Below, piece by piece: positions 1-33,295 of a stretch of DNA of 33,295 nt (the stretch's first letter is position 1; each line of letters opens with the position of its first letter). Where the stretch lies: the NCBI GenBank assembly GCA_014874385.1, contig JACWAE010000077.1:1-33295 (forward strand), in the 5' to 3' direction. Made by a program: the position numbers and the translations under genes. Under the pieces are notes generated by a model that was not told the DNA's origin, did no database searches, and saw nothing but the letters and a program-made list of their open reading frames with translations. This DNA is from Dehalococcoidia bacterium (GTDB taxonomy: Bacteria; Chloroflexota; Dehalococcoidia; SZUA-161).

Positions 1-522
1 CCTGACTTTCTGCCCCACGAAGACATCAGTTGGCGCAGTTACTATCTGGATGGGCAGAGCTGTATCAGCACCGTCGATTTGAACATATCCCATCACAAAT
101 GGCAGCATCTCCAGAAAAGCATCCGCCGAAAAAAGCATCACTGAAAATGTGTGCACTTTGCCTTTCAGCGGTAATTCTATCCACTTCGTTTCAGCAACCC
201 TGCATTTTGGATTCCAGCAGTGGACTCTGGGCGGACAATACACTGTCTTGCACACGGGACATTTCGTGCCAAACAGCGTCTTATCTATCAGCCCCTTGAA
301 GAACTTTGAGACCAGGCCATAGCTGTGGTGATAGAGTACACCGTGAGGCCGATATATGACCATAAAATCTTTTTCTTCAGCGTCTTCGATTTTCCCCGGG
401 CCAGAAAGAGCCCTCACTATTTCGTAACCTTTAACAGTCCAGTTGCCCTTCCTGGCGTACTCCTCCCATTCTTTTTTAATGGGTGTAGCTTTATCCTCTA
501 TTATTCTGACTTCATCTGTCAT
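1..522 (-). CDS. DUF35 zinc-ribbon/OB-fold acyl-CoA-binding protein 1, 3' end cut by window edge
   Basis: The reading frame is open from the ATG at 522 to the window edge (174 codons seen). GGAGG lies just upstream of the ATG. A rubredoxin-like zinc ribbon is visible (C88, C91, C102, C107, with the sequence CPVCKTVYCPPR), followed by an OB-fold-like stretch (VMGYVQIDGAD). DUF35 proteins bind acyl-CoA and partner thiolase-fold enzymes, as in archaeal HMG-CoA synthase/thiolase complexes and ChsH2 with Ltp2. It starts 16 bp after the stop of the thiolase-like gene at 539-1828, so the two probably form a complex. About 80 residues precede the ribbon, roughly twice the usual length, and include YRPHGVLYHH, which I do not recognise. 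The family call is secure; the partner and substrate are inferred. Confidence 0.85.
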   Translation of the reverse strand, partial: MTDEVRIIEDKATPIKKEWEEYARKGNWTVKGYEIVRALSGPGKIEDAEEKDFMVIYRPHGVLYHHSYGLVSKFFKGLIDKTLFGTKCPVCKTVYCPPRVHCWNPKCRVAETKWIELPLKGKVHTFSVMLFSADAFLEMLPFVMGYVQIDGADTALPIQIVTAPTDVFVGQKVR

Positions 523-538
523 CTTACTACCTCCGAAG

Positions 539-1828
539 CTAATCTTTAGAGTAAATGATTACCCCGCCCTGACAGCCCGTTCCCCCATGCCCCGTGGTGA
601 TAGCCTTCTTAGCTTTCTTCACCTGAAGCGTCGGATCACCTAGTTTCTTCCGAATCAATCCCGCCAGTTGCCAGTATAAAAAGAGGGTCTGGAGCAGCGA
701 TGTCGCGCCCACTGGATGTGTGAAGGCCGTTAGGCCGCCACTGAGCTGGCAGGGAAGTTCACCACCACGCTCTACCACACCCTCCCGAATCAGTGTCTTG
801 CCCTCGCCCCGGCGACAAAACATGAGGTCTTCATACAGGCAAAGCTCCACACCATCATACGGGGCAAATAGCTCCGCTAAATCTATCTCCTTCAACGGGT
901 TCCTGATGCCAGCCTGAGCATAAGCTTGTTTCGCTGCCTCCCTGGCAAACCCGAAATTAGCCATTTCAGGATACGGTGTTATGGGTTTTTCGACGTTCGG
1001 TGGATATATCTTTTCCTCTGCCTTATACACGCCGTGATATGCCCAGTCCACCAGCCTGTCTCCAGGCCTCATCGAATCGGTCCCCATACCTACCCCATCA
1101 ATCCACATCGGATTGTTTGAATATTTCTTTGCCACCTTCTCCGAACCCATCAAAAGGCAACAGGCACCCTCGCTGATCAGAGCACAATCCCACCTGCGAT
1201 AAGGCCAGGCTATTATCCTGTCCTTGTAGTAATCATCGAGTGTAACATAGCCTGTACCATGCTCCGCTCTCCATTGGGAATATGGATTATGTACGGCATT
1301 GTTGCGATTTTTGACTGCAATCCTGCCCAGGTCCTCTATCGTCTCGCCATATAGCTGCATATGCCGGGTCTCCAGCGCAGCATAATAGCCATTATAAAAG
1401 CCGCCTACAGTGAAATCCCAGTCCGTGTCTGAGGCAGAAGCTATGAACTCGTTGGTGGTAGCAGTGTCTACTTCTGACATCCATTCCCAACCTACCACCA
1501 ATATAAGGTCGAACTGCCCTGATTTGATAAGGAAATATGCATTGATAATGGCATCCAACGGTGTGCTTCCACCCCCCTCAATCCGGTAACCACCTTTTCT
1601 ATGCTGTCCGATGTAATCCTGGACTATCCATGCCATACATAGTTGCTGATTCAGGTGATCGCTGAAATAGCTGCTTTGTACGAACTCTATTTCTTGTGGG
1701 TCTAGATTTGGGAAGTCATTGAGCATATTCTTATATGCCATGGCAACGCCTTCTTCCGCATTATCATATCGCACCCTGCCCGGCCTATAGAGTCCGCCTC
1801 CCAGGATAGCTACACGCCTATCATTCAT
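539..1828 (-). CDS. Thiolase-fold (SCP2/Ltp2-like) protein 1, probable acyl-CoA aldolase, no nucleophilic Cys
   Basis: This 429-residue protein has the SCP2-thiolase architecture. The segment that normally carries the acylated Cys reads EGGGSTPLDAI, so Gly87 sits at the Cys position. Later landmarks are the FTHPVGATS loop, which keeps the His, and a C-terminal HGGTGCQGG loop with a Cys. Thiolase homologues without the nucleophile that pair with DUF35 include Ltp2, which cleaves beta-hydroxyacyl-CoA by a retro-aldol reaction, so an aldolase or other carbon-carbon lyase role is more likely than classical thiolysis. The start ATG has GGAGGT upstream. It lies 21 bp after the acyl-CoA dehydrogenase at 1850 and 16 bp before a DUF35 gene. 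Confidence 0.85.
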   Translation of the reverse strand: MNDRRVAILGGGLYRPGRVRYDNAEEGVAMAYKNMLNDFPNLDPQEIEFVQSSYFSDHLNQQLCMAWIVQDYIGQHRKGGYRIEGGGSTPLDAIINAYFLIKSGQFDLILVVGWEWMSEVDTATTNEFIASASDTDWDFTVGGFYNGYYAALETRHMQLYGETIEDLGRIAVKNRNNAVHNPYSQWRAEHGTGYVTLDDYYKDRIIAWPYRRWDCALISEGACCLLMGSEKVAKKYSNNPMWIDGVGMGTDSMRPGDRLVDWAYHGVYKAEEKIYPPNVEKPITPYPEMANFGFAREAAKQAYAQAGIRNPLKEIDLAELFAPYDGVELCLYEDLMFCRRGEGKTLIREGVVERGGELPCQLSGGLTAFTHPVGATSLLQTLFLYWQLAGLIRKKLGDPTLQVKKAKKAITTGHGGTGCQGGVIIYSKD

Positions 1829-1849
1829 AAAACACCTCCTCGTCGTCGA

Positions 1850-2983
1850 TTAGAGACCTAACTCTTGCGCCACGATGGCACGCTGAAAAGCGCCATCTCC
1901 AAATATTATCTCGCCCGCCTTAGCTCTTCTATAATAGAGATGTAAATCGTGGTCCATGGTGAAGCCTACAGCACCGAATATCTGATGAGCCAGCAGTGTC
2001 ACCCGGCTAAAGGCAGCACCTGTCCAAGCCTTGGCAATGGCTACGTCCATAGCAGCAGGCAGCCCCTCTGATACTTTCCACGCCGCTTTGTAGGTGACGA
2101 ACCGTGAGCCGTCGACATCGCTCACCATATTAGCACAGTAATGCTGAATCGCCTGGAAACTGCCTATAGGGCGGTTAAATTGAACCCTCTCTTTAGCATA
2201 GGCGACAGCCATATCCAGCGCGGCTTGTGCCCCTCCAACCATCTCGGCACACTTGGCCACTACGGCCTTCTGTAAGACATCCTGCATGATTTGCCAGCCC
2301 CGGTTCAGACCGCCCACTATGTTTTCCTTGGGGACAGCTACATTTTCAAACACCACTTCGCACTGCTTATCGCGGGCTAAAGTCTTCAGCAGCGTAAGTT
2401 TAATTCCAGGAGTCTTGGAATCGACCAGGAAAATTGTGACCCCGTTTTCCGGTTTCCCCCTTGCCTTTGTTTTAGCCACACACAGTAAGTAATCAGCAAC
2501 ATTGGCATCATGCACAAAGAGCTTCGTTCCATTTATAACATACTTGCCATCGCGAGCAGCCGCAGTGGTCTTGATAGATGCTGCATCATATTTAGCGCTG
2601 GCTTCGGTCAGCGCTAGACTGAGGACACGCTTGCCGTTGGCAATTTCAGAAAGCAATCCTTTCTTTTGCTCTTCGTTTCCCGCAGCCATTATAGTCATGC
2701 CGCCAAGGACAACAGTTGAGAAGAATGGTCCGGGGACGATGTTATATCCCATAGCCTCGAGCAGCACAACCAGGTCCAGGAAACTGCCGCCACCGCCTCC
2801 GTATTTCTCTGGAAATGGCAATCCCATCCACCCCAGCTCCGCCATCTTGCGCCACAGCTCCGGTGAATAGCCCTCATCGCTCTCGTCGAGTTGTTTCACC
2901 AGCTTCTTGGGACATTCTTTCTGTAAGAAATCGCGTGCCGACGTCCTCAGCATTTCCTGCTCTTCGCTCAATCCGAAGTCCAT
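1850..2983 (-). CDS. Acyl-CoA dehydrogenase family protein 1, probable non-catalytic partner subunit
   Basis: This is a 377-residue FAD-dependent acyl-CoA dehydrogenase homologue (N-terminal FGLSEEQEMLR, middle-domain LALTEASAKYDAASI, C-terminal RVQFNRPIGSFQAIQH). The two known positions for the catalytic Glu are both changed. The MCAD-type site reads IIFGDGAFQR, with Phe where Glu belongs. The IVD-type site reads LQKAVVAK instead of LDxER. Subunits of this kind occur in the heterotetrameric mycobacterial enzymes such as ChsE1-ChsE2, where one partner supplies the base. The ATG at 2983 follows TGGAGG; a TTG at 3001 is also in frame but lies upstream of that site. It sits 47 bp downstream of a sister dehydrogenase that keeps the IVD-type Glu, its likely partner. 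Confidence 0.85.
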   Translation of the reverse strand: MDFGLSEEQEMLRTSARDFLQKECPKKLVKQLDESDEGYSPELWRKMAELGWMGLPFPEKYGGGGGSFLDLVVLLEAMGYNIVPGPFFSTVVLGGMTIMAAGNEEQKKGLLSEIANGKRVLSLALTEASAKYDAASIKTTAAARDGKYVINGTKLFVHDANVADYLLCVAKTKARGKPENGVTIFLVDSKTPGIKLTLLKTLARDKQCEVVFENVAVPKENIVGGLNRGWQIMQDVLQKAVVAKCAEMVGGAQAALDMAVAYAKERVQFNRPIGSFQAIQHYCANMVSDVDGSRFVTYKAAWKVSEGLPAAMDVAIAKAWTGAAFSRVTLLAHQIFGAVGFTMDHDLHLYYRRAKAGEIIFGDGAFQRAIVAQELGL

Positions 2984-3030
2984 CTTCAGCCTCCAGTTCA
3001 AGAATCAAAAGGTCAGAGTTTGCGTAATGC

Positions 3031-4233
3031 TCAGCTACCACCCCAAGGCAGGCCTAACCCCCTGATCGCAATGATGCTACGCTGGATCTCGGACGTGCCA
3101 GCACCAACAAGCCCGGAAATGCAATCGAGATATCCTGTGCATATCCTGCCTTTCAAAGGTGCCCACTTGGCGTCCCTCTCCAGTTCACCGTACGGCCCCA
3201 TGACGTCTACTGCTGTGTTTGCCAGTTTACGGCTCAACTGGGTGGCGACCAGTTTGAGCACAGAGGCTTCGATATTCGGTACAAGGCCCCGGTCAAGCAT
3301 CCAGGCGGTTTGCCAGAAGAACATGTAGGCTACATCAATATCTATTGCCAGATCAGCCAGCTTATCGCGTATCAGTGGCTCATCGGTCAATGTCTCTCCA
3401 TTGCGCTTAGTTTCCGCGGCCCACTGCACCAATTCCTCGAAAGTTCGCTTGAAGCCCCCTACAGGCACTACAAGCCTCTCAAAGTCCAGGGCTGCCATGG
3501 CATAATACCAACCCCTGTTTCGCTCACCGATAATGTTCCTTTGGGGTATCCTGACATTATCGAAGAAGACCTCATTAAAGGAATGGAAACCACAAATATT
3601 TATCAGTGGGCTAATGGTGATACCCTCCGACTTGTTATCCACGATAACCAAGGAAATACCTTTATGCGCGGGTGCATTGGGGTCTGTCCGAACCAGCATC
3701 CATGCGAAGTCAGAAACGTGCGCGCCGCTGCTCCACGTCTTCTGCCCATTGATTACAAGGTCGTCCCCGTCTTCCACTGCGCTCGTTTGAATAGAGGCCA
3801 AGTCAGAGCCTGCATTTGGTTCACTGTAAGCGAGCCAGAACCTGATATCCGCCCTCGCGATTTTAGGCAGCCACTCTCTCTTAGCTTCATCGCTGCCAAA
3901 CAGTAGGATGGTCGGGCCAGAAATCAGGGTGGCTACGCCAGGACCAGGTGCCCGGTGGTAGCTCAGGCGTTCATTGAAGATGGCCTGCTCCATACTGGAG
4001 CGTCCTGCGCCCCCGTATTCCCTGGGCCATGAGAGAGTTAGCCAGCCTTTCTCTGCCAACCGGCGTCTAAACCGTTCTGCCGCAGGGTCTAGTTCCTCGA
4101 AATCCGGTATAGTTCCGTATCCGCCAGGCCAGTAATGGCTCTCTTCTGCCCAGCTTGCAGGCAACTCCTTGTTTATAAAGTCGTCGACTTCTTGCCGAAA
4201 TGCTTCTTCCTGGCCGCTAAATTGAAAATCCAC
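3031..4233 (-). CDS. Acyl-CoA dehydrogenase 2, FadE type with IVD-style catalytic Glu
   Basis: This 400-residue protein has the acyl-CoA dehydrogenase fold: YSEPNAGSDLASIQT in the FAD-binding middle domain, and VGAGTSEIQR near the C-terminus. The MCAD-type base position is Ala, but LDFER (Glu252) matches the isovaleryl-CoA dehydrogenase base site, so it should be catalytic. It would insert an alpha-beta double bond into an acyl-CoA. The start is GTG at 4233 with AGAGG upstream. It is about half identical by eye to the next gene upstream (4273-5466), suggesting an old tandem duplication. FadE17/FadE26-like mycobacterial enzymes are the nearest family I recognise. Confidence 0.9.
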   Translation of the reverse strand: MDFQFSGQEEAFRQEVDDFINKELPASWAEESHYWPGGYGTIPDFEELDPAAERFRRRLAEKGWLTLSWPREYGGAGRSSMEQAIFNERLSYHRAPGPGVATLISGPTILLFGSDEAKREWLPKIARADIRFWLAYSEPNAGSDLASIQTSAVEDGDDLVINGQKTWSSGAHVSDFAWMLVRTDPNAPAHKGISLVIVDNKSEGITISPLINICGFHSFNEVFFDNVRIPQRNIIGERNRGWYYAMAALDFERLVVPVGGFKRTFEELVQWAAETKRNGETLTDEPLIRDKLADLAIDIDVAYMFFWQTAWMLDRGLVPNIEASVLKLVATQLSRKLANTAVDVMGPYGELERDAKWAPLKGRICTGYLDCISGLVGAGTSEIQRSIIAIRGLGLPWGGS

Positions 4234-4272
4234 AGTTTCCTCTAAACAACAGTTACAGCAATTAGTAACAGG

Positions 4273-5466
4273 CTATTGCTGGCGGGGCAATCCCAGTCCC
4301 CTCATAGCCACAATGTTACGTTGAATCTCATTCGTGCCGCCGCCCACGCCTATGGAGATGCAGCTCAAATAGGTGCGCATTGCCCTGCCATTAAAGACAG
4401 CACATTTGGAGTCCTGGCCCAACTCACCGTAGTGTCCGAGAACTCGCATTCCTACATTTGCTATACGTCTCAGCAATTCGCTGGAAAATAGCAATGACAT
4501 TGAGGACTCATAGCTAGGATGAAGTCCCTTACTGTACATCCAGGCAATGCGGTAGCACATCATACGCAGAACCTCATCCTCCACTGCCAGCTCTGCTAAT
4601 TCGTCTTTAATTAAAGTGTCATCGCCAAGACTATTGCCGGAGCGTTTGGCTTCCTTCACATACTGTATTAGTTCCTCGATGAGGCACTGGTTTGCAGCGG
4701 CTGTGCCAATCAGGGAGCGCTCGAAGTCCAGCGCCATAGCAAGCTGATACCAGCCCTTATTTTTTTCGCCTATCAAAGCATCCTTAGGGACACGCACATC
4801 ATCAAGAAAGACTTCATTGAAGGAATGCCGGTTCAAAATATTTATCAGAGGCCTGACGGTTATACCCGGGGTCTTCATGTCGATAACGAACATGCTTATT
4901 CCTTTGTGCTTAGGCACATTGGGGTCGGTTCTCGCGCCCAGCCAGCAATAGTTAGCATAATGCGCATAGCTGCACCAAATCTTCTGTCCATTTATCACCC
5001 AGCTATCGCCGTCCTCCACAGCGCGCGTTTGAATAGAGGCCAGGTCTGAGCCGGAGTTGGGCTCACTATAGCCAAGACAGAAGCATGATTCCCCCTTCGC
5101 CACCTCGGTAAGATATTTTTTCTTTTGCTGCTCAGTGCCAAAGAGCGAGATGGCACCTCCCACCCAGTTCACAGATATCTCCATCTCAACGCCTACCGGA
5201 GCCTTGTGGTAATACAACTCTTCGGCAAGTATCAGCCGTTTAACGTGGCTCATATCCGAGCCCCCATACTCCTTGGGATATGCCGGTGCCAGCCATCCCT
5301 TCTGCCCCAGTTTGCGCTGGAACTCGCGTAAAAGCGTCCATGACTCCTCGGTCTCTTCCCATAGCCCGACATCAATCTCATGCCACCGCGGTGGAACGGT
5401 CTCCTTAAGCCACTGTCTTACCTCCTGACGGAACGCCTCTTCTGCTTCCGAAAATCTGAAATCCAT
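4273..5466 (-). CDS. Acyl-CoA dehydrogenase 3, FadE type with IVD-style catalytic Glu
   Basis: This is a 397-residue paralogue of the gene at 3031-4233. It shares YSEPNSGSDLASIQT, HSFNEVF and the C-terminal GTNEIQR, with GLGLP at the end. Gly occupies the MCAD-type base position, while LDFER (Glu249) retains the isovaleryl-CoA dehydrogenase-type base. I chose the ATG at 5466 because a GGGGGTG ribosome site precedes it; the in-frame ATG at 5478 overlaps that site and has none of its own. It is 27 bp from the DUF35 gene upstream and 39 bp from its paralogue downstream, so all are co-transcribed. It may work alone or with the base-less subunit at 1850-2983. Confidence 0.9.
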   Translation of the reverse strand: MDFRFSEAEEAFRQEVRQWLKETVPPRWHEIDVGLWEETEESWTLLREFQRKLGQKGWLAPAYPKEYGGSDMSHVKRLILAEELYYHKAPVGVEMEISVNWVGGAISLFGTEQQKKKYLTEVAKGESCFCLGYSEPNSGSDLASIQTRAVEDGDSWVINGQKIWCSYAHYANYCWLGARTDPNVPKHKGISMFVIDMKTPGITVRPLINILNRHSFNEVFLDDVRVPKDALIGEKNKGWYQLAMALDFERSLIGTAAANQCLIEELIQYVKEAKRSGNSLGDDTLIKDELAELAVEDEVLRMMCYRIAWMYSKGLHPSYESSMSLLFSSELLRRIANVGMRVLGHYGELGQDSKCAVFNGRAMRTYLSCISIGVGGGTNEIQRNIVAMRGLGLPRQQ

Positions 5467-5493
5467 AAGCACCCCCATACTTTGAGGCTGTCT

Positions 5494-5976
5494 TTACGTG
5501 CCATCGATAATCTTGAAATGGTCGATATCGTGGAAATAATCGCCTGTCCTCTTATCGCTGAAAACTGCCTGCAAGCGCATCCCCGCTTTTATCTTCTTCT
5601 CGTCAGTCTCATCCAAGCAGTGCACAATGTTGGAATCAGCGCCATCGAGCTTAATAAATGCTGCGGTGAAAGGGATTCTCTTCGGTTCACCAGTGGTTGT
5701 GTCAATATAAGAGAAGTTGGTTACCGTAAAGGCAAGCAGCGTACCTTTATCGCTAACAGCTACAAATTCCTCCATCTTAACGAAGCAGTCCCGACACACA
5801 ATACGCGGAGGCACGTAGACCTTACCACACTTGGGACACTTAACCCCTACTATACGCTTGTTGTCCCTTAACTCACGGAGAAAACGGCTGTAGTAATAAC
5901 CAGCATGGTATTTATAGGGCATATCTGCTATGTATTTTATGCTGAGCGGTTTTGAGACTTCTTTCCCATGTTCCAT
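5494..5976 (-). CDS. DUF35 zinc-ribbon/OB-fold acyl-CoA-binding protein 2
   Basis: This 160-residue protein has the usual DUF35 length and layout: an N-terminal helix region (YYSRFLRELRDNKRIVG), a rubredoxin-like zinc ribbon (CPKCGKVYVPPR then CRDC), and an OB-fold (GTLLAFTVTNF, FTAAFIKLDGADSNIVH). The ATG has GGAG 8 nt upstream. It begins 14 bp after the stop of the thiolase-like gene at 5991, so it is that protein's likely partner. DUF35 proteins channel or bind CoA thioesters for thiolase-fold enzymes; direct catalysis by this subunit is not expected. Confidence 0.92.
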   Translation of the reverse strand: MEHGKEVSKPLSIKYIADMPYKYHAGYYYSRFLRELRDNKRIVGVKCPKCGKVYVPPRIVCRDCFVKMEEFVAVSDKGTLLAFTVTNFSYIDTTTGEPKRIPFTAAFIKLDGADSNIVHCLDETDEKKIKAGMRLQAVFSDKRTGDYFHDIDHFKIIDGT

Positions 5977-5990
5977 AGCTTGCGCTCCAT

Positions 5991-7157
5991 TCAGTCCAAT
6001 CGAGGCAGTGAGCTGAGCACGGTAACATCTGACCAGAAACAGCCGCCGAATCCGGTGGCTACAGCTACCTTCGCGCCCTCTACCTGCTTCTTCTCCGCTT
6101 TCCCCATCACCTGCAAGGCAGCTTCACCTATCCTTAAGAGCCCTGTTGCGCCGATGGGATTCGTTGCCAGTACGCCGCCTGAGGGATTAATAGGCAGTTT
6201 TCCTCCCATGTTGGTGACGCCGCTCCTGATCAGCCCGGGTCCCCCTCCCTCCTCACACATCCCTAAAGCCTCCATCCAGCTAACCCCTGCTGTTGACGCA
6301 GGTACGTATAATTCAGCAACGTCGATTTGATTGAACGGGTCAGTAATGCCAGCCATCTCATAGGCCTCATGCGCAGCGATCTCCAGAGACGGCAGGTTTG
6401 CCAGTCCAATCCCATCTGCTAGATGAACCAGTATATGACAATCACCAACGCCAAGTATCCAGGCAGGTCGTTCGGCTATCCTCCTGGCTTTTTTCTCAGA
6501 GGCGAATATGACGGCGCAGGCGCCATCGGTCCTGGGACACATATCAAGCAGCTTTATGGGATAAGATATGTAGGCAGACTTCATCACATCTTCCACAGTA
6601 ATGGTCTGCCGCAGGTGAGCGTATGGATTGTACAACGCTGCATTATTATGGTCTCTTACCGAAACGAGCGCTGCATCCTCTTCTGTCGCTCCGTATTTGC
6701 TCATATAAGCTATATACTGAGCTGCTAGAGGCCCTATCGCGCCGGCGCAGTACTCTCTCTCGGTAAAAGGGTCGAAGCAGGTCGATATCGCTGCTGTGGT
6801 GTCCGATTCGGAATTTTGCTCCCAGCCGATAACCAGCACTGTGTCGAACAACCCTGAAGCCGCATGGTAAAAACCTGCATGCCCTATAGCACTGCCAGTT
6901 GTTCCTCCTGTGGTTACCTTCATAATGGGCTTCATATATCCGCCGGAGCCGTCCACGCTCCACATGTCCACATAGTTGATCGATTCGAAATGGTCCATGT
7001 TGCCAATCACTATCGCATCGATGTCTGCCATAGTCAGTTCGGCGTTCTCCAGAGCCCTCTTCACAGCAATACTGATCAATTCCTGACCATTACAGTCAGT
7101 ATTCTTGGACCTGTGATGGGTTTGTCCCACCCCTACTATTCCCACCCGTCTTCTCAC
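5991..7157 (-). CDS. Thiolase-fold (SCP2/Ltp2-like) protein 2, no nucleophilic Cys
   Basis: This 388-residue protein starts with RRRVGIVGVGQTHH, typical of SCP2-type thiolases. The nucleophile segment reads VTTGGTTGSAIG, putting Gly85 at the Cys position. The conserved HPxGATG loop reads TNPIGATG, so the His is replaced by Asn too, making normal thiolase chemistry very unlikely. The C-terminal loop GFGGCFWSD keeps a Cys. The best start is GTG at 7157, preceded by a G-rich stretch. It is flanked by another thiolase-like gene (37 bp upstream) and a DUF35 gene (14 bp downstream). The likely role is a lyase or acyl-CoA-binding partner in the same pathway. Confidence 0.87.
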   Translation of the reverse strand: MRRRVGIVGVGQTHHRSKNTDCNGQELISIAVKRALENAELTMADIDAIVIGNMDHFESINYVDMWSVDGSGGYMKPIMKVTTGGTTGSAIGHAGFYHAASGLFDTVLVIGWEQNSESDTTAAISTCFDPFTEREYCAGAIGPLAAQYIAYMSKYGATEEDAALVSVRDHNNAALYNPYAHLRQTITVEDVMKSAYISYPIKLLDMCPRTDGACAVIFASEKKARRIAERPAWILGVGDCHILVHLADGIGLANLPSLEIAAHEAYEMAGITDPFNQIDVAELYVPASTAGVSWMEALGMCEEGGGPGLIRSGVTNMGGKLPINPSGGVLATNPIGATGLLRIGEAALQVMGKAEKKQVEGAKVAVATGFGGCFWSDVTVLSSLPRLD

Positions 7158-7194
7158 TGAATATCGCCCCCTGGGTAGAATTGACAGCTAAATC

Positions 7195-8331
7195 CTATTT
7201 CCCCAGAATGAACACGCAGTGCCCCTGTCCACATGCACCTTCGATACCATGCGCCAGAGCTGTGCTGGCTTCATCGACCTGCCTATCACCGGCTTCACCT
7301 CTAAGCTGCAGCACTGCCTCCGCAATGCGGGCCAGCCCAGCTACTTGAACTGCGTGTGCTGACAGAACCCCTCCCGATGGATTTACAGGCAAAGAGCCGC
7401 CCATCTCCGTCAGGCCAGAATCGACCATAGCACCGGCCTTGCCCCGATCGCAGAATCCCAGCCCCTCCATCCACATAAGTTCCATGTACGAGAAGGCATC
7501 ATAAACCTCAGCTACGTGTATTTGCTTCAATGGGGTATGAACACCAGCCATGTTATATGCTCGCTTAGCTGCTGAGGTTAGCGCATCCACTTCAGCAAGG
7601 TCGCGGTCTCCCAGGTGATATGCGTCGGCACAGTGCCCGACCCCCTTTATCCAGATAGGCTTTTTATGCTTTTTCTTCGCTGTTCTCTCCCGCGCCATGA
7701 TAATGGCGCAGGCCCCATCTGAGATGGGGGACGTGTCGAGTAGCTTTATCGGGTCGGCCAGCACCTTCGATTTCAGCACATCCTCGACCGTAATATCCAT
7801 TGGCAGATGTGCGTAGGGATTAGCCCTGGCATTTTTGCGATTCTTAACCGAGACCTTCGCGCATTGCTCCTTGGTAACCCCGTATTTGGACATATAGCTC
7901 CTCATTTGAAGAGCTGCTGAATTTATCGCATCGAGCCCTAACATGCGCTCGTAGACAGGATCAAACATGGCATTCGTGATTATTGATGGTATTCCCTCTG
8001 AGATTTTGCTTTGTGCCACAACCAGGGTTATCTCATGCAGGCCGGAAAGGAGACGCATGAGCCCCATCAATGCACCATACGTGCCGTCTCCCTCTACATT
8101 GGTGGTGGGAGATTTATGAGAACCGGTGGCTTCCGTAATTGTCATGGAAGAGATAGTTCGGCCATCCCAAAAATCGTTGCAGACCGTGATAGTATTATCT
8201 ATATCATCGATCGTTAGTCCAGCGTCTTCCAGTGCTTTGCACGTTACCTCGTAAGCTAACTCAGCATGAGACGCAGGATTATATCTCTGGTACTTTGTTT
8301 GAGCTACTCCTATGATGCCGACCTTCTCCAA
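7195..8331 (-). CDS. Thiolase-fold (SCP2/Ltp2-like) protein 3, no nucleophilic Cys
   Basis: This 378-residue SCP2-thiolase homologue has MEKVGIIGVAQTKYQR at the N-terminus. The nucleophile region reads VEGDGTYGALMG, with Gly83 in place of Cys. The later loop reads SAHAVQVAG: His is kept but the GATG part is lost. It ends GIEGACGQGHCVFILGK. The start is a TTG at 8331 with TAGGAG 7 nt upstream; no better ATG is available because the conserved N-terminal strand begins right there. It sits between the DUF35 gene at 8362 and the second thiolase-like gene at 5991. I infer an aldolase-type complex with the upstream DUF35 protein. Confidence 0.87.
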   Translation of the reverse strand: MEKVGIIGVAQTKYQRYNPASHAELAYEVTCKALEDAGLTIDDIDNTITVCNDFWDGRTISSMTITEATGSHKSPTTNVEGDGTYGALMGLMRLLSGLHEITLVVAQSKISEGIPSIITNAMFDPVYERMLGLDAINSAALQMRSYMSKYGVTKEQCAKVSVKNRKNARANPYAHLPMDITVEDVLKSKVLADPIKLLDTSPISDGACAIIMARERTAKKKHKKPIWIKGVGHCADAYHLGDRDLAEVDALTSAAKRAYNMAGVHTPLKQIHVAEVYDAFSYMELMWMEGLGFCDRGKAGAMVDSGLTEMGGSLPVNPSGGVLSAHAVQVAGLARIAEAVLQLRGEAGDRQVDEASTALAHGIEGACGQGHCVFILGK

Positions 8332-8361
8332 ACTCTTGCTCCTATTTCAACCTTCCACTGC

Positions 8362-8838
8362 TCAGGCTCTGATTGGCTTGAAATATTTGATGTCGAGGTA
8401 ATTGCCCTCCCTCACTTCACGGAAAACCGCTTTGACTCTTAAGCCAACAGAAATATCATTCAAGTCTATTTCACCCAGCAGGTGTACCAATCCAGTACTT
8501 GCACCGTCCAACTTTATGATACCTAGGGCGAATGGTGGCTCTAGAGGCTGGATACCTGGGACAGCGTACCTTGTTACGGTATAGGTCAACAATGTTCCTG
8601 TATCGCTGAGTTCCACCCATTCACGCATATCGCAGTAGCATCTGGGGCAAGTCTCCCTGGGAGGAACAAAAACCCATGCACATTTGGGACACTTGATACC
8701 CCAGATTTTACAATTGTCTTTTATCTCCTGATAAAATCTGCTTCCCACCTTCCCTACATGCCAAGTATAGGGAAGCCTGATTCGACTCGGGTAAATCAAA
8801 GTCCCTGTGTTGCCGAGTTCTTCACTTTGTACTGACAT
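8362..8838 (-). CDS. DUF35 zinc-ribbon/OB-fold acyl-CoA-binding protein 3
   Basis: This is a 158-residue DUF35 protein with a zinc ribbon (CPKCAWVFVPPR, CPRC) and an OB-fold (GTLLTYTVTRY, FALGIIKLDGAS, VHLLGEI). The ATG at 8838 has TAGGAG 9 nt upstream; an in-frame TTG at 8847 directly abuts that site and is rejected. It follows the MaoC gene by 18 bp. In actinobacterial ChsH2 a MaoC domain and a DUF35 domain are fused in one chain, so this order looks like the unfused equivalent. It precedes the thiolase-like gene at 7195-8331. Confidence 0.92.
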   Translation of the reverse strand: MSVQSEELGNTGTLIYPSRIRLPYTWHVGKVGSRFYQEIKDNCKIWGIKCPKCAWVFVPPRETCPRCYCDMREWVELSDTGTLLTYTVTRYAVPGIQPLEPPFALGIIKLDGASTGLVHLLGEIDLNDISVGLRVKAVFREVREGNYLDIKYFKPIRA

Positions 8839-8856
8839 TGCTGGCAACTCCTAATA

Positions 8857-9291
8857 TCAGGCTGCAGGCTTTTTGGCAATTAATACTTTGATGGTAGAGA
8901 TTGCCACGTTTTCGCCTCTCTGGTTCTTAACCGACTGCTTCAGACTTACCGTGCCTCCTATGTCGCCTTTGTCCTGTTTTTCTGTAACCTCTAGCTCCAC
9001 ATGTATGGTGTCGCCTATCTTTGTTGGTGCAGTAAATCTTAACTTGTCCATGCCGTAGAAAGCAACAATTGCCATCTCATATAGTGGCATCAGCCCGATA
9101 GCAAATGAAATTACCAACATCCCATGAGCTATCCTCTCGCCAAAAGGGCCTTTTTTGGCATATTCTATGTCGGTATGAAGTGGATACCAATCACCAGTCA
9201 AGGCAGCAAAATTGACTATATCTGCTTCGGTAATAGTCCTCGCCCTGGTTACGGCTACTTCCCCAACGTTAAAATCTTCAAAGTATTTCAT
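8857..9291 (-). CDS. MaoC-like (R)-specific enoyl-CoA hydratase
   Basis: This 144-residue single hot-dog-fold protein carries the hydratase-2 motif: D34 and H39 in GDWYPLHTD, followed by FGERIAHGML. It should add water across the trans-2-enoyl-CoA made by the downstream acyl-CoA dehydrogenases. The ATG at 9291 has GGAG 8 nt upstream (AGAAGGAGTAAGC); an in-frame ATG at 9309 would overlap the preceding remnant and lacks a site, so I chose 9291. It is the first intact gene of the operon. The lack of any 3-hydroxyacyl-CoA dehydrogenase nearby suggests its hydroxyacyl-CoA product is cleaved directly. Confidence 0.92.
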   Translation of the reverse strand: MKYFEDFNVGEVAVTRARTITEADIVNFAALTGDWYPLHTDIEYAKKGPFGERIAHGMLVISFAIGLMPLYEMAIVAFYGMDKLRFTAPTKIGDTIHVELEVTEKQDKGDIGGTVSLKQSVKNQRGENVAISTIKVLIAKKPAA

Positions 9292-9302
9292 GCTTACTCC
9301 TT

Positions 9303-9430
9303 CTACCAATTTACCTTGTCCAGGCCCCTGAGGCCCAGAATCCGCCTGGCTTCGTCGGGAGTCGCGGGGTCAATGCTCAACTGACGCGCAATTGCGACAA
9401 TCCTCTCCGCCTGTTTCGCATTGTTGGCTG
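9303..9430 (-). pseudogene. Remnant resembling the C-terminus of a beta-keto acid cleavage enzyme (BKACE/DUF849)
   Basis: About 40 codons (PANNAKQAERIVAIARQL, then ATPDEARRILGL) resemble the last helix and tail of the 3-keto-5-aminohexanoate cleavage enzyme family, which normally runs to about 270-300 residues. The frame stays open upstream to 9530, but the residues there look unlike the family, and the segment contains the operon promoter. I see no family-like sequence further upstream. It ends 11 bp before the maoC start. It is probably debris of a gene once at the head of this operon. The family assignment rests on a short tail motif only. Confidence 0.4.
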
Positions 9431-9501
9431 GTCGTATTTCTGGCACAGCCGTATGTGCGAATTCTCCTGAATAATCTGCTATCAATGTCTGTAGCCATGC
9501 A

Positions 9502-9530
9502 ATAATATTAAAAAAGCTGTCAACTGTCAA
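9502..9530 (-). promoter_or_regulatory. Sigma-70-type promoter of the acyl-CoA catabolic operon
   Basis: On the minus strand TTGACA (9525-9530), a 17-bp spacer and TATTAT (9502-9507) give an almost perfect promoter. Transcription would begin near 9495 and leave a leader of about 200 nt before maoC. A second TTGACA overlaps the spacer as part of a direct repeat GTTGACAGTTGACAG. Confidence 0.65.
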
Positions 9531-9606
9531 CTGTAAACACAGTTAATTGGTTTATCCGAAGACTGGAGCAAAATTTCCGACTACTTGCCTGGGCAGGCAC
9601 AAGGTA

Positions 9607-9750
9607 GGTTTTGTCCGGGGGAACCCCAATTTTTGAAGCTGGAGCGGGTGATGAGATTCGAACTCACGACTCTCTGCTTGGGAAGCAGATACTCTACCAC
9701 TGAGTTACACCCGCTGGCACAATCTAGATTATAGGCGGCAGGACAAAACC
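9607..9750. repeat. 10-bp inverted repeat flanking the tRNA-Gly gene
   Basis: GGTTTTGTCC at 9607-9616 and its exact complement GGACAAAACC at 9741-9750 bracket the tRNA. Allowing a 3-nt insertion the match extends to about 15 bp (ACAAGG...TTTTGTCC). The right copy lies inside the spacer of the tRNA promoter. Confidence 0.6.
9640..9714 (-). tRNA. tRNA-Gly, anticodon CCC
   Basis: The minus strand folds as a complete cloverleaf. The acceptor stem is GCGGGTG paired with CACCCGC, followed by discriminator T and an encoded CCA at 9640-9642. The anticodon arm is TCTGC-TTCCCAA-GCAGA, giving anticodon CCC, and the T arm contains GTTCGAATC. U73 is usual for bacterial tRNA-Gly. It stands alone, with its own promoter. 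Confidence 0.96.
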
Positions 9751-9757
9751 TTGTCAA
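9728..9757 (-). promoter_or_regulatory. Consensus sigma-70 promoter of tRNA-Gly
   Basis: TTGACA (9752-9757) and TATAAT (9728-9733) on the minus strand are both exact consensus, separated by 18 bp. The -10 box ends 13 bp before the tRNA 5' end. Confidence 0.85.
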
Positions 9758-9829
9758 CCCACTTAAACAATACGGCCTGCGGGATATGAACTCCTCACAG
9801 GCCGTGTATGAAAAACCATCGGCTATATT

Positions 9830-10468
9830 TTACGACGCGGTTTGAATTGCGGCGCATACCTCTTCCAGATTGAACTCAGGCTCTTCAATCACAGTGCCAT
9901 TGGGGGAATGCACTGCGAAGGCTTCGGGCATACGCGGCTTAACGCTGCCATTAGCCAGGATGTCGAACACGCCGTTATCAAAGCTCGTCATTACATAGAA
10001 CTTATCGCTGGGCGAAGGGACATTAGGCCAGTCTTTAGATGCCCTCTCTGCAAGAAATAACACCAATTTCTCATTATCCTGCAAAACGCTGATAGACTCG
10101 CCATGGATTTTTTCTGCATCGATCGAATAGACGAAGATAGTACTATCCGTTTTTCCTTTTAAATCCTCTGTTACTTCCACTTCATACAGGACAGCGGGAA
10201 TCCCTTCATCATTAACTTCCTCTGATTTTCCATCTTGACCGTAGTCAATCACATGGTTAACCACATCCTTTACTGTACCTATAACCACGACATCGGAAGC
10301 GGCAGTCAATTCCCCAACCGAATGGTATACAGGCATATCAACAGTAGCGAGCTGCTGCGGTTGAGCTGCTTTTTCCTGTACGATAAACCATCCTGCAAAT
10401 ACAACCAGGCAGGCAAGCACTCCGGCAATCACCGGATAAATTATTTTCTTATTTTTTATCATTGTCAT
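9830..10468 (-). CDS. Membrane-anchored protein of unknown function
   Basis: This 212-residue protein has a short basic N-terminus (MTMIKNKK), one transmembrane helix (residues about 9-31, IIYPVIAGVLACLVVFAGW) and a soluble C-terminal domain that should lie outside the cytoplasm. The domain has predicted beta-strand stretches (VVVIGTVKDVV, YEVEVTEDLKG, KLVLFLAE) of the kind seen in small beta-rich exported domains found in Gram-positive-like genomes. I do not recognise a named family. A Cys lies inside the helix but does not form a convincing lipobox. The ATG at 10468 has AAGGAGGG upstream. The gene stands alone. Confidence 0.8.
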   Translation of the reverse strand: MTMIKNKKIIYPVIAGVLACLVVFAGWFIVQEKAAQPQQLATVDMPVYHSVGELTAASDVVVIGTVKDVVNHVIDYGQDGKSEEVNDEGIPAVLYEVEVTEDLKGKTDSTIFVYSIDAEKIHGESISVLQDNEKLVLFLAERASKDWPNVPSPSDKFYVMTSFDNGVFDILANGSVKPRMPEAFAVHSPNGTVIEEPEFNLEEVCAAIQTAS

Positions 10469-10496
10469 GAAACTTCCCTCCTTATCTCTAGTCGTA

Positions 10497-10525
10497 AATA
10501 AACCAGACGCCTGAAACATCGTCAA
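10497..10525 (-). promoter_or_regulatory. Possible promoter of the membrane-anchored unknown protein
   Basis: TTGACG (10520-10525), a 17-bp spacer and TTTATT (10497-10502) lie about 30 bp upstream of the start at 10468. The -10 box is only moderately good. Confidence 0.35.
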
Positions 10526-10540
10526 GAGTCGGCATGTCAC

Positions 10541-10856
10541 CGCAGGTGAACCTCCTTAAATCTTAAATATGGGTACTCGATTCATACTCTCCTGGACTAG
10601 CTGCCACCACATTAGCACAAAAAGCATTATCTATCAAGACTTTCTATGTAGATTTTAATCTTCGATATTTGTATACTACTATCTTCTTCTTACTATATAC
10701 GGGTTTTAAATCAGGGCTTTTCTATACGAAGGACAGGCTCTAACACCCCGGGCTTGAGCCCTCAGAGCAAAGCCTACTACCAATCCTTGAGGAGTTGGAG
10801 GGGGAAGCGTTTCAATCTTGCCAGCTATATTATTGAGGGAAACCAGTTAAATTTTT
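10541..10856. other. 316-bp intergenic region, largely featureless
   Basis: No coding frame with a ribosome site is evident. The only items I see are the GGGTACTCGATTCA motif at 10571-10584 (also present near 31174) and a small GGGCT/AGCCC dyad at 10751-10762. Confidence 0.5.
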
Positions 10857-11615
10857 CTACATTAACCCTGCACTTGCGCTCCAGCCGCCGCAGACATACA
10901 GGCACTGCCCCGTAATATATGAAGACTCTTCGTTAGCCAGGAACAACACCGCATTCGCTATATCGCGAGGATTGCCGATGCGACGCATAGGTATCACCTT
11001 CAGCAACTGTTGGCGAAATTCTGAATTCACGTCTCCCTCTGCCATTGGAGTGTCGATAATACCCGGACCGATGGCGTTAACATTGATATTATGCCGTCCC
11101 AACTCTACCGCTAGACCCTGTGTGAAGGCAACCACGCCAGCTTTGGTTGCGCCGTAGTGAGCGTAATATGAACTTCCCCTGATGGCAAGAATCGAGGCTA
11201 TATTTATAATTTTACCGTATTTGCGTTCCTTCATGTGGGGAATCACCGCGCGAGAACAGAGAAATACGCCCTTCAGATTTACATTGAGCATACTGTCCCA
11301 TACTTCATCCGTCATATTAACAACCTTGGAAGGTTTGCTAATACCAGCGTTGTTGACCAGTATATCAATCTTCCCAAACTTTGAGAGCGCCTTTTTCACA
11401 GCATCATTCACCCCTTCAGCATCAGTAACATCAACTTTGAACGCTGCCGTCTTGCCACCCGCCTGCGCGATTTGTTTCGCAGTGTCCCTGGCTCCGTCAA
11501 GATTGACATCGAAGACTGCGACCCTGGCACCCTCCTCGGCAAGCCTGAGACATATACCCTGCCCGATGCCGCTGCCACCGCCTGTAACAATGGCTACTTT
11601 ATCCTTCATTTGCAT
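10857..11615 (-). CDS. Short-chain dehydrogenase/reductase (FabG/3-hydroxyacyl-CoA dehydrogenase-like)
   Basis: This 252-residue classical SDR has the cofactor motif TGGGSGIG (11-18), NNAG (88-91), and the catalytic set S141, Y154 and K158 (YGATK). Asp36 at the end of the second strand (VFDVN) favours NAD(H) over NADP(H). The ATG at 11615 has a run of six G 6 nt upstream; a longer frame to 11660 lacks a site. The substrate cannot be read from sequence. It could reduce or oxidise 3-hydroxy/3-oxoacyl thioesters and so complement the catabolic operon, but the tRNA and another gene separate them. Confidence 0.9.
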   Translation of the reverse strand: MQMKDKVAIVTGGGSGIGQGICLRLAEEGARVAVFDVNLDGARDTAKQIAQAGGKTAAFKVDVTDAEGVNDAVKKALSKFGKIDILVNNAGISKPSKVVNMTDEVWDSMLNVNLKGVFLCSRAVIPHMKERKYGKIINIASILAIRGSSYYAHYGATKAGVVAFTQGLAVELGRHNINVNAIGPGIIDTPMAEGDVNSEFRQQLLKVIPMRRIGNPRDIANAVLFLANEESSYITGQCLYVCGGWSASAGLM

Positions 11616-11688
11616 GTTCTGTCCCCCCTTAAAAGAGTTCAGGGCTTCATCTCTGGTCATTATCGCAATTTCTCCCCTTAGAATATAG

Positions 11689-11772
11689 CGTCGCCACTCC
11701 CGTGGCGACGAATCCTAATCGGGCAGACACACTGGTCTGCCCCTACATATCCTGGGCGTGGAAACCACGCCC
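11689..11772. repeat. Three adjacent short palindromes
   Basis: Perfect arms at 11689-11697/11702-11710 (CGTCGCCAC), 11721-11728/11735-11742 (GGGCAGAC) and 11754-11761/11765-11772 (GGGCGTGG) sit back to back between uvrA and the SDR gene. The GGGCAGAC palindrome recurs at 18148 and 27112. Confidence 0.8.
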
Positions 11773-11787
11773 CTACTATTCTGCAAT

Positions 11788-14697
11788 TTATGTTCTCAGT
11801 CTATCGCTGAGTGAGAGCGCTTCTCTGATGACGCCGGGCAAACCCAGCTTCTCTCTGAGATACTGGCCGGTAAAGGAGGCTTCAACCTGTGCCACTTCCT
11901 CTGGCGTACCTGTAGCCACCACCCAGCCCCCCCGGTCGCCCCCGGCTGGGCCCAGGTCAATGATATAATCAGCGCACTTAATCAGGTCGAGATGGTGCTC
12001 GATGAGGACGACTGTGTTCCCCGCATCGACCAGTCGCTGTAACACCCGAAGCAAAGCAGCCACATCCTCGAAGGAAAGGCCTGTGGTGGGCTCGTCGAGG
12101 ATATAGAGCGTCCTGCCCGTGGAGCGGCGAGAAAGCTCGGTGGCCAGCTTCACCCGCTGCGCCTCGCCGCCGGAGAGTGTGGTAGCAGGCTGCCCCAGTC
12201 TGATATAGCCCAGCCCCACGTCCCTCAATGTGGAGAGCTTGGACTTGATCGCCGGGAAATGTTCGAAGAAGGAGTACGCTTCCTCCACGCTCATCTGGAG
12301 CACCTCGGCAATATTCTTGCCCTTGAAGTGAATCTCCAGGGCCTCGCGGTTGTAGCGTTTTCCCTTGCAGACCTCGCAGGGCACAGTGACGTCGGGAAGG
12401 AACTGCATCTCGATCTCGATATAGCCCTCGCCGCGACACGCCTCACAGCGTCCCCCTTTGACGTTAAACGAGAAGCGCCCCGGTAGATAGCCGCGCATCC
12501 GCGCCTCGGGCACAGTGGAGAACAGCTCGCGAATGGGGGTGAACACCCCGGTGTAGGTGGCCGGGTTGGAGCGGGGGGTGCGCCCGATGGGCGACTGGTC
12601 TATATTCACCACCTTGTCGATATGCTCAATGCCGTAGATGCCATCGCACTCGCCGGGCCTGTCTTTTGCTTTGTAAAGAATCTGCGCCAGCTTCCTGTGC
12701 AGTATCTCGTCTATCAGCGTGCTCTTGCCGCTGCCCGAGACTCCAGTGACGCAGACAAACATACCCAGCGGGATGCGAACATCTATATTGCGCAGATTAT
12801 TCTGCCGTGCCCCCTTAATCGTGATGTACTTACCTGAGCCGCTGCGCCGCCTCCCGGGTACGGGTATTACCTTGGCACCGCTCAGATATTGCCCCGTGAG
12901 AGACTGTGGACAGGCCATAATATCTTCTATAGTGCCGCAGGCTACCACCCAGCCCCCTTTCTCCCCGGCACCGGGACCCATATCAATGATATGGTCGGCG
13001 GCCCGCATCATGGCTTCATCGTGCTCCACAATCAGAAGAGTATTGCCAATGTCTCTCAACCTTTTCAGGGTCTCGATGAGACGCGAGCCGTCTACAGGGT
13101 GCAGTCCCACAGTGGGCTCGTCGCAGATATAGAGCACACCCATGAGACCGCTGCCTATCTGGGTTGCCAAACGGATCCGCTCCGCCTCACCACCGGAGAG
13201 GCTGCCCGCTATCCGGTCCAACGTAAGGTAATCGAGGCCGACATCCAGCAGAAAGCCGAGGCGCGCTCGAATCTCTTTCAAAATCTGGCGCGCTATCAGC
13301 ATCTCCCTACCGCTCAACACAGGCTTGCAGCCCCCGTTTACTGACCCATCGAGAGTCCTGGTCCACTCCAGAGCCTGCTCTATGGACATCGAGGTAACCT
13401 GGGAGATATTCAGGTCAGCGACAGTTACTGCCAGTGATTCAGGCTTGAGCCGCTGGCCCTTACAGGCAAGACAGGGCTTAGAAGTCATATAGCGCTCTAT
13501 CTCGGAGCGTACATAGTCAGACTCGGTATCTCGATACCGCCGTTCCAGGTTAGGTATCACCCCCTCGAAGGAGGTGTCCCACTCATAATGCTTTCCGAGC
13601 TGGGTCTCATGAGTTACAGTCACCGGCCTGCCCCGACTGCCATATAGTATTATGTTAAGTTGTTCCTCAGTGAGGTTCTTCACCGGCGTATGCACCGAGA
13701 AACCGTACTTGTTAGCTACCGAGTGCAGCATGCTGTAGTACCAGGGGCTGACGGTGCTGGCGCGGGCCCAGGGCTGGACAGCGCCCTCGGCGAGGGTCAA
13801 ATTCTTATTGGGGATAACCAGATTCGGGTCGATCTCGAGCTTCACCCCCAGACCGGTGCATTCCGTGCAGGCTCCATGGGGGCTGTTGAAGCTGAATGTC
13901 CGCGGTGCGATCTCACCGATGTTTATCCCGCAGTTAACGCAGGCGAAATGCTCCGAGAACAGCAACTCCTCGCCATCCACCACCGAGACCAGCACCACAC
14001 CGGCACCGAGCTTCAGCGCCGTCTCCACAGAATCGGCAATGCGCCCTGCCTGTGCTTCATCACCTATAACCAAACGGTCTATCACCGCCTCTATGGTGTG
14101 GCGCTTGTTCTTGTCCAGCGTGAACTCCTCGGAGAGGTCATGGAGCTTCCCATCCACTCTGACGCGGACATAGCCCGCCTTCCTCAGGTCGTCGAAAACC
14201 CCCAGATGCTCTCCCTTGCGGTCCTTTATGAGAGGTGCCATGATCATGAAGCGGGTGCCCTGAGGAAGTGCCAAGATAGCGTCTACAATCTGCTGCACAG
14301 TCTGGCTCGATATCTCGCGGCCGCACTTCGGACAGTGGGGATGTCCCGCGCGGGCGAAAAGCAGTCTCAGGTAATCGTACACCTCGGTTACGGTGCCCAC
14401 CGTAGACCTAGGATTGCGCCTGACGCCCTTCTGGTCGATTGATATAGCAGGGCTTAAACCCTCGATATAGTCGACGTCGGGCTTCTCCATCCTGCCCAGG
14501 AACTGGCGGGCATAGGCGGAGAGAGACTCCATATAGCGGCGCTGACCCTCGGCGTAGATGGTATCGAAAGCCAGGGAGCTTTTACCAGAGCCGGAGAGTC
14601 CCGTGATGACCACGAACCTATCACGTGGTATCATCACGTCTATATTCTTGAGATTGTGCTCGCGGGCACCCCTGACGATTATGGCATCCAACGGCAT
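11788..14697 (-). CDS. uvrA: Excinuclease ABC subunit A (UvrA)
   Basis: This 969-residue protein is the damage-recognition ATPase of nucleotide excision repair. Both ABC modules are complete: Walker [10 protein letters not shown] (residue 33 on) and GVSGSGKST, signatures [14 protein letters not shown] and [14 protein letters not shown], Walker [12 protein letters not shown] and [11 protein letters not shown]. The zinc modules are visible as CPKC, CVNC with CTEC, and CEAC with CEVC. Length fits the family (about 940-970), with a short C-terminal tail. The second Walker B is followed by LSFEDV where most UvrA proteins have LHFEDV. It is transcribed alone, away from the small plus-strand gene at 14854. 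Confidence 0.98.
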
Positions 14698-14853
14698 GTG
14701 ACTTTGTTCCTTTAATAATGGCTATCTATTCATTTTATCATATAAATCAGAGTCAAAAAAGGATGCCAGGGTATGGCGCAGCATACGCCGCCCAATCCCC
14801 CCTTTACTACTCCCACAATTGCCTGTCGAACTGATATTTGATAGAATCTGAGC

Positions 14854-15036
14854 ATGCTTGGGTTGTTACTCCTCCCGTTAAAAATAGTAGCGGCTATCGT
14901 CAGGCTTTTGCTGCGGATAATACTATTCCCGCTAAAATTGATAGGAGGCGGCTGCTTATTCCAGGCCGGGTCGCTCTTGATTCTGGCGGCAATTATTGCG
15001 CTGCTGGTTTACTTCATATATCACTGGCTTACCTAG
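14854..15036 (+). CDS. Small hydrophobic membrane protein (60 aa)
   Basis: The 60 residues are almost wholly hydrophobic, with one or two amphipathic/transmembrane segments (MLGLLLLPLKIVAAIVRLLL, then LLILAAIIALLVYFIYHWL). No family is recognised. The ribosome site is weak (GAATCTGAG). It is divergent from uvrA. The coherent hydrophobic pattern with regularly spaced Arg/Lys supports a real membrane protein, but translation is unproven. Confidence 0.5.
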   Translation: MLGLLLLPLKIVAAIVRLLLRIILFPLKLIGGGCLFQAGSLLILAAIIALLVYFIYHWLT

Positions 15037-15299
15037 CTGGCTTCTCCCGTATCTTGTGCCTCATTCTTTATACGGCCTCATCTACCCCAAACAGCGCCCT
15101 GCATTGCTCACTCCTTCCCTCAAAGTCGAGGCTCGATAGAACTCTTGCTCTGGGCGACATTTCGCTGTAGAATACCGTAAATCATCTGATGGTATCCTGC
15201 AAGAAGGTGGCTATTCAGCGGGGCGAATTGGAGCCTGAAGTTAGCGCACCACGTATGTTGTTTGTGAGGCAATAAACCTGACCGGGCGAGGAGTGGGCA

Positions 15300-16127
15300 A
15301 TGCCCTTCAGAAAAGTCGGCGACATCAAGATATATTATGAGACCCATGGCAGCGGCGAGCCACTGGTGATGATATCCGGATGCGGAGCGGACTTATCAGC
15401 ATGGGCAAATCAAGTCCCGGTCCTTTCCCTGAGGTATCATGTCATCACTTTAGATAACAGAGGCAGCGGGCGCAGCGACAAACCCGATATCCCCTACACC
15501 ATGCAGATGATGGCAGCCGACGTGGCCGGGCTGCTTGATTCCATCGGCATAGAAGCTGCCCATATCCTGGGATATTCCATGGGCGGAGCCATTGCTCAGG
15601 AGTTCGCTCTCACCTACCCGGGGAGGACTCTCACTCTCATATTGTCATGCGCTTCCCCGGCAGGTGCCCCTGACGTAGCCCTGCCGGAACCTCAAATTAT
15701 GGCGCTCATGTTCGATCCTGAGACGATTACCCGGTTGACCCCGCTGGAATGGTCGGGAAAACTGCTTGGCTGCATGTGCAGCCAAGAGTTCCTGGACAAA
15801 CACCCTCACATAGTCAATGAGGTTGTGGCCAGGCAAACTGAGCACCCTACCCCTCTTCACTGCATCATGAGGCAGGTAGAGGCAATGCTGACCGCCCACA
15901 CCTATGACAGGCTATCTAAGATCAAAGCGCCCACCCTGGTCATCGGCGGTACCGCTGACAGAATCACCCCCTGCGAAAATCTGCGACTTCTTGCCTCCAA
16001 GATCCCCAACTCAGAGCTCGTGATACTGGAGAATCTGGGACATGGCATGTTCATCGAAGGTGCCGAGCAGACCAACCGCGTGATTCTGACTTTTTTGAAG
16101 CGACATGCCTTGGGGCTGGCCGTTTAA
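15300..16127 (+). CDS. Alpha/beta hydrolase
   Basis: This is a 275-residue alpha/beta-hydrolase-fold protein. The triad is readable: Ser93 in the nucleophile elbow GYSMGG, Asp220 in IGGTADRITP and His248 in LGHGMFIE. An oxyanion-hole segment (ISGCGADLSAW) and DNRGSGRSD are typical of the 3-oxoadipate enol-lactonase/haloperoxidase-like group. The ATG has GAGGAG upstream. The substrate is not predictable; esters, lactones or C-C bonds are all possible in this fold. It precedes an iron-sulfur protein by 112 bp. Confidence 0.9.
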   Translation: MPFRKVGDIKIYYETHGSGEPLVMISGCGADLSAWANQVPVLSLRYHVITLDNRGSGRSDKPDIPYTMQMMAADVAGLLDSIGIEAAHILGYSMGGAIAQEFALTYPGRTLTLILSCASPAGAPDVALPEPQIMALMFDPETITRLTPLEWSGKLLGCMCSQEFLDKHPHIVNEVVARQTEHPTPLHCIMRQVEAMLTAHTYDRLSKIKAPTLVIGGTADRITPCENLRLLASKIPNSELVILENLGHGMFIEGAEQTNRVILTFLKRHALGLAV

Positions 16128-16187
16128 GTATCGCATAATCCGGCCCATCGTCAGCAGTTATTCATATTTCAATTTACAGTACTAAAT

Positions 16188-16215
16188 TTGCCATAAGGCA
16201 CTGCGACCATATAAA
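16188..16215 (+). promoter_or_regulatory. Possible promoter of the iron-sulfur protein gene
   Basis: TTGCCA (16188-16193) and TATAAA (16210-16215) are separated by 16 bp, about 25 bp upstream of the start codon at 16240. Confidence 0.45.
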
Positions 16216-16239
16216 ATCACTATATAGGAGGTTGTACCG

Positions 16240-17283
16240 ATGGAAGAGATTTACAAGCGATTATCAGCCAAATTGGGATACCCCGATTCCGAGTATCTAC
16301 CCAAGATTTTTGAATATGCGGTTACCCTCCGTCAGGCGAAGATTCTCGAAGCATTAAATCAGGCACCTGGCCCGGCGCTTACCGCGGAGCAGCTAGCGGA
16401 AAAGTTAGGGTTAGATGCAGAAGTAATAAGGCAGGATTTGGATGACCTGTTCCATAAGGGACTGGCCTTCCCGCGCAATTTCGAGGACCGCCGGGAATGG
16501 AGATACGGTAAATCCCCTATGCAACTTCATGATGCCATGATAAGCGGCTGGCGGCGATTCCGCGAACCCGAGAAACTTTTCCAACTCTGGCACCAGTACG
16601 ATGAAAGCGAAGGTTATCAAAAGTATGGCAAAGAATTCGCTGCTGTTTCTACGCCGGTGACGCGCATTATACCCGCCGTAGATGCTGTGGCAAATGACCC
16701 CAACCTGCAGCCCTGGGAAGACTGGAGAGAAATTCTGAAGACTAAGCGGCTCATCTCCGTGGTAGATTGCCCCTGTCGCCTGGAGGTCAGGGCCTGTGAC
16801 CGTCCCGTAGAGGTCTGCCTCGACTTCGACAGGACGGCGGAATATGACATTGCCAGCGGGCATGGCAGGAAACTGACCCGCGAGGAAGCACTTGAGATAC
16901 TGGGAAAAGCCTCTCGTGCAGGGCTGGTGCATACTGGAGTCAACGACATATCAGTCAACATTATGTGCAACTGCTGTAATGATTGCTGTGTAGAGTTCCA
17001 GAGTCTGAAAAAAGGCAATGTTCCCCTCAGCCAGCACTATGCCAAGAGCCGATACGAGGCTAACATCGACCAGAATCTATGCACCGGATGTCAGGACTGT
17101 GTAGACAACTGCAACTTTGATGCTATAACCATGGCAAAATTACCCGGCTCGAAGAAGCTCAAGGCGCAGGTGGACACTGAGGCATGTTATGGATGCGGGT
17201 GCTGTTTCATGGCCTGCGAACAGAAGGCCGTCTCCATGAAGTGCGTCAGGCCAGTGTCGCATGTGCCTGGTGTCCAAGCGTAA
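16240..17283 (+). CDS. Winged-helix domain fused to Cys-rich and double [4Fe-4S] ferredoxin domains
   Basis: The 347 residues show three parts. Residues 25-90 look like an ArsR/MarR-type winged helix (LTAEQLAEKLGLDAEVIRQDLDDLFHKG). Residues 170-255 hold a Cys-rich region (C177, C179, C186, C193; then C243, C245, C246, C249, C250 in CNCCNDCC). Residues 275-330 hold two [4Fe-4S] motifs: C281-x2-C284-x2-C287-x3-C291 and C316-x2-C319-x2-C322-x3-C326. AGGAGG precedes the ATG closely. It could be a redox-responsive regulator or an electron carrier that has borrowed a winged helix. Proteins of this layout occur in anaerobes but I know no characterised member. Confidence 0.85.
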   Translation: MEEIYKRLSAKLGYPDSEYLPKIFEYAVTLRQAKILEALNQAPGPALTAEQLAEKLGLDAEVIRQDLDDLFHKGLAFPRNFEDRREWRYGKSPMQLHDAMISGWRRFREPEKLFQLWHQYDESEGYQKYGKEFAAVSTPVTRIIPAVDAVANDPNLQPWEDWREILKTKRLISVVDCPCRLEVRACDRPVEVCLDFDRTAEYDIASGHGRKLTREEALEILGKASRAGLVHTGVNDISVNIMCNCCNDCCVEFQSLKKGNVPLSQHYAKSRYEANIDQNLCTGCQDCVDNCNFDAITMAKLPGSKKLKAQVDTEACYGCGCCFMACEQKAVSMKCVRPVSHVPGVQA

Positions 17284-17405
17284 GCCACTTCATCCATATG
17301 CCCACAACGGCGCTCTATAATGCTTCACATTATGTTGAGCTCCATGTGGCAGCGTGGCCGCTGAATTTTGCCAGCAATCCTAATTGCACTCTGCACAGAC
17401 ATAAA

Positions 17406-17441
17406 AAAGGGAATCCCCCGCCTTGGCGGGGGATTCCCTTT
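17406..17441. terminator. Strong hairpin between convergent genes
   Basis: A perfect 17-bp stem (AAAGGGAATCCCCCGCC and complement) with a 2-nt loop. On the minus strand it is followed by a run of T, so it is a good intrinsic terminator for the 38-residue gene at 17465-17581. On the plus strand it may also stop transcripts from 16240-17283. Confidence 0.8.
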
Positions 17442-17464
17442 AGGTTCTAAGTGACTTCTTACTT

Positions 17465-17581
17465 CTAAACCGCTTTCCTGATCCACTTGAATGGCTTCAG
17501 CCCCAACCCGATAACCATGCCCACCATCGAGCCCACCCATATCAACGTACTCAACACCAAGCCTAATATTTGCTCTGTCAT
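17465..17581 (-). CDS. 38-aa single-pass membrane miniprotein A
   Basis: A short frame encodes MTEQILGLVLSTLIW followed by a hydrophobic stretch rich in V, G and M and a basic tail (KPFKWIRKAV). It would form one transmembrane helix with a positively charged cytoplasmic end. AAGGGGTG lies upstream of the ATG and a strong terminator follows the stop, which supports a real transcription unit. A second unrelated miniprotein of exactly the same length, layout and MT start is at 31002-31118. Function unknown. Confidence 0.65.
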   Translation of the reverse strand: MTEQILGLVLSTLIWVGSMVGMVIGLGLKPFKWIRKAV

Positions 17582-17827
17582 ACGATGTTTCACCCCTTCG
17601 CTTTGAATTTTATCCGGCGCCTTCGCCGAATCCAGGCAGTCCGGCTAGACTACCTGCACCTGGCTAAACTTTCGTATATTATACCAGAGGATTGCAAGAG
17701 GAGGGAACCCGGAGGTACGAGGCTAAGGCGGATTGCTCGTCTACGTTCCCCGGTTGTGCCATTGTGGTTGACATATATGTCTCATCCTTCTTATAATCCT
17801 AGCCAAAACGTTTATAGGGTCAACCCG

Positions 17828-18034
17828 ATGAATATGAAAAATATGAAGAATAAGACGTTAATGAAGATTTGGGCCGCTCTTTTTGCCGCCGTGATAATTC
17901 TCTATGTTCTCGCTACGACCATAGATTGGCTGGGCAAGCACCCCTGGGTGCTCGGTGCCTTGCTTTTCGTCACCGTCGTTCCTTTCACAATTATTTTCTG
18001 GTACTACTTGTTGAAATCACGAACTGGGAAGTAG
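17828..18034 (+). CDS. Small two-helix membrane protein (68 aa)
   Basis: The frame begins MNMKNMKNKTLMKIW and has two clear transmembrane helices (ALFAAVIILYVLATTI and VLGALLFVTVVPFTIIFWYYLL) ending in a basic tail KSRTGK. The frame stays open further upstream, but residues there lack membrane or domain character, so I chose the ATG at 17828. The ribosome site is weak (AGGG). No family recognised. Confidence 0.55.
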   Translation: MNMKNMKNKTLMKIWAALFAAVIILYVLATTIDWLGKHPWVLGALLFVTVVPFTIIFWYYLLKSRTGK

Positions 18035-18147
18035 AGAGCATTTAATAACCAGTCGGCTGCTGCTTCTCCAGCGAATGCCCCAAGCAGCAACTGCCGTGAA
18101 GTTAGTGCAGAGCTTCGCGCCATCCTATATAGAGGAATATAGAGTAG

Positions 18148-18169
18148 GGGCAGACCCATGTGTCTGCCC
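18148..18169. repeat. GGGCAGAC-type palindrome
   Basis: GGGCAGAC and GTCTGCCC surround a 6-nt loop, preceded by TAGG. The sequence GGGGCAGACCCATGTGTCTG is repeated almost identically at 27111-27133. Confidence 0.8.
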
Positions 18170-18182
18170 GAATTGAGAAGGT

Positions 18183-18216
18183 GGTGGCGTCCTTCCCGTG
18201 CGGGAAGGACGCCACC
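18183..18216. repeat. 16-bp perfect palindrome downstream of the solitary acyl-CoA dehydrogenase
   Basis: GGTGGCGTCCTTCCCG pairs exactly with 18201-18216 around a TG loop. The GCGTCCTTC core recurs in the palindrome at 30927-30955. It lacks a clean T run on either side but could still aid termination. Confidence 0.75.
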
Positions 18217-18238
18217 TTAATTATTAACCCGAGATTGG

Positions 18239-19399
18239 CTATCCTGCGATTGATTTGCCCAGCAGGAGTCTGGCAATAATCATCTTCTGAATCTGTGGGG
18301 GGCCATCTCCAAGCTGATAGCCCAGCACATCCCTCAGCCGCATAGAAATGGGATGTTCCGTGCTATAGCCCGGATGTCCAATTAGCACCAGCATGTCCTT
18401 GATACATTGCACCGAGACCTCCACGCTGAACCACTTGGCCATGGCTGATTCCATAGTGTGCATCTGTCCCTGGTCTTTGAGCCACAGGGTCCGGTAGCAG
18501 AGCATTCGTGCCGCCTCGACCATGGTATAGTGCTCGGCGATGGGAAAGGACACCCCCTGATAGGAAGCTATGAGCTTGCCGAATGTCCTGCGCTGCTTGG
18601 ACCATTCCATAGCATCATGAAGCGAGGCCTGGGCACGGGCCAGGCACTCAAGGGCAACGATAATGCGCAGCCAGTCCAGGGTACCCATGAGCAAGTAGAA
18701 ACCCAGGCCCTCCTCGCCTATGCGGTTTCTCACGGGTACTTTTACATCGTCGAATGTCACGAAACTGGGGAATAATCCTGCATTCCCCATCCAGGGGAGA
18801 GGCCTTATGGTTACTCCAGGGAGGTCAGTGGGTACCCAGAGCAAGCTTACACCCCGGAATCCAGCCTTAGGGTCAGTCTTGACGGATATCGTGACCACGT
18901 TGGCTATAGTAGCGCCGGGGAGCGGTGTCTTCTCCCCATTGACAATGTAATAGTCTCCCTTCCGTTCGGCTTTGGTTACAATGCCAGCCGCATCAGAGCC
19001 GGCGGCGGACTCTGTGAAACCGAAGGAGTGTCTTTTATCGCGACTGATCAGGGGCGGGAACCACTCATCCTGTATATCCTCAGGAAGCTGGGTAAGCAGT
19101 GCGCTGGTCGCCTGTATGGACCCCACAGGCTCTACAGTGGGGTCTACCTTGGCTACCTCCTCCACAATGATGCCCAGAGAAACGTGGTCGATATGGTGCC
19201 CACCGTATTTCTCAGGCACATTGAGGTGGTTCCACCCCAGCTTTACTATCGTCTTATCGATATCGTACAGGTCCTTATGCAGCTCCTCAGGCCCCATTTT
19301 GGAGCGCGCCAGAGCCCCGGGAGCAAGCTCCTTTTGAGCAAACCGCCTCACTTCCTCCCGCAGGGTCTCCTGTTCCGGAGTGAAGCCAAATCCCGACAT
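18239..19399 (-). CDS. Acyl-CoA dehydrogenase 4, solitary, Asp at the usual base position
   Basis: This 386-residue acyl-CoA dehydrogenase has FTESAAGSDAAGI in the middle domain and ends YQLGDGPPQIQKMIIARLLLG. At the MCAD-type catalytic site the residue is Asp (GDG). The IVD-type site reads LDWLR, without Glu. Asp replaces Glu as base in cyclohexanecarboxyl-CoA-type dehydrogenases, so this may act on a cyclic or hindered acyl-CoA. The ATG has AAAGGAG upstream and its own promoter. It is separated from the large operon and is divergent from a sugar kinase. Confidence 0.9.
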   Translation of the reverse strand: MSGFGFTPEQETLREEVRRFAQKELAPGALARSKMGPEELHKDLYDIDKTIVKLGWNHLNVPEKYGGHHIDHVSLGIIVEEVAKVDPTVEPVGSIQATSALLTQLPEDIQDEWFPPLISRDKRHSFGFTESAAGSDAAGIVTKAERKGDYYIVNGEKTPLPGATIANVVTISVKTDPKAGFRGVSLLWVPTDLPGVTIRPLPWMGNAGLFPSFVTFDDVKVPVRNRIGEEGLGFYLLMGTLDWLRIIVALECLARAQASLHDAMEWSKQRRTFGKLIASYQGVSFPIAEHYTMVEAARMLCYRTLWLKDQGQMHTMESAMAKWFSVEVSVQCIKDMLVLIGHPGYSTEHPISMRLRDVLGYQLGDGPPQIQKMIIARLLLGKSIAG

Positions 19400-19458
19400 T
19401 ATGTGGTGCTCCTTTCTCAGTCATAACTGAACTAGCGAAGCTTCAAAGGCCAGTCCAA

Positions 19459-19488
19459 AGTATAGCATTCGAGTGTACATTAAGTCAA
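19459..19488 (-). promoter_or_regulatory. Promoter of acyl-CoA dehydrogenase 4
   Basis: TTGACT (19483-19488), an 18-bp spacer and TATACT (19459-19464) on the minus strand, giving a leader of about 55 nt. Confidence 0.65.
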
Positions 19489-19543
19489 GTTAAATCGAGG
19501 GCCAGTTAGCTTCAATAAGCTTGCAGCCATTTGAACGCTATAG

Positions 19544-19631
19544 GGGCGACCCGTTGGGTCGCCCGAGCAAAACGCAGTTGCCTCCGTCTTAGGCAGCTCA
19601 GGTAACCGTAGGGGCGGTTCGTGAACCGCCC
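19544..19631. repeat. Two palindromes between divergent genes
   Basis: GGGCGACCC/GGGTCGCCC at 19544-19564 and GGGCGGTTC/GAACCGCCC at 19612-19631, both preceded by TAGG. Otherwise the 327-bp gap (19400-19726) holds only the two divergent promoters. Confidence 0.8.
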
Positions 19632-19670
19632 TCTGCATACCGCTGTTGAGTAAACCAGAAAAAACTATGT

Positions 19671-19699
19671 TAGACAGCAATAAAGTGCAGTGTTATACT
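19671..19699 (+). promoter_or_regulatory. Promoter of the ROK kinase gene
   Basis: TAGACA (19671-19676), a 17-bp spacer and TATACT (19694-19699) lie about 27 bp upstream of the TTG start. Confidence 0.6.
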
Positions 19700-19726
19700 A
19701 TCATAAACGGAGTTTAGGAGCGTATC

Positions 19727-20683
19727 TTGAACCAGCGAAAGCATCTCATCTTAGCTCTGGACCTCGGGGGCACAAACTTTCGCCTCGCTCTAGCGAATGA
19801 CAAAGGCGAACTCCTGAAACGCTATGCAGCCCCCGTAAAACCGGATGACCCTGAGCAGACCATCGAGCGGATTAAGGATGCCATATCTGATTCGCTCTCG
19901 GGCATCAACCGCTCCACAGTAAGGGGCATGGGGGTAGCTATTGCCGGACTGGTCACACAGGATACAGGGGTATTGCTTACATCGCCTAACCTTCTCGCCT
20001 GGTATCACACCCCCATAAAAGCTATCTTTGAGCAGGAACTCCAGCTTCCGGTCTCTGTAGGCAACGACGCCACCCTCGCTGCCCTGGGTGAGTATAAATT
20101 CGGTGCCGGCAAAGGCTGCCACGACCTCGTCTACATTACGGTCAGCACCGGCATCGGCGGAGGAGTGATCACAGGGGGCAAGCTGCTGCTGGGCACTTGC
20201 GGCTTCGCCGCCGAGGTTGGGCACATGACCATAGACCTCAACGGGCCCAGATGCAACTGCGGCAATATCGGCTGCCTGGAGATGCTCGCCTCTGGAACCG
20301 CCATTGCACGCTTCGCTGTGGAAAGACTCTCTCGAGGCGAAAAGAGTGCCATCACAGAACTCGTAGCCGGAGACTATAGTAAAATAACCGCTGAGATAGT
20401 GGAGAAGGCAGCAAAGGCCGGAGACACTGTGGCTAAGGCTGTCATGGATACGGCAGGCACCAATCTGGGCGTGGGGGTGGTCAACCTGGTCCACATATTC
20501 AATCCCGAGCTTGTTATTATCGGCGGCGGAGTCTCCAAAGCTGGAGACCTTATCTTTGAACCGGTACGCCGCGTCGTCGCCAAGAGGGTGATGCACGATA
20601 TTTCAGTGCGTATTACTGCTCCCGCCCTGGGCGACAATCCGGGGCTCCTCGGAGCTGTGGCGCTGGCGCTGGAGAATAAATAG
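19727..20683 (+). CDS. ROK-family sugar kinase (glucokinase-like)
   Basis: This 318-residue protein carries the ROK hallmarks: the phosphate loop LDLGGTNFR (residues 11-19), GNDATLAALGE with the catalytic Asp, STGIGGGVI, and the zinc motif CNCGNIGCLE preceded by GHMTID. Such enzymes phosphorylate glucose or related hexoses with ATP in the cytoplasm. ROK repressors add an N-terminal helix-turn-helix, which is absent here, so an enzyme role is favoured. The start is TTG at 19727 with GGAG upstream. Its stop lies one base from the stop of the convergent HEAT-repeat gene. Confidence 0.93.
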   Translation: MNQRKHLILALDLGGTNFRLALANDKGELLKRYAAPVKPDDPEQTIERIKDAISDSLSGINRSTVRGMGVAIAGLVTQDTGVLLTSPNLLAWYHTPIKAIFEQELQLPVSVGNDATLAALGEYKFGAGKGCHDLVYITVSTGIGGGVITGGKLLLGTCGFAAEVGHMTIDLNGPRCNCGNIGCLEMLASGTAIARFAVERLSRGEKSAITELVAGDYSKITAEIVEKAAKAGDTVAKAVMDTAGTNLGVGVVNLVHIFNPELVIIGGGVSKAGDLIFEPVRRVVAKRVMHDISVRITAPALGDNPGLLGAVALALENK

Positions 20684-20684
20684 A

Positions 20685-21602
20685 CTAAATGGCGAACGGG
20701 TCCTCCCAGAACTTCATCTCGTCCAATGCACCCTCTGCTGCCTCGCTGATTGCATCATCTGCGCTGTCCAGGCACTCTTGCAGAGCCTGCTTTGCTTCTC
20801 TGCCTCCAATTCGTCCCAATGCCTCAATGGCTGAGATTTGAACCTGAGCATCGCTATCGTGGATGAGTTCGATGAGCCTGGGAACAGCCTTCTCCGCTTC
20901 AAGCTCCGCACAAGCCCTGGCTGCCTCGAACCTCAGTTGAGGGTACGGGCTGCTGAGTTCCTGAAAAAGTATAGATAGCCAATCGGAATTGCAGGTGCGC
21001 CCCATAGCACACAGAGCGCCGGCCCGAAATTCCAGGTCGTCGCTCTGGTACGCCTGCCGAATCATATCCTCTACCTGAGGCTTGCTTAACATACTTATCG
21101 CTTCCAGAGCCCTGCACCGCACGTCTATCTGCTCCTTTTTATTATTGAAGGCAGTGAGCAAAGCCTTTTCCACCTTATCTGCGTCGTGCGCTGGCAGCTC
21201 CCCGAATTCGGCAAGCATAGCGAATGTACCCAGAGCAACAGCGGCAGCGGCACGCACCGAACCATCCAGATCGCCCAGGAGCAAGCCTATCAGAGGGTCG
21301 AGCAAAGAGCGTTCTTCGCATTCCGATAGCCCCTCAATGGCCTTCGCCCTCACCTCACCATCGCCATCGCCGAGACAGAGACGGAATATTTCATCGTAGT
21401 CCAGCTCGAAATTATCCTCAGCCAGCTCCACCATCATTCCCACAATCTGCCTGCGCCGCGCCACATCGATTGCAGCCCACGCGCCCACGAACGTTTGCAT
21501 CTCCTCTCTCGAGAGGTCAGATAAATTGACCAGCTTCGAGACAACCAGGGGCTTCTCTGTGTCGCGCAGGTCTTTCAAATAACTTTCCAAAGATGACGAC
21601 AT
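20685..21602 (-). CDS. HEAT-repeat protein
   Basis: This 305-residue protein consists of alpha-helical repeats of about 30 residues, for example GEVRAKAIEGLSECEE, GSVRAAAAVALGTF, LEFRAGALCAMGRT, PQLRFEAARACAELE and AQVQISAIEALGRIGG. This is the HEAT/PBS-lyase-like pattern used as a protein-binding scaffold. No catalytic motif, signal or membrane segment is visible. The start has AGGTGA upstream. It lies 39 bp downstream of pmbA and is probably co-transcribed. The partner is unknown. Confidence 0.9.
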   Translation of the reverse strand: MSSSLESYLKDLRDTEKPLVVSKLVNLSDLSREEMQTFVGAWAAIDVARRRQIVGMMVELAEDNFELDYDEIFRLCLGDGDGEVRAKAIEGLSECEERSLLDPLIGLLLGDLDGSVRAAAAVALGTFAMLAEFGELPAHDADKVEKALLTAFNNKKEQIDVRCRALEAISMLSKPQVEDMIRQAYQSDDLEFRAGALCAMGRTCNSDWLSILFQELSSPYPQLRFEAARACAELEAEKAVPRLIELIHDSDAQVQISAIEALGRIGGREAKQALQECLDSADDAISEAAEGALDEMKFWEDPFAI

Positions 21603-21641
21603 AATCTCACCTGACTGCTAAATTACGCGGTGTCTACGCCC

Positions 21642-22946
21642 CTACCTCTTCGTCGATACTGCCAGTTGAGAACAGCAGATATGCGGGGTTAGCACTACCC
21701 CACCCACCCATCTCGCCTTGTTGCCGATAGCACTGACCTCTTTCAAAGCCTCGTAGATATTGCCCGTGACCATGGTATCTTTCACCCGCCCCACCAGCTT
21801 CCCATCCTTCACCCTGTAGCCCAGGAGCACGTTGCCGCTGAAATCCCCTCCGAGGACATTGCCCATGGAGGCACCCATCAGCTCCTCGACCACCAACCCG
21901 TCTTTAATATCGGCGAGCATGTCCTCAAAACTGACGTCTCCCTCCTCAATGACTATAGCGCTCAGCGAAGGGCTGGGCAGGCTGGCCAGGCTCCTCGAGG
22001 CGCTGCCTGTGCTCTTGGTGCCCGCCAGGGCAGCGGTCTGCAGGTCATAGAGAAAATTCGCCACCACCCCCTTGGCGATAAGCGGAGTGCGTTGGCTGGG
22101 CACGCCCTCGTCGTCGCAGAATCTGCTCCCAGGGCGATACTCTATTATGGGGTCATCCCGGATAGAGAGTCTTTTGTCGAAGACCTGCTCCCCTTTTCTG
22201 TGTCCCAGCGGCGAAGCGCCCTGCAGCACGGTCTTGCCGTTGACCGCCATCGCTAGAGGCATGAGAAGAGTGCTGGCGACGCCTAGCGGAGTGAAAATCA
22301 CTGGCAGCTTCCCCTCAACCGAGGCAGCGGTCTCCTTGGCCCGCTCCAGTTGCTCCAGGGTGTTATGGGACACCGTTTTGTGGTCGGAAATGGGACGACA
22401 CGAGCTTTCGCTGTCCCCGACGAAGAGCATGTCCGTGCCCCTGATGAGCACGCCCTCGACGCTGAGACTAAACACGCTCTTCTTATAAGTCGCCTTCCCA
22501 CCTCGGGAATTCAGTATCTCCACGGAGATAGTGTTCTTGGACACTCCACCCTGGCAAATTATATCGGGCGTATGCTTCCTTATCTTGTCGATGAGCGACT
22601 GCCCCAGCTCGACCATCTGCTCCTCGGTGACTTTCTCAACCGCGGGGTCATAGACATCAACTTTGGAATAAGACTCAAGCTCAGGGAACTGGAACTTCGC
22701 CTCTGCGCCGAAGGGCGCCATCTCCAGAGCCATCTCCACCAGCTCTTTCGTGCCATCTACTTTGTTGCTGGCGGAGAATCCTATCCTGCCCCCCTTTATC
22801 AGGCGGAGGGCCCTGCCCGAGGTCTCGCGGGTCACCACATGTTTCAGCCGGTTGGTTTCAAAGACAGCATCGGTCTCGCTGCGCGAGACCGAAAAGACCT
22901 CCGCCTCCTCGGCCACCTTCTTAGCCTGCTTTAATAAATCTTCCAT
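21642..22946 (-). CDS. pmbA: PmbA/TldE-like modulator of the TldD/TldE metalloprotease
   Basis: This 434-residue protein matches the TldE half of the TldD-TldE protease. It has the N-terminal domain ETNRLKHVVTRETSGRALRLI, the central DDEGVPSQRTPLI segment, and a GGDFSGNVLLGY stretch near the C-terminus. The HExxxH motif is absent, as expected for TldE, since TldD supplies the metal site. Family members process peptides such as microcin precursors and CcdA. AGGTGG precedes the ATG. Its usual partner is present but broken at 29392-30703, so this subunit may be orphaned unless another tldD exists. Confidence 0.93.
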   Translation of the reverse strand: MEDLLKQAKKVAEEAEVFSVSRSETDAVFETNRLKHVVTRETSGRALRLIKGGRIGFSASNKVDGTKELVEMALEMAPFGAEAKFQFPELESYSKVDVYDPAVEKVTEEQMVELGQSLIDKIRKHTPDIICQGGVSKNTISVEILNSRGGKATYKKSVFSLSVEGVLIRGTDMLFVGDSESSCRPISDHKTVSHNTLEQLERAKETAASVEGKLPVIFTPLGVASTLLMPLAMAVNGKTVLQGASPLGHRKGEQVFDKRLSIRDDPIIEYRPGSRFCDDEGVPSQRTPLIAKGVVANFLYDLQTAALAGTKSTGSASRSLASLPSPSLSAIVIEEGDVSFEDMLADIKDGLVVEELMGASMGNVLGGDFSGNVLLGYRVKDGKLVGRVKDTMVTGNIYEALKEVSAIGNKARWVGGVVLTPHICCSQLAVSTKR

Positions 22947-23051
22947 AAACCCACCTAATCAAATAATAACACGAAGACTTGCTCACCTCAATTGTTTTTT
23001 CTGAAGCACGTTTACATTTATGTAGGAGTTGTTGAAACCAGCCTGCAGTTT

Positions 23052-23291
23052 TTAAAACCCTTCACCAGCTATAAACTTGCAGTAATCGTAGCTGATGGGC
23101 CCCTTCCTGGTCGTCTCGCAGGGGAACTCAACGCACTCGAAACATAACCTAACGCTCTTCTTAAAGGCACAGGTAGCTATAGCGCAAAACTTATTCTCTT
23201 TGGGAGTACACCCTTTCGCCCCGTTGGGGCACTTCCCCTTTACCATCAGAGGACATTTTTCACAGGCAATTCCACAGACACCTATCTTCAT
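23052..23291 (-). CDS. DUF3795 Cys-rich protein
   Basis: This 79-residue protein begins MKIGVCGIACEKCPL and contains 11 Cys, including CxxxCxxC near the start, CPNGAKGC, CAIATC, CFECVEFPC and a final YCKF. That is the DUF3795 pattern, probably binding zinc or an iron-sulfur cluster; the function is unknown. The ATG at 23291 has TTGGAG upstream; a longer frame to 23315 lacks a site. It follows the sulfite-oxidase-fold gene by about 60 bp on the same strand. Confidence 0.85.
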   Translation of the reverse strand: MKIGVCGIACEKCPLMVKGKCPNGAKGCTPKENKFCAIATCAFKKSVRLCFECVEFPCETTRKGPISYDYCKFIAGEGF

Positions 23292-23352
23292 TTGATATCT
23301 CCAAGGCTTATTCATTTTTCAATTTGCATTTTGAATTTGTTTAGGATTTGCC

Positions 23353-23949
23353 TCAGCCGTACCTTTCCTCTTTCCAGGGGTCGCCGCGATTGTGATAGCC
23401 GCGCGACTCCCAGAAGCCTTTTCTATCCCTGGCTGTGAACTCTACACCTTCCACCCACTTGGCGCTCTTCCAGAAATAAAGCCTGGGCACCACCAGTCTC
23501 AGCGGATAGCCGTGCTCCGGCGTCAGCATCTCTCCATCGTGCTTGACGGCTAACAGGACATCCGATTCAAAGAAATCGCTTATAGACAGGTTAGTGGTGA
23601 AACCGCCTGCTGCGTGCACAATGACAAACTTAGCCTCAGGTAGTATCTTGGCCAGCTCCTTTATTACCTGAGTGCTCACCCCTTCCCAGGTATTATCCAG
23701 CTTGGACCATCCCGTGACGCAGTGGACATCGGATAGCACTGTTACCCTGGGCAGCGCCAGGAACTCCTCATAGCTTAGCTTGCGTTCCTTCTCCAGCAGC
23801 CCCCAGACGCTGAACGTCCACTTGGACACATCTATCTTGGGCACTCCCCCGTGTTGGAGCACAGGCCACTTCTCGGTAAGCCTTTGCCCCGGAGGAATCC
23901 TGTTCTTCCTCTCAATATCCGGGCTTCTGATTATCTTTCCCTCTGCCAT
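23353..23949 (-). CDS. Sulfite-oxidase-fold molybdopterin oxidoreductase, cytoplasmic
   Basis: This 198-residue protein has the oxidoreductase molybdopterin-binding domain: FSVWGLLEKERKLSYEEFLALP, the probable molybdenum ligand Cys77 in SDVHCVTGWS, and the C-terminal LVVPRLYFWKSAKWVEGVEF. It resembles the YedY/MsrP and sulfite oxidase core but has no Tat signal, no membrane anchor and no heme domain, so it should act in the cytoplasm on an unknown substrate. GGAG lies upstream of the ATG. It starts 58 bp after an ABC permease gene. Confidence 0.9.
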   Translation of the reverse strand: MAEGKIIRSPDIERKNRIPPGQRLTEKWPVLQHGGVPKIDVSKWTFSVWGLLEKERKLSYEEFLALPRVTVLSDVHCVTGWSKLDNTWEGVSTQVIKELAKILPEAKFVIVHAAGGFTTNLSISDFFESDVLLAVKHDGEMLTPEHGYPLRLVVPRLYFWKSAKWVEGVEFTARDRKGFWESRGYHNRGDPWKEERYG

Positions 23950-24007
23950 CCTTCCATCTCCAACTCACATTTTACACTCTGCACTTCTCATTCCGCAATC
24001 TGCGCTT

Positions 24008-25153
24008 TCAGCCTTTACCTCTCTGCAGCGACCACACAGCCAGCACCAGGAAGGCGATAGCAAAGCCCAACAGCGCCACGATATCCACCCAGATGCCCCC
24101 TACTCCCCACCCTCTGAGTATCACCGACCGCGTCGCTTCCACCGCATAGTACGGGGGAATAGCGTACGATAACGGCCTCAGCCACGACGGTATCGCCTCT
24201 ACAGGCCAGAAAATCCCCGCCAGCAAGAACGTGGGCAGCGTTATAAACGGGAAAAACTGTATTGCCTGCGACTCTCTCCTAGCCAGACTTGACAGCATTA
24301 TGCCCAGGCTCAGGCTGCCTACCGCCAGCAATGCCACAACCAGGAAGGCCAGAAATATGTTCCCCACAATCAAAATGTGGAAGTACCCCACGCCGATGGC
24401 GATGAGTATTACATCCTGCAACATGCCTATTATGCTGAAGGCTATGGCATACCCTATCACAATCTCGCTTTCTCTAAGTGGAGTCGATTGCAATCTCTCC
24501 AGGTTGCCCGAGGTCCGTTCTCCCACGAACGTTATCAGGGTGAGCAACGTCGTGAGCAGGAACACCACAAACGCCATAATGCCCGGCACGAAGAAGTCCA
24601 TGAACTTGGCGTTCTTGGCGTAGATAGCGTTACCGGCATCTACGTTCACCGGAGCCTGCAGCCCCATATCACTCATCGTCTTCAGCACGGCGTTGCTTAC
24701 AGCCGTCGTTATGGCAGTAGCCACGTTCACATTGCTCTTGTCCAGCATCACCTGTACCGTAGTGCTGATGGGCAGGGAAGGATTTTGAATCTTGCTATAT
24801 ATATCTCTGGTGAAGTTCCCCGGGAAAACGATCACCCCGTATGCCCCGCCTTCCTGTACCTGTTTGACGCCTTCCTCTTCGCTGTTCACATAGTCCACCT
24901 TCAACACTTCCGTATCGAAGTTCGCAATAATCTTCTGGGAAATAGATACAGGTACAGCCGAAGGCGGTATCTGTAATCCTTCATCCTGGTTTACCACCAC
25001 CACATGCACATCTTTCACATCGCCGCTGAACGCCAGGCCGAACACAAACATAGCGATGACCGGAGCTATGAATATCAGCGCCAGGGTACGCTTATCATTC
25101 CTCAAGCCCAGGAAAATCCGCTTCGTTACGCACAAAGCCCTGCGAATATTCAT
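24008..25153 (-). CDS. ABC-2 type transporter permease
   Basis: This 381-residue protein has one N-terminal transmembrane helix (LIFIAPVIAMFVFGLAF), a large extracellular domain of about 150 residues (VVVVNQDEG to the NAIYAKNAKFMDFFVPG segment), then five further helices. This is the YhgE/YhhJ-like ABC2_membrane_3 layout of exporters for drugs or lipids. AAGGGG precedes the ATG. The ATPase at 25465-26208 is upstream on the same strand, so the two should form one exporter, probably as homodimers. Substrate unknown. Confidence 0.92.
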   Translation of the reverse strand: MNIRRALCVTKRIFLGLRNDKRTLALIFIAPVIAMFVFGLAFSGDVKDVHVVVVNQDEGLQIPPSAVPVSISQKIIANFDTEVLKVDYVNSEEEGVKQVQEGGAYGVIVFPGNFTRDIYSKIQNPSLPISTTVQVMLDKSNVNVATAITTAVSNAVLKTMSDMGLQAPVNVDAGNAIYAKNAKFMDFFVPGIMAFVVFLLTTLLTLITFVGERTSGNLERLQSTPLRESEIVIGYAIAFSIIGMLQDVILIAIGVGYFHILIVGNIFLAFLVVALLAVGSLSLGIMLSSLARRESQAIQFFPFITLPTFLLAGIFWPVEAIPSWLRPLSYAIPPYYAVEATRSVILRGWGVGGIWVDIVALLGFAIAFLVLAVWSLQRGKG

Positions 25154-25464
25154 GACTTCCCCTTTTGCCGTTCGTGGTGAGCTTGTCGAACCATGAACAG
25201 CCCTTCGACAGGCTCAGGGCGAACGGATAGAATTCTCTTCGTACTTTCACCTCAAGTCAAACTATTTCACTGCAGAGAGCGCAAAGGTCGCAGAGACGTA
25301 GTATTATAAAAATTGAAAACCTCTGCGTTCTCAGTGTTCTCCGTGGTTCAAACCGCTCCCCGACAGGCTCAATGCCATTCCTGCGCACGCAGGAATCCAG
25401 AATCCCCCCTTTTTTAAAGGGGGCAAGGGGGATTAGGCGCCTCTTGCTCCACTCGCCAGACTGT
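25154..25464. repeat. 311-bp intergenic block made of several dispersed repeats
   Basis: Contains an imperfect inverted repeat at about 25168-25226 (CCGTTCGTGGTGAGCTTGTC with a reversed copy ending CAGGGCGAACGG), a second pair with GCAGAGAGCGCAAAGG and CTCTGCGTTCTCAGTG at about 25267-25350, and a third element around 25372-25432 with CCTGCGCACGCAGG and CCCCC...GGGGG arms. These are of the type scattered through many bacterial genomes. No gene is seen. Confidence 0.65.
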
Positions 25465-26208
25465 TCACGCTTCCACCTCCTGTCTCGACAGCGCCAGGAA
25501 TGCCTCTTCGAGGCTTGCGGTATTAGTCCGACGTGTTATCTCGCCCGGCGCACCCTCAGCGATGAGCTTGCCCAGCCTCAGCAGCCCTATCCTGTCGCAG
25601 TGCTGCGCCTCATCCATGTAATGCGTAGTCAGCACAATGGTTATGCCCTTCCTCTTCAGCTCATTGAAGTACTCCCAGAACGATGCCCTCAGCTCCGGGT
25701 CCACGCCCACTGTAGGCTCATCCAAAAACAGCAGCTTCGGCTCGTGAATCATGCTGCACGCCAGCGACACTCTGTGCTTCATGCCGCCGCTCAGGTTCGA
25801 CACCGGCTCGTTTCTCCACTTCTCCAGCGCGATGAACTGGAGAAGCTCCATCTCTCTCTCAGCGATTCTGCCTCTGGACATACCGTATATCTCGCCGTAG
25901 TGAGCCAGATTATGGTGCACGCTCAGTTCCAGATAGAGCGCGGTTTCCTGGGGCATGTACCCGATTGAGGGGAGGATGCTTCTGTCGGGCAACTTCTTGC
26001 CGAAGATATAAGCCTCGCCGCCGCTGGGCTTGAGCAGGCCGCAGAGTATCTTGATCGCGGTGGTCTTGCCCGCGCCGTTGGGACCCAGCAGCCCGAGTAT
26101 GGCGCTGTTCTCGATTTTCAGATTCAGTTCGCTCAGCGCCGTAAACGCCCCGAACTTCTTGGTCAGATTCCTCGTCTCGATAGCATAAGTTTGATTCAAA
26201 TGAGCCAT
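25465..26208 (-). CDS. ABC transporter ATP-binding protein
   Basis: This 247-residue ATPase has Walker A GPNGAGKTT (residues 42-50), the signature LSGGMKHRV, Walker B LLFLDEPTVGVDP and the H-loop LTTHYMDEAQ. It is DrrA/CcmA-like, powering the ABC-2 permease encoded downstream. I chose the ATG at 26208 (AGCGAGG upstream) because the longer frame reads through palindromic repeats. The gap to the permease is 311 bp of repeats, longer than usual for an operon. Confidence 0.93.
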   Translation of the reverse strand: MAHLNQTYAIETRNLTKKFGAFTALSELNLKIENSAILGLLGPNGAGKTTAIKILCGLLKPSGGEAYIFGKKLPDRSILPSIGYMPQETALYLELSVHHNLAHYGEIYGMSRGRIAEREMELLQFIALEKWRNEPVSNLSGGMKHRVSLACSMIHEPKLLFLDEPTVGVDPELRASFWEYFNELKRKGITIVLTTHYMDEAQHCDRIGLLRLGKLIAEGAPGEITRRTNTASLEEAFLALSRQEVEA

Positions 26209-26237
26209 CCTCGCTTTCCATAATAACATTGGGTAGA

Positions 26238-26288
26238 TCGGAGCACCCGCTCCGACCGTACGGCTAGGCTGGAGCAGATGCTCCAGCC
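26238..26288. repeat. Two palindromes between tetR and the ABC ATPase gene
   Basis: TCGGAGC/GCTCCGA at 26238-26255 and GGCTGGAGCA...TGCTCCAGCC at 26267-26288. Related GGTTGGAG palindromes occur at 27221 and 28496. Confidence 0.75.
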
Positions 26289-26300
26289 TACCCCAAAGCA

Positions 26301-26930
26301 TCAAACCTTCCTGGCCTGTAAACCTTCCAGAACGAAGTCCGCCAATTCGGCAGCCAGCTTTCGAGAATTCAGACCCTCTGCCGGGCTCTTCTCGCCTTCC
26401 AGCTTGCGCAGAATGATGAAGCCAATAACCATGCCGACCATGGCGCGAACAATCAAGCGATAGTTCATGCGGCGGAAATCGCCTGAGGCGATTTCCGCCT
26501 TGAAAAACTTCTCCGGGAATTGCAGCACAGACGCCAGAACCTGCTCGGCGAACTGCTGTCGTAGCTCAGGGTCTCGTAGTATCTCGGTGAAGACGAAGAG
26601 TATCCTTTCTATATTTTCGAAGCCCCAATTCAGGCGGTTCTCTATGACTGAACGGATAAAGGTCTTCTCATCTACCTCACCCGCTTTTCCCAGCAGGTTC
26701 AAAAAGGGCGCGGTCACCACATAGGTGTTCGCAATCGAGACCAGCAGATCCCGTTTGCTCTGGTAATAGTTGTATATAGTGCCCACAGCCACACCGGCCT
26801 CGCGAGCTATATCGGGAATAGTAGCCTCACCGTATCCCTTCCTGGAGAACACAGCCAGCGCCGCATCCAGTATCTGCTTCTGGCGGTACTCCGTGATTTG
26901 CTCCTTCCTCTCCTGTCTCCTTGCCATCAT
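26301..26930 (-). CDS. TetR/AcrR-family transcriptional regulator
   Basis: This 209-residue protein has the TetR DNA-binding domain at residues about 15-60 (ILDAALAVFSRKGYGEATIPDIAREA, GTIYNYYQSKRDLL) and an all-helical ligand domain. The ATG at 26930 follows GGGAGAGG. It heads a minus-strand run with the ABC ATPase and permease and probably represses that exporter until a ligand binds. A dyad overlapping its own promoter indicates autoregulation. Confidence 0.93.
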   Translation of the reverse strand: MMARRQERKEQITEYRQKQILDAALAVFSRKGYGEATIPDIAREAGVAVGTIYNYYQSKRDLLVSIANTYVVTAPFLNLLGKAGEVDEKTFIRSVIENRLNWGFENIERILFVFTEILRDPELRQQFAEQVLASVLQFPEKFFKAEIASGDFRRMNYRLIVRAMVGMVIGFIILRKLEGEKSPAEGLNSRKLAAELADFVLEGLQARKV

Positions 26931-26947
26931 CCTCTCCCTTGCAATAA

Positions 26948-26961
26948 TGAATGAACATTCA
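26948..26961. promoter_or_regulatory. Probable TetR operator
   Basis: TGAATG-AA-CATTCA is a perfect dyad with a 2-bp spacer, lying just downstream of the tetR -10 box across the expected transcription start. Position and symmetry fit TetR autoregulation. Confidence 0.6.
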
Positions 26962-26967
26962 GTCATT

Positions 26968-26996
26968 ATTCTATAAGGCCAATGCCCTTTTGTCAA
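26968..26996 (-). promoter_or_regulatory. tetR promoter
   Basis: TTGACA (26991-26996), a 17-bp spacer and TAGAAT (26968-26973) on the minus strand. Confidence 0.7.
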
Positions 26997-27002
26997 TAGG
27001 AT

Positions 27003-27242
27003 GTAGGGGCACAGCGCGCTGTGCCCCTACAAAAACCTCATGACCAACCTGAGTGACATCAACACAATTCCCCCCTTTCTTAAAGTGGGCAAAGGGGATT
27101 ACGAATCGTAGGGGCAGACCCATGTGTCTGCCCAAATCGGGTTCAAGGCGACCCGTCGGGTCGCCCCTACACAAACAAATCGGGCGCGGCAACCGTGCCC
27201 CTACGTCATGTATATGGGTAGGTTGGAGCAGATACTCCAACC
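27003..27242. repeat. Cluster of five short palindromes
   Basis: Stems at 27003-27030 (GTAGGGGCACAGC, 13 bp perfect), 27112-27133 (GGGCAGAC), 27148-27166 (GGCGACCC), 27182-27200 (GGGCGCGG, one mismatch) and 27221-27242 (GGTTGGAG). They fill the 27000-27279 gap between the tetR promoter and the rmuC-like gene. A further CCCCC/GGGG-bearing stretch lies at 27069-27100. No gene is seen. Confidence 0.8.
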
Positions 27243-27279
27243 AAGCTAGGTATGTAGCAAAACACTTTTCGTGTCTCAC

Positions 27280-28473
27280 TCATAGAAGCGGGCCCTGCTC
27301 GCTCGCGGAACCTGGTTCAGGCAACGTTGCTGGAACTTCAAGTACATTAGCGCCACTCTGGAGGCTTGTAAGACTGCTGCTGACCTTGCTCAGATATGTA
27401 CTCATATCACCGCGCGAATTATTCAACATAGTGATAGCCTTAGAGAATCGCCCCTCAAGTTCCTCCTGCAGTTTCGTGATGTTTTCCTGGGCAGTCTTTA
27501 TATAGGCAGCCAGCTTTTCCAGATCGATGTTCTGTGATGTCTTAAGCACCATCTGAAAAACCAACAGTAGATAAGGAACAAACATACTGTAGCTGACAAG
27601 TACAACATTCATTTGAAAAACATCAGCCTGAATGCCACAGCATGCATCATAAACTGCGTCAGGGACAGCCGCGATGCCAAAATTAACTGTCAGGCTGGGG
27701 TCTATGTATTTCTTGACCTCCTTGGCCTTGCTCAGAACAGCAGACTCAATCTGGGCCTTGAGTTTTTGCTGCTCATCGGGATTATCGCAATTAACAAGCT
27801 GCTCTATCAGATTAGTCGCCGCCCATTTGCTGTCAATCGGCAGAATCAGATTGTTGGGCAAGCGGAGCCCGAACTCGACAGACTTGTTGCCCACTCTAAA
27901 ATTTCGCACCTGCCACTCCGGCGGAAGCTTAGCAAACACAAACTCAAGGATATTCTCTCCCGCACTGCCTTTGGTTTGAGTGCCCGCAATGATCATCTCC
28001 AGCCTCTTTATGGACTCCGCAGTGCGTTGTTCTATCTCTTGACGGGCTTTCGCAAATGTTTGTAGCTCTGTCAAGCCGTCCTTTGCCCGTGAGAGCTCAT
28101 TTCGTATAGCTGCAGTTGCTTCGATAAGACTGCTGGTGGCAGTACTGGCCTGAGCCAACCCTGTTCCCAGCGCCTGGATGTTTTGCCCTGCCGCATTCTG
28201 ATTCTGTTCCACTCTGGCAACACGCTCAGATAGACCCTTCAGTTCAAGTTGAACCCCGCCGACAATCTGCGTTACAGGTTCTAAATGTGAGATTTTTTCT
28301 GTCAGTACTGCGGTTTGGGTCTGTCCGGATTGGACAACTTGAGTCAGGTTCTGAAGTGGGGTCGAAATATCGGCAACATTCTGAGGCTTGCGCAGCTTTA
28401 GATACAACACCACCACCGCCCCTAAGAGCGCGACCATGAAGAAGATAAGGATACCGAGTAGTAGTGTGTCCGT
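27280..28473 (-). CDS. rmuC: RmuC-family DNA recombination protein
   Basis: An N-terminal transmembrane helix (TDTLLLGILIFFMVALLGAVVV) is followed by a long coiled coil (residues about 40-150) and the RmuC nuclease-like domain (GSAGENILEFVFAKLP, VEFGLRLPNNLILPIDSKWAA). RmuC proteins limit rearrangements at inverted repeats. The start is unclear: the helix needs codons upstream of the ATG at 28437, an AAGGAG at 28481-28486 would serve an ACG at 28471-28473, and no ATG, GTG or TTG lies there. A frame to 28566 reads through palindromes. I give the ACG-based extent. Confidence 0.8.
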   Translation of the reverse strand, partial: TDTLLLGILIFFMVALLGAVVVLYLKLRKPQNVADISTPLQNLTQVVQSGQTQTAVLTEKISHLEPVTQIVGGVQLELKGLSERVARVEQNQNAAGQNIQALGTGLAQASTATSSLIEATAAIRNELSRAKDGLTELQTFAKARQEIEQRTAESIKRLEMIIAGTQTKGSAGENILEFVFAKLPPEWQVRNFRVGNKSVEFGLRLPNNLILPIDSKWAATNLIEQLVNCDNPDEQQKLKAQIESAVLSKAKEVKKYIDPSLTVNFGIAAVPDAVYDACCGIQADVFQMNVVLVSYSMFVPYLLLVFQMVLKTSQNIDLEKLAAYIKTAQENITKLQEELEGRFSKAITMLNNSRGDMSTYLSKVSSSLTSLQSGANVLEVPATLPEPGSASEQGPLL

Positions 28474-28495
28474 AAGCTTACTCCTTATCGGGTAG

Positions 28496-28601
28496 GTTGG
28501 AGCATCCGCTCCAACCCAGGTCTTTATGCTCGCTGCGGATGATAACATCCGCAGCCATGCCCCCAACTATGGGCAACCCTTGGGGATGATAGCATCCCCA
28601 A
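28496..28601. repeat. Three palindromes upstream of the rmuC-like gene
   Basis: GGTTGGAGC/GCTCCAACC at 28496-28516, GCTGCGGATG/CATCCGCAGC at about 28532-28555 and TTGGGGATG/CATCCCCAA at 28580-28601. The loops ATGATAACAT and ATGATAGCAT-like cores are shared by the last two. Confidence 0.75.
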
Positions 28602-28626
28602 GAAGCGATAAAGACTTGATAGGTAT

Positions 28627-29343
28627 CTAGTTCTTTCCTTTCATACGAAGCCAATTATGGAGAATAGTCTCAACAAGCGATTTTGCTTCGGAAAGTGTCA
28701 TAGGGTCTTTAGGTGGTTTTGATGTTTGCTTTCCATGACGAGATTCATCCCCAATAGCACCTGGGCTGTTAGCAGTATGCTTGAAACGTTCAATCGCCTT
28801 TCGGGTTGCCCATCCTTTTTTTACAATGTTCGAGATGCCCTCGATGTCGTTTTCAACTACTTCATAAATACGATAGAGATTCACCCAGTCGCGATCTCCT
28901 ATACCGAATAGCCGAAGGACTTTTGCCACGTTTTCATCGCGCTGAGAAGCCGCTACCCAGTTTGGGATCAGACTTATCTGACGAATTTCTCGCACAGTGC
29001 CATCTGCTCCAACAACAGAGGCAGTTACACTCTCATGTATAAAAAGAGTGTCCGAAAATTCTAAAAAAACTTCACGTGTACCGTCATCTTTGACTTTAAC
29101 TACGTGAGCTACTGACAAAGGTTTGCGCACTCCTAGCTCTAATCTTGCAGCCCCATTTACCAGAGTAAGAATCTCACTAGCTTTATTCTTTACATCTTTG
29201 GCACCTGTTAGCGAGTTGAAGTCCGTTGATTTTAGAATAAAGTCTTGTTCTTGTTGAGCAATGCACAGTTCTGGGGAATTGAAATACTTACACAAGTATT
29301 CAAGATCGTATCGGTCACCTGTGATAATTACAAACCATTCCAT
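28627..29343 (-). CDS. Hypothetical protein, 238 aa
   Basis: I do not recognise this protein. It begins MEWFVIITGDRYDLEYLCKYF, has a beta-rich middle (ARLELGVRKPLSVAHVVKV, REVFLEFSDTLFIHESV) and a helical C-terminus (DWVNLYRIYEVVENDIEGI). Residues 195-215 are a polar linker (RHGKQTSKPPKDP), then a final helix. No signal or membrane segment is visible. The DNA is more AT-rich than its neighbours, suggesting recent arrival. The ribosome site is weak (AGGATGATG). It lies between the broken tldD and rmuC. Confidence 0.75.
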   Translation of the reverse strand: MEWFVIITGDRYDLEYLCKYFNSPELCIAQQEQDFILKSTDFNSLTGAKDVKNKASEILTLVNGAARLELGVRKPLSVAHVVKVKDDGTREVFLEFSDTLFIHESVTASVVGADGTVREIRQISLIPNWVAASQRDENVAKVLRLFGIGDRDWVNLYRIYEVVENDIEGISNIVKKGWATRKAIERFKHTANSPGAIGDESRHGKQTSKPPKDPMTLSEAKSLVETILHNWLRMKGKN

Positions 29344-29391
29344 AACATCATCCTAATAATAACTCATTCGGAATCGCCTAGTAGCAGCTTT

Positions 29392-30703
29392 TTACCCTCC
29401 CCCCAGCAGACACTTCCGAATCCTGATGTGGGGGCTGCCGTTGGAGACGGGCAGCGGCATCTGGCCTCCCTTGCCACAGCCGCCGCCCTGGTTCATGTCC
29501 AGGTCGTTGCCGATGGCGTCTATGTTCTCCAGCGTGGTGAACAGGTTGCCGCTGAGCTGCACCGGACGCAGCATCTCCGCTATCTTGCCATTGCGTATCA
29601 TATAGGCTTCGCCTGCGGAGAATGTGAACATCTCCATGCTGGTCATGCCGCCGTACCAGTTCTTGCAGTAGACGCCCTCCTTAATCTCGGAGATAAGCTC
29701 CTCGAAGGAGGCTTTGCCCGGCTCAATGAAGGTATTGGTCATGCGCACGATGGGCTGGAAGGTGTAGTTCAACGCCCTGGCGTTGCCCGTGACAGCCTCG
29801 CCCATCTTGGCCGCCGTCTCCCGGGAATGCAGCCGGCCCACCAGCACACCCTCTTTGATCAGATACGTCATGGTCGAGCGTACGCCCTCGTCATCGTATT
29901 TATAGCTGCCGCGCAACCCCGGGACGGCTGCGCCGTCCACGATGTTTAGGTGCTTGCCGCCGAACTTACGGCCCAGTACCATGATCTCACGCATGCGCTC
30001 GTTTTCGTAGACAAAGTCCGATTCGGAGAGATGCCCGAAGGCTTCATGGGCCCTTGAGCTGAGGAGCTTTGAGCAGCTCCACAGAGCGCCGCGCCATCTG
30101 CTCCACATCCTTGTGCAGGTTTTCGATGAAGCCATAGTCTCCATTGCTGCCCAGGCTCAGCCCGGACTGCTGTACGTTTGAGCCGTCGCGCGCCACGGCG
30201 TTGAACCTCGCCGTGAGGTCCACCTTGCTCTGCTCTATATAGGTGCCCTCGGAATTGGCGAAAATTACCTTCTTGCGGCCATCGCCGTAGCCGATGGTGG
30301 AGGTCTGGATATGGGGCACGCTCCAGATAACCTCGTTGTACCGGTCGAGTAGCTCTTTCTTTCTCGCCAGCGGTATTGAGGCAGGGTCTTTCTTCACCTG
30401 GGGCGGCACTATATCCACCACGGGCTCGACAGCGGCGAGCTTGCTCTCTTCCCTTCCCACCAGCCTCGCCTGCTTCACCGCAATCTCTACCTTCTCTCTT
30501 AAGCCAGAGATGTTATTAAACGAGATAAACCCCCAGCCCCCTTTGACCAGAGCGCGCACATTACCGCCCAGGCTGGTGGTCCTGCCGATGTCCTCCAGCT
30601 CCCGCCCGCGGTACTGGATGCGGGTTGCGTCGCCTTCCTCAATTCGAATCTCGATGTAATCAGCGTTGTGTCCCTTTAGTGCCTTCTCAATCTCGTCACG
30701 CAT
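29392..30703 (-). pseudogene. tldD: tldD, broken by a deletion and frameshift before the HExxxH motif
   Basis: The N-terminal half (frame from the ATG at 30703, GGAGGG upstream) is a normal TldD domain up to SVELLKAPQLKGP, then stops at about 30044. The C-terminal half continues in another frame with the zinc motif HEAFGHLSE and runs normally to a typical GGG end (CLLGGG). In TldD about 14-16 residues (a strand containing VV and GV before HEA) separate these segments; here they are missing, and the frame is off. A single-base sequencing error cannot explain the missing residues. The partner PmbA is intact at 21642-22946. Confidence 0.85.
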
Positions 30704-30778
30704 CAGATTTTCCCTCCGGTTAAGGTTATGGGTGGCTTGGAGTCCGTAACGTCGCCACTCCCATAGAAACGAACCCAC

Positions 30779-30896
30779 GTCGTGACAGGAGTCACGACGC
30801 TACATTCTCAGGATTTCAAATGTGGACTCAATTATAAGTCGGGTAAGAGGAAAAATCTAGCGGATAAAAATGTAGGGGCGATTCGCGAATCGCCCC
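30779..30896. repeat. Two palindromes upstream of tldD
   Basis: CGTCGTGAC/GTCACGACG at 30779-30799 and GGGGCGATTCG/CGAATCGCCCC at 30875-30896 (preceded by TGTA). The first resembles the CGTCGCCAC palindrome at 11689. Confidence 0.75.
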
Positions 30897-30926
30897 TGAC
30901 CATGCGGAGTCCAATCACAACGAAAA

Positions 30927-30955
30927 GGGTGCGTCCTTCCGAGAAGGACGCACCC
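30927..30955. terminator. Palindrome, probable terminator of the 38-aa gene
   Basis: GGGTGCGTCCTTC pairs with GAAGGACGCACCC over 13 bp. Read on the minus strand it is followed by TTTT and lies about 45 bp after the stop at 31002. Confidence 0.6.
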
Positions 30956-31001
30956 ACATGAAATCCAACGGTAACTTTGCTCGAACTATGAGGAATAGCG
31001 G

Positions 31002-31118
31002 CTAGTCTCTCTGCCTTTTCTGCCTTCGCTGGTAGAGATAGTCCGCAGCTAATATCAGCACCAGGAAAAGAGCACTGGCCGATACGTAAAGAGATGTGTC
31101 TAACAATACATCAGTCAT
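31002..31118 (-). CDS. 38-aa single-pass membrane miniprotein B
   Basis: The frame encodes MTDVLLDTSLYVSASALFLV, continues with a hydrophobic LILAADYLYQ and ends in a basic tail (RRQKRQRD). It should be one transmembrane helix with the charged end in the cytoplasm. GAGGGGAAG precedes the ATG, and a likely terminator follows. It has the same length and plan as the miniprotein at 17465-17581 but unrelated residues. An upstream element shared with two neighbouring small genes supports real expression. Function unknown. Confidence 0.65.
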   Translation of the reverse strand: MTDVLLDTSLYVSASALFLVLILAADYLYQRRQKRQRD

Positions 31119-31162
31119 TCGCTTCCCCTCTTCCTATATTGTGCTCTGAATCGAGAGGACGG

Positions 31163-31205
31163 CAATCCTACTTGGGTACTTGATTCAGAGAGTACTTTAG
31201 TACTC
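31163..31205 (-). promoter_or_regulatory. Shared regulatory element, copy 1, with nested dyads
   Basis: CAATCCTACTTGGGTAC, then GATTC, then AGAGAGTACTT (31163-31197) matches the element at 31939-31975 almost base for base. GAGTACT-TT-AGTACTC (31190-31205) is a perfect dyad, and CTCTGAATC (31144-31152) pairs with GATTCAGAG (31182-31190). It lies about 45 bp upstream of the 38-aa gene. Confidence 0.55.
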
Positions 31206-31252
31206 ATCCCGGCAGCCGGCGCAATTAGAGGATGAGGAGGCAGAGGCATAAA

Positions 31253-31285
31253 GTAAGGGCGTCCACCAGAGGTGGACGCCCTTAC
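31253..31285. repeat. 15-bp perfect palindrome
   Basis: GTAAGGGCGTCCACC pairs with GGTGGACGCCCTTAC around AGA. It lies downstream of the 59-residue gene on the minus strand and could terminate its transcript, though no T run follows. Confidence 0.75.
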
Positions 31286-31362
31286 CCTCAATTAGACATG
31301 TAACTACTGCATCTATACTGAGACGCTCAGAAGAAGATGAAAAACAGCTTGCAATAAATCCT

Positions 31363-31542
31363 TCATACGGCTACGGGAACTTTTTCAGTTTCTTTCTTTA
31401 TTGCCAGGGGAGCTAACCTGATCACCGACACCTCCACTGGCGGTATGCATTCTCCGCCGTTGTGATGGAAGGGGATGGGCTCCCAGTTCCGGCAATTCTC
31501 ACAAATCTCTACGTTCACTCTACACATATCTGGCCTTTTCAT
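31363..31542 (-). CDS. Small Cys-containing protein (59 aa)
   Basis: The protein begins MKRPDMCRVNVEICENCRNW and has Cys at 7, 14, 17 and 32, enough for one zinc or metal site, then a hydrophobic/basic tail (VIRLAPLAIKKETEKVPVAV). The ATG at 31542 has AAAGGAG upstream; a longer frame to 31596 lacks a comparable site. A diverged copy of the local regulatory element lies at about 31625-31651. No family recognised. Confidence 0.65.
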   Translation of the reverse strand: MKRPDMCRVNVEICENCRNWEPIPFHHNGGECIPPVEVSVIRLAPLAIKKETEKVPVAV

Positions 31543-31624
31543 TTCCCTCTCCTTTCCAGTCGCTACAACATTTAGTATCGACCTCCTTTCTATCAATAAA
31601 GACGTTGTATCGGCTTAAAACGTT

Positions 31625-31651
31625 CCACTTGCCCTATTCTAGCCGGTACGT
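31625..31651 (-). promoter_or_regulatory. Shared regulatory element, diverged copy 3
   Basis: Read on the minus strand, GTACC, four bases, GAATAGG and, after two bases, AAGTGG appear in the same order and near-same spacing as in the copy at 31939-31975. It lies about 85 bp upstream of the 59-residue gene. Confidence 0.4.
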
Positions 31652-31671
31652 ATCAAAAAGTTATAAATTTA

Positions 31672-31839
31672 TCACGCCGCCAATACAGGCTTTCTTCCCC
31701 TGGCTTCCTCTTGCTCCTCACAGCGTGCACAGATGGATTCCACAGGCTCAATGCCAGAGCAGTGAAGACAGACCCTGGCAAGCCGTGCCATCTTGATCTT
31801 GGAGCAGGTATCTCGCTTTGGGCAGAACTCAGAATTCAT
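31672..31839 (-). CDS. Small six-Cys zinc-finger-like protein (55 aa)
   Basis: Cys at 6, 12, 24, 27, 37 and 40 include two CxxC knuckles (CLHC and CARC), typical of a treble-clef or ribbon zinc finger; the tail is charged (EEQEEARGRK). The ATG at 31839 follows GAGGCTGGAT; the longer frame to 31947 overlaps the likely promoter region. The regulatory element at 31939-31975 is about 100 bp upstream. Function unknown. Confidence 0.6.
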   Translation of the reverse strand: MNSEFCPKRDTCSKIKMARLARVCLHCSGIEPVESICARCEEQEEARGRKPVLAA

Positions 31840-31938
31840 ATCCAGCCTCTCTCCTCTCAAAACAGTCAGCGAACATAAGGGCCTCGCAGCATCCACACAA
31901 CCCCTCATCTCCTTATACCTCGCGTGAAAGAAAGGTGA

Positions 31939-31975
31939 CAATCCCACTTACGTACCTATTCGCAAGGTACTTACG
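31939..31975 (-). promoter_or_regulatory. Shared regulatory element, copy 2
   Basis: CAATCCCACTTACGTACCT, then ATTCGCA, then AGGTACTTACG. GTACCT (31952-31957) and AGGTAC (31965-31970) form a perfect dyad with a 7-bp centre. On the minus strand the dyad is followed by TTGTCA, 18 bp and TATAAG, a plausible promoter for the 55-residue gene. Dyads of GTAC(T/C)T type are common for HxlR/MarR-family regulators. Confidence 0.55.
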
Positions 31976-32095
31976 TCCTGATGCCGTCGAAGCCCGCTAC
32001 CCCTTCTTTAAACTTGTCCCTGACTCGTTCAGGGAGGGTGATTACAGAGGTGCAGTATACCTCCTGCTCGGCGGTTACAGGGGCCCTCCAAGAGC

Positions 32096-32124
32096 TTGAC
32101 AGCTTCGGAGCAGGCAGTTATTAT
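32096..32124 (+). promoter_or_regulatory. Promoter of the enoyl-CoA hydratase gene
   Basis: TTGACA (32096-32101), a 17-bp spacer and TATTAT (32119-32124), about 60 bp upstream of the ATG at 32186. Otherwise the 31840-32185 gap holds only the element at 31939. Confidence 0.65.
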
Positions 32125-32185
32125 CTGCCTGGACTGCGATGAGGATTGGGTATTTCTTCAACAAGACTTGAAACAGGAGGACTGC

Positions 32186-33004
32186 ATGGCCGAACAATTG
32201 GATATCAGCACCAAGAACTGCACCGTCGAAAGGGAGGGGCATATTCTGATCGTCACTCTCAATCGGCCGGAAGCCAAGAACGCGCTCAGCCCATCCATGC
32301 TGGTCGGCATGTATAAGGCCTGGCGGCTCCTGGATAAAGATGACGACCTGTATTGTTGTGTATTGACCGGCAAAGGTGATACCTTCTGCGCTGGCATGGA
32401 CCTGAAAGCGGGACCTGGGGGAGGCGAAGATGCGGAGGAGATCCAGCGAATGATGGTAGATGTACCCAATTTGCACTGGCAGGCACTGCTGCGGGAGAAC
32501 CGTCCCAACAAACCGCTCATACTGGCAGTCGAGGGCTATGCCCTGGCTGGAGGCACCGAGATTCTGCAGGGTACCGATATACGCGTCGGTGCAGAGGATG
32601 CCGTGTTCGGAGTGACCGAGGTCATTCGTGGCCTCTATCCCATGTCAGCTTCTGCCATCCGATTGCGCCGGCAAATCCCTTACTGCCTGGCGGCAGAGAT
32701 TCTCCTTCTGGGACGCCGCATCAGCGCCCAGGAGGCGCTGGAATGGGGACTTATCAATCGGGTAGTTCCCAAGGGGAAAGCCCTAGACGAAGCATTGAAG
32801 ATCGCACATCAGCTCTGTGAGAACGCTCCCATTTCCCTGCGGGCCATCACTCGCACGCTCCGCGAGCTTGACGAGTCAGTGCCGGAAGCGGAGGCGCTCC
32901 GCAGACAAGACGAGATCGGCGGCCCCATCTTTGCCACCGAGGATGCCAAAGAAGGCATGAGAGCCTTCAAAGAAAAGCGTAAGCCTATCTATAAGAACCG
33001 CTGA
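32186..33004 (+). CDS. Enoyl-CoA hydratase/isomerase (crotonase) family protein
   Basis: This 272-residue crotonase has NRPEAKNALS, the oxyanion-hole segment FCAGMDL (68-73), GYALAGG (118-123), and both hydratase glutamates (Glu125 in GGTEIL and Glu145 in GVTEVIRG). It should therefore hydrate 2-enoyl-CoA, giving the (S)-hydroxy product, unlike the MaoC enzyme at 8857. The ATG at 32186 has AGGAGG 5 nt upstream; a longer frame to 32096 overlaps the promoter. It is followed by a small zinc ribbon on the same strand. Confidence 0.93.
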   Translation: MAEQLDISTKNCTVEREGHILIVTLNRPEAKNALSPSMLVGMYKAWRLLDKDDDLYCCVLTGKGDTFCAGMDLKAGPGGGEDAEEIQRMMVDVPNLHWQALLRENRPNKPLILAVEGYALAGGTEILQGTDIRVGAEDAVFGVTEVIRGLYPMSASAIRLRRQIPYCLAAEILLLGRRISAQEALEWGLINRVVPKGKALDEALKIAHQLCENAPISLRAITRTLRELDESVPEAEALRRQDEIGGPIFATEDAKEGMRAFKEKRKPIYKNR

Positions 33005-33065
33005 CCACAAAGTTGACCGTCAAGGTGCTGGGGACTACAATAAATACAGGACGGCAGAATTACCG

Positions 33066-33221
33066 ATGCCTGCGAAAAGAGGTTCCAGCCCGAGACAGGA
33101 AGGGAAAAGGACTCCACAGCTTCAGAAGTGTCCCGCTTGTGGAGAGATGACGCTTTTCTGGGACAAATGCACTAATCAGGGCGTATGCCTGAATCCCAAC
33201 TGCAAGCTCTCGGGACGCTGA
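33066..33221 (+). CDS. Small zinc-ribbon protein (51 aa)
   Basis: A basic N-terminus (MPAKRGSSPRQEGKR) leads into a four-Cys ribbon: C22 and C25 in CPAC, then C35, C41 and C46 (CTNQGVCLNPNC). It resembles the C4 zinc fingers of topoisomerase tails, as a stand-alone domain. It begins 61 bp after the crotonase and is probably co-transcribed. The ribosome site is weak. Confidence 0.55.
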   Translation: MPAKRGSSPRQEGKRTPQLQKCPACGEMTLFWDKCTNQGVCLNPNCKLSGR

Positions 33222-33247
33222 TTAATGTTTACTGAGAGAGCAGCGAG

Positions 33248-33295
33248 ATGACTATTGACTATGTTCACCAGAAAATAGGCGAAGAGGTCCCTGTC
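33248..33295 (+). CDS. Start of a further gene, cut by window edge
   Basis: An ATG at 33248 opens a frame (MTIDYVHQKIGEEVPV) that reaches the window end. GAGAG lies upstream. Too short to identify. Confidence 0.35.
   Translation, partial: MTIDYVHQKIGEEVPV

What the first reader, a model, noticed from the sequence alone, without database searches (positions are those of the whole stretch)
1..9291. Operon with three Cys-less thiolase/DUF35 pairs: a candidate aldolytic acyl-CoA chain-shortening system
Seen: three SCP2-thiolase homologues (539-1828, 5991-7157, 7195-8331) all have Gly at the nucleophilic Cys position (G87, G85, G83), and each lies in the same operon as a DUF35 protein. The operon adds a MaoC hydratase and three acyl-CoA dehydrogenases but no 3-hydroxyacyl-CoA dehydrogenase in the part visible. 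Known: Ltp2 with ChsH2-DUF35 cleaves a 3-hydroxyacyl-CoA by retro-aldol during steroid side-chain degradation, so no oxidation to the keto form is needed. Inference: this operon removes carbons from a branched, sterol-like or other hindered acyl-CoA by repeated aldol cleavage. Three pairs in one non-actinobacterial operon would be unusual.
Basis: partly seen in the sequence, partly recalled or inferred. Interest (0 to 1): 0.75.

Follow-up and report, generated by a model that had tools for sequence, protein, structure and literature searches.

The report
Two-subunit acyl-CoA aldolase operon in Chloroflexota
An operon of a likely Chloroflexota bacterium encodes three thiolase-like proteins that all lack the catalytic cysteine; two of them are relatives of a sterol-degrading aldol-lyase pair of actinobacteria and are predicted to form one two-part enzyme that would cut branched acyl-CoA chains by aldol cleavage.

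Summary
In detail: all three SCP2-thiolase homologues have Gly at the nucleophile position (G87, G85, G83), and the ten genes run on one strand with gaps of 9-39 nt. The reading "three thiolase/DUF35 pairs" does not hold. T3 and T2 are adjacent sister clades: T2 groups with actinobacterial Ltp3, T3 contains Ltp4. With DUF35 proteins D3 and D2 they form one cassette; T2 follows T3 in 30 of 30 testable cases, in bacteria and archaea. Ltp3-Ltp4 is reported as the aldol-lyase for C24-branched sterol side chains, so an aldolytic function is supported by homology but untested. T2 is the likely catalytic subunit (Tyr284-x-Pro286 and Asn333 in 120 of 120 closest homologues); T3 varies there. T1-D1 is a separate Cys-less family of unclear activity. 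[quoted passage not shown] same-family genomes have BKACE, acyl-CoA carboxylase and hydratase genes in this operon, and one relative fuses BKACE to DUF35. Verdict: a new variant of a known aldol-lyase kind, with a testable BKACE-coupled branch-removal route.

The parts
9306..9425 (-). 3' remnant of a BKACE (beta-keto acid cleavage enzyme) gene, 40 codons, ending at the MaoC start
   Evidence: tblastn 80% identical over 40 aa to the C-terminal end of intact BKACE1 in L033; Pfam BKACE match 9330-9428
8857..9309 (-). M: MaoC-type enoyl-CoA hydratase (ATG at 9291, TTG at 9309)
   Evidence: PF01575, E 1e-29
8362..8847 (-). D3: DUF35 protein (CPKC...CPRC), partner of the T3/T2 cassette
   Evidence: PF12172/PF01796; in a 19-row clade of D3-type proteins, support 96; cysteines
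7195..8331 (-). T3: Cys-less thiolase-like subunit, in the clade with Ltp4; motif YDAF; G83
5991..7157 (-). T2: Cys-less thiolase-like subunit, in the clade with Ltp3, likely catalytic; G85, Y284-x-P286, N333
   Evidence: AlphaFold model pLDDT 87, pTM 0.91
5494..5976 (-). D2: DUF35 protein (CPKC...CRDC), directly downstream of T2
   Evidence: PF12172/PF01796
4273..5478 (-). A3: acyl-CoA dehydrogenase (48% identical to A2)
   Evidence: identity; nearest NCBIfam PimC large, below cut-off
3031..4233 (-). A2: acyl-CoA dehydrogenase
1850..3001 (-). A1: acyl-CoA dehydrogenase
539..1828 (-). T1: separate Cys-less thiolase-like family (nearest NCBIfam PRK06365, 340.9 bits of 695); G87, FAPY at the HDCF site, H371, H414
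   Evidence: AlphaFold model pLDDT 85.7
1..522 (-). D1: DUF35 protein, cut by the contig end; last 66 residues at G000:C68:1-198

Best explanation
T2 and T3, with the DUF35 proteins D2 and D3, likely form one heteromeric Ltp3/Ltp4-type aldol-lyase that is predicted to cleave a 3-hydroxyacyl-CoA, probably beta-branched, into acetyl- or propionyl-CoA and a carbonyl product, with no oxidation to the 3-keto form. Shown here: no nucleophilic Cys in either protein; one conserved cassette; T2 clusters with Ltp3, and T3 in a clade that contains Ltp4. Inferred: T2 carries the chemistry, with Tyr284 as the base taking the proton from the 3-hydroxyl (the place of Tyr294 in TcLtp2 and Tyr302 in CtSal), Asn333 helping at the site of the thiolase GHP histidine, and the backbone at G85 binding the oxygen. 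T3 would be a partner subunit that has lost the catalytic residues in many lineages. Also inferred: A1-A3 make the enoyl-CoA and MaoC hydrates it. In the fuller operon of relatives, a carboxylase/hydratase route would make the aldol product a beta-keto acid, which BKACE plus acetyl-CoA would turn into a shorter acyl-CoA and acetoacetate. In this genome that arm is eroded here, but one intact BKACE sits beside another T3/T2 cassette. T1-D1 is a separate Cys-less unit, possibly releasing an aldehyde.
For: Gly at the nucleophile site in T1, T2 and T3. Tree of 63 proteins: T2+Ltp3 one clade (support 99), T3+Ltp4 one clade (99), the two sister (99), apart from Cys thiolases (99) and Ltp2 (100). T2 immediately follows T3 in 30 of 30 testable T3 genes; 2 more had no room. 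Distances of 19 T3/T2 pairs correlate, r 0.84, 0 of 5000 permutations as high. Closest T2 homologues, the window's own included: Gly, Tyr-x-Pro and Asn in 120 of 120; invariant also in 30 aligned sequences including actinobacterial and archaeal ones. T3-clade rows show Y, S, C, T, F or H at the Tyr site. Gene order double DUF35, Ltp4-like, Ltp3-like beside steroid genes in Tsukamurella, matching Rv3521, Rv3522 (ltp4), Rv3523 (ltp3) in PMC6429209. Heteromeric Ltp3-Ltp4 aldol-lyase, acting after carboxylation of the branch and hydration, described in PMC6678751. Predicted T2 fold matches thiolase-DUF35 complexes including 6ok1, 7pxp and 9myr. BKACE: remnant in the window, intact beside the C68 cassette, two copies in the L033 operon, fused to DUF35 in L047.
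Against: No activity is known for these proteins. T2 lacks the second Tyr of TcLtp2 and the Cys of CtSal, so the acid is not identified. The window T3 keeps YDAF, so T3 could also be active. A 3-hydroxyacyl-CoA dehydrogenase gene follows D1 on contig C68, so part of the pathway may oxidise a hydroxyacyl-CoA. A same-genus genome (G001) lacks the T3/T2 cassette in this operon, with a 30-residue D2 remnant left, so the cassette is not always needed. BKACE was not found in 5 of 16 same-class genomes searched (G007, G012, G043, G054, G057), all of which have T2, and in 5 more with both (G001, G004, G008, G038, G052) the two are not near each other. The operon carboxylase scores closer to propionyl-CoA carboxylases (423 bits for the best group) than to methylcrotonyl- (276) or geranyl-CoA carboxylase (252). 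T2 and T3 fall under the NCBIfam cut-offs of the actinobacterial families.
Confidence: 0.66

Rival explanations
1. T1-D1 is a second, independent aldolase of the operon that works like Sal or Ltp2 and releases an aldehyde, which an aldehyde:ferredoxin oxidoreductase oxidises. It would be compatible with the main reading.
For: Gly at the nucleophile in 118 of 118 T1 homologues with a letter at that column, of 120 examined. In G004 D1 is followed by an SCP2-domain protein, an Fe-alcohol dehydrogenase and an aldehyde:ferredoxin oxidoreductase (AOR) on the same strand. G000 has SCP2, Fe-ADH and AOR genes together on contig C12. T1, D1, A1-A3 and M stay together in G001, which lacks the T3/T2 cassette here.
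Against: T1 has Phe, not Tyr, at the catalytic base position (FAPY). What follows D1 differs in each genome: 3-hydroxyacyl-CoA dehydrogenase (G000), CoA-transferase (G001), the AOR set (G004), only an unassigned ORF on the other strand (G002).
Confidence: 0.35
2. T3, not T2, is the catalytic subunit, because the window T3 has YDAF, closest to YDHF of Ltp2 and YDCY of Sal.
For: T3 motif YDAF with His326 in the window, and YDAF in near relatives.
Against: The Tyr is lost in the T3 proteins of the other three cassettes of the same genome (Ser), in Cupriavidus (Thr), in second cassettes of L043 and L047 (Cys) and in the Ltp4-like proteins (His), while T2 keeps Tyr and Asn in 120 of 120.
Confidence: 0.15
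3. The three proteins are not aldolases: they are inactive or acyl-handling scaffolds of an ordinary beta-oxidation operon, and a Cys thiolase elsewhere in the genome does the cleavage.
For: 12 of 26 full-length SCP2-type thiolase-fold proteins compared in this genome have the Cys; a 3-hydroxyacyl-CoA dehydrogenase gene follows D1.
Against: Strict conservation of Tyr-x-Pro and Asn in T2, conserved pairing, and homology to Ltp3/Ltp4, reported as essential for C24-branched sterol side-chain degradation (title of the primary paper, seen only as a reference).
Confidence: 0.16

Closest known systems
Ltp3-Ltp4 with the Rv3521-type double DUF35 protein (actinobacterial C24-branched sterol side-chain aldol-lyase)
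   Same: Two adjacent Cys-less thiolase-like subunits in sister clades plus two DUF35 domains; T2 and Ltp3-like proteins share Gly, Tyr-x-Pro and Asn.
   Different: T2 is about 40% and T3 about 28% identical to the Tsukamurella and Streptomyces proteins, under the NCBIfam cut-offs. DUF35 proteins are separate genes. Setting: likely Dehalococcoidia, with BKACE and acyl-CoA carboxylase genes in the operon of relatives. That Rv3521 itself is a double DUF35 is my inference from the Tsukamurella and Streptomyces loci.
Ltp2-ChsH2 aldolase (TcLtp2, 6ok1)
   Same: Thiolase fold with DUF35 partner, Gly at the nucleophile; T2 and T3 have Tyr at the His site of HDCF.
   Different: Ltp2 is a separate clade (support 100), with YDHF and a second Tyr where T2 has Asn; T1, T2 and T3 score 91, 146 and 184 bits against PRK07855 (cut-off 469).
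Sal-Shy aldolase (CtSal, 9myr)
   Same: Cys-less at the nucleophile, Tyr base, DUF35 partner.
   Different: CtSal needs the Cys of YDCY (PMC12329534, abstract and passages); T2 has YVPA.
Benzoylsuccinyl-CoA thiolase BbsAB (7pxp)
   Same: Thiolase-DUF35 assembly; that it serves an anaerobic beta-oxidation-like pathway is recalled.
   Different: Window proteins reach 101-150 bits against BbsB (cut-off 750). BbsB was not in my tree.

Membership tests
Ltp3/Ltp4 heteromeric aldol-lyase | Two adjacent thiolase-like subunits in two sister clades that hold Ltp3 and Ltp4 | tested here: met
   Tree of 63 rows, supports 99/99/99; adjacency 30 of 30 testable. The names Ltp3/Ltp4 for the Tsukamurella and Streptomyces proteins are mine, by gene order and homology; the records call them thiolase domain-containing proteins.
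Ltp3/Ltp4 heteromeric aldol-lyase | Score over the NCBIfam cut-offs of the actinobacterial families (PRK08313, PRK07937) | tested here: not met
   T2 342.6 bits against 514; T3 163.2 against 419; the Tsukamurella and Streptomyces pairs pass. Hence filed as a variant, not as a member of the actinobacterial families.
Ltp3/Ltp4 heteromeric aldol-lyase | DUF35 partner domains encoded alongside | tested here: met
   D2 and D3, separate genes; double DUF35 in the two actinobacterial loci
Ltp3/Ltp4 heteromeric aldol-lyase | Aldol cleavage of a C24-branched sterol side chain | not testable with these tools
   Needs enzyme assay
SCP2-type thiolase | Nucleophilic Cys and HDCF motif | tested here: not met
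   Gly in T1, T2, T3; FAPY, YVPA, YDAF
Ltp2-type aldolase | YDHF with a second catalytic Tyr; PRK07855 cut-off | tested here: not met
   No Tyr at the second site in T1-T3; at most 184.3 bits against 469
Sal-type aldolase | YDC[YF] with catalytic Cys | tested here: not met
   No Cys at that site in T1-T3
Benzoylsuccinyl-CoA thiolase BbsAB | NCBIfam BbsA/BbsB cut-offs | tested here: not met
   BbsB 101-150 bits against 750; BbsA 25-27 bits against 250 for D2 and D3, D1 no match
BKACE | Full-length match to Pfam PF05853 at window 9330-9428 | tested here: not met
   25.2 bits, just over the cut-off of 24.8, but profile positions 241-274 of 274 only; a remnant, not a gene

The most novel reading that the evidence does not exclude
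The fuller operon of this family encodes an undescribed, probably anaerobic route that removes beta-branches from isoprenoid or sterol-like acyl-CoAs. The branch is carboxylated, the enoyl-CoA is hydrated, a heteromeric thiolase-fold aldolase (T2/T3 with two DUF35 proteins) acts like an HMG-CoA lyase for large substrates and frees acetyl- or propionyl-CoA plus a beta-keto acid, and BKACE with acetyl-CoA turns that acid into a shorter acyl-CoA and acetoacetate without ATP. The chemistry would lie in the Ltp3-type subunit, with a Tyr-x-Pro/Asn site unlike the known Ltp2 and Sal dyads.
Probability: 0.27. Interest if true: 0.85.

Novelty: new variant of a known kind. Interest (0 to 1): 0.6.

Why it matters
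It places a heteromeric Cys-less aldol-lyase, known to me in print only from actinobacterial sterol degraders, in uncultured Chloroflexota (probably anaerobic, by my inference) and in Asgard archaea. It predicts which subunit is catalytic and with which residues. The BKACE fusion and operon give a testable idea of how a beta-branched chain could be shortened without a thiolase step and without spending ATP on CoA activation of the product.

Tried and rejected
Reading the operon as three like pairs: rejected, because T2/T3 are sister clades that travel together in 30 of 30 testable cases and T1 is a separate clade.

gamma-Carboxylation by a methylcrotonyl/geranyl-CoA-type carboxylase as the firm role of the operon carboxylase: not supported by its closest solved relatives, which are propionyl-CoA carboxylases and a methylmalonyl-CoA decarboxylase-like protein; kept only as part of the novel case. 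The same protein could instead serve released propionyl-CoA.

IpdAB ring-opening enzymes beside the operon in L053: rejected; the two CoA-transferase genes pass the NCBIfam cut-offs for 3-oxoacid CoA-transferase subunits A and B.

Promoter and terminator scan: numbers found are those of shuffled sequence (13 against 13.9; 8 against 9.1), so nothing is claimed from it.

Papers: four library searches touched Ltp3/Ltp4, DUF35 or heteromeric/heterodimeric thiolase, one Chloroflexi with aldolase/Ltp2/sterol degradation, one Dehalococcoidia with beta-oxidation and thiolase, one BKACE. In those listings, titles and abstract starts I saw no report of Ltp3/Ltp4-type cassettes in Chloroflexota or archaea; most listed papers were not opened, and subscription papers are not held. 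The primary Ltp3/Ltp4 paper (Wilbrink 2012) was not seen; I rely on papers that cite it.

Structure: AlphaFold models of T2 and T1. Only T2 was compared with solved structures by fold. No model of T3 or of a complex was made. The third protein-database search (for T3) was not used.
Full report
WHAT IS THERE. Ten genes lie on the minus strand between 9309 and 1, with gaps of 9-39 nt: MaoC hydratase (M), DUF35 (D3), thiolase-like T3, thiolase-like T2, DUF35 (D2), acyl-CoA dehydrogenases A3, A2 and A1, thiolase-like T1, and DUF35 (D1, cut by the edge) (Pfam). The labels are mine. The window is the start of contig C34 of a 2.8 Mb genome in 118 contigs, 95% complete with 6.4% contamination. The nearest named relatives of T3 carry the titles Chloroflexi or Dehalococcoidia; the genome itself has no name.

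THE CYS-LESS SITES. Aligned to solved thiolases, T1, T2 and T3 have Gly at residues 87, 85 and 83, where Cys-type thiolases have the nucleophile. At the HDCF site they read FAPY, YVPA and YDAF; at the GHP histidine they have His, Asn and His. In the paper on the bile-acid aldolase Sal (PMC12329534; abstract and passages read), Sal and Ltp2 have Gly at or near the oxygen-binding site that replaces the thiolase Cys and Tyr in place of the His of HDCF (YDHF in TcLtp2, YDCY in CtSal). T2 and T3 have that Tyr; T1 does not. Of 26 full-length SCP2-type proteins of this genome that I compared, 14 have Gly and 12 have Cys. Partial copies were left out.

NOT THREE PAIRS BUT ONE CASSETTE PLUS ONE PAIR. 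T2 and T3 are 42% identical; either is 30-31% identical to T1. In a tree of 63 proteins, T2 forms a clade with actinobacterial Ltp3-like proteins (support 99), T3 a clade that contains the Ltp4-like ones (99), and the two are sisters (99); T1 (95), Ltp2 (100) and the Cys thiolases (99) are separate. I searched 46 loci from named genome records, three contig stretches of this genome outside the window and three plasmid loci. Of 32 T3 genes that passed my threshold, T2 follows directly in 30, and in the other 2 the contig ends. The Ltp4-like genes of the two actinobacterial plasmid loci fall under that threshold and are not counted. Two DUF35 matches lie within 3.5 kb in 27 of the 32 cases and one in the other 5. 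In a tree of 47 DUF35 rows, 19 rows, D3 among them, form a clade (support 96); D3-type rows of the C68 kind lie outside it. Distances among 19 T3/T2 pairs correlate at r 0.84, with 0 of 5000 permutations as high; shared descent of the genomes contributes to this. The loci come from Chloroflexota, Actinomycetota, delta-type bacteria, Desulfobacteraceae, Freyarchaeota, Jordarchaeum and Lokiarchaeota, and Cupriavidus. This genome has four cassettes: the window, C38, C68 and C91.

LINK TO LTP3/LTP4. On a Tsukamurella plasmid a double-DUF35 protein, a 359-residue and a 390-residue thiolase-like protein are adjacent, within 8 kb of a cytochrome P450 and a 'steroid 3-ketoacyl-CoA thiolase'. This matches the order Rv3521, Rv3522 (ltp4), Rv3523 (ltp3) in the tables of PMC6429209 (passages). 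Other papers state that ltp3 and ltp4 encode aldol-lyases for C24-branched sterol side chains (passages: PMC6593523; PMC4761994; PMC7807495; PMC8708139). A review calls them a heteromeric aldol-lyase and proposes carboxylation of the branch, hydration, cleavage, and a need to thioesterify the product again (PMC6678751, passages). I did not see the primary paper. T2 and T3 score under the NCBIfam cut-offs of the actinobacterial families (342.6 of 514; 163.2 of 419), while the Tsukamurella and Streptomyces proteins pass. So I file the cassette as a variant of this kind.

WHICH SUBUNIT IS ACTIVE. The best 120 T2 homologues were returned, the window's own included, of 5857 found in a capped list of 8000 candidates; Gly, Tyr-x-Pro and Asn are present in 120 of 120. 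Among my own locus set, 35 of 36 rows labelled T2/Ltp3 keep Gly, Tyr and Asn; the exception falls among the Cys thiolases in the tree. In a set of 30 that includes Ltp3-like and archaeal sequences, G85, E282, Y284, P286 and N333 are invariant. In the T3 clade the same two sites vary: Tyr, Ser, Cys, Thr, Phe or His, and His, Asn, Asp, Ile, Val, Lys or Cys. I infer that T2 is the catalytic subunit, with Tyr284 as base, and that T3 is a partner that can lose the site. The general acid is not identified. The model of T2 (pLDDT 87, pTM 0.91) matches thiolase structures including those with DUF35 partners: 6ok1 (TM 0.79-0.80 by the query's length), 7pxp (0.82-0.84), 9myr (0.80); ordinary thiolases score as high or higher, so the fold does not decide the reaction.

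THE OPERON IN RELATIVES. In same-family genomes the order, pieced together from several contigs, is BKACE1-M-D3-T3-T2-D2-carboxyltransferase-ECH-BKACE2-A3-A2-A1-T1-D1. No single contig shows it all: L033 runs from BKACE1 to A1, and G002:C199 from ECH to D1. In the window, BKACE1 is reduced to a 40-codon 3' remnant that abuts MaoC, 80% identical to the intact gene, and the carboxyltransferase-ECH-BKACE2 stretch is missing between D2 and A3. In same-genus genome G001 the T3/T2 cassette is missing instead, with a 30-residue D2 remnant between A3 and M. In G008 there is no T1 after A1. So the operon has been pruned in different ways, assembly errors aside. T1 is found in 4 of 60 genomes searched at a strict threshold (E 1e-100), this one included, all of the same family.

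BKACE. This genome has two BKACE matches, the window remnant and one intact gene beside the C68 cassette. Under random placement, two of two within 3 kb of a cassette would have a chance of about 0.0002; this was computed after the fact with my choice of distance. In locus L047 one DUF35 protein is fused to BKACE and the other to an SCP2 sterol-carrier domain, directly after a T3/T2 pair. Genes for CoA-transferases of the 3-oxoacid type, which would activate acetoacetate, lie near cassettes in L032, L051 and L053; only the L053 pair was tested against NCBIfam. Against this: I searched 16 genomes of the same class, the eight others of the family and eight more with T2. BKACE is in 11 of them; the 5 without it all have T2. 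It lies within 20 kb of a listed T2 in G002, G003, G005, G024 and G029, but not in G001, G004, G008, G038 or G052, where contig breaks may hide links except in the one-contig G008; G006 has BKACE but no T2 at the threshold used. BKACE enzymes turn a beta-keto acid plus acetyl-CoA into an acyl-CoA and acetoacetate (passages: PMC6365646; PMC10470551). The coupled route is therefore an inference, valid at most for part of the family.

BEYOND THE LEFT EDGE. The last 66 residues of D1 begin contig C68 (80% identical to the G004 protein). Judged against the G001 protein, about three residues are missing between the contig ends. On C68 a 3-hydroxyacyl-CoA dehydrogenase (371-1384) and a family III CoA-transferase (1399-2610) follow on the same strand, the first about 170 nt after D1. 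No Cys thiolase was found among the larger ORFs of the first 8 kb. What follows D1 differs between genomes: a CoA-transferase in G001; SCP2, Fe-alcohol dehydrogenase and aldehyde:ferredoxin oxidoreductase in G004. The last set would suit an aldehyde product of T1-D1.

VERDICT. The Cys-less observation is right. The aldolytic reading is supported for T2/T3 by homology to Ltp3/Ltp4 and by residue conservation, and stays untested. T1-D1 is a distinct Cys-less family with no firm assignment. The substrate is unknown; beta-branched isoprenoid or sterol-like acyl-CoAs are the best guess, from the Ltp3/Ltp4 homology and the SCP2 and BKACE neighbours.

Noticed in passing
G000:C38 (L107): One contig carries two Ltp2-type proteins (one over, one just under the NCBIfam cut-off), DUF35 genes beside them, and a complete T3-T2-D2-D3 cassette; the genome has three matches over the Ltp2-type cut-off, on C4, C38 and C107.
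   Followed up: partly
L047:2307-4925: Two fusion proteins after a T3/T2 pair: SCP2 sterol-carrier domain with a DUF35 zinc ribbon, and DUF35 OB fold with BKACE.
   Followed up: partly
window 29392-30778: A TldD-like metalloprotease gene is split into two overlapping frames on the minus strand; frameshift or assembly error, left as is.
   Followed up: no
L109:10993-12039 (G000:C91): A histone-deacetylase-fold protein follows the C91 cassette, 368 nt after D3.
   Followed up: no
G000:C12:8500-16000 (L194): SCP2-domain protein, Fe-alcohol dehydrogenase (75% identical to the G004 gene) and aldehyde:ferredoxin oxidoreductase together on the same strand.
   Followed up: partly
L032:8016-8171: A weak BKACE match (46% over 52 residues) just before MaoC, perhaps another eroded BKACE1.
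   Followed up: no
L064, L068, L069 (Lokiarchaeota): A T1-like protein, a BKACE and a T3/T2 cassette lie within about 8 kb of each other.
   Followed up: no
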